A stretch of DNA of 64,000 nt. Source: Prorocentrum cordatum. Taxonomy: Eukaryota; Sar; Dinophyceae; Prorocentrales; Prorocentraceae. The stretch is taken from contig CAUYUJ010014612.1 of the NCBI GenBank assembly GCA_963575745.1, forward strand, positions 153,501-217,500, read 5' to 3'. Shown piece by piece: positions 1 through 64,000 of the stretch (its first letter is position 1; each line of letters starts with the position of its first letter). The notes beneath the pieces are model-generated. The model was not told the origin of the DNA, did not search any database, and saw only the letters and a list, made by a program, of their open reading frames with translations. The translations under genes and the position numbers were made by a program.

Positions 1-360
1 GATGGATGTTATTCTGTCTTAGGTCTCGCCGCACAGTGGTAGACTCGATGCACGTTTTTCATTATTGGTACTGGTTTCTCCTGAGTTGGCCACCGCGCCC
101 ACCACAGCGTCGATCCGGACTTCTTCCCCCTGGTTCCAGAAGGGGGCTCCTGCCCCCCATTGGACCCGCCCCAAGACGCTCACCACAGGGTCCGAAGGCC
201 CCGGGTGGGGTGGGGGTTCGGGAGACCCCTTGGAACAGGAGTGAATAGTATCGGGTCCAGTTGGTGGTGGCGGTGGTGAGCCCAGGCAGATCCTGCTTCG
301 CTCCTTTTTGGTTCCTCTTTTGCCATTGTGATCGGTCAGGAATCGAATCAGATGTCGGAA

Positions 361-612
361 AACTAATCAGGACCCTGCCAAAACTAAACGAGACCCTAGG
401 GAAACTAAACAGGACCTTGCCAAAACTAAACGAGACCCTGGGAAAAGTAAACATGACCTTGCCAAAACTAAACGAGACCCTAGGAAAACTCAACAGGACC
501 TTGCCAAAAACTAAAGGAGACCGTAGGACAACTAAATAGAAGCCTAGCATAACTAAACGAGACCGTAGGAGAACTAAAGAGGACCCTCGCAAAACTAAAC
601 GAGACCCTTGAA
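361..612. repeat. 20-bp minisatellite with 40-bp higher-order period
   Basis: About twelve copies of a unit close to AAAACTAAACGAGACCCTAG. Copies alternate between a GAGACCCTAG and an AGGACCTTGC ending, which gives a 40-bp super-unit. Copies differ by a few substitutions, so the array is not freshly amplified. Confidence 0.85.
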
Positions 613-1163
613 AAGACTCCAAGAGTTGCCAGGTGCTCCGGGCGCCGCCTTCGGCGGCGACACCTCCGGGGGGCTTGGCCCCCCGGTGTGGGATGCCTGT
701 CAAATCAATCACAGGCTCTGGGCAGATGTTTGAAACACTCGGGATCTCCAAAGAGCCACGCAGGTAAGTTTGTGAACGCAGAGTCTAGCCACAGCCACCT
801 GCCAAGATCTTCGTCGTGACCATGTCTTGCCTTCCGCTCGTGTTGCCCCATTTCCCTTTAAGTTACGGGTACTCCAGGGAGCCCCAAAAGATGTTTCCAC
901 AAGGTGTGCGCACTCTATTTGAAAGGTCGGGCAACGTCGCGCAGACTTGGATGACAGAATCCTCGTCCGATTGTGGCTTCTTTGACCCTCGCTGGTGCCA
1001 AAGCACGACAAGTTATTACAGTCAGCGACAGTGATAAGAAACCCAAGGATCTGCCCAGGGACCCTTGCATCCTTAGGTTTTGCTGGTTTTGCTTCTGGCC
1101 GTGTCGGTGTCACAGAAGCCTCCCGTAATTATGGGCTTGCCTCCTGACCCGACATCCTGGCTG

Positions 1164-1333
1164 TGCAATCAGTGGCCCTAGCACGAGTGGTCCCAGAAAT
1201 GCTGGAGCAGAAATTGCATACACTCTGGCCCGAAGGGCCAAGAACTACGTGTTATTGGCCCGTCAGGTTGGAATCTCTGTAGTTTCTGCTCCAGGTTTTC
1301 TGGGACCCCGTCGTGCTAGGGCCAGTGATTGCA
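1164..1333. repeat. Imperfect inverted repeat (foldback), about 55-bp arms
   Basis: The left arm 1164-1218 is the near reverse complement of the right arm 1278-1333. Both contain the block GGCCCTAGCACGA on one strand and its complement on the other, as well as CTGGAGCAGAAA. They are separated by about 59 bp. No open frame covers it. It is probably a small foldback element or MITE relic. Confidence 0.75.
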
Positions 1334-1543
1334 GAGCCCGAGTCTCTGACGGTACATTTCCTTTTGCTAAGGTCCCCATGTCTAAGTATTGCCTGGGGAT
1401 GGCAAGGCTTGGTTCTATAGCCCCATCCGCGGTCCCCCAGGGCCTGGAGGGTGACAACGGAAAGGAGAGGAGTCAACCATCTGCCCCTTTTTCGGCAGTG
1501 CCCCCAGGACGCTTCGGTCCCAGAAAGGCGTGGTTGAATCGGG

Positions 1544-1702
1544 ATCCACTGCCCCTCTTCCGCGAGGCAGTTCTATAGAGGGAGATACTGAGGGCAATGA
1601 TGTGTTTAGTCAGTTTGGAGGATGTCGTGGATTCAGTAGGGGTCGGGATTGACATGCCTCGAAGAACTCGCGCCCACCCGAATCGCAATCATGTGGTATA
1701 TC
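1544..1702 (+). repeat. Dispersed repeat, copy 1 (inverted relative 39333-39489)
   Basis: About 160 bp starting at GATCCACTGCCCCTC and ending near GTGGTATAT. It matches the reverse complement of 39333-39489 with scattered substitutions and small indels. Shared landmarks are GAGGCAGTTCTATAG and CCTCGAA followed by CGCGC-CACCC. A short peptide around HPNR-H-VY is kept in one frame in both copies, but other parts are frame-shifted, so neither copy is an intact gene. Confidence 0.65.
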
Positions 1703-3985
1703 TGCGGGCAGCTGACATTTTGCTATCCGTCGACATTCTCCTCCTTGCTCCCATCTCCTTCTATATCCCCTGGATGGGGTCGAAGGCGGGCGCGGCTCCG
1801 GCGGAGGAGCGCCCCTTTCCTCCTCCCCTCATCCTTCGTTCCTCCTCTTTGCATCCCTGCTCCACCATCCGTCGCCCCACGTTGTCTCCCATCCTTGCTC
1901 CAAGAAAAGGTAGATGATGCGGCCGCGCGCCCGCGTTCGCATTGTGCTGCCCGTTCGATATCGGCACAGCGAACCAGCAAACTAGGAGGCTTGGCCAAAG
2001 CAAACGGTGGGGGCGTACTCCAAGCGCCGGCGGCGCCAGCCGCCAAACACAGTCCTAGCGCTAACATGTAAAGTGTAGTGTTGTTGGTGCCTGCGGCAAG
2101 GTCCGACGCTTCGAGCTATGCTTGCTCAGACGTCCGGGGCATGTGACATCTGTCATGTTGTCGGACTGGTGTCGGACCTTCTTGGGGGGTCCCTTGGGGC
2201 CCTCTTGGGGCGTCTCTGGGGCCGTTGGGGGCAGCCTTGTCGCCGCGTTCCGCGGTGGCCGCCCGGGGCCCGGGACGTGTGTACTTGCAGTCCCTGGGGG
2301 ACCAAGGGATGTGTGTATTCGCACTCCCCCCCAGCTGGGGACGTCGACTTCAGTTCTGGTTTGGCAACGCAGGGGTGCCTTCGAAGTGGCGACCGTTTAC
2401 CTGTGCGAAATACAGAACAAGGGGTGATCTGTGCACGCAGCTCGTGTGCTCAATCGTGTAATTGCGCGTGTGGGTCCACCATTTACACATATCGTGGTGT
2501 GATTTGTGTACACGGGTCGTGCTCCCATCTGCGTATTTGGAGTGTGCTCCCCGCGGGAAGTTTCGCGTTCCTCTCGGCTTGTCTTCGGGGGGGCTTTGCG
2601 CGCGGGCGAAGTGGGTTCGTGTCTCCAACGGAGCACGCGCTGCGCGCTACCAGCTGGAGCGGCGCCTGCGTGGGAGTTCCCGCCGATATCCTTGCCGGTC
2701 ACAGAAGGGGGCCGTGGTTTGGGAGGAAAAATGGCGCGGGTGCCTGGGGATGATGCGCGAGGGGAGGGAAAAGGTGCGAGAGAGGGGAAGGGGACGGGGC
2801 CAGGGGATGAAAAGGGGGAGGGGGGGAGGGGTGGAAATGGGCCCAGGAGGAACTGCAACATCGGCGCCAGCATCCCGAGAATGAGGAAACCGGGGGGGTG
2901 CGGAAGGAGGTAGGATTACTTGCGCATGGCCGTAGGGGGGGGGGAGGGGGCCGAGGGCGCAGAGGGGGGCGGGGGGGCGTGTCGGGCGGAGGAGGGCGAT
3001 GAGGAACGCCGCGCAATTGCGGAAGGGGACAGGAGAATGACGAGGAGGAGGAGGGGCATGATGAGGAAAGAGGGGGTCGGATGGACACAAGGAGGGTGAG
3101 GCGAAGGGGAGGGGCGCTGGGGAGGTGGAGGGGGATGGTGCATGAGGGTGGGCAAATGCTCATCTGGGCGGTGTTGCGCGTGCCCGTGCAACACCGTAAA
3201 ACAGAAGTGGCTGTTGCAGAACAGCGCTGTCATGGCCGTCGTGCGCGGCGTGCGTCCAAACCAAACGCTCGAATCCACGTCGCTTCCCTGCGTCGTGTTG
3301 ATGCCGCCCGTCTTCGCCCGACCGCGCATGCGCAGATAGGCTGAAGATGTGCTTCAACCTTTGCCTCATGACCCCGCTAAAGTGACACATCAGCGTTGGA
3401 ATCAAATGGTTGAACTTTTCAATATCCTTCCCACTTCTTGAGTTGAGTTCCTATTGGCTCCACGGGCTCGGGACAAGAACGACCAGACGCGCTTTTGCGC
3501 CCAGTGTTTGATATTGGCGGTCCCGTCTAACTTCGGCTTCTGTGGGCCGGGCTGGTGGCGAAAATGTGAAAAAGCGGCCGCCGGCGACCCAGAACCGGTC
3601 GATGTTGGACGATATATGACATGTCGGAAACGGCCGATCGTTCAAGTTTGAACACTTCCCGCGGTGTCAGGAACCATCGCCAGGGTCGTCACGACACGAA
3701 CATGCCGTATTGTAAACCAGGGCCATGGGCACAGCCAGGAGGGAGATGCCTCGTTAGCTGTATGGTTTGCTTTCGTCGCCCGAGGGGTCTCGGGCGGACC
3801 ATCTCCACGATCGGTTGCCGTGACGCGAGCGGTGTAGGCTTTGGCTCCAGGGAGAGCCCGCATGCCAGCTCCTTCTCCCAAACGGTGGGACCAGGATACA
3901 CCATGATTTGTTTAACCACATATATCTGCAAAATCGAAGCTTGGCCAGAGTGCACCTGGATGGCGCGTGCATGGTTCAATCACCC

Positions 3986-4014
3986 CACCCTGGGGGGCGA
4001 AACCCCCCAGGGTG
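3986..4014. repeat. Perfect 12-bp stem hairpin
   Basis: CACCCTGGGGGG, loop CGAAA, CCCCCCAGGGTG. Similar G/C hairpins recur in the window (e.g. 660-700, 8895-8930), so it is likely repeat-derived. Nothing suggests a terminator role. Confidence 0.8.
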
Positions 4015-4206
4015 CTGCCGAAGCCGGCGCTGTGGTGTTGGAGCCATGAACAGGCCATCCCGGTGGATTGTGACCAACCCTCGACTTTTGGAAAAAGAAA
4101 TATGGGATAACAAAGTCATTGTCGATCCTGCGCCCAGACACTTCACCTTGAGCGCGCAAGCGCGACGCTCGGCGTATCCACTTCTCCTCCCTCTCCTGCC
4201 GGGGCG

Positions 4207-7042
4207 ATGGGGTTATCTCCCGATTCTCCTGGCGTGGAGGAGGAACCTTCTCAGTCGCCGGCCTCCGCCGAGGCGCCTTCGGGGCCATGGGAGGCGGCCA
4301 CACCGGACACCGCCTTCGATGACGACGAGACCGCGGACACCGCCTCCGAGCCGAGACCATCGAAGAGAGGCAGCCGCGAGTCAGTGATGATGACGAAGGC
4401 GAAAGACTACACGAAGCAGTGGTTTGCCACTGGCAGCAACCGCGATCTACAGCAGATCTCTGGCGAGGATCTCCGCACGATCTGGTGGCTCAGCGTCCGC
4501 GCGATGCAGGCCCGCGCCGAGTTCAAGAAGAGGCAGCTGGAGCTGTCCGAGAGGATGCTGAAAGAGCGGCGGAGTGGGTGTGCGAGCGCGCTCTCGTCGA
4601 CGTACGCCACCCGCTATCAGTGGGCGCTCTTCGTCGTTGTTCATCTCCTTATCACCTTCTTGATTTGGTCCCATTTTTTCCTAAAGAAGTACAGGGAGCA
4701 AGAGGGACTCCCCGAGTTCATCCCCGCGGAGGACGCCCTCGCTCCGGAGGATGCTGGCATGCCAATGCCCAACTACTGGAAGAAGCGTCTGGTTCCGCCG
4801 CTGTTGTTTGGCCTCAAGCACGCCATCCTGTGGCAGATGGTGTGGCTACCTGTAACGATGAGCCGCCACCTTCTGGCCCTAACTGCTCGAACGAAGATTC
4901 GAAAGTTCGTCCCTCTGGAGCACATGACTTTCTTCCACATTGCCCTGGGATACATCACGTGCTTCCTCATCATCGTTGGCACCATCGTGTTCTTGATCTT
5001 CTTCGGGCACGGCTGTCGACAGCACCTCGGGCATTTCGGCCACCCTCTCGAGCCCATCGATTTCTGCGAGAAGATGCAGAGCGAGATCATGATCACAGGA
5101 CTAGGCATCTTCGTCCTCCTGGTGATCGTGATGGTAAGCTCCTTCCTGCGGCGCCACATTCCGTTCGAGTGGTTCTACGTGCTGCACCATTTCGTGTTCG
5201 TCTTGTTCGGCCTGACCATTGCGCACACAATGGACGACCAGTTCCGGGGCGGCACTCGCATCGGCAAGAATCGGTCACAGGATTTCCGATTCATCGCCAC
5301 GACGCTCAGCTTATATTTCTTGGACAGGGCTTGGAGCTTCCTCACCGTGCGGCGCGACGTGCCCGTGCAGGATGCCATGGTCTGTTCCACGAAAAGCATG
5401 CTCACGCTGGTGTGCAAGAAGCCGGTCGACTTCCAGTTCGCTCCTGGCCAGTACGCCTACATCCAGATACCTTCTTTGGACAATTCGTTCCACCCGTTCT
5501 CCATCGGCTCTGCGCCGGAAGAAGCTGTGCTCAGGTTCTACATCGTGGTGTACAAAGGCCAGTGGACCGAGAAGCTGGCCGACGCTATCGAAGAGATGAC
5601 GGTCGGCGGAGTGAACATCATGGGCCCGTTTGGTCCAGGGTTCGATACAAATAACTTCGTGAGCGTCAGCGCAGTGGGCACGGGGACGGGCATCGTGCCC
5701 ATGATGTCGTTGATGAGGGAGCGCTATCACAGGCTGACGCTCATGAACAAGGAGCTGCTGCAAGGGATTCAAGAGGACCCCGAGAAAGTGGTTCGGCTGG
5801 AGCACATGGCGCTCCACGAGGCCGTGAACCACACGAGGCTCATCATGCTGCAGTACAAGTGGAAGTTGCGCTGCATGCGCGTGAGGAGTGGCACGCAGAC
5901 TTCGTTCATCATGTCTAAGGCCACGAATCGTACGTACTACCACTACATGTTCGACATCATCGCGCACGTCGTCCTGCTCCTGGACATGTGTCAGGGCTTC
6001 TGGACGTTCTCTTGGAAGTACCTGAACGAAATGGAGTTCAATGCCAAGTTCCAAAAGGTCGATGCAGTCCAGTGGAAGGCATTGGAGATCATGAGCATCG
6101 TCTGCATCGCGTTCTTCTTGGTGCACCGGGCCTACTTGTGGGCGAACCCTAGCATCTTCAGGCGGTCCTTCGCGGACGTGCTTGATGTGGTGGCAGTGGC
6201 GTTTATGCTCGGCACCCACTTCGCATGGGCGGGCGAGGTTCCGTCCTTTTACATCGCCCCTTCTCACATGGCCGTGCTCTTGCGCGGCTTTTTTGCGCTA
6301 TGGCGCATCGCGCGCATCTACGCCGCCAGTCAAGTCGTGCGCATCGGCGACGCCAGCTCTAAGTTGGGGGTCGAGCACGACCTCGTCAAGAACGGGAAGT
6401 TCCGCGTGCTCTGGATCGTGCGGGGAGGAGACGGCTTCGCGGCCAAATGCATGGAGTTCGAGGACATGATGACGGACTTGCTCCAGAAGTTCAGCCGCTG
6501 GCAGCTGGATCGCCTCTTCGGCCTCGACATCTACATCACGGGCGTGAGCCTAGCCGAGGAGCGGAGGCTCCGGGAGCTCATCCGGGGATCGGCTATCGAG
6601 AGTTGCGCGCGCTTCGAGCGCCCCGACGTTGTCGAGTGGGTGGTCCAGAGGATGTCGGACGTGCTCAGAGACACTCTGCACGAGAGATGCACCATCACGG
6701 GCGGCTCCATGCTCGCCTTCTGTGGGAGTCCTGCGGTGGGCTTGCAGGTAAGCCGAGGAGTGCAGGAGGCGAACATGCACGCCATCGTGCTGCGGATGGC
6801 TGGCTGCCGCATGGCGTTCCAGGAGGAGTACTACGGCGTCGTGGGAGGCAAGCCGAAGGCTCAGGGGCCCCAAGAACCTAGAGCCAGCATTTTGCCCTGG
6901 GGAGCTCTCGCCCCCCCAGACCCCCCCCAAACGTGCTACCTTTCGGGGCCCAAGGTTTTCCGGGGGGGGGGGGCCCGGGGGAGGGCGAGGGCGAGAGCCC
7001 CCCCAGGAAATGTGTTGTTTGTAGGCTCTTGGGGTCCCCTGA
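4207..7042 (+). CDS. NADPH oxidase/ferric reductase-type flavocytochrome with an inserted Hv1-like voltage-sensor domain
   Basis: Predicted membrane enzyme moving electrons from NAD(P)H through FAD and heme across a membrane. Residues 1-130 are a polar acidic N-terminus with no visible EF-hands. Six helices of the ferric-reductase domain follow (about 138-160, 200-227, 242-267, 294-311, 320-342, 361-380), with heme-type histidines H244, H327 and H340. FAD motif HPFSIGSAP lies at 429-437. NAD-domain motifs are GPFGPG 473-478, GTGTGIVPMMSLM 491-503, VLWIVR 734-739 and FCGSPAVGL 838-846. Between the second and third NAD motifs (usual gap a few dozen residues) sits about 230 residues carrying four helices S1-S4 (580-712). 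S1 has D593, S3 has VLDVV with D660, and S4 has LWRIARI at 698-704. There is no S5-S6 pore. The start is the first Met of the frame. Read unspliced, the frame runs to 7119 through low-complexity sequence. A putative GC-AG intron (6859-7024) would give ...KPKALGVP and a stop at 7040-7042, total 889 residues. Family motifs are seen directly; the proton-channel role is inferred. Confidence 0.9.
6859..7024 (+). other. Putative GC-AG intron at the 3' end of the oxidase gene
   Basis: The last family-conserved codons lie just upstream, and then G/C homopolymer sequence begins. The segment starts GCTCAGG and ends TTTGTAG. The hexamer AGGCTC occurs at both boundaries (6857-6862 and 7023-7028), as often reported for dinoflagellate introns and introner-like insertions. 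Splicing keeps phase 0 and reaches a TGA after five codons. An alternative is that the coding frame continues unspliced to 7119. Confidence 0.4.
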
Positions 7043-7146
7043 AAGGCGCAGGTGCGAAGGATGCTTGGCAGCCAGCGCAGCAGCGTCTCCTGATTAGACC
7101 ACCGCCACCTATCTGGTGATTTGAACATCTCCCCTCCTTTTCCGTG

Positions 7147-7203
7147 GGGGGCTCCCGCAGACCACCCAAAAACGCTCACCACAGGGGCCGAAGGCCCCAG
7201 GGG
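7147..7203 (+). repeat. Dispersed GCTCACCACAGGG repeat, second copy
   Basis: Shares its core and the following CCGAAGGCCCC block with 141-205. The two copies flank the oxidase gene in direct orientation. Confidence 0.6.
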
Positions 7204-7204
7204 C

Positions 7205-7745
7205 GCCTGAGACATCATTGCAACTCCAGGCTCAGAGATGCCGCGCGCGAGGTGGTTTGGCCCGTTTCGCCTGAGACGTTCTCGCATTTCTGGTCTAAGA
7301 ATTGTTGTGGCCTGAGGTGGTCTGGCCCAATTGGCTCGAGACATCCTCGCAACTCTGGGCTCGAAACTGCGACGCGCGAGGTTGTCCCGTCTGGCTCGCC
7401 GGAAACATCCTCGCATTTCTGGGTTCCGAAATGTTCCTGGCTTGAACTGGTCTGGCCAGTTTCGCCTGACACATCTTCGCTGCTCTGGGCTCGGACATGC
7501 CGCGCCAGAATTCGTTTGGCCAATTTCGCCTGACGCACCCGCGCAACCCCAGGCTCAGAGATGATGCGCTCGAGGTACTCTGGCCAGATTTGCCAGATCT
7601 ATCGTCGCAATTCTGGGTTCCAAGACGCCGCGCGTGAGATGGTCGGGCCAATTTCGCCTGAGATTTCCTCGCAACTCTCGGTTCCGAGGTGCCGCGCGCG
7701 GGGTATCCCGGTCAGTTTTGCTTGAGGCATTCTCACAATTGGGCT
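7205..7745. repeat. Diverged tandem array, unit about 68 bp
   Basis: About eight units with consensus pieces GGCCCGTTTCGCCTGAGACAT, CCTCGCAACTCTGGGCTC and GATGCCGCGCGCGAGG. Units vary by 10-25 percent. Translations in several frames give repetitive peptides, but no frame is consistently open. A lone unit with the same core is at 63,625-63,675. Confidence 0.8.
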
Positions 7746-9339
7746 CCGAGAGGTAGGAGAGAGGAGGAGTCGGACAGGGCCGAGCCAATCCTGCCTGTCA
7801 CATTGCATGTCTGATATCGAACTGCGCCCAAGGATGGGCCCGGGCACCCCTGCCCCGAGGGGGCAGGTAGCCGGCGCCAAGGCGAAGGCATTATTTCTGA
7901 GTCATGTGAAGTTTCAGGCGGGGGGGGCGCCATGCCTCAGTGCAGGTTGAAATCTCCAGCGAGGGGAGAAGCAGAAGAGCGAGGAGGAACACTGGGAGAG
8001 GAGTGGCGAGAAATACCAGGAGGAAGAGCATCACGTGCGCGAAGACGTGAAGGAGGAAAAGACGAGAAGGTGGGATGGCAAAGACGAGGAGAAGGAGGAA
8101 CGGGATGAGGTGGGGGGGAAGGAGGGGGTGGAAAAAGAAACGAGAGGGAAAGGGGGGGTGAGAAGAAGGAGGAGGAGGAGGAGGAGGAGGAGGAGGTGCG
8201 GGAGGGGGATAGGACGAGAGATATGGCAGGGGGGCGATTCCAGCAGTAACGACGACAGCGACGATGACAAGGGCGCGGGCAAATCAGGGGTGGGAGGATG
8301 ATGATTCTGAGGACGCCCAAACCATGTTTGGAGCCACCGTGGCTCAAAACCGCTGTTGGGGATGTTGGGCTAAGTCTACGAATCGGTCTGTTGGTGATGC
8401 TTCTCCGCTTCGCGTTCCTCCTTGTCTTGATCCTCCTGCTGCTGCCTCCCCCATTCCCCCTCCTACCTCTCCTCCAGTTCCTCCTTGCAGGTTCTCCTCT
8501 TCGTCCTCCTCGTCCTGATGTCCTCCTTTTTCTCCTCCAGATTCCTGCGTGGCCCCCGTGGATTGCGGTGATGCTGATGCTAAAAACGGTTTTGCGTGCG
8601 TCGGTGCCGGCATCGCTATCGATGCGGGCGCCGGCGCAGATGCCGATGCTGGGCCAGGATCGGTATTTCAACAGAAGAGAAAGCCAACGCCGACAGCGTT
8701 TCGCTTCCGATCGCGCGTTCTCAGCAGGGCCACCTGGTTGGCCGTGCTGAAGGCGCGCGGAATGGCAACCGCGTAGGAACTATTTGGCGGCTTCTGCTGA
8801 CGCGAGGCCTGGCCTGGCCCGGATGGGGCGAGCTCCATTTGGAAGGCGTCGCCGCATCGAGCCCAGCTGACGACCCCCGGGTCAGGCCCGCGCCCTCTTA
8901 GCAGAGGCGCCCGGGCGCCCCTGCTGAGAGGAGCCCTGCAGCTCGGGCTTCATCGCGGCAAAAGCCGCCGCGCAGCTCTTGGGCGTTCGCCGCGGTCTCA
9001 GCCAGCCGTCCGTTTCTGCCGCGGAGGACGGCCGCCCGCTCGTGTGGTTCGTCGTCGTCGCAGTCGTCGTCGTCGTCGCAGTCGTCGCCGTCGTCGTCGT
9101 CCAGGCCCCCGTCGTCGCGTCGTCGTCGTCGTCGTCACCGTTGTCGTCGCCGTGATCACCGTCGCGGTCATCGCGTCACCGCCGCGCTCGTCGTCGCGTT
9201 CGAAACTACGGCGAACCCGCGAACTCCATGACCAACTTCCGAACTTCTACAAAACAAAGATCCGGACGGGAACCGAACAAACCCCCGAACGGGAACCGAA
9301 CGAACTCCCGAACAGGAGCCCAACAAACCTCCGGATTTC
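7746..9339. other. No clear gene; purine-rich and trinucleotide tracts
   Basis: Holds a GGA-rich tract (about 7930-8220), a CTC-rich tract (8440-8530), a hairpin at 8895-8930 with GGCGCCCGGGCGCC at its centre, and a GTC/GTCGCC trinucleotide run (9045-9165). A frame at 8264-8776 (+) has some protein-like character, with an acidic start and a CWGCW motif, but a stop codon and a Ser run interrupt it. I do not call it a gene. Confidence 0.5.
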
Positions 9340-9890
9340 TACCGAACAAACCCCCGGACCTCCCTGGAGAGGCCCTCTGGGGCCGCCTGCAGAAGCCTTC
9401 TCGGGCCGCCTGTAAGATTTCTGGGACCGCCTCGGGAGGCCTTCTGGGGCCGCCTGGAGGGGCCGTCGGGGCCGCCTGCAGACGCCTCCTGGGGCCGCCT
9501 GGATTGGGGCCGCTCGAACGCGCCTCCTGGGGCCGCCTGGAAACGTTTCCCGGGGCCGCCCGCGAAAGTCTTCCAAGGGCCGCCTGGGGGCGCCTCCTGG
9601 GGCCGCTGGACACGCTTGCCGATGCCTCTCGGGGGCGCCTCCTGGGGCCGCCCAGAGAAGCCTTCGGGGGCCGCTTGGAGACACCTCGCACGGCCGCCCG
9701 GACACGCCCCCCGGCGCCGCCTGGGAAAGTTTAATTGGGGCCACCTGACGTCACTTCGCGTGGCAGCCTGGAGAGCCCTCTTGGGGCCGCTTGCTGAGGC
9801 CGTCTGGAGAAGCCTTTGGGGGGCGCCTGGAAGCCGCTTCCTGGTGCCGCCTGGAGAGGCCTCCTGGGCCCTCCTGAAGGGCGTGCCGAA
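9340..9890. repeat. Minisatellite, unit about 30-33 bp (GGGGCCGCCTGGAGACGCCTCCT)
   Basis: At least fifteen copies of GGGGCCGCCTGGA followed by a variable 15-20 bp. The array makes long spurious open frames on both strands. Confidence 0.85.
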
Positions 9891-10395
9891 TCATTCAGCT
9901 GCCCCCGCGCGAACACGCCCACTAAGGCCGCAGGTGAACGTCTTCTGGGCACAACCCGTGCGAGGCATGTTCCGACATGGGCAGCCGGACGCCATGCGAA
10001 GCTGCCAATTGGTGTCACACGTGAAACTCGTTTGGGGGCATGATTCTTGTGACGGGCGTGCCGACATGGGCGGGTGTTGCGTTGTGCCGACCATGCTTTT
10101 GGGATTGTTTTTAGATGGTGGGTGTTCCTTGTGGGCACGATCTACGTGATGGCGTTGTGCTGCATTGGCCCAAGAGCGCTCCTCGAGGGGCGACGATGGC
10201 ACCAAAACAGCTTCAGAGGCCCCCAAGTCGCCCCAGGTGGCCGCCGCGAGGACTTCCAGCAGGGAGTCCGGAGGGACAAACCATCCCCAAGGTTTTTGAA
10301 GAATTTGGGTGCTCTCGCTTTTTTTTTCTGACCAGAAATCGGCCAAAGACGGTTCTGACACGCCCACCCCGTTCAGGCACGGAGGCGACATGTTG

Positions 10396-10442
10396 TAAAT
10401 ATATCTATATTTATATATATATACATATATACACATGTATAC

Positions 10443-10475
<33 letters not shown>

Positions 10476-10590
10476 CAGACAGACAGACAGACAGACAGGC
10501 AGACATACATACATACATACATAATAGACATACATAACACACGAACGCATACACACGTGCACATACACATATACATATACGCATATGGAT
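10396..10590. repeat. Compound microsatellite (TATA, CATA, CAGA)
   Basis: Runs of TATATA, ACATACAT and CAGACAGA follow one another. They are AT-rich islands in a GC-rich neighbourhood. Confidence 0.95.
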
Positions 10591-10611
10591 TGCACATGCA
10601 GCGGTATTACG

Positions 10612-10885
10612 CTATTTGGAATGCGCCCCACTTGCCCCATTTGCCCCCGCTTGCACCAATTGCCCCACTTGCTCCACTTGCCCAAATAGGGCAAGTGGGG
10701 CAAGTGGGGCAGGTGGGTCAGGGCAAGTGGGCCTCGCCATTTCCGCAACGGCGGGCGGGCGGGCGGGACAACTGGGGCAAGTGGGGCATGAAGGGTGCAT
10801 TCCAGATAGCAGCCAGTTGGGCTCCTCGTCTTTGGTGCGAGTTGGTGCAAGGGGCGCATTCCAGATAGCAGCCAGTTGGGCTGCC
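10612..10885. repeat. Inverted TGCCCCACT minisatellite followed by a 59-bp tandem duplication
   Basis: Copies of TTGCCCCACTTG on one side and CAAGTGGGGCAAG on the other face each other around about 10690, forming a potential hairpin. After them, GCATTCCAGATAGCAGCC occurs twice, about 59 bp apart (near 10797 and 10857). Confidence 0.75.
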
Positions 10886-11689
10886 TCGTCCTCATGTGCC
10901 CTCGCCGTGCCCCTGCTTCTCGTCTCCGGGGGCGCAGGGGAAGTTTTGCCCCGGCCCCCCCCCCCTGCCCTCCAAGGCGCAGGCGGGGCGCGCGCCTGGA
11001 GTACGCGAGGGCGAGCGAGCGAATGGAGGAGAAGGAGCAGGAGGAGGGGGAGGAGGGGGAGGACGAGGAGGGGTGAGGAAGAGGAGGGGGAGGAGGAGGG
11101 CGCCCCCTGGGGGTCCCAAGACGCTTGAATCCGCCCCGGGAAACCCAGAGTTTTCAACATGATGTTTCTCGAGGCGCGTTGCCACTGTAACAATGCAGTG
11201 GATTCGGCGGGCCCTCCCAGATTCAAAACATGTCGCATCCATTCGCTTGACATTTTTTGAATTTCGCGTGGCTGCCTTAGAGTGTTGTGTTTTTTCAATT
11301 GAAAATGGGCCCTCGGGAGATTGATGTTGAAAACTTGGCGGAGGGGCCTTGGACTCTGAGCGGACCCGGTGATTTCCCAGCTCCCCCTCCTCCTTCCCAT
11401 CTCGCTCCTCCTCCCCCTCCCCCCAGTTTTCCCCCCGTGTTTGGTTTGGCCTGCGGTTCCATTGCCCCCCTTGCCGTGCTCTCTTCCCTTCTGATCTGCT
11501 GCCTCCTCTCGCGCCCCCCTTCCTGCCCGCTGCCTCCTCTCCCCTCCCCTTCCTAGTCCTTCTTTTTGTCCGCCCCGCCGCCCGCTTACCCCTCCCTCCC
11601 TAGCTGGCCTGCGACTGGCCAAATTGCTGGGCATAGTTGGCAGTCGTTCGCAGGATTGCGACAGGAGGAGGGGGGGTCCCCAAGAGGCC

Positions 11690-11863
11690 CCAAGATGACC
11701 CCCAAGATGACCCCCAAGATGACCCCCAAGAGGACCGCAAAGGGGACCCCGAGAGGACCCCCAAGAAGCCCCCCAAGAGGACCCCCAAGAGGACCCCCAA
11801 GAGGGCCCGAAGAGGACCCCCAAGAGGACCCCCAAGAGGCCCCAAACTGACCCCCAAGAGGCC
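11690..11863. repeat. GGACCCCCAAGA minisatellite, left part, interrupted by the Copia insertion
   Basis: Tandem units of 12-15 bp built from GACCCCCAAGAGG. The array ends at the target duplication AGGCC (11859-11863) and resumes at 18988, so the retrotransposon inserted into it. Confidence 0.85.
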
Positions 11864-12019
11864 TGTCAAAGCCCGAGTAGTAAGTGAGGGGTCCTCCGGA
11901 CCCTCTGGGGAAAGTGTGAGGGCTAGCTTGTTCTCCTCTCGCGGGTTCCCCACCGCGAGTCTCCAAGCTAGCTAGTGCCCAAACGGCAGCGGAGTGAGGC
12001 AAGAAGCACTGAATCAACA
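11864..12019 (-). repeat. LTR (3' LTR in element orientation)
   Basis: 156 bp, TG...CA ends. It differs from the other LTR at AGTAGT versus AGTGGT and at CAAGCTAG versus CAAGGTAG. Confidence 0.95.
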
Positions 12020-12147
12020 CTGCCACAACTTAAAAGTTGCCTCAACTCCGATTTTTGGGCTCAGCTTTGACTGAACACCTTCACAGCACACAGAACATGT
12101 CTTGGGCACGGCGCACAAGAAGCGAAAGCCACTCAGATGACGATCGC

Positions 12148-13032
12148 CTAGTGGAGCCGGTCCTCCGAGGCTGACGCCTTGGACGTGGGGGCTCCCACGC
12201 GACTCGAGCCCGCCGCTCTCGACGAAGCGGGCATCCAACTCCCCATGGACATATCGTCACCTGCTACAGAGCTCGCCTCCACAGCCACGATCGGAGCCTG
12301 ATCAAACACACCAGTCTGCTTCCACGACTCCGGATCATCTTCGTTCAACATCTCCGGCTGCAAACCGCATTCCTCGACTAAGAACCGAAGGATCTTGTCG
12401 CGCCAGAGGGGAAAGTCGGCCATGTGCTCGCACACTGACACTCCTACGTCGCCAATCCCGCTGTGGAACTCCGATTCTCTGGGCAGACGTAGCGTCCGAG
12501 ACGGGCGGCAGCTGGTCTGGGTCCCGCCAGCTCCTGAGCTGGGAGGGCCGTCCTGGCTCTCCGAGTAGCCCGCCGAGAACTCGTCCCAGGCTGGGAGGCG
12601 GAAGGAGTTCACCACGATCGAGCCCCCTGGCGGGGCCGGCGGCGCCTGGTTGTTCTTCAGCGCCATGTGGTAGAGGCTCTCCAGTACCTTCAGGCGGTCG
12701 CGCATGCCATCCTCGAGCGCGGCCGGCGAGCGCAACGTGATATACCCCGTGCTGGCATGGTACACCAGCGTGATCCGCGAGACGCTCTGCTTGCCCGACA
12801 AGCGGTCGTCCAGGACCCCCGCGCGGATCTGCACCTTGACCTTGTTGCTGGAGCCCTCGATGCTGCCCTCGCCAGCCTCCGCCAGGCCCTCCAGGAAACT
12901 CCTCACGCCATTCGCCGAGTTCTTCGCCTCGATCTTCACCATCTGCTCGTAGACTCTTCGCGAGCGGTGGGGCCGCGAACTGCTTCCGCAGGGCACGCTC
13001 TGCCGATGCTTAAGCCAATACACTGCTCTCAT
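12148..13032 (-). CDS. Extra ORF downstream of Copia pol, unknown function
   Basis: 294 codons, overlapping the end of the RNase H frame by 23 bp and lying in another frame, just upstream of the 3' LTR. Residues about 20-150 look like a folded domain (alternating hydrophobic and charged segments, e.g. a VKVQIRAGVLDDRLSG stretch). The middle is Pro/Gly/Ser-rich and a C-terminal helix-like part contains FPLWRDKILRFLVEECG. No zinc, envelope or protease motif is recognisable. Canonical Copia elements end at RNase H, so this is either an additional gene carried by this lineage or a remnant. Not recognised. Confidence 0.5.
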   Translation of the reverse strand: MRAVYWLKHRQSVPCGSSSRPHRSRRVYEQMVKIEAKNSANGVRSFLEGLAEAGEGSIEGSSNKVKVQIRAGVLDDRLSGKQSVSRITLVYHASTGYITLRSPAALEDGMRDRLKVLESLYHMALKNNQAPPAPPGGSIVVNSFRLPAWDEFSAGYSESQDGPPSSGAGGTQTSCRPSRTLRLPRESEFHSGIGDVGVSVCEHMADFPLWRDKILRFLVEECGLQPEMLNEDDPESWKQTGVFDQAPIVAVEASSVAGDDMSMGSWMPASSRAAGSSRVGAPTSKASASEDRLH

Positions 13033-13285
13033 CGGCGAGCTGGTAGGTTCCGTGGCGGACGCAACTTCGGAGAAGATCGGCGGGCTCCGCCTTATCCTTC
13101 GTGAGACAGTCCGCCAGCATCAGAGACGTGGGACCCCAACGCAACACCGCCCCAAGACGTGCCAGACTCTCCTTACTTATTGCGATATCTACTGCGCACC
13201 TCTTATCGTCAATCCCAGACGGGCTCCCCATCTTGCACACGTTGTCGTAGATACTCTTGCAGTCGATGACAGCCAGACTCTTAAA
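13010..13285 (-). pseudogene. C-terminal part of Copia RNase H, separated by a stop codon
   Basis: Same frame as the reverse transcriptase and continuing directly after an in-frame TAG at 13286-13288. It contains VIDCKSIYDNV (an RNase H catalytic aspartate region) and LMLADCLTKDKAEPADLL, the usual Copia RNase H ending of the ADxLTK type. Split from the rest only by the stop. Confidence 0.8.
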
Positions 13286-15562
13286 CTAACTCAGATATCG
13301 GGCCCGATCTCCAAGAGTGAAGCCTCGAAAGAACCCCATGGCGAAGAAGCGCATGACCCACTCCAGATGTCCGAGACCGTCGGTCACCACAGATGACTCT
13401 CCCGCCAACGTGGACTTGACCACCCGCTTCACCCGATAACTCCTCCAGATCAATGGGCTCAACGGAGAAACCCTGCCCAGCTCCATGTCCCTGTTAGTCA
13501 CCCCGATGATGTAGCCCCCTTGCGTGTGGCCCATGTTGGACATTTCTTTCGACGAGTAGTCTGAGTGGAGGATGAAGGTAAGCTCGGCGATCGGGATCGA
13601 GGGGTATCGGATCTCGAGGTCTGCAAACTGCTGAGCACGACCAGCCAACATATTTCCTTTCCTGATGTCACCGACGGTGGGGTGAGGCATCTTCTGTTGG
13701 TTCGAACTCACGAGGATGCTGAGGTCTGGCCGGGTCTGAGTCGCCAGCCAGTTCCCCCGCTGGTTGAGAGAGATGAAATCTTTTATTTCTGACGGGACCG
13801 CCAGAGCATCGGCACTTGCATGTCGGCGGGTCGACACCCGCTCCATCTCCTCAGACGCGCACTGGTGCTGCGTCTGCACGATGGTGTAGTCGGGGAGCTG
13901 CCGCAGCCGCGACCCGACAAACTCTGCCTCCTTCTCGTGCCACTTGCGATAGGGAAAGCGGCACCTCAGCTGCGACAAAGCCTCGGCCCACTTAGATCCC
14001 CGGCCTCCGAACACGCCGTCATCCACGTGTTGGCCGATGACCCCGCACAGGTCGCCAGACCGAGCCACTCGAAAAGGCTCTGCTCCCTGGCCGTCGATAA
14101 CGCGGTACTCGTCGAGGTCGAATTCCACGGACTCGCCGACGTCCTCGAACAGCAGCAGCACGCACGGGTCCATGGGATGCTGCACGAAGCCCAGCTTCTC
14201 GATCAGGAACTTACTGAAGGTCAGCCACCACAGCTGAGGCTGGTCGCTCCTGCCGTAGCCGTTGATGACCTCGCAGAGCTGATCCCCGTGCATCCCGTCC
14301 GGCAGGAACTCCGACGGCAACGAAACGTAGATCGCGCCGTGCTCTGCCGGTGCCAGCGACGCGTCCGTCTCGAGGAAGGCCCCTTCCACGTCCCCGATGG
14401 CCAGCGGGAACTTGGCCGAGGCGATCGTCTGAAGGACGAACGCCCTCCCGTTCGAGGACAGCGTCGGTGCCTGAGTGCGGCCCGCCTTCACCAACTCCAG
14501 GAGATCGGGGTCCTTGAACCCCTGGATGGTCATCCTACACTTGACCACCACGTTGCCCTCCTCGTCCTCCTTCTCCGTCAAAACGGGTCGGGGCTTCATA
14601 ATGCGATCAGGCTGGGTAGACCGCACTCTCCTCGACTCCTCAAGCGGAAGGGGACGCCAAGCCTGGGTCTTCTCGATCAGCTTGCTGTACTCCTTGGCGT
14701 AGCCCTGCGCGATCTTGGCCAGCCCGTCCTTCGAGCACCAGCGCGGCTCTCGCCTGTCGAGCTCTCGCCTGCCTCTGGCGAGCAGGACCTCCTCGGTGTC
14801 CACTGCCAGGATCTCGTCATCATCGTCGCTGTCGGGCGAAGCGGTGACTGTCAGGACTGACTGCGCACGCTGCTGCTTGGGTCGCCCAGGCCGGCGAGCC
14901 GACAGGCTGCGCTTCGGGGCGACACTCGCCCTCGCCGCCTGGGGGACCGGGTCCCCACACCCAGGAGGCATCGGCATCTCGCTCTCGACGCGCGGGCGCT
15001 TCGCCTCCTCCACAGACGTCTTGCACCGCAGCCGCTTCCGAACCTCAGCCGGCTCAGAGTCGCCAGAGGCCCCAGCGGATCCAGCATCGCCTTGATCACC
15101 CTCCGTCTCCTCGTTAGGCCAGTCACCCGGCTCGTCCTCTGGGACCGGGATCTCGGCGGAGTCGGCGGCAGGCGGCTCGGCTCCGGCAGGTGGTGAGGCC
15201 TCGGGTTGTGGTGGGGCCTCAGGTGGTGCCGGCCGAGGGTCGCCTCCTGCTGTCTCTGGGACAGGTTCCTCCTCCTCAGCGGCCTCCGGCGGCCGAGCGT
15301 CAGCGGTGATGTCCGAGTAGAACTTCGCCTTCATGTCGTCAAGGTCGACGGTGTGAGTACGCAGCGACGACTCCACTAGGCGCCATGCTGCCCTCTCCTC
15401 CGAGTTGGCCGGGCGCAACTGCTCTGGAGAGGCCTTCAGCACGCTACCCGGCACGGCGATCCAGTAGTTGCCGCGGACCGCGCCCATGCACACGCCAGGC
15501 CTCCAGCGGTAGTGGGCTCGTCGCCCAGCCACCTTCTTCACATTGCGCCAGACCGCCACCAT
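13286..15562 (-). CDS. Copia reverse transcriptase and N-terminal RNase H
   Basis: 758 codons. The first 100 residues continue the integrase C-terminus (GDMVAVWRNVKK chromodomain-like strand region). An acidic/Pro-rich linker follows at about 100-250. The RT starts near 290 (SKDGLAKIAQGYAKEYSKL) with KCRMTIQGFKD, the catalytic strand DVEGAFLETD, and the second catalytic motif HVDDGV near residue 510 in place of YVDD. RNase H starts at LHSDYSS and includes STLAGESS, the counterpart of SSTEAEY. The frame ends at TAG 13286-13288, inside RNase H. Role: copying element RNA into DNA. Confidence 0.9.
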   Translation of the reverse strand: MVAVWRNVKKVAGRRAHYRWRPGVCMGAVRGNYWIAVPGSVLKASPEQLRPANSEERAAWRLVESSLRTHTVDLDDMKAKFYSDITADARPPEAAEEEEPVPETAGGDPRPAPPEAPPQPEASPPAGAEPPAADSAEIPVPEDEPGDWPNEETEGDQGDAGSAGASGDSEPAEVRKRLRCKTSVEEAKRPRVESEMPMPPGCGDPVPQAARASVAPKRSLSARRPGRPKQQRAQSVLTVTASPDSDDDDEILAVDTEEVLLARGRRELDRREPRWCSKDGLAKIAQGYAKEYSKLIEKTQAWRPLPLEESRRVRSTQPDRIMKPRPVLTEKEDEEGNVVVKCRMTIQGFKDPDLLELVKAGRTQAPTLSSNGRAFVLQTIASAKFPLAIGDVEGAFLETDASLAPAEHGAIYVSLPSEFLPDGMHGDQLCEVINGYGRSDQPQLWWLTFSKFLIEKLGFVQHPMDPCVLLLFEDVGESVEFDLDEYRVIDGQGAEPFRVARSGDLCGVIGQHVDDGVFGGRGSKWAEALSQLRCRFPYRKWHEKEAEFVGSRLRQLPDYTIVQTQHQCASEEMERVSTRRHASADALAVPSEIKDFISLNQRGNWLATQTRPDLSILVSSNQQKMPHPTVGDIRKGNMLAGRAQQFADLEIRYPSIPIAELTFILHSDYSSKEMSNMGHTQGGYIIGVTNRDMELGRVSPLSPLIWRSYRVKRVVKSTLAGESSVVTDGLGHLEWVMRFFAMGFFRGFTLGDRARYLS

Positions 15563-15571
15563 GTCGCCAGG

Positions 15572-16097
15572 CTAGTACACCACGAACCTGCGGGGCCGCG
15601 CGTCCAGGGCCAGGCGGGGCGCCTGTTTGTCGTTGTAGCTCAGGACTTGTCGCCTGGCCACCGCACGGACCCGGGCAGCGAACGCCGCCGGCGGGTCATG
15701 CAGGACCGCGCTGTTCGCCACGATGTCCGGCGAGTCCACCAGCAGGTCCTCGGGCACCTCAGGGTTACGCCCGAAGACGATCTGGGCCGGGCTAACCCCG
15801 CCGACACTCAGGAGGGAGTTCTTGGCCTCCTGCACCTGCGCCACGCTCTCGCGCCACTCTCCGCGGTCCTGCGGCTGGACCTCGGCGATCACGGCGCGGA
15901 GCATCGTTCTGCTCCTGTGCGCTGCCCGCCGTGTCCAGGATCGTAGTCCCGTCCCGCTCCATCGCACTGGTGAAGACCTTGGACACGTGGGGCTTCGCCG
16001 GGTCGAGGCGGATCCACTTCGGGCGCAGGTAGGGGGCGAGTCCAGTTGTCTCGGTACAGGCGCAGTAGGTCAGCTGCCACCTCGTCATCTCCCTCAT
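15572..16097 (-). pseudogene. Copia integrase core and C-terminal part, frameshifted
   Basis: Two frames are needed. 16097-15890 carries WIRLDPAKPHVSK, equivalent to the second catalytic aspartate strand of the integrase. 15967-15572 carries LSVGGVSPAQIVFGRNP, the usual Copia segment after the catalytic glutamate, and then ends at TAG 15572-15574, exactly where the next frame (GDMVAVWR) continues. So the integrase is broken by frameshifts near 16050 and 15920 and by one stop. Confidence 0.8.
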
Positions 16098-17202
16098 CGA
16101 ACGGAGTCATGGATTGCAGCGACAACGTATCGTACACGATATTGAGTGCCTTGACGATCTGATCGGGCATCCAACCCGGGAGCTCCTTCACGTCCATGCC
16201 GATGGACCTTAGTGGAGGCTGCGCAATGTCCGGTGCAGCGGGACGAACTGACTTCGGGTCTGCCTTGACATCGCACTCCGGGCAGCGGAACTCCGCGGCC
16301 ATCTTCAGGGCAGCCTCGGTCGCGTTAGCATGGCGTATATGTCTCATCATGGTAGGCACCGGGGCGTGGCCGAGATTGACATGTAGACGTCGCAACCCGG
16401 CCTCGATGGTCTGTGGCCGACCATGGTACAGGTCGTCCCGGGTAAGGCGCTCCTTACCCTCGACGCCCGCCTCCTCGTCATCCTCCTGGTCACCGACCCC
16501 CATGGCCTCCGCCTCGTGGACGGTCGTCTGGCGGGCGTGGCTGTGGTTCTCTATCCTGGCCCGGTAAGCTCCTCGCACCAGCGCCTTCGCCAGCCTGTCC
16601 GGGTAGATCTGGGACCAGACCGAGCGCTTCATGCCGCCAGCACTGTCCATCACGTCCTGGTGCTCATGGCCGCCCCGGCACTGGCGGTCCACCTCCTCGG
16701 CTACCTCCGGAAGGTTCGAGGCGAAGCGCCAGACCTTGGCGAGGGGAACTCCAGACACCAGGTCCAGCTTGCCAAACCTGCACGCCGCTGCCTCCGCGAT
16801 GAAGGGGGAAAACTCCGTGAGAAAGTGAGTCATCTCCTTCAAGCCCCATGCCGAACTCCCTCGGGATTGCTCGAGTATGAAATGCTTCCCACGCATCATC
16901 TGCCACTCTGCAATCACCAGGCACAAGACAATGAAAGAGACCGCCTCCTGAACCTCTTGCTCAAACTTCTCAGGATCCTTGCGTTTGGCCTCGGACGTGA
17001 GAGCCTGCAACGGCGACAGCTTGCCACAGGGCGGACTGCACGACACGAGGATCGGATCTTTGGTCTCCAGGTCACAGAAGAGCCGGGAGACGTCCTCGCG
17101 CTGGCGAGCATCCCAACCTGTCTGCAAATCGTACGCTCCGCCATCCTCGAACCCACCTCCATGATGACAGGTCGCCGCGAACTTGCTTGATTCACGACAC
17201 AC
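15889..17202 (-). CDS. Copia pol fragment: PPC-motif (cytosine-methyltransferase-like) domain plus integrase zinc finger and start of the core
   Basis: 437 codons. Residues about 20-125 contain YDLQTGWD, VSCSPPCGKLSPLQ (PPC codons at 17026-17034) and FILEQSRGSSAW. This order resembles motifs II, IV and VI of C5 cytosine methyltransferases, and similar segments are known to me from dinoflagellate retroelements. Residues about 270-320 hold the integrase HHCC finger (HVNLGH, then CPEC). The first catalytic aspartate region follows (GMDVKELPG). The last about 30 codons are out of frame. Methyltransferase activity is doubtful because the sequence is short and motif I is not evident. Confidence 0.75.
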   Translation of the reverse strand: MCRESSKFAATCHHGGGFEDGGAYDLQTGWDARQREDVSRLFCDLETKDPILVSCSPPCGKLSPLQALTSEAKRKDPEKFEQEVQEAVSFIVLCLVIAEWQMMRGKHFILEQSRGSSAWGLKEMTHFLTEFSPFIAEAAACRFGKLDLVSGVPLAKVWRFASNLPEVAEEVDRQCRGGHEHQDVMDSAGGMKRSVWSQIYPDRLAKALVRGAYRARIENHSHARQTTVHEAEAMGVGDQEDDEEAGVEGKERLTRDDLYHGRPQTIEAGLRRLHVNLGHAPVPTMMRHIRHANATEAALKMAAEFRCPECDVKADPKSVRPAAPDIAQPPLRSIGMDVKELPGWMPDQIVKALNIVYDTLSLQSMTPFDEGDDEVAADLLRLYRDNWTRPLPAPEVDPPRPGEAPRVQGLHQCDGAGRDYDPGHGGQRTGAERCSAP

Positions 17203-17236
17203 ATCTCATCTATGGCCTCAGGGCTACGGCCCGGCC

Positions 17237-18526
17237 CTACTGAAAATCCCGGTCCACGATGGGGACCGCGGACGAACCGTCGAGTAGCACCTCGTAGTGG
17301 CCGCCGCGGGTCGTTTGGAGCAGCACGCGGACGCCCAGCTTCTGGAACACCAGCTCGTCCTTCTCCATGTCCAGCGTGCAGCCCAGCTTCTTCAGGAGGG
17401 GCTTACTCAACAAGAGGCCCGCCTTCCCCGGAACCACGTACACGTCGACCATCTCGATGTGGTCGCCGAGCCTCCACGGGATCTTGCAGATGCCCATGGA
17501 GTGCTGCTCGTCGCCGCTGAACCCCTTGAACGTGACCACCTTGTGGTCCTCGTCGATCTCAATGTCGTTCCCGGACACCTTCATCAGCTCCCTCAGCGTG
17601 TCCAAGCCGATCAGGGCCCTCGCGCAACCTGGGTCAATCACCCCGGCGCCCGGCGAGTGCACCATGAACGTCTCCGCCTCGCCGTTGTTGTCGGCGTCCT
17701 CATCGTCGTAGTCGGCGATCTCGTCAACCTCCTTGCGCAGACGTCTGAAGTGGTCCTCTGTCAGCTGGTCCCTGAGGCTCCTGTCGTCCCACGTCGCCAG
17801 GATCTCCTCTATCTCACTCCAGGGGTCGGCCTCCTTTTCCTCAGCGAAGAAACTCTCGACGAAGCCGGCCCCGAACTTCTGGCCAAAGCGGCCCTTGCCG
17901 CCACCCTTGCCAGCTCGTTTCGGGCACTCCTTGCTGAAGTGGCCCACCTGCTTGCGTGCCCAGCAGCGGACTCGAACGGAAAACCTCTTCAGATCAGGGG
18001 CCTGCGGGGGTGGTAGGCCGCGTTTCTTCCGCTCCCCTGCGACCGCCGCCCGGGTCTCCTCCCACGTCGCCAGCACCTGGATGGCCTCGTCTTCCTCCAT
18101 GGGTTCCTCGCGATCATGCCCGACCTCCGCCGGGAACGCCTCTATCCCCTCTTGGGAGCCGGCCGCGGGGGGGGCTCCTCGCCCGCCGCCTCCCACACGT
18201 AGTCGTCCTCCACCAGATGCACGCCGTGCTCGGGCAGCACCTTCGGGTAGACCGTCTTCAGCGCCAGGGCCAGCTTCTCGAACGCCCACTGCTTCTCGCT
18301 GGCCGCGAGGGCGACGGCGCGCCGGTCCCCGCCGAGGCGAGCGCCTCGAAGAAGGAGAAACCCTGATTCGACGTCCGGAATCTCCACGCCCTCCTTCTTG
18401 GCCTTCATGAAAATCGTCTGGGCCCTGCCCACGTAAGCGCTGGTGAGCTCCGCCTTCTCTATCTTCAGACCGAACACGGACTCCAGCGCATCTCCCACTC
18501 GGTCGGCCGCTTCTCGCTCTGGGCAC
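17237..18526 (-). CDS. Copia gag C-terminus with zinc knuckle, then aspartic protease
   Basis: The useful part starts near 18150, where the gag frame ends. A CCHC-type knuckle lies near 17915-17970: CWARKQVGHFSKEC has correct spacing, but the second Cys is Arg. The protease begins VIDPGCARALIG (about 17610-17640), with DPG where retroviral-type proteases have DTG or DSG, followed by the expected hydrophobic strands and VVPGKAGLLLS. The frame ends at 17237, and pol resumes in another frame at 17202. The altered zinc ligand and the DPG loop are either lineage variants or decay. Confidence 0.75.
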   Translation of the reverse strand: MPRARSGRPSGRCAGVRVRSEDREGGAHQRLRGQGPDDFHEGQEGGRGDSGRRIRVSPSSRRSPRRGPARRRPRGQREAVGVREAGPGAEDGLPEGAARARRASGGGRLRVGGGGRGAPPAAGSQEGIEAFPAEVGHDREEPMEEDEAIQVLATWEETRAAVAGERKKRGLPPPQAPDLKRFSVRVRCWARKQVGHFSKECPKRAGKGGGKGRFGQKFGAGFVESFFAEEKEADPWSEIEEILATWDDRSLRDQLTEDHFRRLRKEVDEIADYDDEDADNNGEAETFMVHSPGAGVIDPGCARALIGLDTLRELMKVSGNDIEIDEDHKVVTFKGFSGDEQHSMGICKIPWRLGDHIEMVDVYVVPGKAGLLLSKPLLKKLGCTLDMEKDELVFQKLGVRVLLQTTRGGHYEVLLDGSSAVPIVDRDFQ

Positions 18527-18801
18527 CGTGCGTCTAAGACGGCGAACAACTTTTCCTCGCCGCCGTCGACCGCCAACTCGTCTAGCTCCACATGCTCCAG
18601 GGCGTCCACGGCCGCCCCCTCCAAGAGGGTGTACAACATGGGGCCGAAGGTCTCCGACTTACCTCCGCGCCCCTTCTCCACCAATAATCTCGCTCGTGCC
18701 CATTTCTTCCAAGCCTTGTAGTCCTGGACTGCAGCTGCTCCTTCTCCGGAGAATCGTCTATCACGAATGCTGCTTCCTCCACTGCTGCCTCCGTCCGCCA
18801 T
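18142..18801 (-). CDS. Copia gag N-terminal ORF
   Basis: 219 codons starting 30 bp inside the 5' LTR boundary. It contains the Gag-type pattern FSGEGAAAVQDYKAWKKWARARL followed by helices (TLLEGAAVDALEHV, FAVLDARCPE). The frame ends in PPPRPAPKRG next to a run of seven G at about 18167-18173. A one-base change there would join it to the zinc-knuckle frame. The Gag protein would coat the RNA in cytoplasmic particles. Confidence 0.75.
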   Translation of the reverse strand: MADGGSSGGSSIRDRRFSGEGAAAVQDYKAWKKWARARLLVEKGRGGKSETFGPMLYTLLEGAAVDALEHVELDELAVDGGEEKLFAVLDARCPEREAADRVGDALESVFGLKIEKAELTSAYVGRAQTIFMKAKKEGVEIPDVESGFLLLRGARLGGDRRAVALAASEKQWAFEKLALALKTVYPKVLPEHGVHLVEDDYVWEAAGEEPPPRPAPKRG

Positions 18802-18831
18802 GGCTGTATTCAGGGCTGTGGCTCAAGCTAG

Positions 18832-18987
18832 TGTCAAAGCCCGAGTGGTAAGTGAGGGGTCCTCCGGACCCTCTGGGGAAAGTGTGAGGGCTAGCTTGTT
18901 CTCCTCTCGCGGGTTCCCCACCGCGAGTCTCCAAGGTAGCTAGTGCCCAAACGGCAGCGGAGTGAGGCAAGAAGCACTGAATCAACA
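18832..18987 (-). repeat. LTR (5' LTR in element orientation)
   Basis: 156 bp direct copy of 11864-12019 with two differences. The segment between it and the gag ATG (18802-18831) is only 30 bp and shows no obvious tRNA-complementary primer site beginning TGG. Confidence 0.95.
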
Positions 18988-19160
18988 AGGCCCCAAGAGG
19001 ACCGCAACGAAGGCCCCAAAAGGACTCCCAAGAGGCCCCAGGAGGACCCCCAAGAGGGCCCCAAGAGGACACCCACAAGGCCCGAAGAGAACATCCGTGG
19101 GGCCCCAAGATAACCCCCAAGAGGGCCCAAAGAGGACCACGCAGAGGGCCGCGAGCACCT
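18988..19160. repeat. GGCCCCAAGAGGAC minisatellite, right part
   Basis: Continuation of the array at 11690-11863. Starts with the target-site copy AGGCC and continues as GGCCCCAAGAGGACC-like units. Confidence 0.85.
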
Positions 19161-19700
19161 CGCGCAAGGCGGCAGTTTCAGAAAGACGGATGATGCTGCG
19201 AGGGCGAGAGCGATCGACGCAGACGACGGGAACGGTGACCCCGACGACCGCGCTACCGACGGCGGGGATTGGGTCGCGATTGCGCCGACTGATCTCGACG
19301 ATGACAACGACGTTGACGGCAAACGATCGGGGCGTCGACGACGACGGCGATAAACGACAACGCATACCAATGCAATTGCATAGTCCTAAACAACAGCGCG
19401 CAAGGGCGAACGGGATAGGGCGAGGTAGGAGCTGGATACTCAGGATACAAGACATGCACCTCGCCCACGATGCATTGGCGATGTTGCAATACAAACGTCA
19501 TTGGATAACGCTTTCTGGTCTTTCCACGCGGGTCGGGGAACACGTAAGCAGCTGGTCTGCAGACGCACGCAGGTGATGGTGAGAGAGAAGACGATAGAAA
19601 TATAGATGTCGAGAGAGGAGAGAGAGAGAGAGAGAGAGGAGGAGGAGAGAAAGAGAGAGAGAGAGAGAGCGAAAGAGAGAGCGAGAGAGAGAGAGAGAAC

Positions 19701-19741
<41 letters not shown>

Positions 19742-20235
19742 CACACGCCAATGAAGCGTGAGAATGGGAAGGGGCTGGATGGAGTACTAGAACGCCCCAC
19801 GATGCGTGTACTGCCGCACCCCTCGCTACGAAAAATTGTGGAGCATATTTCTTTCGGTGACAGAAGATCGATCGGTGAGCCGTCGGTGAGCCATCGGTGA
19901 GCAGCCCGCGCGTGACGAACCAACGATGCATTGGATATGGATCCACCACAATCGCACCGCAGAGTCCGATGTATCGGCTTTGCGCCGCCACGCCGTCGCC
20001 CCCCCCCCTTCCTGGGCCCGCGGTGGCCGGTTTGCGGGCGGGGCCGCCTCCGCGTTGTCGTCCACGGTCACGGCGGGCGACCGCCGTGCCGCTCGGGCGG
20101 CAGCAGGCGCATTGACAGTAAGGTGTTGGTAAATGTCTACCCCTCCTCCTCCTGCTCCCACTGCTCCTGCTCCTCTTCCTCCTCCTCCTCCTCCTCTTCC
20201 TCCTCCTTCTCCTCCTCCCCCCAAAAAATACCCCC

Positions 20236-20451
20236 ATGGCAAATGGCGCAGTGCTCAATGCCACCGCAACCGCAACCATTTTAATTACGAAGTCCCAAGC
20301 CGTTGATTTCGAGAAGTTTGTCCAAGACCTGTATGTGGATGCCGTTTTCGCCGACGCTAACTCATGCGCGCCCATGGAAGTGGACGAGTATCTAGACGCC
20401 ACGGGCCGAGACATTTCGGAAGGTGAGGATGAGGAGGACGAGGGAGGATGA
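20236..20451 (+). CDS. Small acidic ORF, unknown
   Basis: 71 codons following a CTC tract. The peptide has ITKSQAVDFEKFVQDLY and an acidic tail EGEDEEDEGG. Codon and amino-acid composition look more protein-like than the surroundings, but it is short, lacks homology that I recognise and may be the end of an exon. Weak. Confidence 0.25.
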   Translation: MANGAVLNATATATILITKSQAVDFEKFVQDLYVDAVFADANSCAPMEVDEYLDATGRDISEGEDEEDEGG

Positions 20452-21274
20452 GGAGGAACGTTGGTTTCCCACCATCTAAGTTCCTAAATGCGCGCTGGAA
20501 GGGCGGGTGCCGCTTAGGGGTACAGCCCTCGTCGACCGAAGCGCCCATGGATGGCGCGCGCATCTTGGATGCATGCCCAGGGTGCGTTCGAGCGGCATGG
20601 GTTTGCGCCCCTAAGCGGCGCCCGCATTTCCATCGCGCGTCCATCCCACGTGCCATATGAAGCCGAGCGGGAGACTATGGGCATCAAGCAAATCCCAAAG
20701 CTGATGAACAAAACTGGCGGATAAAATGTGATCATCAAACATCTCCGTGAGGACTCGGATTGAACCGCGAACCGCGTTTGCCAACCGAGCCTCTGGACCT
20801 GGCGAACGCGCGGGTAGATAGCATGGGCGAGGGGGGCTGGATAGGGCGGAGGCGCCTATGCGAATCATAACGACTACTGCTGGCAACATGCGACATGTTG
20901 CCTGGCGAAATTGGCCGTCCGCTTCCTCGGGGCATCCTGAACCAATGGCTTCGCATCCTCGGCTATGGCGCGTTCCCGCTAACAGACACGTGAATTCATC
21001 GGAGAATCGTGCACGATATGTGGAATCCCGAGCCCGAGCCTGTGTGTGAGCACCCCCTGAGCCCGAGGATGTGCGCCCTGCGCGCGAAATCACCGATGCC
21101 GAATCCTTAGAGATGTAGGGTCTTAAAGTTCAGCTGGTGCGGCGAATTCATCGATGTGTTACGGTGGTGATGCAACAGTTGTAGCAGAAGAGGCATAGTG
21201 CAGTGGGAACGACGGCGATGGCGACGACCGCAAGGGCATATGAGAAGAACGACTGTGAATATGGGGCGCAAGGG

Positions 21275-21279
21275 GATGC

Positions 21280-21338
<59 letters not shown>

Positions 21339-21391
21339 CTGATGCTGATGCTGATGCTGATGATTATGATGATGATGATGATGATGATGAC

Positions 21392-21453
<62 letters not shown>
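21275..21453 (+). repeat. (GAT)n microsatellite with GCTGAT interruptions
   Basis: About 58 trinucleotide copies, interrupted around 21338-21362 by GCTGAT units and once by GAC. Confidence 0.98.
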
Positions 21454-22312
21454 GAGGAGGAGGAGGAGGAGGTGGAGGAGGAGGAGGGGGAGGAGGGGTG
21501 GGGGAAAGACGGCTTCGAGAGGAACAGGGGAAGAAGGATGATGAGGAGGAGGAAGAGAAGTTGGTGAAGAGGGAGGAGGGTGAGGGACGATTAGAACGGG
21601 GAGGACGTGGAGGGAGGAGGAGGAAAGATGAGGGGGGTATGAGGGAGGCGGAGGAAGAGAAACATGAGGAGGGATGAGGGGAGGAGGAGGAGGAGAAGGA
21701 AGAGGAGGAGAAGGAGGAGACGGGTTCCTCCTTCTCCTCCTCCTCCCCATCCTCCTCCTCATCATCATCGTCATCGCCATCATCGCCATTCTCTCCTTCA
21801 TCTTTTTTTCCTCCTCCTTGTCCTCGTCCTCCTTCTTCCTCCTCCTCCTCTCTTTGCTCCTTCTCCACCGCCTCCTCCTCCTCCTCCTCCTCCTCCTTCT
21901 CTTCCTCTTCCTCTCTTTCGCCATTGGCTCGAGTGCGCCACGTCTGTTTTGGCGGGGTGGCATCCTGGTGCTTCCCTTCGCTGCCCTCGGAAAAGACAGA
22001 CGCGTGGAAACGATCGGCATCTTGCGCCCGTGCCCAGCGCTTTGGGCAGTAATTGCAGTTTTTGTCCACCGCCGAACTGGCGGACAGGTAATTGACTGCG
22101 CCCTTATCACTCGCAGGACGTTGATATACGTTTGAAAGGTGCGCTGGGCGCGCTGAGTGCGACGCGTTTGCTCCCCATCATACCCCCGAGCGCCCATTCC
22201 ACGAGCAAACGCACCCCGCGGCAACGCGTGGCAACGAATTTTCCATCGGAGATCACGTGCACCCTCAACGATCACATGACACATTTGGCCCAAGCGCCGC
22301 CATCGGCTGATT

Positions 22313-23527
22313 TTGGCAAGGTTTACCACTGACTTCACGCGAGGCTTAAGCATTCAGCAGCCTGAGAGATTCTGCAGGCTGCAACAGAGTGCCAGCTACA
22401 ACTGCGACGACTGCGCCAACACGGGGATGCAGGGCGCAGCTGGCACCTGGGAGGACGATGACACGCGTGAACTGCTAGCACAGAACCGCGCGCAGGCATA
22501 CATAAAGGGAAAGAATTGCAGATGGCTCTGCGAGATGTGCTGGGTCAGGTCCCTGGAGAGAAGGGGAGTCGAGGATCCCGACCCCAACCATGCTGACGGC
22601 GGTACTAAGAAGACTATGCAGCAGCTCCTGCAGGAGTACAAGCGCAGACTGGAAGAGACACGCGCACGCAAGAAAGCCCGAACCCTCCCATCACTGACCA
22701 GCCTACCGCTCGGGCTCGGGCGTCCTAACGAAGCTCCTACTCCTTCCACCTTGAAGGACATCGTCATGCGCGCGCCGCGCGCCTTCCAGCCATCAAGAGC
22801 CGGCACCACCCTCCCACCCCACGGGCTTGCTGATGGTAGGTTCAGTGCCGAAACGCATCGCACGAAAGTGTACTCAGCCACGTGCGACACCTGTCCCCCC
22901 GGGTCACCTTTGCTTGAATGGAAACCTGGCCGGCCTGCTCTCGGATGCTTCATTTGGCGCCCTGAGGCAGAAGCAATGTTCAACGAACAGACAGGCCTGC
23001 CACCGCGGGGTTTAATGCCTTCGCCATGGATCAAACAGCAGTGGAACGCGGAATGGGCCTGCAGGAGGTGCCTCGTACACATCTGGAACGTTGCACCTGG
23101 CGTCCTCGACCTCATTCTCGACCATTATTCAACCGAGGTATACCCCGCTATCCCTACCAAGCGGCAGACCACATCAGAAATGCCTGAGGACAGCTACAGC
23201 TACGACGTGTCCGCGCACCTCTCCCCCGGTAGCAGGGCGCCAGGGGAGGACGCGGACACACGTGTCCCACCCCACGAGGACCGCTCTGCACTGCACTACA
23301 AAAAGTCCGGCAAACAAGATGGTGCAGTCGACAGGACCTCCAACAGATACTCCCTCCACGACCTGCCTCCGCCCCCGGTTCCTCAGCTGCCCACGCTTTC
23401 CACTCTGTCTGGAAGGGGGCGAGTCAAGAGGCCCAGTTCGTGGCCTGGTGAAATACCTGGTCGAGTGGAGCCACGCAATATACACTCTCTGGGCCGCCTT
23501 TGCACGGCGCCAGGGGGAGAGCATTGA
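22313..23527 (+). CDS. Unknown protein with two CxxC...CxxC modules (frame-broken gene, first part)
   Basis: 404 codons. Cysteine pairs C31-C34 and C73-C76 (CDDC, CEMC with flanking W) form one possible zinc site. C191-C194 and C250-C253 (CDTC, CRRC) form a second, similarly built one, which suggests an internal duplication. A basic region RRLEETRARKKAR lies between them. After about 23405 the protein-like reading moves to another frame (GLVKYLVEWSHAIYTLWAAFARR, in the frame open 23091-23864), so the last 40 codons of this frame are probably spurious. The true start may be upstream behind an intron, since TTCTGCAG at 22373-22380 could be an acceptor. No family recognised. Confidence 0.5.
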   Translation: MARFTTDFTRGLSIQQPERFCRLQQSASYNCDDCANTGMQGAAGTWEDDDTRELLAQNRAQAYIKGKNCRWLCEMCWVRSLERRGVEDPDPNHADGGTKKTMQQLLQEYKRRLEETRARKKARTLPSLTSLPLGLGRPNEAPTPSTLKDIVMRAPRAFQPSRAGTTLPPHGLADGRFSAETHRTKVYSATCDTCPPGSPLLEWKPGRPALGCFIWRPEAEAMFNEQTGLPPRGLMPSPWIKQQWNAEWACRRCLVHIWNVAPGVLDLILDHYSTEVYPAIPTKRQTTSEMPEDSYSYDVSAHLSPGSRAPGEDADTRVPPHEDRSALHYKKSGKQDGAVDRTSNRYSLHDLPPPPVPQLPTLSTLSGRGRVKRPSSWPGEIPGRVEPRNIHSLGRLCTAPGGEH

Positions 23528-23571
23528 GGGCGACATAACCGACGAAACTAGGTGGCCGACCGAGCAGCTAC

Positions 23572-24318
23572 TCCCCTTTTCTGGAGTCGGTATACGGAGA
23601 AGAAATCCCAATCGATGGCCGCCCTCCGCGCATCCCATGGGACGGGCAGAGGGCAGCGGCAGACAGGGTAGTCTCACACCTGGTGGGGAGCAACCCAAAG
23701 TATCAGGAGGACTGGGATCGCTACGCAGGCAACCTCGCCAACCAGAAAGGACAGGGCCCCTGCCGTCAGCCGCTGCACGTCCTCGCGGCGTTCCTCACCA
23801 GGCTGGAGAACTCCGACTTGACCAGAGGAACTATCGAGCACCTCGCCGCCCAGCCCCAGAATGAGACGGCTAGAGGCACAGCCCGTGACGAGTCTCCTGC
23901 CGCCAGCTGGCTCAACAGGCCCTGGAGGAAGGAATCGCCCGCAGCCGACCGCCATGTTGGGGATCACGGTGCACCCCCGACTCGCGCTAACGTGCCGCCC
24001 CAGCAGCCCGCCGTACCTGGCCAGTCCAATGCAGTCCCAGAAGAGGAGCCGTCCTCACCAGAGCGCCGGAATGGCGATGGCGATGTGGAAGGGATCGACT
24101 GGGGCGACGAGGCTGGCAAGAATTCCGAAGCGGACGCCCAGGCGAGCTCCAGCCCGCAGGACATCTCAGTTGACTCCGGATCGCAGGTCAGCCCTACCCA
24201 TCCGGAGGACGACGCCTGCGTTGCAGCCCCCACGGACGACGATGGCCCAGAGCCCCCCCCCCGCTCTCCCCTCAGGGCAGACGGAGAAGCCTGGTCCCGC
24301 CAGAGGAACACCCAGTGA
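23572..24318 (+). pseudogene. Unknown gene, second part (different frame)
   Basis: Protein-like reading resumes in a third frame at about 23572 with YSPFLESVYGEEIPIDGRPP and runs through VGSNPKYQEDWDRYAGNL and LHVLAAFLTRLENSDL into a Pro/Ser/Glu-rich acidic tail ending at 24318. Two frame changes (near 23410 and 23575) from the previous part mean frameshift decay, short introns or sequence errors. Confidence 0.4.
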
Positions 24319-24449
24319 CGGGTGCACCCTAGGCGACCCCCGCCCCAGAGAGGGTCGGACCCGGAGCCTTCACGCAGGCAGCGACGGCAGGACTCTTAGA
24401 TACTCGGGGGGCGAAGGTGGCCGCCGTGCACCCACGGTTGACTAAGTCA

Positions 24450-25204
24450 GTACCAGACAGCGCTCAGCCACGCCGCCGCCTCGCAACTCATCCAGACCAT
24501 GGCGCAACACCCAGGACTCGTGGAACGACGCGCGGACTGCGACAATACCCGCAGCGCGCCCTGACGACCCCGTGAGAGGTCTCCCCATGTACTTGAGGTC
24601 TATCGACGAGGCAGACGTTGCAAGGGGCGAACCAGCACCCGACAAGATCACACGGATGCAGAAGGCGCTGGGAGGCGCGTTTAACGGAGCCTGGAGCGCC
24701 TGGGTCAGGAAGGCAGCCCTCAGTCAAGGGAGTACCTACATCAAGTCCTATCCCAGGTTAAACTCAGCACACCAATGCAGCGATTTCCTCCAGGCATGGA
24801 GCAAAATTGGATTTCACGTCTACAAGATGGATAGATAATTCCAACTCCACGTCGACTGGCCGAGTGTCATGGAGAAGCATCGCAAACTTACGCAACGCGA
24901 CGCCAGACCGCGCACCGCCGACGGGCCCGTCGGCAGCGGACGCCCACCCCCATGGACCGTCGAAGGCAAGGAGGTTGCAAGGGCCCCCCCCCCCATGGAC
25001 CACTGAAGGCAGGGATGCTGCATGGTCAGGGGCATCTGGGTCAGACGCACCGTGGCGTGCATGGCAGTCCTGGGGCGCGTGGGACCATCAGCGGGATACA
25101 TGGATTGACACTGACTGGAAGGCGAAGGGTAAGCGGTTTTCGCCCAGAGGGGAAACCCAGTACGCAGACAAGCGCCCGCGGGGGTGGGACTTCCGACCCA
25201 AGTG
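24450..25204 (+). pseudogene. Unknown gene, third part: two overlapping protein-like frames
   Basis: 24450-24838 reads RGLPMYLRSIDEADVARGEP, ITRMQKALGGAFNGAWSAWV and SAHQCSDFLQAWSKIGFHVYKMDR then stops. 24807-25204 in another frame continues with W-rich, R-rich sequence (WRAWQSWGAWDHQRDTWID) and ends RGWDFRPK plus stop. The Trp/Arg/Gly-rich end resembles a nucleic-acid-binding tail. Whether it belongs to the same gene as 22313-24318 is inferred from strand and spacing. Confidence 0.35.
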
Positions 25205-25558
25205 ATCGGGGCGCAAGTGGGCCAGCTCGGTTCGCGCCCCCCCCCCCCCCCACCGCAAGCGTCGGGAACGCCGCGGCTCGCGCCGACATGGCTTTTTCCC
25301 CGTGCACGCTCTCGGCCGCCCCCCCCACCTCGCTTCTTCACAGTTACACAATATGAAAATACTCTCCCACTTCCCCTGATGGCGTCCCGAAGATGGCCGA
25401 CCCCCCCCCCGCGTACTGTTTTTTACACGCAGGATTCCCGGGAAACGGGTTTTCGCTTGCGTTTTTTTGTCCCAACCATCCTGTGGTGTTGCGTCCTCGT
25501 TTTGAAGAGACGGCGCCCCGCGTTCCTCACCTCCTCCTCCTCCCCCCCTCCCTCCTCC

Positions 25559-25593
<35 letters not shown>

Positions 25594-25601
25594 CCACCAC
25601 C

Positions 25602-27235
25602 AGTTTCGGCACACCCCGCACACGTTTCGTGGCCCCATGGGGAGCTCCACCGAAGGCCCCAGCGGCAGGGTTCGCATGCCTCCCCACCACCCATTTCGGC
25701 ACACCCCTCACACGTTTCGTGGCCCCATAAGGAGCTCCACCGAAGGCCCCAGTGGCAGGGTCGCATGCCTCCCACCACCCATTTCGGCACACCCCGCACA
25801 CGTTTCGTGGCCCCATAGGGAACTCCACCGAAGGCCCCAGTGGCATGCCGGCACACCCCTCACACGTTCGTGGCCCCATAGGGAGCTCCACCGAAGGCCC
25901 CAGTTTCGCATGCCTCCCCACCACCCATTTCGGCACACCCCTCACACGTTTCGTGGCCCCATAGGGAGCTCCACCGAAGGCCCCAGTGGCAGGGTTCGCA
26001 TGCCTCCCCACCACCCATTTCGGCACACCCCTCACACGTTTCGTGGCCCCATAGGGAGCTCCACCGAAGGCCCCAGTGGCAGGGTTCGCATGCCTCCCCA
26101 CCACCCATTTCGGCACACCCCTCACACGTTTCGTGGCCCCATAGGGAGCTCCACCGAAGGCCCCAGTGGCAGCGGTTCGCATGCCTCCCCACCACCCATT
26201 TCGGCACACCCCTCACACGTTTCGTGGCCCCATAGGGAGCTCCACCGAAGGCCCCAGTGGCTGCGTTCGCATGCCTCCCCACCACCCATTTCGGCACACC
26301 CCTCACACGTTTCGTGGCCCCATAGGGAGCTCCACCGAAGGCCCCAGTGGCTGCGTTCGCATGCCTCCCCACCCCCATTTCGGCACACCCCTCACACGTT
26401 TCGTGGCCCCATAGGGAGCTCCACCGAAGGCCCCAGTGGCAGGTTCGCATGCTTCCCCACCCATTTCGGCACACCCCTCACACGTTTCGTGGCCCCATAG
26501 GGAGCTCCACCGAAGGCCCCAGTGGCAGGGTTCGCATGCCTCCCCACCACCCATTTCGGCACACCCCTCACACGTTTCGTGGCCCCATAGGGAGCTCCAC
26601 CGAAGGCCCCAGTGGCAGGGTTCGCATGCCTCCCCACCACCCATTTCGGCACACCCCTCACACGTTTCGTGGCCCCATAGGGAGCTCCACCGAAGGCCCC
26701 AGTGGCAGGGTTCGCATGCCTCCCCACCACCCATTTCGGCACACCCCTCACACGTTTCGTGGCCCCATAGGGAGCTCCACCGAAGGCCCCAGTGGCAGGG
26801 TTCGCATGCGCCCCCACCACCCATTTCGGCACATCCGTCAAACGTTTCGTGGCCCCATGGGGATTTCCACTGCAGGCCCCAGTGACTGGGTTCGCATGCG
26901 CCCCACACACATTCCGGCACACCCCTCACACGTTTCGCGGCCCCATAGGGAGCTCCACCGAAGGACCCAGTGGCTGCGTTCGCATGCCGCCCCCACACCC
27001 ATGTCGGCACACCCCTCACGCGTTTCGTGGCCCCACAGGGAGCTCCACCGAAGGCCAGCGGCTGCGTTCCCATGCCGCCCCCACACCAACTTCGGTGCAC
27101 CCCTCACACGTTTCGTGGCCCCATAAGGAGCTCCACCGAAGGCCCCAGCGGCAACGTTCGCATGCCGCCCCCACACCCATGTCGGCACACCCCTCAAACG
27201 GTTCGTGGCCCCATAGGGAGATCCACCGAAGACGG
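25602..27235 (+). repeat. 90-bp satellite array, 19 units
   Basis: The unit runs from CCCATTTCGGCACACCCCTC through ACACGTTTCGTGGCCCCATA, GGGAGCTCCACCGAAGGCCC and CAGTGGCAGGGTTCGCATGC to CTCCCCACCA. Unit starts are seen at about 25604, 25691, 25781, 25848 (truncated), 25924, 26014, 26104, 26195, 26286, 26376, 26460, 26550, 26640, 26730, 26820, 26908, 27000, 27088 and 27178. Central units (26014-26800) are near identical; units after 26800 are more diverged. It is preceded by a CAT run at 25559-25591. It makes long false frames on both strands. Confidence 0.97.
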
Positions 27236-28870
27236 TACTCACACCAGCATTACTCACAACTGCATATGGTTGGGTCCTTCGCCAGGCTACTTTTTTTAAT
27301 GCTGCTCTCGCTGAGGCGCCGGCCTCATTTCTGCCCCCGAATCGTTCCGAATCGTGCTCCCGCTGCAGCGTGGGCCTCATTTTCGGATCGGTGTTTGGCC
27401 TCCGTCGTCAGGATGGCGTTCTCGCCCCAGCGCGGGCCTCTTTCTCGCGCGCCCATCCGCCCGCCACCACCGCGCCGCACCACCACCACCACCACCACCA
27501 CCATCACAACCACCACCAGCACCACCACCACCAGCACCACCACCACCACCACCAACAACACCACCACAACCACGCACACACGCACGCACGCACGCACGCG
27601 CAACACCACCCACTACGCACGCGCGCGCGGAGCCACAGGTCCGCTACGACACGCGTCCGCGGATAGAGAAAATCAGCGCCATGGTAAGGGATGGGGGGGA
27701 GGGGTAGGACGTCAGATATGACGCGAGCGCACCTAGCTTGTCCCCACCACCTCCGCTGTCGCCCGTCCTCTGATGAGGGTGGTACGTGCAGCCCTTCTGC
27801 GGCTCGAGTCCATCTCTGGTGCTCTGGACCATGTCAGTTCTCAGAGTCGCGACTCGGCCCGTCATGGAACGCAGCGCGCGCCTCCTGGACAACAATGATC
27901 TCGGACAGCTGGGCGCAGCCTCCACCTCCTCATACACGGTGGTTTCTATTGCGCTGACCCTGTGGGCCATCTGGGATCCCGCTGCGCCTGGTGGAGCCCG
28001 CTGGGTTGGCAGCCCCGTGGTCCTCAATCGGCCCTTCGCCTCGAGCAGCGATGTTGAGCTTGTGGATTGAGGCCGGCGGGGAGCGTCAGCCACCCCACGG
28101 TCGAAGTTTTCCATATGGATGCTCCTGGCTACGACATGGGTAAGTTTCATCGCAGCGCTAGGCTTCGGCCATAATGCCCCGTGCTACCTCCTTTGGGTCT
28201 GTGGTGCACTAATACACGTGCGCCGCGAACTAGACAGGCCACGCTGGTCTCGTGGATCCACTCTGGACGGAGTGCCCGGTGGCTGAAATAGCCCCCCCCC
28301 CCCCCGCGTCCTACCCCGTCTGGCATCGAGGTCGGCAATGACTGGGTAACCTACTGCCGCACCGCCAGCCCATAGACCTGACCACCCCACGGGACAGGGG
28401 GCCGCCAGTGCTGCCCCTCAGGGGCACCCACTTTGGACGGCAGGGACTGGTGGCTGAAACAACCTACCTCCAGCGCTCCACCTTTCAATAGCATATGGCT
28501 CGACAGCAGGTGGGGGTCGCCTACCGTGTCCAACGACCGCTGGCTTCTCCCCTGCATCTTACCACTTAAGGTCTCTGCGGCTCTTGGCCGCGCCCCTCTC
28601 CGACAAGTCCACCACTCCGTGCAGCTCTTGGCGGCGTCCCCCATCCTGATCACCGAGTTCGATCCTGCCCCGCGAAGGCGACTGGGCTGTCACCCAGCGC
28701 CGGGTTGGACTTGCTTCCCCTCCTCCTCCTCCTTCCCCCGCTCTCCATTCACTTGTTTCTGCAGCTCTTGGCTGCGCCCTCAACGAAGTGTGCCTTGGCT
28801 GGGAATTCGACAGTGCTTTGGTCGAGTCCAAGCGTGGGGGCCCCGGGCACGGTTGCCGTGCCGCGGCGCC
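27236..28870. other. No clear gene; CAC and GCAC microsatellites plus unclassified sequence
   Basis: (CAC)n/(CAA)n at 27475-27575 and (GCAC)n at 27578-27600. A minus-strand frame 27644-28150 has mildly protein-like composition (AHRVSAIETTVYEEVEAAPS) but no motif. From 28500 onwards partial copies of the next tandem unit (CTCTTGG-TGCGCCC) begin. Confidence 0.45.
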
Positions 28871-29420
28871 TGGTTGCACCCCCCACCTTCATTCACAAGT
28901 CTCTGCGGCTCTTGGCTGCGCCCCCAGCGTTGTGAAGGGACATCGCGACAGGGGAGCTGACAGTTTCAGCCACCCCTGCGGGTCACTATGGCCCTCAGCG
29001 AAGCGTGCATTGGTAAAGGACGTGCCAGCGCCGTGGCACGGTCCACGCGCGGAGGCCCCGGGCATGGCTGTCGTGCCAGCGGCACTTGGTTGCACCCCCC
29101 GCGTTCATTCACAAGTCTCTGCGGCTCTTGGCTGCGCCCCCAGCGTTGTGAAGGGGCATCGTGACTGGGGAGCTGACAGATTCAGCCACCCCAGCGGGTC
29201 ACAATGCCCCAGAGCGAAGCGTGCCTCGGCTGAGGACGTGCCGGCGCCGTGGCACGGTCCAAGCGTGGAGGCATGGCCGTCGCGCCAACGGCACTTGGTT
29301 GCACCCCCCACGTTCATTCACGAGTCTCTGCGGCTCTTGGCTGCGCCCCCAGCGTTGCGACGGGACATAGTGACTGCGGAGCTGACAGGTTCAGCCACCA
29401 CAGCGGGTCACAATGGCCCA
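28871..29420 (+). repeat. Tandem duplication, units about 216 and 209 bp plus a partial unit
   Basis: Units start at TGGTTGCACCCCCC at 28871, 29087 and 29296. Each contains CTCTGCGGCTCTTGGCTGCGCC, GACAG-TTCAGCCACC and GACGTGCC-GCGCCGTGGCACGG. Diverged partial units precede it at about 28570-28870. One + frame (28788-29708) stays open through all units and encodes a Cys/His-containing repeat of about 70 residues. Confidence 0.85.
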
Positions 29421-29770
29421 GAATCTTGTTCCCAGCCGTGCCAGCAGACAACTAGGTCCTCATCGCGTCGCACAGAGCCCCCCTGCGCTAGACACCACAG
29501 CAGCGATTTCCCCCAGACTCCCCGGCCGGACATGACGTGGTGCATCGGCTGGTCGCCAGCTGAGCACGCTGTCGCGACGACGCGTGGGAGTGGTTTCCAC
29601 CCCTCCCCACGGTCACCGCCACAGCGGCCAGCGGGCCACCCCCACCTGCGGGTCTGGCCCACATGGTACGTTTCAGGGCGCTACAGGGGCTGGACTTCGG
29701 TAAGGTGAAGACTGGCGCACCTCACCCGCTTCTGGTACCACCCGATGTCGGGCCTGGCATGGGCGTGTTC

Positions 29771-30148
29771 CTGCACAAGTGGTTCATCCTTTGGCGGGTC
29801 ATCGCGGTTCCCCCGGCTGGTCCTTCGCACGGGTGCCTCGGTCAAAGCATGCAACTTTGTGCCCCCGATCTTCCGTGTCGGATAAGTTGCACGCGGTGGA
29901 CGCCGGCGGCTTCGACGTCAGGTTCGCTGGCTGGTATCGTCGCCCTCGCGTTCAAGCTCCTGCACAAGTGGTTCATCCTTTGGCAGGTCATCGCGGTTCC
30001 CCCGGCTGGCCCCTCGTTCAGGTGCCTCGGCCAGCGCTTGCAACTTTGCGCCCCCGATCTTCGTGTCGGACAAGTTGCATGCTGTGGACACTGACGGCAT
30101 TGACGACAGGTCCGCTGACTGGGTACCAGTCGCTCTCACGCCCAAGAG
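29771..30148 (+). repeat. 189-bp tandem duplication (63-codon period)
   Basis: CTGCACAAGTGGTTCATCC starts both copies, at 29771 and 29960. The period is a multiple of three. The + frame 29663-30094 stays open across the junction and repeats HKWFILW-VIAVPPAGPS and CLGQ--QLCAPDL. The ORF is 143 codons and of unknown significance. Confidence 0.85.
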
Positions 30149-30779
30149 CGGCAGACTTGACGTCTACAGCAGTGAGTCACCGCGTGTGAGGCTTCTCTTT
30201 GTGCCTGTCTCCTTTTCCGGCCGCCGGGTGCCCTTCTGGTGTCCGCTGTGTCTCTCCTGTTCCCTCTTGCCTCACCTGCATTGTGTTGTGCTTGGACGGT
30301 GCTGGCCACGCCTGGCCACCCCGTGCCGCTACAGCGCGGCGTGCTTGACGCCTTTTCGTGCTGTGCGGTTCGGCCGGAGCTTGGCGCCGTTTGTGCGACT
30401 GCTCCTTTCCGTCCGCTTCCGGCACCGTGCTTGCGTCCCCATCCGCTGGGCCGCCTGCGTCGGTCCCCAATGAGGGTCACTTTTTCCTTGGCATGTGCAC
30501 TCGCTACAGCGGCCTATGCGCCTCTGCAGCCAATTATCTCGCTCTGTGGCCCAGACGTCATTCCCGCTCGCTGGATCTGTCTTTCGAGCCGCCGAACGAA
30601 AAAAGTAAGCATTCAGCGTCGTGGCGCATGCAATATGCACCGAAAGAAACGCTTCACGGAATGCGCACTGAAATAAAGAACAGATCCATGTTATCAAAGG
30701 GTAAGTCTAAAATCTCAAGTCTTAGGCTAATCCTTGTACTTCTATGCCATATCTCAAGCCTTGCGTTAGCACATGCGGA

Positions 30780-32308
30780 TCCTCTGGGAAGGCGTGATCG
30801 TCTAAGCGGCCCCAGGCTGGGGAGGTCGCTATGGGCGCAGACTGGCTGGGCAACGCTGTCGGCACGCCCCCGCGGCGGAGTGCGCGTCGTGGCGCGGGGC
30901 CCCTGCCCGTGGAGCTGCCAGTGCAGCGGGCCATCGAGCGGGCAGAGCTGCGGTCCTTCCCGGTCGCTCTAAGGCACGCCGAGATCAGGCAATGGGCGGC
31001 TGCGAGCCGCTTTAGATCTACACTGACCACGTGACCACCTGGCCATCGTCACGGGCCTCGAGCGAGGGCGGCGGCGGCGCCATTGCGGGCAGCGGGCGCG
31101 CGCGGACGCCCGGCGCTTGATCCGGCTCGCCAGCGACGACAAGGACGTGCCGCTGGGCGCGGTGGAGCACTGCAGGGCGCGCCGCAGTCTAGCGGCCATC
31201 GAGGCGCTGGAGCCCGTGGAGCGGCGGGCGGCGCAAGGCAACAGGGCGGTCGACGCGCTCGCCAGGCTGACAGCCGAAGGAGACGTTGGTTTCGGCAGGG
31301 AGCCGGCCGTGCCAGAAGCTGCCGACAGGGTGGCCTGGGCGCTACACAATATCGGCCAGTGGCACGAGCAGACCGAGATTTGGGGCGACACCGCGGAGCG
31401 CCCAGAGCAGCGGGAGGGCGGGGTGGGCCGCGGGTGTATCCCTCGCCCCTGCGGAGCACGACCTGGAGGAGATCGAGCGTGGAGAATCGAGGTGCCGACG
31501 GCGTGGCCGACGCGCGTTCGCAGCGGTCCCCAGAAGCACTTGTGCCGGAGCGCGTGCAACCCCAAGCCGTGGAGGCGCCTGGGCGACCGCGCTGAGGATG
31601 GTGGCATCAGGGCCCTGGGAATGCGGGTGGGCAGCTGCAGCCTCGGCGCCGAAAGAGGGTGCCACGGGGCGCCCCCCGGCAGCGGCCGACCAGAGGCCCG
31701 CGCCCGCACCTTCGAGGAGAAGGCGGCGCACCCTCGAGGCAGCGCGGGAGGACCACGGTGACAGCGCGGAGAAGGCAGCAGCGGTTTCGGCGACCAGCCC
31801 GGATCAGCAGGGACGCGGCGAAGGGGCCCCATTTGATCAGCGGGCGGAGTCGAAAGCCCCCGCCAATGGTGGTGGAATGGACTGGTGGTCCGACATCGAG
31901 CCGAGCGCCCGGCGCGCTATGCGGCGACGTGGCTGACGACGCGGCCGCGAATCCCCCGACCCAGCTGGCGACGCGAGAAGGTGGGCGCGGCCTGGGGCGC
32001 CGACAGGCAGGCGGCAGTGCGCGACGGAGTATTGCGCGATGCTCGCGGAGCGCGACCTGGCCCCGGTCCAGCGGCGTGGATTTTGCTGGGTGCGGATCGC
32101 CAATGGACGGAGCTGTGCGAGCCCTTGGTCGTCAATGCCCTGCGCGCCCCTCAGTTCGACCCGCTTTTTGGGGGCCCGGCGGAGGCGGGCGCGGAGCGAG
32201 AGCGATGGCGGAGCGCAGCGGAGCTCCGCCGCGAGGCCTGGCTGGCCTCAGAGGCGAGGCGCCTCGGGCGCTGGCGAAGGCTGCAGGATCTGGAGGGCGG
32301 CGCATAAC
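30780..32308 (+). pseudogene. 3' remnant of a LINE-like element: RNase H and C-terminal tail
   Basis: Read across frames, the stretch keeps the order of a LINE RNase H: GPLP then RAELRSFPVAL (30,900-30,980), IYTD (31,016-31,027), LAIVTGLERG (31,040-31,070), and RRAAQGNRAVDALARLTAEG (31,220-31,280, the GN-AADxLA signature). Frame changes near 31,025 and beyond show decay. The reverse transcriptase is not seen upstream. An Arg/Glu/Ala-rich tail follows to about 32,308. The assignment rests on RNase H motif order only. Confidence 0.5.
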
Positions 32309-32344
32309 CCGGATAAGCGATTAAGGACCCCCCCCCCCTCTCCG

Positions 32345-33375
32345 GTGAAAAGATAACGCACCCGGCACCCGGAAGCGTTATCCTGGCACCAGGAGGGGGT
32401 GCACCCTCCTGAAAGAATGAGGAAACGCATGCGGAGGAGTCAGAGACCTTCAGTGGCCGCGCGTCTTTCCAGTGCTCGACCCTCGCTGTTCGGTGCCGTA
32501 ACCATGTACACTGATCCACTCCTACTCTGGCTCGGGGATTTATTTTGGTCCTGCCGGGTGCTAAGATAACGCCGCGGTGCGGGGTGGGGGCGATACCCTG
32601 GGATGGACCACCTCCTACGACGGCCGAAAAAAATATGTTTCCCAAAGGGGTTGCAATAGAAATCTCATTAGAAAAATGGGGGCTGGAGGAAGAGAAGGAG
32701 GAGGAGGAGGAGGAGGAGGAAGAGGAGGAGGAGGACACGGAGGAGGACGCGCTCACAGACAAGGCTCCCGCCTTGGACTTCCTCCGTACTCAGGCCTTGG
32801 GGGTACTCTGCGAGGGTCACTGCGAGGGTCACAAGTTCTCCTTAGCTTTTCCTTAGTTGTCCTTAGCTTGTCCTTAGCTTTTCCTTTGTTTTCTTCAGCT
32901 TTTCTTAAGTTTTCCTTAGTTTTCCTTGGCTTTTCCTTAGCTTTTCAATAGTTTTCCTTAGCTTTTCATTAGTTGTCCTTAGCTTTTCTCAGCTGTTCCT
33001 TAGCTTTTCTTCGCTTTTCTTAGCTTTTCTTGATCTTGTCCTTAGCTTTTCTTAGCTTTTTCCTAGCTTGTCTTAGCCTTTCCTCAGCTTTCCTCCGCTT
33101 TTCTGAGCTTTTTCTTAGCTTTTCTAACCTTTTCCCTTAGCTTTTCTAAGTTTTTCCTTATTCGTATTCGTATTCTTATGTTCATTACAATTCTAATTGG
33201 GATGCCACCCGAGGCGGGGCGCTGGAATTATTTATGTTCCTTCCATGTGCGCGGTGCTAATAATATCGCTCGGCGAACCCCCCCCAAAAAAAAAATAATT
33301 ATTTAATTACGGCGCGGTGCTAATGATAACGCCGGGGGGTTCCTTAATTGCTTCTCCGGGTTATCGGCGCGAGTC
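32345..33375. repeat. Dispersed hairpin/motif GGTGCTAATGATAACGCC
   Basis: GATAACGC...GCGTTATC forms a hairpin at 32352-32382. The motif GGTGCTAAGATAACGCC-like recurs at about 32557, 33253 and 33312 (and GCGGTGCTAAAAT at 38310). The spacing is irregular. The first copy directly follows the LINE remnant, so it could be a tail or 3' structure of that element family. Confidence 0.55.
32820..33175. repeat. CCTTAGCTTTT minisatellite
   Basis: About 30 imperfect copies of an 11-12-bp unit TTCCTTAGCTTT, with TTAGTT variants. It is AT-richer than its neighbourhood. Confidence 0.9.
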
Positions 33376-34059
33376 AATGCTTACCAGACAATCGGAACGA
33401 ATCAACCGCGCCCCTGGAGGGCGTCGAGGGCTGTGGCCCGCGGCGGGCCCTGGACGGGCGCGCGTTGAGCGCCGTGTTGGTCGCGGGCTGAAGCGAGATG
33501 AACTAACGTATGCCAGTGTGTCCGCACGGCTTGAGGCTGGTGCTTCCGTCGATGGTTGTAGCGCGCGCGAGCTCGGCGGCTTTCATTGCTGGCGTCGCTG
33601 GACAGGGAATTGCAGGTCCTCGCTCGCCCTCTAGGGCCTGGTCCCGTTCCGAACAAACACTACTGTCAAGACACATTTAGTGTGAGGCGCCATTGGGGGC
33701 CTCGCGATGGCTGCGCGGTCGGGAGTTCCTTGCAGCGCGGGGCGGTGCCAGCATCGTGCGCGCGCGCGTTGGCAGGTCATTCCGCTATCTACGTGGCGAG
33801 GTTTGTGCGTTTATGTGATTTTCGTTTTGCGCGTGTGCTGTGCCCAGTGAGGCCTCCTGCCTCGCGTGCCTGGCGCTCCGCTGGTTTGCCCGGCGCGCGC
33901 GCGGCGCGCGTTTGTCGCGGGTGGCCTTCGATGTTTTCGTGGTTGTTGTTCCCAGCCCTCCCGCGCGTTAGGTCCTCGCTTTGAGTTCGGGCCTTCTCCT
34001 CTTCTCTCGTCTCCTCATCTCACCCTCAATTTGTAGCCGCGTCGAGGCAATTTCAGGGC

Positions 34060-35190
34060 GCCCTTCGCGCCGCGCGCTGTTCGTTGCTCCCAAAAGATTT
34101 GCCATTGAAAGTCCCTTTGGCGCATGTTGCATGCTGGTGCCGCGACAAGTCCAGCACGCCCATCGCACGGGTCATGGCCCCATCCGCACCGCTACCGACT
34201 CGTTGCGGTCGCACGCCGCTTCGCAGACCATGCCAGAACCAGTGGCGCGCCGTTCGTGGCCCCGTAAGGAGCTGAACCGAAAGTTCGCAAAGCACAAGCC
34301 GCATGCCGCTGCCCAGAGTATTTATGGCTGCCTTTTTGTTGCGGTTCGCGCCTCCATGTTTTTGGAGTTCCACCGCAGCCCTTGCGGCGCAGGCCGCGCG
34401 CCGCGCCCGGGCCATTTCAAAGCGCCCGCCACGCCATTCGTGGACCCATGGGGAACGCCTCCGAATGCCTTGTGGCGTAGGCCGCTGACCACCGCCCAGA
34501 CCATCTCAGTTCATTCGGCGCACGCTTCGCGCACCCCCGTGGAACTGCACCGATTTGTTTTGGGGGGCCAGGTCGCGTGCCACCGCGCAGACCGTTGCAG
34601 CGCGCCCATCGAACGGTCCGTGGCCCCATACGAAGCCCCATCGAAAGCTTTTGTCGCACAGGGCGCATGCTGCCGCTCAGACCATTTCGACACGCCAGTT
34701 GTGCGCTTCGTGACACCACGAGGGGTTTCGCCGAAAACGCTCGCGACGCAGGCCGCGCGCCGCCGCCCAAACCATTGCAGCAGTCCTCACGCGATCCGCG
34801 GCCGCATTAGGAATCTCCACTGCAGGGTCTTCAGGCGCAATCCGCCGCCGCCGCCCAGACCATTTGGCACGCGCCCCTCACGGTTCGTGGCCCCATAGGG
34901 AATCCCGTCGCAGGCGTTCGTTGCACATGCCGCATTGCGCCGCCCAGACCCTGTTGGCACCCCGCCCACATGTTTAGTCGCCAAATTTGGAGCACAGACC
35001 GCATGCCGCCGGCCCAAGACAATGCAGCGTTGCCTCGCGCGATTCACAGGCCCATTGGGAGTTCAACCGAAGGGTTTTGCGGCACAGGCAGTCTGCCGCC
35101 GCCCAGACCATATCAGCACAGTCTGCACACGGTTGGTGGATTCATGGGGAGCTCCACCAGAGGCCTTTGTGGTAGATTTCGCATGCGGAC
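34060..35190 (+). repeat. Old, diverged relatives of the 90-bp satellite
   Basis: About eleven units with the same skeleton as 25602-27235: CATGC-GCCGCCCAGACCATT, then CACGCCC--CGCACG, TTCGTGGCCCCATA-GGAGCTCCACCGAA and GGC. Units differ by 20-30 percent and vary from 95 to 105 bp. Confidence 0.8.
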
Positions 35191-37010
35191 TCCATGTGTT
35201 CGCGTGTGTCGGGTGTCTTGTCCATTTTCGCACTGCGTGCAGACACTGTTGTTTTTTTCCGTCAGCTTCGCTTTGCTTCTGAGGGGCAGAAGGGAAGAGA
35301 CGGAAAGGCGGACCAACATGATGGGAAGGATCGATGTCAGGGTCACGATTTGAAAGATGATGTGGCCGAGGGGCGCCTCCGATGAGATGCGCTCAGACAA
35401 TGTTGGTTGTATTGCACTAGCTATACCTTGGTGAGGCTCGGAGCTGACACAGTGAGTGGAAGGACGGTATTGGAGGCAGGATCAACGAGGGGGGCGTAGG
35501 GGCAGAAAGGAAGGGAGACGAGGGGCAGAGACAGGGGCGGTGGGCAGGGCTCGGGGTGGGGGCAAAAGGCTTTGCGGGGATGCCCAGGGGAGGCTCCGCG
35601 AAGGCTCCCATGGGCCCGCGGTGGATCCGGACCCCCGCCCCCCGCGGTGGGTCCGGACTCCCCTCGGCATCGTTTTTTAACACGCTTGGGAGGACTGCCG
35701 TGGGGATTCCGAACCCGCCGCGGCCCTCATGGGCGCGACCGCGGCGGTGGGTCTGGACTACCCTCGGCGGTGGTTTTTGACATGTCCAGAGGGGCCTGGC
35801 ACGGGCTCGGCAGGGCACCCAGGGCCCTCGAGTCCGCTGCGACTGAGGATCCAAAGCGCTGTCTGGGTCCCAGAGTTGTCCTGTCGTTGGGGTGTGGGCG
35901 GGGGAGTCAACCGATGTTGCCTCCAGATTATACCACGCTGGATGTGCGAGAATGAGCTGGTGGAGCCTGAGCAGGGCCTTCAGTGGGCCGTCCTGGAGCT
36001 ATTTCGAGGTCTTGTAGCAGTGCCGTATCAAGGTTTTGTGTTTTTTTTCTCTCGCGGGGCATTTTGGTGACTCCCTGGTACCCCTTGAAATTGCGTTGCA
36101 GCGGATTCGGTTTGTGTTCGAGCCGTCGTTCGCTTGTCTTGGAGGCGACTCGGAGGCATTTGAGCCATCTGAAGAGTAGTGTAATGGAGCTCTTGGAGGC
36201 CGTCGTGTTTTCCCTAATCCTCCTGTCTGTTAGATCCTCGTTGTGAACCCGCAGCGCTGAACGCCTCCTCTCATGTCTTCCCCCTCCTCTACCACCGCCT
36301 CCTCCTCCAAACCGCTTCAACCCCTTTCTTGTACGTAGCACCCCGCATTTGCGGATAAGAGTGAGGGGGCGGGCGCGGGCGACGCGGGCGTCGTCGAGCC
36401 GGCGGACCTCGTGGCTCCCACCATCCTTGTCGATGGCGCTCTCTTCCTCCTCCTCCTCCTCCTCCTCCTCCTCCTCCGCCTCCTCCTCCTCCTCCTCCTC
36501 CTCCCTCCTCGTCCTCGTCCTCATCGTCATCGTCATCCTCCTCCACCTCGTCCTCCTCCTCCTCTTTTTCCTCGCCCTCCCTCTCCCCCCCTCGCCCTTC
36601 CATCATCGTCCTCCAATTGTCGTCCTCCCCCTCATCGGCCTCCATCATCGTCCTCCCATTGTCTTCCATCATCATCATCATCCTCCCCCTCCTCCCACTC
36701 CTCCCCCTCTTCGTCCTCCTCCTCCCCCTCTTCGTCCTCCTGCTTCTCCTCCCCTTCTTTCTCCACATTCTCCTTAAATCCTCTCTCCTTCCGCGTCCTC
36801 CTCGTCCCCTGTTTACTCCTCCTGCCTATCCCTCCGTTCCCAATATCACGGCAACGCAATCATTCCCCGGCATCTCTGATCAAGGCAATTTGCCAGGGCA
36901 AAGTTGCTGGACGGGGTGGTGTGGATGCGCGGGGCTTGAAGAGGTCGTTGCGGGCTCAGACGGCATGCAAAACTCCGTCGCCGCGCTTGTGCGGCATTGG
37001 TTTGTTCAGT
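35191..37010. other. No gene; pyrimidine-rich tract
   Basis: Two related GGTCCGGACT-C-CCTCGGC blocks at 35630-35780 (each before a TTTTTAACA or TTTTTGACA tract), then a long CTC/CCTCTT tract at 36440-36770 that generates false Ser/Leu/Pro frames. Confidence 0.55.
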
Positions 37011-37805
37011 TCACTTGGTTTGGGTCGCGGGTGGGTCGCGGGCTCTCCACCTCCACCTGGAAGGAATTCGAAAGCAGCCCGCCGCAGGCACCGAACATTT
37101 TGGTTTGTATGCCCGCCGCAGGCGCCGACAAATTTGGTTTGTACCCTGAACGTGGTCGCGGGTGGGCCGCGGGCTCTCCACCTGGAGCGAATGCAAGAGA
37201 TGCCCGCCGCAGGCGCCGAAACATGTGGTTTGTATCCTGAGCGCGGTTTGGGTCGCGAGTTGGTCGCGGGGTGGGTCGCGGGCTCTCCACCGGCCGCAGG
37301 CGCCGAAAGTGGTGGTTTGTACCTTGAACGTGTTTTGGGTCGAAGGTGGGTCGCGGGTGGGTCGCGGGGTGGGTCGCGGGTGGGTCGCGGGTGGGGTGGG
37401 GCGGGTGGGTGGGTCGCGGGTGGGCGGGGTGGGTCGCGGGTGGGTCGCGGTGGGTCGCGGGTGGGTCGGGTGGGTCGCGGGGGTCGCGGGTGGGCGGTCG
37501 CGGGGTGGGTCGCGGGTAGGTCGCGGGGTGGGCCGCGGGCGGGTCGCGGGGTGGGTCGCGGGTGGCTCGCGGGTTGGTTGCGGGTGGGTCGCGGGGTGGG
37601 TTGTGGGGTGGGTCGCGGGGTGGGTCGCGGGTGGCTCGCGGGGTGGGTCGCGGGTGGGTCGCGAGGTGGGTCGCGGGGTGGGTCGCGGGGTGGCTCGCGG
37701 GTCGCGGGATGGGTCGCGGGTGGGTCGCGGGTGGGTTGTGGGGTGGGTCGCCGGGTGGGTCGCGGGGTGGGTCGCGGGTGGGTCGCGGGGCGGGTTGCGG
37801 GTAGG
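37011..37805. repeat. GGGTGGGTCGCG 12-bp minisatellite preceded by a 90-bp degenerate repeat
   Basis: 37,335-37,805 is GGGTGGGTCGCG repeated about 35 times with small variants; the G-rich strand could form G-quadruplexes. Just upstream, GCCCGCCGCAGGCGCCGAAA--TTTGGTTTGTA occurs four times (about 37078, 37108, 37201, 37285), joined by the 12-mer. Confidence 0.9.
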
Positions 37806-37886
37806 GCGACGACAACAAACAACAACACCAACAAACAACAAACAACAAATAACAATCACCAATCAACAAACAACAAACAGCACAAT

Positions 37887-37943
<57 letters not shown>

Positions 37944-37945
37944 CA
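37806..37945. repeat. (CAA)n/(ACAACAA) microsatellite
   Basis: ACAACAACA run, irregular at first and then regular. A similar run occurs at 38888-38970. Confidence 0.95.
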
Positions 37946-38309
37946 TTTTACCCGAACGCGTGGTGTTCTCCCCAGTGCCAGGGTTTTCATACGACACCAG
38001 GCAATACCCCCACTTCGTGGGGGGGCATTACAAGCTCTACCAAATATCCAAACGACTCTTCGCGACCACCCAAACCCAGCTTCCCGCCCTATGACGTTGG
38101 GACACTTCACTTCGTGGCGTGCGGACGACCGTGGCTACTACACTGGCGTGGGGTACACACCCACAGAACTTGGTCACTTATTCGGGGCGCGCATGTGCCC
38201 AGCATGGTGCAATTGTGCCATACAATACATAATACAGAGAGACAGAGAGAGAGACAGAGAGCAGACAGACAGAAGAGCGGAGTTGGTAATTTTGTGATTT
38301 TATGATGCG

Positions 38310-39050
38310 CGGTGCTAAAATTCTTAAGAACCCAATGGTTTTTGGAGATTTCGGCGTGCGCGCGCGAAGAAAAAACGAATGTGTCCCGCATGGTATTATT
38401 TGACAGGGATGATGGCCCTGGCAGGTGCGCAACCGTTGTCGCAGAAGTTCGAAAAAGTTGCTCGCAAAAGCCCGTTTGACAGAAATGTTTAAAAAGTGTT
38501 GGGTTTCCTACGAATCCGCAAGAGCGCGCGGGATGAGATTTTGACATTTTTTTGTTGAAAAACCATTGGTTTTTTGATGTTTTTATGTTAAAATCGCTCC
38601 GAACACTAAGCTTTTGGAAGGATTTCGTCTTGCGCGCGCGAATGTCCACTTTACCTTATTTTTTGCAAGGGATTCTTGAAATTTGATTATATTAGAACAA
38701 GAAATGTCATTTTATAGTGTTTTTTGCAAGGGAAAGCGGGGGGGAACAAAACAACCGGATCTTGATCACATCGAATTACCTGAGGCTTCCTCACGAAAAT
38801 GATGAAAATGTAGCTGCGGCCTAGGCGCGGCGGGGGGGGCGTGCACCAGGGGGCCCAACAATAATTATTCTTTAGAATTAATAATGTTCAACAACAACAA
38901 CAGCAACAATATCAACAACAACAACAACAGCAACAACAACAGCAACATCAACAACATCAACAACAATAATAATCCGCACCGCGGGATCCCACTTCAGCCA
39001 CGCACCCAGGGACAGTGAATGACCGTTCGGCCCCCTTCACTAGGATTATA
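38310..39050. other. AT-rich stretch without a gene
   Basis: Unusually AT-rich for this window, with TTTTTTG runs and a second (CAA)n at 38888-38970. Two similar segments (38330-38380 and 38540-38640, both with AACCATTGGTTTTT and GCGCGCGCGAA) suggest an old duplication. Confidence 0.5.
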
Positions 39051-39089
39051 TTATTTCCTGCATGGTGGATCTTCGCTTTGTCTCCGCCA

Positions 39090-39240
39090 ATTCAGTTTCC
39101 GGACGCCGTTCGAGCCAGTCGTGGCCCCATAACGTTTCACCGAAGGCCCCTGTAGCACAGGCCGCTTTCTGCTGCCCCATGCCAATTCAGCACGCACTCC
39201 ACTCGGTTCGCGGCACCATAAGGGGGTGACACCGAACACT
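39090..39240 (+). repeat. Remnant units of the 90-bp satellite family
   Basis: CGTGGCCCCATAACGTTTCACCGAAGGC and then TTCGCGGCACCATAAGG repeat the satellite skeleton. A further fragment (GCATGCCGCTGCCCAGACCAT) is at 39493-39513. Confidence 0.65.
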
Positions 39241-39308
39241 CTCGCAGCAAAAGGGTGCATGCTTGGATTCCGTCGTTGGTCTATTACTATAGAGGAAACT
39301 ATGAGGCT

Positions 39309-39343
39309 ATCTGGTATACATGTGATCCACATGTATACCAGAT
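39309..39343. repeat. Perfect 16-bp palindrome
   Basis: ATCTGGTATACATGTG, loop ATC, CACATGTATACCAGAT. It lies at the edge of the dispersed repeat 39333-39489. The other copy of that repeat (1544-1702) has only the single GTGGTATAT half-site. Confidence 0.9.
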
Positions 39344-39489
39344 GCTGACGGTTGGGGTGCGCGTATTTTCGAGGCACTTCAAGCCCGCCCCATGCTGAAT
39401 TCACTGATTCCTCCCAACTGTGTAAACACCCTGCCCTCTGTACCCCCCTCCTATAGAACTGCCTCACAACAGAGGGGCACTGGATTCCA
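39333..39489 (-). repeat. Dispersed repeat, copy 2 (inverted relative to 1544-1702)
   Basis: The reverse complement carries CCAGTGCCCCTCTG, GAGGCAGTTCTATAGG and CCTCGAAAATACGCGCACCC in the same order as copy 1. Confidence 0.65.
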
Positions 39490-40323
39490 AGTGCATGCCG
39501 CTGCCCAGACCATGTCAGCCCACCGCCTGCCGCCCTAAGCGCGCCAGGGAGGTATTGCAATGCCGATGTGCGCAGGCTTCCCGAAACGGATGTCTGCGAA
39601 GATTCGTCTGTACAGTTATAAGCCATGCGGCGAGGGGGTGCGACCCAGATGCGTCCACGGACAGCGACCGCTGTTGCTGATGGGCATTTTCTCCATTTCT
39701 AATGTGCATGCACCCTCAGGTTAAAGCGTGCCAGCCTGAGCTCGGGGGCCCGGCGTTCAGTCGATCTGGGCAACATGGCGTGGAAAGCAAACCTTCTGCG
39801 CGCCGCCGCCCATGGGATGCGGCGGGATTTCGATGTGTCTCACCTTCGCCATGTTTCAAACAGTGGAGGCCCATGCCAAGAAACACCCTGCCTGCCTCCA
39901 GGGTGCCCTGGGTTTCTTGGGTTTCGATGGTTTTCCTATGGACAGCGTGGCGGTCCCACCCCAAACATAAATGAACGTCCTGGGGTCTCAGTGTTGGATG
40001 TATTGTGGAAGGTTTCTTGTGGAAGGGCCCCTACTGTTTTCGCAATCGGCGCGCGCTTCGTGCTAATTGTTTACAGCCTCGGGGCAAGTCGGTTCTTTCC
40101 GCAGTGCCAATTGTGCGCCCTGGGGAAGGAGGAGGATCGAGTAGGAGGAGGAAGAGGAGGATCGAGGAGGAGGCAGAGGAGGAGGATCGAGGAGAACTGT
40201 GCAAGTGTTATATATTATAGTGCGTGACCGGCTGAGGCCGGGGGCCATTGTCTGATGACCCTGAGCCGAGGGAAGTAGCACGCCGACCATAACCAAGATG
40301 TCCCGGGATCTTGTCGACGCTGA

Positions 40324-40505
40324 TTTTTTGGGCGTTGCGTAATGGGGGGGTCATAAATGGGGGGGTGGCGAGGGTGGCCCGAAAAGGTACCCAAACGGTA
40401 CCTAAACGAGCCCCCTGGGGCTCTGGAGGGGCCCGAAAGGGGCACGAAAGGGGACCTTTTCTGACCCCCCCATTTGTGACCCCCCATTAAGCAACGCCCA
40501 AATTT
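40324..40505. mobile_element. MITE-like foldback element
   Basis: Terminal inverted repeats of about 40 bp: 40324-40365 (TTTTGGGCGTTGCGTAATGG...) and 40461-40505 (...CCATTAAGCAACGCCCAAAATT-like). The interior is also self-complementary (GAAAAGGTACC versus GGGACCTTTTC), so the whole 180 bp can fold into one hairpin. No open frame. Confidence 0.75.
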
Positions 40506-42160
40506 TGGTCATGGCTCCTGCCAGCCTGCGCCAATTCGCGTGGACTGTCCACCAGCGGATGCTGACCAAGCTCTCCCTGCAGCGCCCGGGTCCGAGGGTT
40601 CGGAGATTGTACGCCATCCCTGAGAGGGGGCTCCTGTTGTTTTGTCGGACGCCTCCAGACCTTCCCTCGCTCACTCCTCCTCTCCCTGACCCAGATCGCC
40701 TGCAGACTCATATTCAGACCGCTCACAACTAACTCACACTCACATCACCCTCTCCCTCTCTTTTTTCGTCTCACAATCCGGTGCTGTCCTTGGCCCTCGG
40801 GTGCTGTCCATGCTGCTGTCGGCGTGCTCGGCTTGAGCGTACACGCAGATGGCCGCCACGGCCAAATCACGATTTGATGTCCTTAGGTATGCTGGCTGTT
40901 TTCTCCGAATCGTTGCTTCGCTGTGTCACGAAGTTGATGTTCACAATTTTCGATTGCACTGAATAGGTTGGGTGATGCACGGGCGAGTAGCTACGACCCA
41001 AGCCTCCGGCTGATATCGTGCTTGCCCTCTATGGCTCTATGAGACAGCGTGGAGAAAAAGGTTGGCTCAATAATTGCGCAGGCCACCTTTGACCGGGCCA
41101 TCACGTACTTTCCTTGGACCGTTCGGACGAGGGTTCCAGGAGACCTTGGGCGTCAGACGGCGCACGAACGCGACGACACCGTAGGGATGTCGTCGTGGGG
41201 GTAGGGATGTCGGTGTCCTCCTCCACCTCCCCTCGTCCTTCTCAGTGTGTGTTTGGGCTCGGGTAGTTGGACGGTGTGCCCCGCCCCTCCTGCCACACAC
41301 CCCACCTTCCCGTGGCTGGACCGCGCCTCTGCCCGTCCTGTGCCCACTCTCCTCGGCCGCCTCCTCTCCCCACTCCTTCTCCTCGGGCGTGCACGCTCCC
41401 GCTCTCGACGGGCGACACGCACGCCGCTGGTGTCGGACGTGCGATGGCGTCTGCCTGTTGTTCTCGCAATCCGCCACCTGGCCTCCACCGTCCAGGACGG
41501 CCCTGGCTGCGGGTGTGGCACGCGGCCCAGGGCGCGCGCCAGAGTGCACCTGCCTCCTGAGCAGGGGATCTGTGAGAACGGCTTGGATGGTCAGCGCCCG
41601 CTTCTGCTCCTCGTCCTCCTCGCCCCGCCTCCTGCGCGCCGTCCGGTGCTCGAGCCCGCCGAGCTTCGGCGCAGTGTGGAGGCACCGCCGCGGCCTCCCA
41701 CGGCCTGCGCGCCAGCAGCCTGATCGACCGGTCGCAGCTCGGGGGCCCGAGGGTCGGGCCGAACGAAAGGGGGGGATAGGGAAAGGGGGGGTTACGACAT
41801 ATGCTGCATGCAGCTGGTGTCGGCCCCGCCGCCAGGCCCATCCCTCGATACATGGGCGCCTGCCGGCGCCGGGAGGCGCTGGGAAAATCAGCCATACGGG
41901 AGCGGGTTCTCTGCCCTGCCCTTTCCTGCCCCCCTCTCTCGTTCCCCCCCGAGAGGGTCCCAGCGCGCTGGGGAAGCCGGGCTCCCCCCGCGAAGGTTCG
42001 CGCGGCCTGCGGGCCACAGCGGGGGGGTCTCTCCGGCGGCCGTGCTCGGGGCGAGGGGGGGGGCACCCCTGGGACGCCCCCGGCGGGGCGCAGCTGCGGC
42101 ATGCCGGAACGCACCCCACTAGGCCTCCTAGATGCAAGCAGTGGCGAAGCGTCTTGGCCC
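40506..42160. other. GC-rich stretch with ambiguous overlapping frames
   Basis: Between 41,067 and 42,168 long frames are open on both strands (307 codons +, 356 codons -). This is expected in GC-rich DNA. The minus frame has a segment KRALTIQAVLTDPLL that looks protein-like, but no domain is recognisable and composition is Arg/Pro/Gly-dominated. No call. Confidence 0.4.
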
Positions 42161-42162
42161 GC

Positions 42163-42338
42163 CTATAGCCCTACCAAACAAGGTTCTAAGAACCTTCTGT
42201 GGTTTACACGAAATGTTCTTAGAACATTTCTGGCGGAGTCTGTTTGGTTTTATCACATCGGGTTTATGTCCTAAGAACCTCGTCTTCGTTCTTCGCACAT
42301 TTTTGCGTTCTTAAAACGTTTCGTGGTAGGACTATGGG
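42163..42338. mobile_element. MITE-like foldback element
   Basis: Terminal inverted repeats of about 31 bp: CTATAGCCCTACCAAACAAG... (42163-42193) and ...CGTGGTAGGACTATGGG (42307-42338). The interior holds further palindromes (TTCTAAGAACC, ATGTTCTTAGAACAT near 42215). AT-richer than its surroundings. Confidence 0.75.
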
Positions 42339-42600
42339 ACTGCCGGGACGGCGGGTCCCTTCTCAATAGATGGGGTCGGAGTATTCCAGGTCTCTTATTT
42401 ACCGACCCCCCCTTAACAAACAGGACCCCCCTCCAAATGCGCCCTATTATCCCGGCCCTTTCTCTTCGACGTGGCGCCTCAATGAAACGGACCCCCTAAG
42501 CTCCAATCCACAGAAAGCGGCCTAATAAACCAGACCCTCCCAATTACAAAATAAACGCCTTCAAAAACTGGATCCGTGGGGCGATCAATAAGGGATTTGG

Positions 42601-42820
42601 AGTAGATGGGGTCGGAGGATCGCGCCGCATCGCCGATAGATCACCGATGCGGCTTGATGTGCAGCCCGATTTGCTTCACGTCGCCGTCGCCGATGCAGCC
42701 CCGAAGTCGCCGGTGCATCGCCGATGCATCGCCGATGCATCGTCGATGCATCGCCGATGCATCGCCGATGTATCGGCGATGTATCGGCGATGAGGCGCGA
42801 TCTTCCTACCCCATCTACTC
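42601..42820. mobile_element. MITE-like foldback with an internal 12-mer palindromic array
   Basis: Arms 42601-42637 and 42783-42820 are inverted copies (AGTAGATGGGGT..GGA..ATCGCGCC..ATCGCCGAT). Between them, GCATCGCCGAT is repeated about eight times and is itself near-palindromic around ATGCAT. Confidence 0.8.
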
Positions 42821-42899
42821 GAACCCCATCGAGGAGGCCTCTAACCTGGCATTGTGTCAACGTAGACTACGGTACGATCCGTTTTCATTTTCAAAATCA

Positions 42900-43190
42900 A
42901 AGTCTTGCGAAGATCTCCCCTGGAATCTCCGGTAGCGGTGCGGGGGCCCCGTTCCGATCTCCGGCAGCAGACCCCCTTGGCGAAATCTCCGGCGAAATCT
43001 TCGCGAAGCGTAATCTCTGGCGAAATCTCCAGCGAAATCTCAGGGAAGCGGAATCTCTGGCGAAATCTCCGGGCCATCCCGCCTGGCCGAGAATCGCCAC
43101 AAACGGAATCTATTAGAATGCCCCACGCGTGGAATCCGACTGAAAACCTCTACAAAAGGAATCCTAATGTAATCGCCCACGCAAGGATTT
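42900..43190. repeat. GGCGAAATCTC minisatellite and direct-repeat segment
   Basis: GGCGAAATCTCCGGCGAAATCT-type units to about 43075. Then CCGACTG-AAACCTCTACAAAAG and CGCCCACGCAAGGATTTTTTT, which recur in direct orientation at 44128-44205. Confidence 0.7.
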
Positions 43191-45570
43191 TTTTGTAACT
43201 TCCCCAGACGAACATGAAGTATTGATATTGATAGTTCTCCAGATTTCCAGGTTGTCCTGTTCTTCCGCGCGGGCTCCAGGGACGAATGGTCGAGCGCATT
43301 CCGTCGCGCAGTATCTTTGCGTGATATTCGCGGTGTATTTTTCGCGCATCGGAGCGCCCTTGAAGATTCCAAGCTGCATGCTGTGTTGCTCTTGGGCAGT
43401 CCGCGAGTCGCAGCTGCCGTGGCGCTGTTTTCGGAGTGGCCCCTTCGAGTGCTGTTCGCGAGCGCAACGCGCGGCGCGCGCTGCGCCCAATCGCGCGCGG
43501 CGCGGCGCGTGAATCAGCCGGCCGCGCCCGTCGGACCGCCCGGATATTATTTCTGGATTGATGAATGTGTCAGACAGCGCTTCCGCTTTTTTCGCGCAGG
43601 CGGTTTCGGAATTTTTCAACAAGGAGCCCGGAAATTTTCAAAACACAATTTTGAGAGGTGGAATGCGCCCGCCGCACAGGACATCTGAAGAATTGTGAAA
43701 CCCGGAGTTTTTCAAAATGGATTCTGGAATTTTCCAAAATCGATCCCGGAATATTTTCAAAAACGATTCTGGCATTTTTCACAAAAAGTAGGCCGGACGT
43801 GTTGAAACATGTTCCCGGATTTGTTCACCTTTACCCCCGGGGAATTTTTCTGAGGCGCGTGTGATTTGCCTTGCCAGGTCTTGGGAAATCCGCCGAGGCG
43901 CGCGGTGCGCGGCGGCGGGCGATGGGACGTTGCGCCACCGTCCCCCCCGCGCTCGGCAACGAGAAGGGGGGTCAGCAACTGCCTGGCGACCAGTCGATTG
44001 CGAATGGGTGACCGACCAGCGGCGCCAGCCAGAGTAGACAATACTCGACGCAAAGTGTACCCCGCGCGAAGGCTGTCAGAAATCCTGGAATCTCCGGAAC
44101 GTATCAATAGCACGCTGTGTCACTAGATTCTTCTCGGGAATCCGATTGTAATCTTCCACAAAAGAAACCTTATGGTAAAATCCCCCGCACAAGGAGTCTT
44201 TTTAAACCGAAGCCGCGCTAAGTTGCACCTAGAACATTTGCATCTGGCACCTAGAACCAGTCCGTCTTCGGGCCAACTGGCCTCGACGTAGCGCGGCCCT
44301 GAGCCGATGAGGACTTACCTTCCCCTGTTGTTGTATTGTTTCCATATTGGAACCGTATTGGGACATAGTGGGGCCACAGGTGTCATATTTGAGTCATTGT
44401 ATCATCTCGGGGTCGACTCGGCGTCACGTGGTGTTTCTGGCTCCGTCTTAACGCCACAAGAGCTTGTATTGGGGTCGTGTCGGGGTTCGTATGGGTTCCC
44501 GTGGGGTTATTTTGGATTCACGGATTCGCTCGGGAACTACACTTGGGCCACGAAGTTGGGGTCATCACGTGCTCTTGTTGGGGTCGTCTTGGGACCGTCG
44601 CTGGGTCACGGTGGATCGCGATTTTGTCATGGAGTCATATTGGTGTCGCGCTAGGGTCCAGGGGCCACCCCAGACCACGGTGTCACGTGAAGGTCGCCTT
44701 GGGATCGCATTGCGGTCGCGGGCCGCGACGAACCTCCCTCCTGCTCACCATCCTGTGCGGCAGGGGGGGCAGCCAAGCAGCGTGATCACCGGCTGGCGGC
44801 GTGGGATCGGTGTTCTGACCGTGGTGACAACATCGATGCTTGTGAGGGTCGCAGGGCGTCCAGCGCGTGTGAGTAGTGCCAGGATGGCCACGTGGTTAAG
44901 GGGCGGGGAAAACGAAAAAGGGACCCAGGAAGGATGGCCAGCGAGGGGGGCGAGGAGGAGGAGGCGGAGGAGGAGCAGCAAGTAGGAGGAAAGGGAGGAG
45001 GAAACGGAGGACGACAATACATATGGATACACTAGGAGGAGCAGGGGGAGGATGAGGGGGCGGGGCAGGAAGTGGACGAAGACGAGGGGCAACAGGGAAA
45101 CGAGAGGTTAGAGGAGGGAAGGATTCAGACTTGAAGGAGCGGGGAAGCATGAAGAGGCTGAGGACGAAGACAAATTGGCAAGTTGTTGCTTGCCCCCGAG
45201 GTACCCGGCGGCCTCAGGAGGCCTCAGAAGACCCGCGGAGACCCACGGGGCGTCGATGCTGCCTCTGCCGCTGCTGCCAGATGCTGCCTCTGCCCCTACT
45301 GTTGCAGCTGTACTTTTCGCCGTTGCTGTTTCTTTTGGCGCTGGCTTCGCGCTCCGGCGCCCCTCTCGTTGGGATGGGGCGCCGCGGGTCGACGACCGAG
45401 GTGCAAGGACCGAACGTCGCGGATTGAACATCGCGGGCCGAAGATCGAGGAATGAACGTCGCAGATCGAGCATCGAGGGTCGAATCCCACCGGCCCTGTA
45501 AAGCGTGAGGTGATCCAGTTAGGGAGCTCACTCGTCCTTCTCCAGCAGCCCCTTTCCCTGCCCTTTCCCT
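43191..45570. other. No gene; short-period repeats
   Basis: GATTCTGGAATTTTTCAAAA-like repeats (43610-43800), the second copy of the CAAAAGAAACCTTA/CGCACAAGGAGTC segment (44128-44205) and a TGGGGTC-based degenerate minisatellite (44340-44720). GGAGGA tracts at 44940-45060. Confidence 0.5.
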
Positions 45571-45574
45571 TAGA

Positions 45575-45770
45575 CCCCGCTGCGAAAGCCTTGCAATATC
45601 TTGCAAAGCCCCCCATGCAAGGCCCCCGCGAAGACCATGCACTAGCTTGCAAAGATCATGCAACGACTCTTGCAATACCCTGCAAACCAGGCCCCGCAAT
45701 ACCTTGCAAAGACCCTCCTTGAATACCCTGCAACGATGACAGCGCAACGCCCCGCAATGGCCCTGCAATC
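45575..45770. repeat. TGCAATACCCTGCAAAGACC minisatellite
   Basis: About ten imperfect 18-20-bp units alternating TTGCAATA and TTGCAAAG. Confidence 0.8.
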
Positions 45771-45998
45771 CCACAAGCCCTCCGGGCGTGGGTCGTTGAA
45801 AGGATTCTTTCTTCCAGCCCCTGAATACAATACAAACAGGTGGCACGTCTCGCACGTGCCCAAGCCCCGAGAGGGCCCCCAAAGGGCCTCAAGAGTGACC
45901 AAGAAGATTCCAAGAGGGCCCGGGAAGCTTTGGGAGAGCCCCAAGGGGACCCCGCAATGACCTCCACGAGGGCCCCAAGAGCCCCCCCCCCCCCCGAC

Positions 45999-46323
45999 GG
46001 ATGCTACAACAGGCGTGTGCGTTCGCGTGCGTTGTAACATCCGGTGGGGGGCCGCTTGGGGCCCTCCTGGGGGCCTCTGGAGGCGGTGGCGGGGCCCGCA
46101 GAAGAGGTCCAATAGGGCCTCGGCAAGGGCCCAAGAGGGCCCCAAAATGACACCCGACGGATGCTACAAACATCGGGGTGCGTTGTGGCATCCGTTGGGC
46201 GCCCTCTTTGGAACATTTTTGGGGCCCTCTTGAACTCCCACTCGTGCGCTCTGAACGCGCGGGGGGGGGTCTGCAGAGGGGCGACCGACGGATGTTACAA
46301 CATGGGGATGGTTTGTAGCATCC
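45999..46323. repeat. Three spaced copies of a GGATGCTACAAC hairpin
   Basis: Hairpins at 45999-46042 (GGATGCTACAAC / GTTGTAACATCC), 46159-46193 and 46290-46323. Each is preceded by GAC and followed by G-TTGGG or GGTGGG, and they lie 160 and 131 bp apart within GGGCCCC-rich spacer. One covarying change (GCTAC versus GTTAC) is present. Confidence 0.85.
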
Positions 46324-46329
46324 GTTGGG

Positions 46330-48110
46330 GACCGTGTTGGAGCCCTCTGAAGGCCCCCCGAAAGCACATTGAAGGGCCGTGGAGGGCACCGAGAACTCCT
46401 CTTGGGGCCCCAAGAGGGCGCCGAGAGAGCCTCAAGAGGGCCCAACGACCTGTTACGAACAAGGCCTTGTTTTCGGCAGGATGTTGGCCCTTCTTGGAAC
46501 CCTCTTCAGGCCCGCCGAGACCGCGCTGGAGTGGCCCTAAGACAGTTCCAAGATGGCCGACAGCGCTCCCAAAGAAGGCCCCGAAAGGGCCGTAGGGACA
46601 TCCACGTGGGCTTCTCGTGCACGGCAATTGTTGTAAACGACCGCTCTTGTATATGACGCGTCTTGTAAGCGACTATTATAATAAATGGCCCCATCGGATC
46701 CGGAACAGGCCCGACCATTCACGATTTGTTTTCAGATGTCTCTGCCGGAGGCCCTTTGGCCAGCACCCCCATCAGGCTTCTGGGCGCAGCTGGTCTACAG
46801 CGTTTGCTCTTCCATCGCCCCTCTCCCCCTTTGTGGATGGGTTTACCCCTCCCTCTCCCCCTCTCCCCCTGGGACTGGACGGAGGGGCGGGGAGGCGCTG
46901 GAACGTCCAAAATGAATCTAAGATGGCCCTAGAAAGCCCAAGATGACATCCAGGGTGGGTTAAGATGGTTCAATATTGTTTCCAATATGCTACAAAATGC
47001 CCGAAGATCGCCCCAAGACGGGTTCAAATGGCTTTGGGGCCTTCAGAGGACGCCCCCAACAGGCCACAATCTTTCCCAAACCTAGATGTAATCGGTGTTG
47101 TTTGAGTTCTCGTCTTGTCGCTCCTAGCCTCAAGAAGGTTCCAACGTGGCCCAAGGCCCAGGAGAGTTCCAAGACAACTCCAAGAGCGCCCTAAGAGCCT
47201 AAGAGGGCCCCAAGAGGCGATTACAGTGGCTCTCGAGGCGCAGGGAAAATTACCCCCCCCCGCCCCCTGCGTGATCAACACATGCTTTGAACACCACGTT
47301 GGCTTCAAATGATGTTTGCTTTTCGGAGGTATAGTTGGGAGGCTTGTGGCGCAAGCGGGCTCCGACATGGCCCCATATGCTTCATGATGATACCAAAGAT
47401 GGCGCAACATTGCCTCCAATAGACTTTGCCGTTCTAGGACGGGTGCAACTGGCTTTGGGGCTTCGCCAGGGCGCCCCCGAGAGGCCCAAGTCCTTCCCAA
47501 ACCTGGATCAAATCAGTGAGCTCGGCTTTTTTTTCGCAAGCTCGCTTCCGATAGCCCATATTTCAAGATGTCTCCAAGAGGGCCCAAGGGAGGCCCGAGA
47601 CGGGCCCAAGGGGCCTCCGAGACAGCCCCAGGAGCGCCCAAGAGTGCACCAAGAGGCGATCACGAGAAACCCAAACCCTTCCGCTAACCTCAAGCACATG
47701 AATGAAATGTGTCTTCTCGCCTGTCCGCCCCCGATGCGGCTCTGAAGCCCCAATATGGCTCCACGGTGACCTAAGAGGGCCCAAAAGAGAGGCCCATGAT
47801 GGCCTCACGACGACCCCAAGAGCGTCCCACGAGGCGACTCTGGAGGCTCAAGAAGGGCAGCGCTGATTGAGGGCCCCTACTTCCGAGATCGATATCCTCC
47901 AATATGGCCCCAGAAAGGCATCCACGGCCTATCAAAAAGCCACGGTATTGCCCCGAGAAGCGCCCAAGAGGCCCCAAGAGGCCCCCAAGACACCAAACAG
48001 GCCCCATAAGAGCCCCCCCGTCCCAGAGGCACCTAAATATGTCCAACGAGGCCCCCGGGACCGCCAAGAGAGGCCCCCAAGACGCCCCAAGAGGCTTCCA
48101 CGGAATGCCC
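46330..48110. repeat. Diffuse CCCCAAGAGGGCCC minisatellite
   Basis: Loose 13-20-bp units built from GGCCC-AAGAGG, interspersed with unique sequence. Two CATGAATGAAATGTG/CTCGC-TCCGA-type segments (47,500-47,560 and 47,695-47,750) suggest larger duplications. Same motif as the array hit by the Copia element and, in reverse orientation, as 62.0-64.0 kb. Confidence 0.65.
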
Positions 48111-48139
48111 AAACTATTTCCCTACAAGAAGCGTATGTC

Positions 48140-48250
48140 CCTCATGTTCGCCCTCCTCTTCCTCCTCCTCCTCCTCCTCCTCATTCTCCTCCTCCTCCTC
48201 CTTCTCCTCCTCCTCCGCCTCCTCCTCCTCCTCCTCCTCCTCCTCTATGC
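48140..48250. repeat. (CTC)n/(TCC)n microsatellite
   Basis: CTCCTC run with CTTCTC and CGCCTC interruptions. Confidence 0.95.
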
Positions 48251-48731
48251 GCGCGCGTGTCCGCACAAATGTGGTACAAACCGCGGGATCCAATCGACGC
48301 GGTGCAATTGGACGCAATTTTCGATTGGCAACATGTGTTATGCATTGAATTTGATGCGGGCTATGATCTGCAAGATATATTGTAATGTGATGTTTTGACT
48401 TATGGTGCGCCATTGGTTGGATGTGATGTACATGTGTGATATGTGCGCGGTCCAGAGTGTAACATTCGTCATCGCCACGTCGTCATCGGCGCGTCGTCAT
48501 CGCAACCAATCCATCGCACGCCATCGCGCCATCATCATCATCACATCTGCGGTGCGTCATCATCATCACGCCATCATCGCCACGACGTCATCATTGCGTC
48601 ATGGATTACGTATTCATCTCCTCGCCCAAATAATGGCCACGCCGTCATGAGAATCACGTGAATAACCAAACTGGTTTGATTTTGCGCATTGAGCACGAAT
48701 TCGTCGATCTAGCCTTGGAAACCCACCGATT

Positions 48732-48978
48732 CCAATGAGGCTGACCCCCCTGAGGAGGGGGGGGGTCAGCTTCATTGGAGTCGGCGGGGCTGGAAGGCCA
48801 GAGCGATCGACTCTTGCGTCCGGCACAGAAACCACTGAGGAACACCCCCCGTGGGGAGGGGGGGTCCGCCTCATTGGTTTCTGCTCCGAACGCAAGAGTC
48901 GATCGCTGTGGCCTTGCAGTCCCGCCGTCTCCAATAAGGCTGACCCCCAAGGGGGAAGGGAGGGGTCAGCCTCATCGG
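48732..48978. repeat. Cluster of three nested hairpins
   Basis: Stems 48732-48750/48760-48778 (CCAATGAGGCTGACCCCCC), 48828-48850/48859-48881, and 48931-48948/48961-48978. The second is itself enclosed by a further inverted pair, GAGCGATCGACTCTTGCGT (about 48801-48819) and ACGCAAGAGTCGATCGCT (48889-48906). Confidence 0.85.
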
Positions 48979-49689
48979 ATTCTCTCCCAAGACTTGCGCT
49001 CCGCCCACCAGTCCTCCCGGAAGGCCCTCCCGGGACATTTGCGGCGGCGTCCGCGGCCAAACCGGCAACATGCTCATGGCAGTCCCGGGTCTCCGCTGTA
49101 GTGACCTTGGGGGGTTGTAGCAGTTAGCGGACTTAGCAAGTCATGCGTTGAAACTTATAACTTTCGCTAAATGGATGCAACTTAGATGCAAGTACATGCA
49201 TGTTGGCGCGCAACCGATGCATGCTCAGCTGCAAAATGCGTTTTTCTTTTATTGCGCGAGGCGCGCAGCGAGCCACGTCCACACATTGCTCAGGAGAGGA
49301 GAAAACACAGACACAATTAATCGTCGATTCCCAGGAAAATATAGCAAAATATGGGAAGTGGGGGGAAGACAGAAACCTAGAACATATGGGAAAATATGGG
49401 GAATATGTTTATTTGTGTGTATTTATTTGTGTGTCCTGGGGCCCCTTCAATTGCGAGTGCACAGTGTCATGCGTCGCTGCGCACAAGAAGCCAGTCGGCA
49501 GCTCACGCGACTGGTTACCACTTGAACATAGCAGGCACCATCGCCGCTGATCCGCCCCCATTTCGCCCGCATGCTCTGCAAGGTTTCGAATCCTTAGCGA
49601 AGCCACAAGGGACGGTCCACGCATCGCAAGTTTCCACCATGCATCTTCACGGTCGCACGTGTGCAAGTGCGGACATCTGCTTGCATATG

Positions 49690-50047
49690 ACACGCCCGTA
49701 CAGTAAGGGTGGCCATGGTATCGAAACTTTGCAAATGCTCCCGCCATGGGGGTGGCGATGTCGGTCGAATGCGCCCGCTGCGCATCGTCGTCGCTTGGTG
49801 CAATGGTGACCGCGCCGAGCCGGTCATCGTAATGAGTGATGTCCCAGACAGATACAAGCGACACCATCGTTCCACTAAGTGCAGCGTGAAACCACACCTC
49901 CCCCACCGCCTTGTCATTTCCACGAGAACGCAACACGATGTCACGAGACCGGCAGGCCGACGGCGACGACACGCGAACCCTCAGAGCCGTGGTCGCGGAG
50001 CCCTGCGGGAGACGATGTCCGACCTTCTCCTTAAGGAAGGCGTGCAT
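49690..50047 (-). pseudogene. Gene C exon 4: C-terminal region of a transposase-like protein
   Basis: Peptide contains SRDIVLRSRGNDKAVGEVWFHA and VSLVSVWDITHY, a beta-rich module that I associate from memory with the C-terminus of a multi-copy dinoflagellate transposase-like family. The same frame runs on to 49409 without motifs. Confidence 0.4.
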
Positions 50048-50089
50048 CTTCTTAGGCGCCGCCCTGGAGCAAGTGCGGCGAGCAATCGA

Positions 50090-50486
50090 ATACGTCGGTG
50101 CTACGCAAGTTTGCTAAATGCAAGCATGTGACCTCGGACGACAGGCTCCTTTCTGAAGCTACCAGCTGGCGCATCTCATTGCAAAACCGTATCCGAACCC
50201 CGTGCTTTCTCTCGTATACAAAGCACGAAAGAAGGTATCCAAACTTGAGCAGCTGCCTCGGAACATGGAGCAACCAACGAAACTTCGGTGTCACGGATTC
50301 CTGCCATTGGGCTGCTTCACAGTCATGTAGAAACGCGTTCGTCCTGTCCCTGAAACCGTCGGCAGACGCGCGGCCGGATGCTGCAGTTTCGATGCACCAC
50401 GCCAAATCACACAAACGAGTAAACGCGACGCACTCCACGCGTGCGACCCCCATAGGCAATCTAATTTTCCTTACATAAGTATACAT
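50090..50486 (-). pseudogene. Gene C exon 3: PKFRWLLHVPRQL...FVYERKH region
   Basis: The peptide (FTRLCDLAWCIETA, then TPKFRWLLHVPRQL and LLSCFVYERKH) has the shape of the late catalytic region of tnp2/CACTA-like DDE transposases, where a conserved PK-H---H-P segment is followed by a basic, catalytic-Glu-containing helix (E of YERKH). Moderate GC here makes the open frame meaningful. Confidence 0.45.
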
Positions 50487-50877
50487 CAGTCACAACAAAG
50501 ACAATGCCTCACTCGCCTGGCACTTAAACGCTTTCGCCTTGCCGTTGGCTGCCCCGCGGCCTTTCTGGAAAAGCTTGGCCAAGCTATCAGCGCCGCAATG
50601 CGCGCGGGGCAGAGACCGCAGCCCGATGTATCTTTCGGAACAGGAGTATGTGTTGGAGAGCCCAGCATTCTTACAACCCGCAAGGCAGAGGTGTGCACAA
50701 ATGTTAAAGATGCCACAAATACAGAATGCGTGCGTCAAGTCGTGGCACTATTGTCCAACAGGCGAGATCATGCGCTCCAGCTGCGGGTCTAGCAGCGAGT
50801 TCTGCACGTTGTGCTTGAAACCGAATGCTTGCCCGCGGATCCAGGAGGGGGCGAATGGGCAGCGCTCAGTCACCTCC

Positions 50878-51418
50878 TCACCTTCCCAATGCCTCTTCCT
50901 TCCCCTTCGTCATCTTCCCAGCCGTCTCACCTTCCTCCTTCGAAATTGCGGGTTCCCTGCAGGTCGTAAAATCTGCGTCGGCGTCCGTCGCGTGGAGCCC
51001 CGCCAACCTCCGCGCGTTCCCCTTGGCGCCCTCATTCGTCGCAAAACCGATGTTGCGCTCGCGCGCGCCATCTGTCCCCGGCAAGGCCACTCCCTCGCCG
51101 TCGATTAGCGAGCTGCCCATCGCAATCGCACTGCGGCAAAGCATGCAACAGATAGTGCCAGCACCACTTTAAATATGCCAGTACTTCTGCGCGCCGCCGT
51201 CTTGAAGGACCACCCCGAGTTTGCAGCGCAGCCCGGCGCCAGGTCCCCATGCAACGCCCGTCGCGTTCAGCGAACAATCTGATCTGCAGAACGCATTTGT
51301 AATCAACAACTTGAATGCCTGCGCGTCTCCTGCATCGATGTATGCTGCGCGCTTTGACCTCAGAGCCCCACCGCACAACCAAATACCCCCTTGCGACATC
51401 ACCTCTGGCCCTTATTTC
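50878..51418 (-). pseudogene. Gene C exon 2, with an in-frame TAA
   Basis: Reads MSQGGIWLCGGALRSKRA, then RCKLGVVLQDGGAQKYWHI, a TAA at 51169-51171, and in the same frame SGAGTICCMLCRSAIA followed by a Lys/Glu-rich part to 50878. An aspartate (LQDGGAQK) followed by a CxxC pair matches the middle catalytic region of tnp2-like transposases. The stop makes this copy non-functional unless spliced out. A possible acceptor (AAATAAG) lies near 51420. Confidence 0.45.
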
Positions 51419-51529
51419 AAATTATCCCAGCTTGACCCGACCTAGGAGTTGGAGTTCCGACGAGAGCAAATTTAGTAGTAAGTGTAAACGCCGTTCTCCT
51501 CCGTCCCCTCATCGTCGCAGTGGCAGCAG

Positions 51530-52600
51530 TAGCGGTAGTATGAGTAGTAGCAGTAGTAGTAGTAGTAGTGGTAGTAGTAGTCGTAGTAGTAACAGTAGTA
51601 GTCGTAATAGTACAGGTTAATACCTACATCTGCGTCTAGACCTACATCCACATTTACACCTACAGCTACATCGACATGCACGCAGTCCCTTACATCGACA
51701 TCTACATATACACCTACACTCACATCTACATGTACATATACACCTACATCTACACCTACATGTACATCTACACCTACATCTACACCTACATCCACATTTA
51801 CATTTACACCTACATCGAAATCCACATATACGCTTTCGCAGTGGTTTTGCTGTTGCTTTGCATTGTATTTGCTATTGCTATTGCCTTTGCTTTTGCCTTT
51901 GCTTTTGCGTGTGCTTTGGTTTGCTGTTGCTGATGTTGCGTTGTCTTCGCTTTGATGCTATGCTTTGCTATGCTATGCTTTGCTGCGCTACGCTATGTTA
52001 TGCTATGCGATGCTGCGCTATGCTATGCTATGTTATGATCGGGTATGCTAGGGTATGCTAGGCTGTGCTATGTTATGCTAGGCTGTGCTATGCTTTGTCG
52101 CGCAATGTTATGCCATGCGATGCTATGCTACGATATGCTATGCTATGTTGCACTCTGCTATGCTAGGCTATGCTGTGCTGTGCTGTGCTGCGCGATCCCA
52201 TGCTATGCTATGCTATGTTGCGCTATGCTATGCGATGCTATGATATGCTGCGCTATGATATGCTGTGCTAGGCTATGGGTGCGCTATGCTATACTGCGCT
52301 ATGCTATGCTAGGATATGTTGCGCTGTGCAATGCTAAACTATGCTATGATATGCTATGTTATGGTATGCTGCATTATGTCATGTTATGTTATGATATGAA
52401 ATGTTGTGCTATCATATGATGCTCTATGATATGCTGCGCTATGCTATGAAATGTTATGATATGAAATTGCTGCGCTAAGCTAAGCTAGGCTAGGCCAAGC
52501 TAAGCTAGGCTAAGCTAAGCTAGGCTGGGCTCAGCTAAGCTAAGCTATGCTAAGTTAAGCTAGGCTAAGCTAAGATGAGATAAGCAAAGCTAAGCTAAGG
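51530..52600. repeat. Series of short tandem repeats inside gene C intron
   Basis: In order: AGT run (51536-51612), TACACCTACATC hexamer array (51620-51830), TTTGC-rich (51840-51945), ATGCT pentamer array with TATGCTATGC (51955-52470), and AAGCT/TAAGC pentamer array (52465-52600). The two pentamer arrays differ by one base per unit, and the switch is sharp. Confidence 0.95.
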
Positions 52601-52725
52601 GGGCGCAACTGGGGACCGCGGGGTGGATACTGGGGGAACCGCCCGGGGCGCTTTCCACTGCCCAGCCCTTTAAGCCCAGAGCGTAAGAACCCTCTTAGGC
52701 AGAGCCCAGGTAGGGAAAACTATAC

Positions 52726-53090
52726 ATAGGACATCCACATATCCTTGGAAATATTTCGAAACACTTTGTTACCTGGCGTTGCTTCGTCAACTGAGAATAT
52801 CAGCGACCACGGCCGCTCGAATGAGCACGGCCTCGACGCCGGTGCGCTCTGCATGAGGGCCCGCCAACTGCTGCATTGGCTGTGCGCGCCGCGCAGCAAC
52901 GCTCGGCTATTGACCACCGTAAACTTCGTTTCTGAATCAATGGCAGAACAAGTAATCTCTTGGAATAGCGTGCCATGCGGCGTCGCTTGGCTTATATCAG
53001 AGCCCCTAGCCACGCGGATATCCCTCCGCGGCGCCGAGAACGGCCCCCATGTGCGCTCGCGCAAGATCGCGGCCAATGCAGCGGCAGATA
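52726..53090 (-). pseudogene. Gene C exon 1: first catalytic region of a DDE transposase-like protein
   Basis: Peptide ends PWSLIFSVDEATPGNKVF, then SKDMWMSY, directly followed by GTATAG, a good 5' splice site (52720-52725). The pattern hydrophobic strand, DE, PGN, then a helix resembles the first catalytic aspartate strand of tnp2-like transposases and of a repeated dinoflagellate family I recall. Upstream the frame is closed by TGA at about 53095. The following intron (about 1.3 kb) is filled by tandem arrays. Confidence 0.45.
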
Positions 53091-53099
53091 CGTGAAATC

Positions 53100-54120
53100 A
53101 TTTCCGCCTCAACGACTTTATCATATTGAGCTTTTTTAGTTCTGGGCGACATGTCAGCGCTGAGCGAGCCCGCCCTTGGGCCGCAACGGCAACTGCGGGG
53201 CGCGGGAGTTCATGGTTTGGGGGGGGGGGGGGTGGGGGGGCGGGGGGGGGGCGCGAGCTTCGAAGCGCATGCATTGGCAGCAAGGCGATGGTGAACAACA
53301 TGGTGGGCACCCGTTGAAATGCAGCACACTTGCACCGTGGGCGCATTCACCGTCACACGCATGTATGACCACAACTGGCACCTCAAGGATTGCATTGCAG
53401 GCGCGCGCATGCGCAGTCACCCGCCCCTCTGCAGATAGTCCTGCAGTCGGACGCGCGCTTGAACGCATAGGTACATGCAGAGTGCACCTGCAGTCCTGAC
53501 CGCGCAATGCGCGCGCCGCTGCGGTCAGCTGCAATCGTCGACGCAGGGCGCGCGTGTAGTCCCAGTTGCACATGCGCTCGTCATTGCACCGTTCGTTCAT
53601 AGATTGCCCCCCCCCCCCCCCTCCCCCATTCCACCGCGGGCTCTTCGCCGTCGCGCCAACAATCCCCCCAAACCCGCCCATCGCGCCCGCGTGCCCTACC
53701 GCCCCCCCCCCATACCCTTCTTGAAAACTGGTGCCTTCGCCGACCGCATCCCTAAACTACGCAATCGCGCAATCGCGCCCCGCAGGCTGTGCGACAAGAC
53801 GTGCAACAGTGCAGCCGCAGCTGCATGCCCGAAAACAGCCACGCGTGCGATTGCAGCAGATGCTGCAGCGATTGGCATAACGCACGCGACAGACAGAATG
53901 CGAATGCGTCAGAAAATAACTTGCGGATAGACGCACCAAGGCGCGACCGCGCGGCAGATGATTTACACGGTGCCGTTTTCCATGGATGTTCCGACGCGAC
54001 GATCGCTTCCCGAATACTTCACGGCGAAAGATGCGAGCAATCGCAATCAATCTAGATTATGCGCATATAGTGCGATAGAACCCGCCAGCTCGTGCATCCA
54101 CACAGGGCGGGTGCGCAGCA
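53100..54120. other. Spacer between genes C and B; no call
   Basis: G run at 53218-53248, C runs at 53606-53625 and 53701-53711, and many TGCA/GCGCGC motifs. No protein-like frame on either strand. Confidence 0.5.
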
Positions 54121-54124
54121 TCAT

Positions 54125-54703
54125 GTATCAAGCGTTCTTCTTGCCCTTCCACATGTCGCTTGCCGACCTGCGTGCGTCCCGCGCAAAGGCGAGCGCCCGC
54201 TTCTCCGCTCGCTTGTTGTTCTTGGCCCACGTGGGCGCCGTGCCGCGCCACCTGGAAGCAAACGCGTTCTGAGTAAACTGGCTGTTATCGGGCACCCAAG
54301 CAATGCTGTAAGCACCGCCCGCCGACGCCAACGGCGCGGCGGGCTTCTGCATGACAGGAACGGCGGCCGATGGCTTCTTTGCAACGCTTGTTGCAGCTGG
54401 CGGTTTCTTCTGGGCGGCGCGGCTGCCGTTCTTCGAGCTCAGGCCGTCGAACGCCTGCTGCTCGCAGGACTCCTGCGCGACGCGATCCGCAGCCGACGCC
54501 GCGCCGCCGCCGGCAGGCTCTGCGTCGCCAGCGGCAGGCGTTGCTGCATCATCGGGTGGCAGGTGTGTGACCTTGGGCTCAACAGCGACAGCTGCCTCAT
54601 CTGCGATGGGGGTCGCAGCCGCACCAGCGACGGCCTTGCCTGGCTCGGACGACCCAGTCGGCGCGCGCTGCCGAGGAGCGACCCCCTGCAGCGTGCAGGC
54701 CAT
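54125..54703 (-). CDS. Gene B, 3' exon: Ala/Lys-rich protein end, unknown function
   Basis: About 190 codons ending DMWKGKKNA and TGA. The first two thirds are low-complexity Ala/Pro/Lys (linker-like). The last 65 residues are ordered: YSIAWVPDNSQFTQNAFASRW, then a basic helix KRAEKRALAFARDARRSASDMWKG. A conserved-looking globular or DNA-binding C-terminus is plausible. No family recognised. Confidence 0.45.
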
Positions 54704-54912
54704 GGATCTGAGCGGCCAGCCGATTCATCCCAGAGTTGCCGTCTGTGGGGCGCTGGTCCCGCGAGTGCCAGCCACCGTGTCGACCCTTCAAAAGCGGCTC
54801 CCACGAGGAGACTGCCAGCTTCCTCCCCGCTCCTTGTGAGGCAAAATGTTGTTGTCGCGCAAAGGCGCATGCTTCCCCAATGATGTTTGCGAATCTATGA
54901 GCTTCTCAAGGC

Positions 54913-55485
54913 TCATCGTCTTCGTCGCATGCTGCCTTTCGCACGTGTGCGGGTAAATCCGCAGGCTTCTCGGGGTAATTCACAATGTTCAATGCCGCCC
55001 ATGGCGATGCGGTGTTTATTCTTCATGTGAGACACGGAGTCGTGACAGGTGTTGTATATGTTCTGATAGGAATGCTAATACTTGTTGCGAGCATGTTCGC
55101 CGTACATTAAGACCACGATACACCATGTGAGGCCCTTGTCGCGCCCTGGCTGGGTAGTGCCCAGTCGGTGCAACCGAGCTGCAATCACGTTCATCTTCTT
55201 GGCCTCAGATGTGCTGTAGTCTCCGGGCACGGCCCAGCCCTGACTTGTCAGGTAGTTCTACAGATGCGTTAGGTTCTGATTGCCCCCACCACTGCCACCT
55301 GGATCCGAGGTGATCGCTGCAACGTCGGCCATTTGGTAACCGATTGCGGCCAACACTGCATCCCTAACGGAGCTGATCGCGCACCGCGTCTCAAACAAAT
55401 CAGGGAGGGCAAGCGCGTCTGGCGCTGACTGCGCGACGAGACGAAATGCGATTGCATAGTGATGCAGAAAGGTTTTCCGGCAGGT
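54913..55485 (-). pseudogene. Gene B, middle region: open frame with two in-frame TAG codons
   Basis: A 191-codon reading frame, protein-like throughout (FLHHYAIAFRLVAQSAPDAL, IGYQMADVAAITSDPGG, YLTSQGWAVPGDYSTSEAKK, GLTWCIVVLMYGEHARNK, IYNTCHDSVSHMKNKH). It is interrupted only by TAG at 55258-55260 and 55075-55077 and ends at TGA 54913-54915. Both TAGs could derive from CAG by a single C-to-T change. Upstream, 55500-55642 in another frame (QWQLLRTLNAMYRTSRTYIM) is likely part of the same gene. Confidence 0.5.
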
Positions 55486-55551
55486 CTACGCTGCCTGGGC
55501 GTTTGGACATGATGTATGTCCGAGATGTCCTATACATCGCGTTTAATGTCC

Positions 55552-56228
55552 TCAATAGTTGCCATTGGTCGGCGCGTGGCAGCCCCGCGGGGCCTGGGCA
55601 GAATATGGCCATAGAACGCGGAACGCAGACCGCGTTTGACATATTGATCGCGCATGAACGGCTGGACCGTCACAACTTCTTGCGAGGGGCGCATCGCATG
55701 ACAAAATGCGCGAGGATGAGGTGAGGAGCTTAGGGGGTCTCATGTCGCGCGCAAGTGACGGCTCGATGCTGCTGGAACCCCCCGCAGACGCATCGCCTAT
55801 GGACAGCGCGTCGTCGTCCACGTTGTCATCGTCAACGTTGCCATCGTCAGCGTCGCCATGATCGCCGCCATCGACTGACGCCATGCGTCGACATCGCCGT
55901 CGCCGTCGTCGCGATCGCTCGTCGTCGCGCCCGCCGCAGCGCGCTGGTCGCGGCAGTGAATGGGCCCCCTCGTCGCGCCGCGCGGAAGGTCACGCGCTGG
56001 CGGCGCGTCGCCCCGCGCCCGCGCCTCCATCGAGCGCCTCGCCCACTCCGCGCGGCGCTCCATCTCCACTGCCTCGCGGCGCCTTCGATCTGAGGCCCCG
56101 GTCTCGCAGCGAGGACTGGTTTGGATCCAGGCGCGTTGGCGAGAGATGGTCTGGCATAGCACTTGCAAGATGCCCCCCACCCGCCCCCTTGCGCCGCCGC
56201 CGCCGCCGCCGCCCCCAGCATTACGCAA
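55552..56228 (-). CDS. Gene B, 5' region: basic then acidic segment, unknown
   Basis: Minus-strand frames 56228-55797 (RRREAVEMERRAEWARRSMEA, charged helix) and 55884-55552 (acidic start DGGDHGDADDGNVDDDNVDDD). They overlap in different frames. Charged composition and position upstream of the middle region suggest the N-terminal, disordered part of gene B, but exon limits cannot be fixed. Confidence 0.3.
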
Positions 56229-56769
56229 TAGAGCGTTTGCCTACTTGCAATCGCGCGAGCGAACCATCGCGCACATGTCGTCGCCAACCTTCTGAACGGA
56301 CCTGGGGGTCCATGTGCGATCGTCAATCTCGACTTCCAATCGCCATGCGACCGAGCATTCCAGCGCTGCCATGGCGCCGCAAACCGCGGTGATGCTCAAC
56401 GCAAAACGTCTGCCACTTGCAACGTGTCGGACGCACGTGCATGGCGGCGCAGGCGGGGGGTGGGGGGGGCGGCTCGGGGGAAATGCTGCGGTCACATGTT
56501 CGCACTTCGCGCGCGCCTGAACGCATCGATATGCGATGGCGGGGGCGGGGGCGCCAGGGGCGGGGGGGGGGCTTCGACGCGGAAAAAAGATACGCGATGC
56601 AGTGGGCTGCAGATCCTGCGCGCTTATTGGCAGCATGGCACGCGGTGCTGAATGCGATCAGGTATGCGAGGAGGGGTGGATGGGCGAGCCCCGCGCGGCA
56701 TGCGCGGAAGGAGGTGGAGCGCGAACGGCGACGCACGGGGGCGGGGGGGAGATGGGGGCGGGGGGGGGG

Positions 56770-56857
<88 letters not shown>

Positions 56858-56886
56858 AAAAAAAGGAGATTTTTTTATAAAAAAGA

Positions 56887-56923
<37 letters not shown>

Positions 56924-57020
56924 TTAGGGAGAGAGAGATATAAAGATAACGATAGAGAGAGGGAGAGGGAGGCCGAGAGAGAGGGCGAGATATAGAGAGA
57001 GAGAGAGAGAGAAAAAGGGG

Positions 57021-57052
<32 letters not shown>

Positions 57053-57053
57053 C

Positions 57054-57113
<60 letters not shown>

Positions 57114-57130
57114 CTGAGAGAGCACGATAG
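56770..57130. repeat. (GA)n microsatellite tract
   Basis: GAGAGA runs with AAAAAAAGGAG, TATAAAG and GACAAAAAAA interruptions. The minus-strand translation gives false SLSL peptides. Confidence 0.97.
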
Positions 57131-57144
57131 ACACAGAGAGAGCG

Positions 57145-58265
57145 GGATCACTGCGGTTCGACCCCGCCCCCCCCCCCCTCCCCCTCCGGAAAACCGGGGG
57201 GGGGGGGGCGCTGCCAGTTCGAACCCGTCTTCCCCCCCCGCAGTCCATTATGAAATGGGGGGAGGGGGTCACTGCGGGTTCGAACCCCCCCCTCCCTCTC
57301 TTTTGAAACCGAGGGGGGTGGGGGGGGGGGGGGGGTCGCTGCCGGTTCGGACCCCCCCCATCGAAAACCAGAAGCGGGGGGGGGGGAGGGCGCGGACAGT
57401 GGTTGGGCGGTGTGTGGCGGGGCAATGGCGAGGGGGCAGCGGGGCAGTGGCGGGGGCAGTGGGACAGAGGCGGGGGCGGCAGTGGCGGGGGCAGTGGCGA
57501 GGACAATGGTGGGAACAGCGGGGACAGTGGGACAGTGGTGGGGGCGGCGGTGGTGGGGGCATCGGCGTGGGGACAGTGGGAACGCGGTGGAAACAGTGGG
57601 ACAGTGGAGGGCGCAGTGGTGGCGGGGACAGCGGCGAAGGCGGCGGCGAGGACGGCGGCGGGACAATGGGACAGAGGCACAGCGGGGACAGCGGTGGGGG
57701 CAGCGGTGGGAACAGTGGGACAGCTCAGTGAGACAGCGGAGGAGTCAGTGGGACAGTGGGGACAGCGGGGATAGTCGGGCAGTGGTTGGGGCCGTGGAGA
57801 AAAGGGGGAGAGTGGGGCCGTGGCGGGAACAGCGGTGGGGACAGTGGGGACAGTGCGACAGTGGTGGGGGGCGCTGATGGGGACAGTGGGGACGGCGGTG
57901 GAACCGGCGGGGACAGTGGTGGTGATGACAGCGGTGCTGGGACAACATGTTGTGGGGGATGTGGTGCGGACGGTGGTAGGGACCGAGAGTCGTTTGCTGG
58001 CGGTGAGGGGAGGGGGGGGGGGTCGAACCGGCAGTGGCCCCTTCGGTTTTAGAGGGGGGAAGGGGGGGGGTTCGAACCGGCAGCGGCCCCCCGCCCCCCT
58101 CCCCCCCCCCTTCCCCGGTTTTCGAGGGGCCGTGGGGGAAGGGGGGAGGGGGGGGGTTTGCCGGGGAAGGTGGGTGGGTGGGGGGTGGGGTCCGGCAGGG
58201 GGGGGGAGGTGATTTGCGGAGGGAGGGGGGGGGGCGGGCTCTGGAGGAAGAGGGGGGGGGGATTT
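57145..58265. repeat. GGGACAGTGG minisatellite flanked by inverted GGTTCGAACC cassettes
   Basis: 57145-57390 has four copies of CTGC-GGTTCGAACCCCCC followed by a GAAAACC-like element. 57400-57960 is a 9-15-bp minisatellite of GGGACAGTGG and GGCGGGGGCAGTGG. 58015-58140 has the same cassette in the opposite orientation (GGTTCGAACCGGCAGCGGCCCC). The TTCGAA core resembles a tRNA T-loop only by chance; no cloverleaf is present. Confidence 0.75.
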
Positions 58266-58593
58266 TTCACAGTAAATCGGCGGTGGATCACGCTCTCTCG
58301 ACGATGAGCACCCATGTTCGCCCATCTATCCCTATGGCTTCATCCGCGCCCCTCCCGCCAGCAGGCCCGCGGCGGACCTGGCTAGTTAATGTGCCCGTCA
58401 AACGAACATGGGCGCCGCATCCAATGTGAAACGCGTAGAAAGCGTTGCGCAAGTATGCAGCGCGCGACGCATGGCGCCTTTAACCTGCGCCATTCGCACG
58501 TCGTGGGAAGCGCCATGCAATGACCAGTGCGAATGGTGGCCTCATGGCGAGCGCTGGCATGTGCCATTGCTCGTCAGCACTCGGGGGGCATGT
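58266..58593. other. Spacer downstream of gene A; no gene seen
   Basis: Ordinary-complexity sequence following the repeat block, without a protein-like frame. Confidence 0.4.
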
Positions 58594-58700
58594 CTACTTC
58601 TTGGCCTTAGCCGTGGTCTTAGACTTGACGTCCCCTCTGAAATCTTTACCCTCTTTGCAGACTGCAACAGCGCATTGTGCCCCCTGGCCTTGTGAACGAG
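58594..58700 (-). CDS. Gene A, last exon
   Basis: Reads VCKEGKDFRGDVKSKTTAKAKK and stops at TAG (58594-58596). A likely acceptor CTGCAG precedes the coding part. The Lys-rich tail is typical of a C-terminal end. The link to the exon at 58899-59400 is inferred from strand and spacing. Confidence 0.4.
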
Positions 58701-58898
58701 CAATGTGACGAACTGCTGCAAGCTTTGAAGCTGGTATTGAGGGTGCTCTGCTGAACGAGGGCAACGTCGGCAAGGTTCTCTCTGTCCGTCCCGAACCCGC
58801 CAATAAGGAATGTAGAACGCATCTGGAGCACCGGCCTTCCTCTAGTCCGTCGCCCTCGTTGGCAGCGATGCATGTGGCGCGGTGGGCCCGCGCTTGAC

Positions 58899-59400
58899 CT
58901 GGGCGGCGCCCTGCGACGGCTGTGTCCTGATCTTGTTCAGCTCAGAGAACGGCGCATGGACGAGCTTGCCCTTTTCAATATTCTGGGCGGCAACGACGAC
59001 GCTGGGGGCAAGGCCGCATTGTAACGGCGCGCCATCATTGGCAGTCGACTCGAACTCTTCGAGGGCTCTGAACACGGTCCAACGCAATTCGCCCGCCTTC
59101 ATCAGGCGATGCGCCGACGCGCGCGCTCCTGCAGACATCGGCACCGCAAAGGGCGCGTTGCCCTCGTGCGACGCCCACGCCTTCAAGAAGGACGCGATAG
59201 ACACCTTCACTTCAAACGTTGGCTCAGAAAAGGCAGTCAGCTGCCCCGTGGCGACCTCGGCTGAACTAAAGGGCGATATCTTGTGCAGCCCCGCCCGCGC
59301 GCTCACGGCGCGCTCGAATGCGACCCCGCCCCGGCGGGGACCTTTGCCCTCTAGAATGCGCGCAGGGTCGCGCAAGTCCTGCTCAGACATCACGGCAGCC
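58899..59400 (-). CDS. Gene A, third exon
   Basis: Bounded by acceptor CCTGCAG (59401-59407) and donor GTCAAG (58893-58898). Peptide includes MSEQDLRDPARILEGKGP, FEVKVSIASFLKAWASHEGN, RLMKAGELRWTVFRALEEFE and LAPSVVVAAQNIEKGKLVHA. The composition is that of a folded protein. The last segment resembles the A-x-x-I-x-x-G-x-x-V pattern found in SET-domain-like C-termini, but nothing else supports that. Unknown family. Confidence 0.5.
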
Positions 59401-59739
59401 CTGCAGGCATGTGTTGCAGAATGACAATCGCTGGCGTCAGACGCAGCCTCAGGTTTCCACTCGCCGTCTGGGCCCACGACAACGCCGCCGCCAGAGGCCG
59501 CCAGACGCGCTGGTTACCCCAGATACGAAGCCTGCGATCATCGGCGCCTTGCTCTCGCACACTATATATATATGCCCTCTGGCCCGAGCTCGCCTTTTCC
59601 CCGCCACGCGCGACGCTGAGCGAAGGGGGAACTTCCCCACCTGGGCGCCATGCTGCTCTAAAAATCATCGCGGCCGCATTCGCGCGGGGAGCCTGCGAGA
59701 CGACGGCATTTGGAGAGGTTCCCGTCGACGGCAATTGCC

Positions 59740-60045
59740 TTCTCCCCGGCAGCTTTGTTTTCTCAATGTCGCTGGGGGCCAATAGCTTCGCCACGCCGTC
59801 AGACTGCTTAGCGGAAGCCAGGTTGGCAATGATGCTCGCGACGCGCGGGGAAACGCACGGCTCGAGGTCAGTGAAATGGATGTCGACAACCGACGTAACG
59901 AAATTCCGTTCGAGTTCGTTGCTGGCACCATACGTTTTGCCAAAACGGCCCATGCACTTAACCGACGGGGCGCCGGATCCCCCGCCGCAGTGCGCTGCGA
60001 GCTTGCCGATCTTATCCATGTATTCTTCCCAGGGGGAACGCGCCC
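59740..60045 (-). CDS. Gene A, second exon
   Basis: Starts after acceptor TTTGCAG (60046-60052) with ARSPWEEYMDKIGKLAAHCGG and continues VKCMGRFGKTYGASNELERN, FVTSVVDIHFTDLEPCVSPR and ANLASAKQSDGVAKLLAP. The donor is uncertain; the best GT candidates do not keep phase with the next exon, so a short exon may be missing. Confidence 0.45.
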
Positions 60046-60249
60046 CTGCAAATTATGCACGGCGCAGGCGCGCGCGGCCAACGGCAGATGCATGTCGGAA
60101 AGACACCGAAATGTATAGCGTTGCTGTTTTTCCGCGCGGCGTGGCCGCGCCTGCCTGCGCCGCGCGCGTTTGCAGTGGGCGCATTTATGCTGCCTCCTGG
60201 CGCGGAGGCCGGTTCTGCTCCACTGCCGCAACGCAGGCATCAAGAGAAG

Positions 60250-60900
60250 ATCTTGCAGGCACCCGTTCTGCAAACAAATGCTCGCGCAAGTTCCGAGCTT
60301 CGACATCAAATTGGCCGCGTTGTTGCTCGCATTGAGGGCGCGCTGCGCCAAATTTGGAAGGCGCGGCCACGCGACTCCTGCCTGCCGCGGCAAGACGGCG
60401 CAACGCCAGCCCTTCGCGATAGCGGCGCGGAACGGCGCGTCCTGGGGCAGCGCGGGGCAAGCCGCCTCTGCCTTGAAAAACTGCGGTGCGTGGCCCGCCC
60501 CCACCGAGAAGAGCCTCTCCGCGCCCGTCATCGGCGCCAAGATGCCCTTACTGGTCGAAGTCAGCTTCTGATGGAATGCAACCTGGGACAACTTCATCGG
60601 ATCCGTGGGCATGCGCTCGAAGGCAACCACCTTCTCGAGCATTGCAGGGTCAACGCCGATATGCTTGAGCATTGCGCCAATCCTGTGGGCGTTGCATGCG
60701 TTCACACCAAGACCAGAACGGGTCGAGGGGTGGATGATGAAATCACCCGCCTGGGCGACGATCCGCGCGGCCACCGTGTCATCCCAAAGGCGGCCGACGC
60801 AGTCCTTCCAAGCTGTGATCGGAGCAAGCTTGCCGTCGCGATGCATATCGATGCGCCCGTTGATGAAATCCACCGGGCCTTGCGGGCAGAAATTCTGCAT
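60250..60900 (-). CDS. Gene A, first exon recognised
   Basis: Starts at ATG 60898-60900 (MQNFCPQGPVDFINGRIDMH). The same frame is open back to 61035, but that start abuts a foldback element. Peptide continues WKDCVGRLWDDTVAARIVAQ, RIGAMLKHIGVDPAMLEKVV and MTGAERLFSVGAGHAPQFFK. Protein-like over at least 180 residues. Between about 60,250 and 60,052 an intron of about 200 bp is likely. No known domain recognised. The first coding exon could lie further upstream. Confidence 0.5.
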
Positions 60901-61035
60901 GGCGCGTGCAGAAAATGCAGCAGCTGCAGACGACAAAGGGCAGCTCGAGCCTGACACGCCCACATCAAGACAAAAACGCTGTGTTTGAAATGTGATGCTG
61001 TATGACGTGTAGTCATCGTGGAACGCGCTGAACAT

Positions 61036-61211
61036 AATTCAAGGGCTCCCAGGAGGGCGCGAAGTTATTCGCGCTTCGCGCTTCGCCGTCCTCCTTCCTC
61101 CTCCCCCTTCTCCTCGTCCTCCTCTTCTCCCCCTTGGGGGGCGGCGCGAGAGCGCGAAGTTATTCGCGCTTCGCGCAGCGCGAAGCGCGAAGTTGGGAGC
61201 CCTTGATAATT
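61036..61211. mobile_element. MITE-like foldback element next to gene A
   Basis: Terminal inverted repeats AATTCAAGGGCTCCCA (61036-61051) and TGGGAGCCCTTGATAATT (61194-61211). Inside, the palindromic block GCGCGAAGTTATTCGCGC occurs twice (about 61057 and 61151), separated by a CTCC-rich spacer. No coding capacity. Confidence 0.8.
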
Positions 61212-61690
61212 AATATATGATGCACCGATTTTGGATTGTGACAGATTCTGGGGATTGCAATTTCTTCACACGCTGGCCAAATTCGCTCGCGGCGTCGCCC
61301 GGCGGGCGTTCCATCGCCACCCGTTACGCCATCGAGCGACGGATGCGTTCTTACGCAATTGAATACTGCATGCTGGGAAAGCCAAGCGGTGAGAACATCA
61401 GAGTCATGCAATGCGGACGGCATCCGCAAAACAAAAAAAAAAAAACAATGTGGCAATCGGATGTTGGCATGCAAGAAATCCGATTTCAACCATCAGCAAG
61501 GATCGCTGCGTGAAGCTGCAGCTTGGGCTGAGTCAAGACACGCGCGTGCCAACTGATGCACATGTTATGCGACCTGCTGAGGCAGTCTTGTTAGAGATCA
61601 CACTTTACAAACGTTTAAACGACTTGCAACTATGTTGCACATACTTTACACTTGCCTTACAAGTAACTTACACATACCTTGCAACCAAAC
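61212..61690. other. Ordinary-complexity stretch without a called gene
   Basis: Contains an A run (61,433-61,444) and TTGCAA-rich AT sequence (61,590-61,690). No motif seen. Confidence 0.4.
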
Positions 61691-61699
61691 GCTGACATC

Positions 61700-64000
61700 C
61701 CAAGCTCACTACTGCAATGGCCGCGGCCCTCCCGGGAGAGCCTCCCGGGGGCCCATTCCGACTTGCGGTCGTGGCGCCCGGGCCTCCCGGGAGCCAATTC
61801 TTGCTTGAGGTGTGCCTCCCCAGACCTCCAACGTATTGAAAAAATCAAGACGGAGGTTTTTCTCGATTTTCGTCCTCTAGGGGCCCTCGCCGGGCCCTGG
61901 GACCGTCAAAAAACGACTCGGGATGAGAAACCGGTCCTGGGGAATGGGTCGAGACTTCGGGGGACCGCGTATTGAAAAAATCACGACATCGGATCTCTGG
62001 GTCCTGGAGCCTCCTAGGAACCAATTTCGCTTTGGGGCCCGGCCTCCTGGGACCTCCCGGAAACCAATTCCGGCTGCCTTCATGCCGCGGCGCCTCCCGC
62101 GGGCCCGCCACGCCGGGGCTTCCCGGAGCCTTCTGGGGCCTCCCGGCCGGGTGCCTCGCGCGATGGGTGGGCGGGGCGTCTTGGGGGCCTCGTGGCGGCG
62201 GGGGCCGCTTGGAGGCCTCTTGGGGCCTCTTGCGGAATTGTTGGGGGCCCATTGGGGGTGTCTGGGGGCCTCTTGCGGGTTTGTTGAAGTATTTTGTTTG
62301 CCCTTCGAGAGGCCTCTCCTGGCATCTTGGAGGATATCGATATCAGATGGGGGGTCCTCAATTAGCGTCGCTCGTATCGAGTCCCCAAAATCGTATCTTA
62401 GAACCCTCATGGGGCGCTCCCGGGGCCGTCTTAAAGCCATCTTGAGCCTCATTTTGTAGCTCTATTGGGCCAACAGCCTGCCCTCGAAAACCCAACATCT
62501 TTCAAAACTATTATGTTTGTCCATGTGAGCGCGTGTTGATACAATATTCCTCTAGTTTCATTGCTCCGCTAACCTCCGGGGTTCTTGCCGCGCGATCCCT
62601 TGCCGAGGAAAGTATGTGTTGATCAAACACGAAGGGGTGGTATTAGCGATGCCTCTGTCCAACCCGTCCAATCGCCGTTTTGGGCGCTCTTGTGGGGCTC
62701 TTAGGCGATCCTTCGGCTGTCTTTGGGGCCCTTTTGGGCCCCTCATGGGTCTCTCTTTGGTTTTCTTGGAGCCATCTTGAGGTCTTGGAAGGAAGTCGAA
62801 AGCGAAGAGGCGAGAAGGCCAATTTCATTGATTCTCTTTAGGTTTGGGGGGGATTTAGGCGTTTGGGGGGCGCCCTGGAGAGGCCCCGGCGCCACTCGGG
62901 CCCGTCTTGGAGCGGCCTGGGGACCTCTTGGAGGCATCTTGGAAGCCAACTTGGTCCATCTTGCGCCATCTCTGAAGCCATCTTTCAGCATCTGGGGCCC
63001 CGGAGATGCCCTCCCGAAGAGCACAGAATCTTCAAAACCAAGGTTGTCAAAGTTTTTGTTGATCAAAGAGGGTGCAAGCTGGCCCTACCCCTCGAAATCA
63101 CCTCGGTGGGCGTTCTGGTGGCGGTTTTGGGCGCTCTTCGAGCTGTCTCGGAGACCTCTTGGAGCGTTCTTGGGCAATATTGGGCCATCTTGGGGCCGTT
63201 TTCAGGCTTCCAAAGCCCATCGGAAGTGAAAAGGCGAGAACTCAAACAAACACATATGATCCTTAGATATGAGAAAGGTGTTGGCCTTTGGGGGTGTCCT
63301 TCGGAAGCCCCAACGACACTTGGGCCCGCACTGGGGCGATCTTTGGGCATCTTGGAGCACTTTGGAAACCATGTTGAGCCACAGTGGGTTATATTTGAAC
63401 AATTTTGGATGTCATCTTGGGCTTTCCAATGCCCTCTGGGAGCCATCTTGAGGAGCGCTCCAGCGCCTCCCCGCCCCAGGCCCAGGGGGAAGGGTGAGGG
63501 GGGGCCCCCTCGTAACCCCCTCCCCGGAAGATGGACGAGGATCTGCTCTAGACCACCTGTGCCCAGAGGGCTGTTGGGATTCTGGCCGGGGCCCCTCTGG
63601 CAGGGACACCCGCAAAATTCTTCAGTGGTTGGGCCCGTTTCGCCTGAGACATCCTCACAACTAGGGGTTCTGATAAGGTCGGATCCGAGGGGCAACCTAT
63701 AACAATAGGCGTCATATACAAGAGTGGTCATACACAAAATGTGTCATGCACGAGAGGCCCACGTGGCTGTTTCTTGGGCCCCCTCGCGTTACCCTCGGGG
63801 CCCGCGGGGGGCCGTCTTGGGCCTTTCGCAAGGGCCCTCCAGCGCGGTCTCGGCGGGCTTCAAGAGGGCTCCAAGAAGGGCAAACAACCTGTCGCGAACA
63901 AGGCCTTGTTCGTGACAGGTCGCTGGGCCCTCTTGAGGCTCTCTTGGCGCCCTCTCGGGGCCCCAAGAGGGACCTTTCGGTGCCCTCCACGGCCCTCCAG
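61700..64000. repeat. Diffuse CCTCTTGGGGCC minisatellite and duplicated segments
   Basis: Same motif family as 46.3-48.1 kb, in the opposite orientation. Two segments ending CGTATTGAAAAAATCA-GAC (61,830-61,851 and 61,967-61,988), each about 135 bp apart and preceded by CCTCCCGGGAGCC-like sequence, are a tandem duplication. Another pair shares GATCAAA-A-G (62,618 and 63,060). Confidence 0.6.
63625..63675 (+). repeat. Solitary unit of the 68-bp array at 7.2 kb
   Basis: GTTGGGCCCGTTTCGCCTGA followed by GACATCCTCACAACTAGGGG matches the consensus of 7205-7745, located 56 kb away. Confidence 0.8.

Follow-up and report, generated by a model that had tools for sequence, protein, structure and literature searches.

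A NOX-type protein of NoxD/preNOX layout in Prorocentrum cordatum with a possible voltage-sensor-like insert in its NADPH lobe

What might four membrane helices be doing inside the NADPH lobe of an NADPH oxidase (NOX)? The question is raised by a locus of the dinoflagellate Prorocentrum cordatum, analysed here in a window of 64,000 nucleotides (contig CAUYUJ010014612.1, positions 153,501 to 217,500). A single open frame of 970 codons runs on the forward strand from an ATG at 4207 to a stop at 7119, bearing out the uninterrupted frame of a preliminary description, whose end at 7042 falls short of the coding end. Homology supports the frame to about nucleotide 6843 and drops past codon ~879. Because the sister copies L011 and L012 have their stop at codon 880, where the predicted protein P0004 also ends, the shared end of coding homology probably lies near codon 879; in other relatives reading continues beyond it with variable tails. 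The window copy extends 91 codons past the common end (6844–7119), a stretch matched among sister copies only. Elsewhere in the window, nine other long frames gave no Pfam match at 0.01, a 758-codon frame on the minus strand (13289–15562) showed a weak reverse transcriptase match below the cut-off (RVT_2, E 0.0056), and a tandem array occupies 25905–27231 (90-bp unit, 14.8 copies, 93% matches).

The frame encodes ferric-reductase, FAD and NADPH domains in the order typical of NOX, as seen by Pfam, structural model and fold match, and the fold of human NOX2 is matched over the full chain. All features are on the plus strand. The ferric-reductase/NOX transmembrane domain spans about aa 135–345 (4609–5241; PF01794, conservation and NOX2 fold match), with Ferric_reduct (PF01794) placed by Pfam at aa 215–337 (2e-8), and is followed by the FAD-binding domain at aa 394–464 (5386–5598; FAD_binding_8, PF08022, 3e-11). 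By sequence and model, the NADPH lobe begins with its first strand and GTGTGIVP (aa 486–498; 5662–5700), continues through the remainder of helix alpha1 and a linker to S1 (aa 499–571; 5701–5919), and resumes beyond the insert at aa 731–879 (6397–6843; homology, model and fold match), where it comprises beta2 and the C-terminal EEYYGVV. HPFSIGSAP from aa 429, GTGTGIVP at 491–498, VLWIVR (within beta2) at 734–739 and FCGSPAVGL at 838–846 all lie where they had been placed before. At an E of 1 Pfam reported PF08022 and PF01794 only, and thus no EF-hand.

Candidate haem ligands are H244 in TM3 and H327/H328 and H340 in TM5. Of the bis-haem pattern of NOX, a His pair in each of TM3 and TM5, the protein has the TM5 pair and the first TM3 His. 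The second TM3 position, 14 residues further along at aa 258, lacks His in all 85 sequences that have the first. H205 in TM2 is nearly invariant (H in 78 of 80) and might replace the missing TM3 His, which would amount to a ligand swap at the outer haem. As the second TM3 haem His is absent, the protein is called NOX-type by its domain order and fold, and is a putative superoxide producer.

Although the preliminary description knew of no established family with this layout, one exists. In NoxD of two red algae, Kawahara et al. 2007 described four additional predicted helices separating the first NADPH sub-region from the second, and in the passage concerned gave their function as unknown (PMC1940245). 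The layout, known as NoxD/preNOX from red algae and stramenopiles (PMC1940245, PMC3591440, PMC9524095, in the sections dealing with it), is therefore not new; the window protein is a new member whose insert is read anew. It shares with NoxD/preNOX (Ccrboh type), as characterised in the relevant parts of two of these papers, a NOX core, no detected EF-hand, and four transmembrane helices placed after the first NADPH sub-region and before the second (PMC1940245, PMC3591440). For the red algal insert, one passage states that it is 'predicted to function only as an anchor to the membrane' (PMC9524095). Among the matches listed in the open-licence literature, judged by title and start of abstract, none combines NOX and voltage sensor in a single chain. 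The possibly new element is the reading of the NOX insert as a voltage sensor.

The insert forms four hydrophobic peaks (aa 584–602, 621–639, 655–673 and 689–707), to which long helices correspond in two AlphaFold2 models. Alignments of 60 rows (A4) and 52 rows (A7) were used for structure, and part of the insert analyses took 23 of the 32 insert pieces. The helices were delimited by alignment and models, with hydrophobicity in addition for S1: S1 at ~aa 580–606 (5944–6024), S2 at ~aa 621–645 (6067–6141), S3 at ~aa 655–676 (6169–6234) and S4 at ~aa 687–713 (6265–6345). In human Hv1 numbering, counted from D112 on the letters of 5oqk, D593 in S1 occupies the place of D112, F637 in S2 that of F150 and D660 in S3 that of D174, while S4 carries ALWRIAR at aa 697–703 with W699, R700 and R703. 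An acidic residue in the middle of S1, the selectivity-filter feature of Hv1, is thus present. Against human RLWRVAR, ALWRIAR differs at one neutral position and at the first Arg, now Ala, so that the RxWRxxR motif of Hv1 is retained in its Trp and its second and third Arg; the equivalents of R205, E153 and D185 are A697, H640 and H671. No S5–S6 pore follows: S4 is joined in the model by a ~17-residue linker (aa 714–730) to beta2 of the NADPH lobe, and the lobe is predicted to close around the insert. That the protein is a NOX whose NADPH lobe carries a four-helix insert is supported by Pfam, model and fold match. The idea of a read-through intron was rejected, because the insert keeps the frame and has homologous sequence in 97 of the 106 aligned proteins.

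Whether this module is related to voltage sensors was addressed by sequence and structure comparison. A profile match to the insert had a P of 4.2e-5, reached by none of 100 shuffles, and the score weakened once P. cordatum's own Hv1 was added. PF00520 was not reported by Pfam for the insert even at a threshold of 10; against the Hv1 of P. cordatum it scored 3.7e-4. The insert had no voltage-sensor match among PDB sequences, no significant Foldseek match, no useful match to a profile of the voltage sensors of P. cordatum S1–S6 channels, and no profile similarity to Ci-VSP alone. Its top structural matches include S1–S4 channels, with unrelated bundles scoring about equally. For the earlier claim of an Hv1-like sensor, the placement of D593, D660, W699, R700 and R703 holds and speaks in its favour, as do the profile P value, the S1–S4 channels among the top structural matches and the joint presence of S1 acid and S4 Arg described below, whereas the absent first S4 Arg, the weaker score with the species' own Hv1 and the missing PF00520, PDB-sequence and significant Foldseek matches weigh against it. 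Homology of the insert to voltage sensors is suggestive, not proven. Separately, the genome holds a free-standing Hv1-like gene (L022; G000:C18993:155531-155773) with VIDVFL in S1 and RLWRFVRIVH in S4.

Conservation was assessed on 107 homologues (labels P0002–P0109) found in three protein searches, the second of which, with alignment A2, added only P0010–P0013. The organisms named in the third search are mostly diatoms with one chrysophyte; P0004, P0011 and P0012 are P. cordatum proteins. The alignment comprised 106 sequences, with P0002 and P0003 excluded for their reading change in S4 and P0109 for the weakness of its match (E 3.8e-4). P0002 and P0003, both JGI predictions, switch reading after GFF at a T run in S4 (6289–6294), and their printed tail is that expected from one extra T in the window's run; the change presumably marks them as alleles, dead copies or misassemblies. 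The insert extends through S4 in 97 of the 106, the remaining nine stopping before S4 or lacking it. S3 D660 is D in 95 of 97 sequences reaching the column, S4 R703 is R in 92 of 97 and S2 F637 is F in 92 of 98, levels beyond chance for D660 and R703. None of the 96 aligned sequences lettered at the position of the first S4 Arg (human R205) has this Arg, and neither does the window copy.

The other charges are distributed unevenly. Column 593 holds neither D nor E in 86 of 101 sequences with a letter; its acids are eight D and seven E, a mixture compatible with a need for charge. R700 occurs in 16 sequences. Fifteen of them carry an acid, D or E, at 593; in the sixteenth, P0010, an Asp sits one column earlier. 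The other 80 sequences lettered at S1 and both S4 positions have neither the S1 acid nor R700, a diatom-type relative having Gly at 593 and Met at 700. Among uncharged sequences lettered at both columns, 71 of 81 have Asp at 660 and 671, the spacing of Hv1 D174/D185 on the 5oqk letters; the window copy has His at 671. In a midpoint-rooted tree of the catalytic core, built from 86 of the 106 sequences after removal of short ones and of those lacking S4, 13 of the 16 charged sequences remained. Their charged state falls in one group of four sequences (support 0.998) and another of nine (support 0.964), and the uncharged sequences lie together except P0089, which joins the first charged group. 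That S1 acid and S4 Arg go together was rejected as proof of a salt bridge, as the Fisher P ignores kinship and the tree reduces it to one or two events.

NOX enzymes transfer electrons outward, and the transfer is electrogenic. The explanation we tentatively prefer, while giving it somewhat less than an even chance, is that of a NoxD/preNOX-layout NOX with a voltage-sensor-like insert in which Hv1-type charges are reduced to the S1 acid, the S2 Phe, the S3 Asp and two S4 Arg. The module would descend from a voltage sensor, and S4 would couple membrane potential to the NADPH lobe through the predicted ~17-residue linker into beta2: the depolarisation expected from electron export would make S4 shift and would tune hydride transfer, the movement of S4 perhaps displacing the lobe as in voltage-sensing phosphatases. 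A small proton leak through the insert would be possible. In diatoms and other relatives lacking the S1 acid and R700, the module would mainly keep the lobe at the membrane. The window protein could on this account be a self-compensating or voltage-gated oxidase.

Nearly as probable, in our estimate, is a plain anchor: an unrelated four-helix bundle tethering the NADPH lobe to the membrane, with Hv1-like residues arising by chance or convergence. Such a role has been published for the same insert in red algae, in the passage quoted above (PMC9524095), and fits the lack of a significant voltage-sensor match in Pfam, PDB sequences and Foldseek, the similar structural scores of unrelated bundles and voltage sensors, and the large diatom-type group that retains the bundle without S1 acid or R700. 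Near-invariant S3 Asp, S4 Arg and S2 Phe would nevertheless be odd in a mere anchor, the S1 acid and S4 Arg are retained together, and the profile match far exceeds the shuffles. The same residues could instead serve a built-in proton path, the insert passing H+ outward and balancing the charge and acid that electron export leaves behind, in the manner of Hv1 beside NOX2 in phagocytes. We consider this clearly unlikely, even though S1 Asp, S4 W-R-x-x-R and S2 Phe sit at Hv1 places and a channel without the first S4 Arg is able to conduct protons, as one section of PMC10377628 reports: the first S4 Arg and the E153 and D185 equivalents are lacking here, most relatives have no S1 acid, and with the free Hv1 gene a built-in path would not be the only one in the cell. 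That channel, AcHv3 (LPWRxxR), gates shallowly and leaks protons at rest according to the same section (PMC10377628), and may be the nearest tested channel, given the missing first S4 Arg. With the free Hv1 in view, we rate voltage tuning above proton conduction.

The remaining alternative, a dead or misassembled copy whose layout has no function here, bears on the copies elsewhere in the genome (4.13 Gb searched). Long copies besides the window comprise 12 stretches (L009–L020) on 11 other contigs, with short or weak matches on a few more, so that the NOX copies form an expanded family within this genome. In-frame stops mark five of the ten copies L009–L018 (L011, L012, L014, L016 and L017), in L011 and L012 only at codon 880, and internal stops occur in L019 and L020 as well. 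Eight of the ten match in at least two pieces, L018 in six and with C and Q at the TM5 His pair. These defects, the reading switch of P0002 and P0003 in S4, and a whole-frame dN/dS of 0.48–0.86 for the window copy against L009–L018 speak for such a dead or misassembled copy. We nonetheless hold this alternative to be highly improbable, since the window frame is open throughout, the insert is widespread among aligned homologues, and L009 and L010, one unbroken piece each, give a dN/dS of 0.14 for the core and of 0.22 for the insert. D593, D660, W699, R700 and R703 are retained in all 11 copies holding S1–S4, and F637 in nine. The dN/dS test of the insert was mixed: the window copy against L009–L013 and L015 gave 0.36–0.60 for the insert and 0.45–0.64 for the core, and the 15 pairs among L009–L013 and L015 gave insert values, on few changes, of 0.86–1.83 in ten, 0.22–0.76 in four and none in one. 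No relic spliced leader, a mark of retroposition, was found in the window (dinoflagellate leader sequence, up to 3 mismatches); because the scan covered the window only, a retroposition origin of the copies is not supported rather than excluded.

The voltage-sensor reading would give a direct, testable function to helices that the literature treats as an anchor or leaves without an assigned role. It would also unite in one chain a coupling for which phagocytes use two proteins, Hv1 there being separate from NOX according to the section cited (PMC10377628), and would bear on how superoxide-releasing phytoplankton handle exported charge. A bolder form, which we think rather unlikely, is an electrogenic oxidase of one chain that senses the voltage it makes through a working Hv1-type sensor splitting its NADPH lobe, and that perhaps passes compensating protons, with all NoxD/preNOX extra helices being degenerate or working sensors of common origin.

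Compared with known systems, the window protein resembles NoxD/preNOX by description rather than by tree and differs in its S1 acid and W-R-x-x-R, the NoxD/preNOX helices being presented without fold or function in the passages devoted to them. Human NOX2, NOX5 and DUOX1 share its ferric-reductase helices, FAD and NADPH lobes and full-chain fold but have no such insert, and NOX5 has the second TM3 His that the window family lacks. With Hv1 it has in common the S1 Asp, S2 Phe, S3 Asp, S4 W-R-x-x-R and the absence of pore helices; unlike Hv1, it differs at the places of the first S4 Arg, E153 and D185, draws no PF00520 match and has its domain nested in an enzyme. Ci-VSP, which lacks the S1 acid and S4 Trp in the portion of the source comparing them (PMC10377628), also joins the S4 of a four-helix sensor to a cytosolic enzyme on the same chain, the principle proposed here; in the window protein that enzyme is an oxidase, the putative sensor is nested in the NADPH lobe, and the rest of this lobe follows S4 in place of a phosphatase domain.
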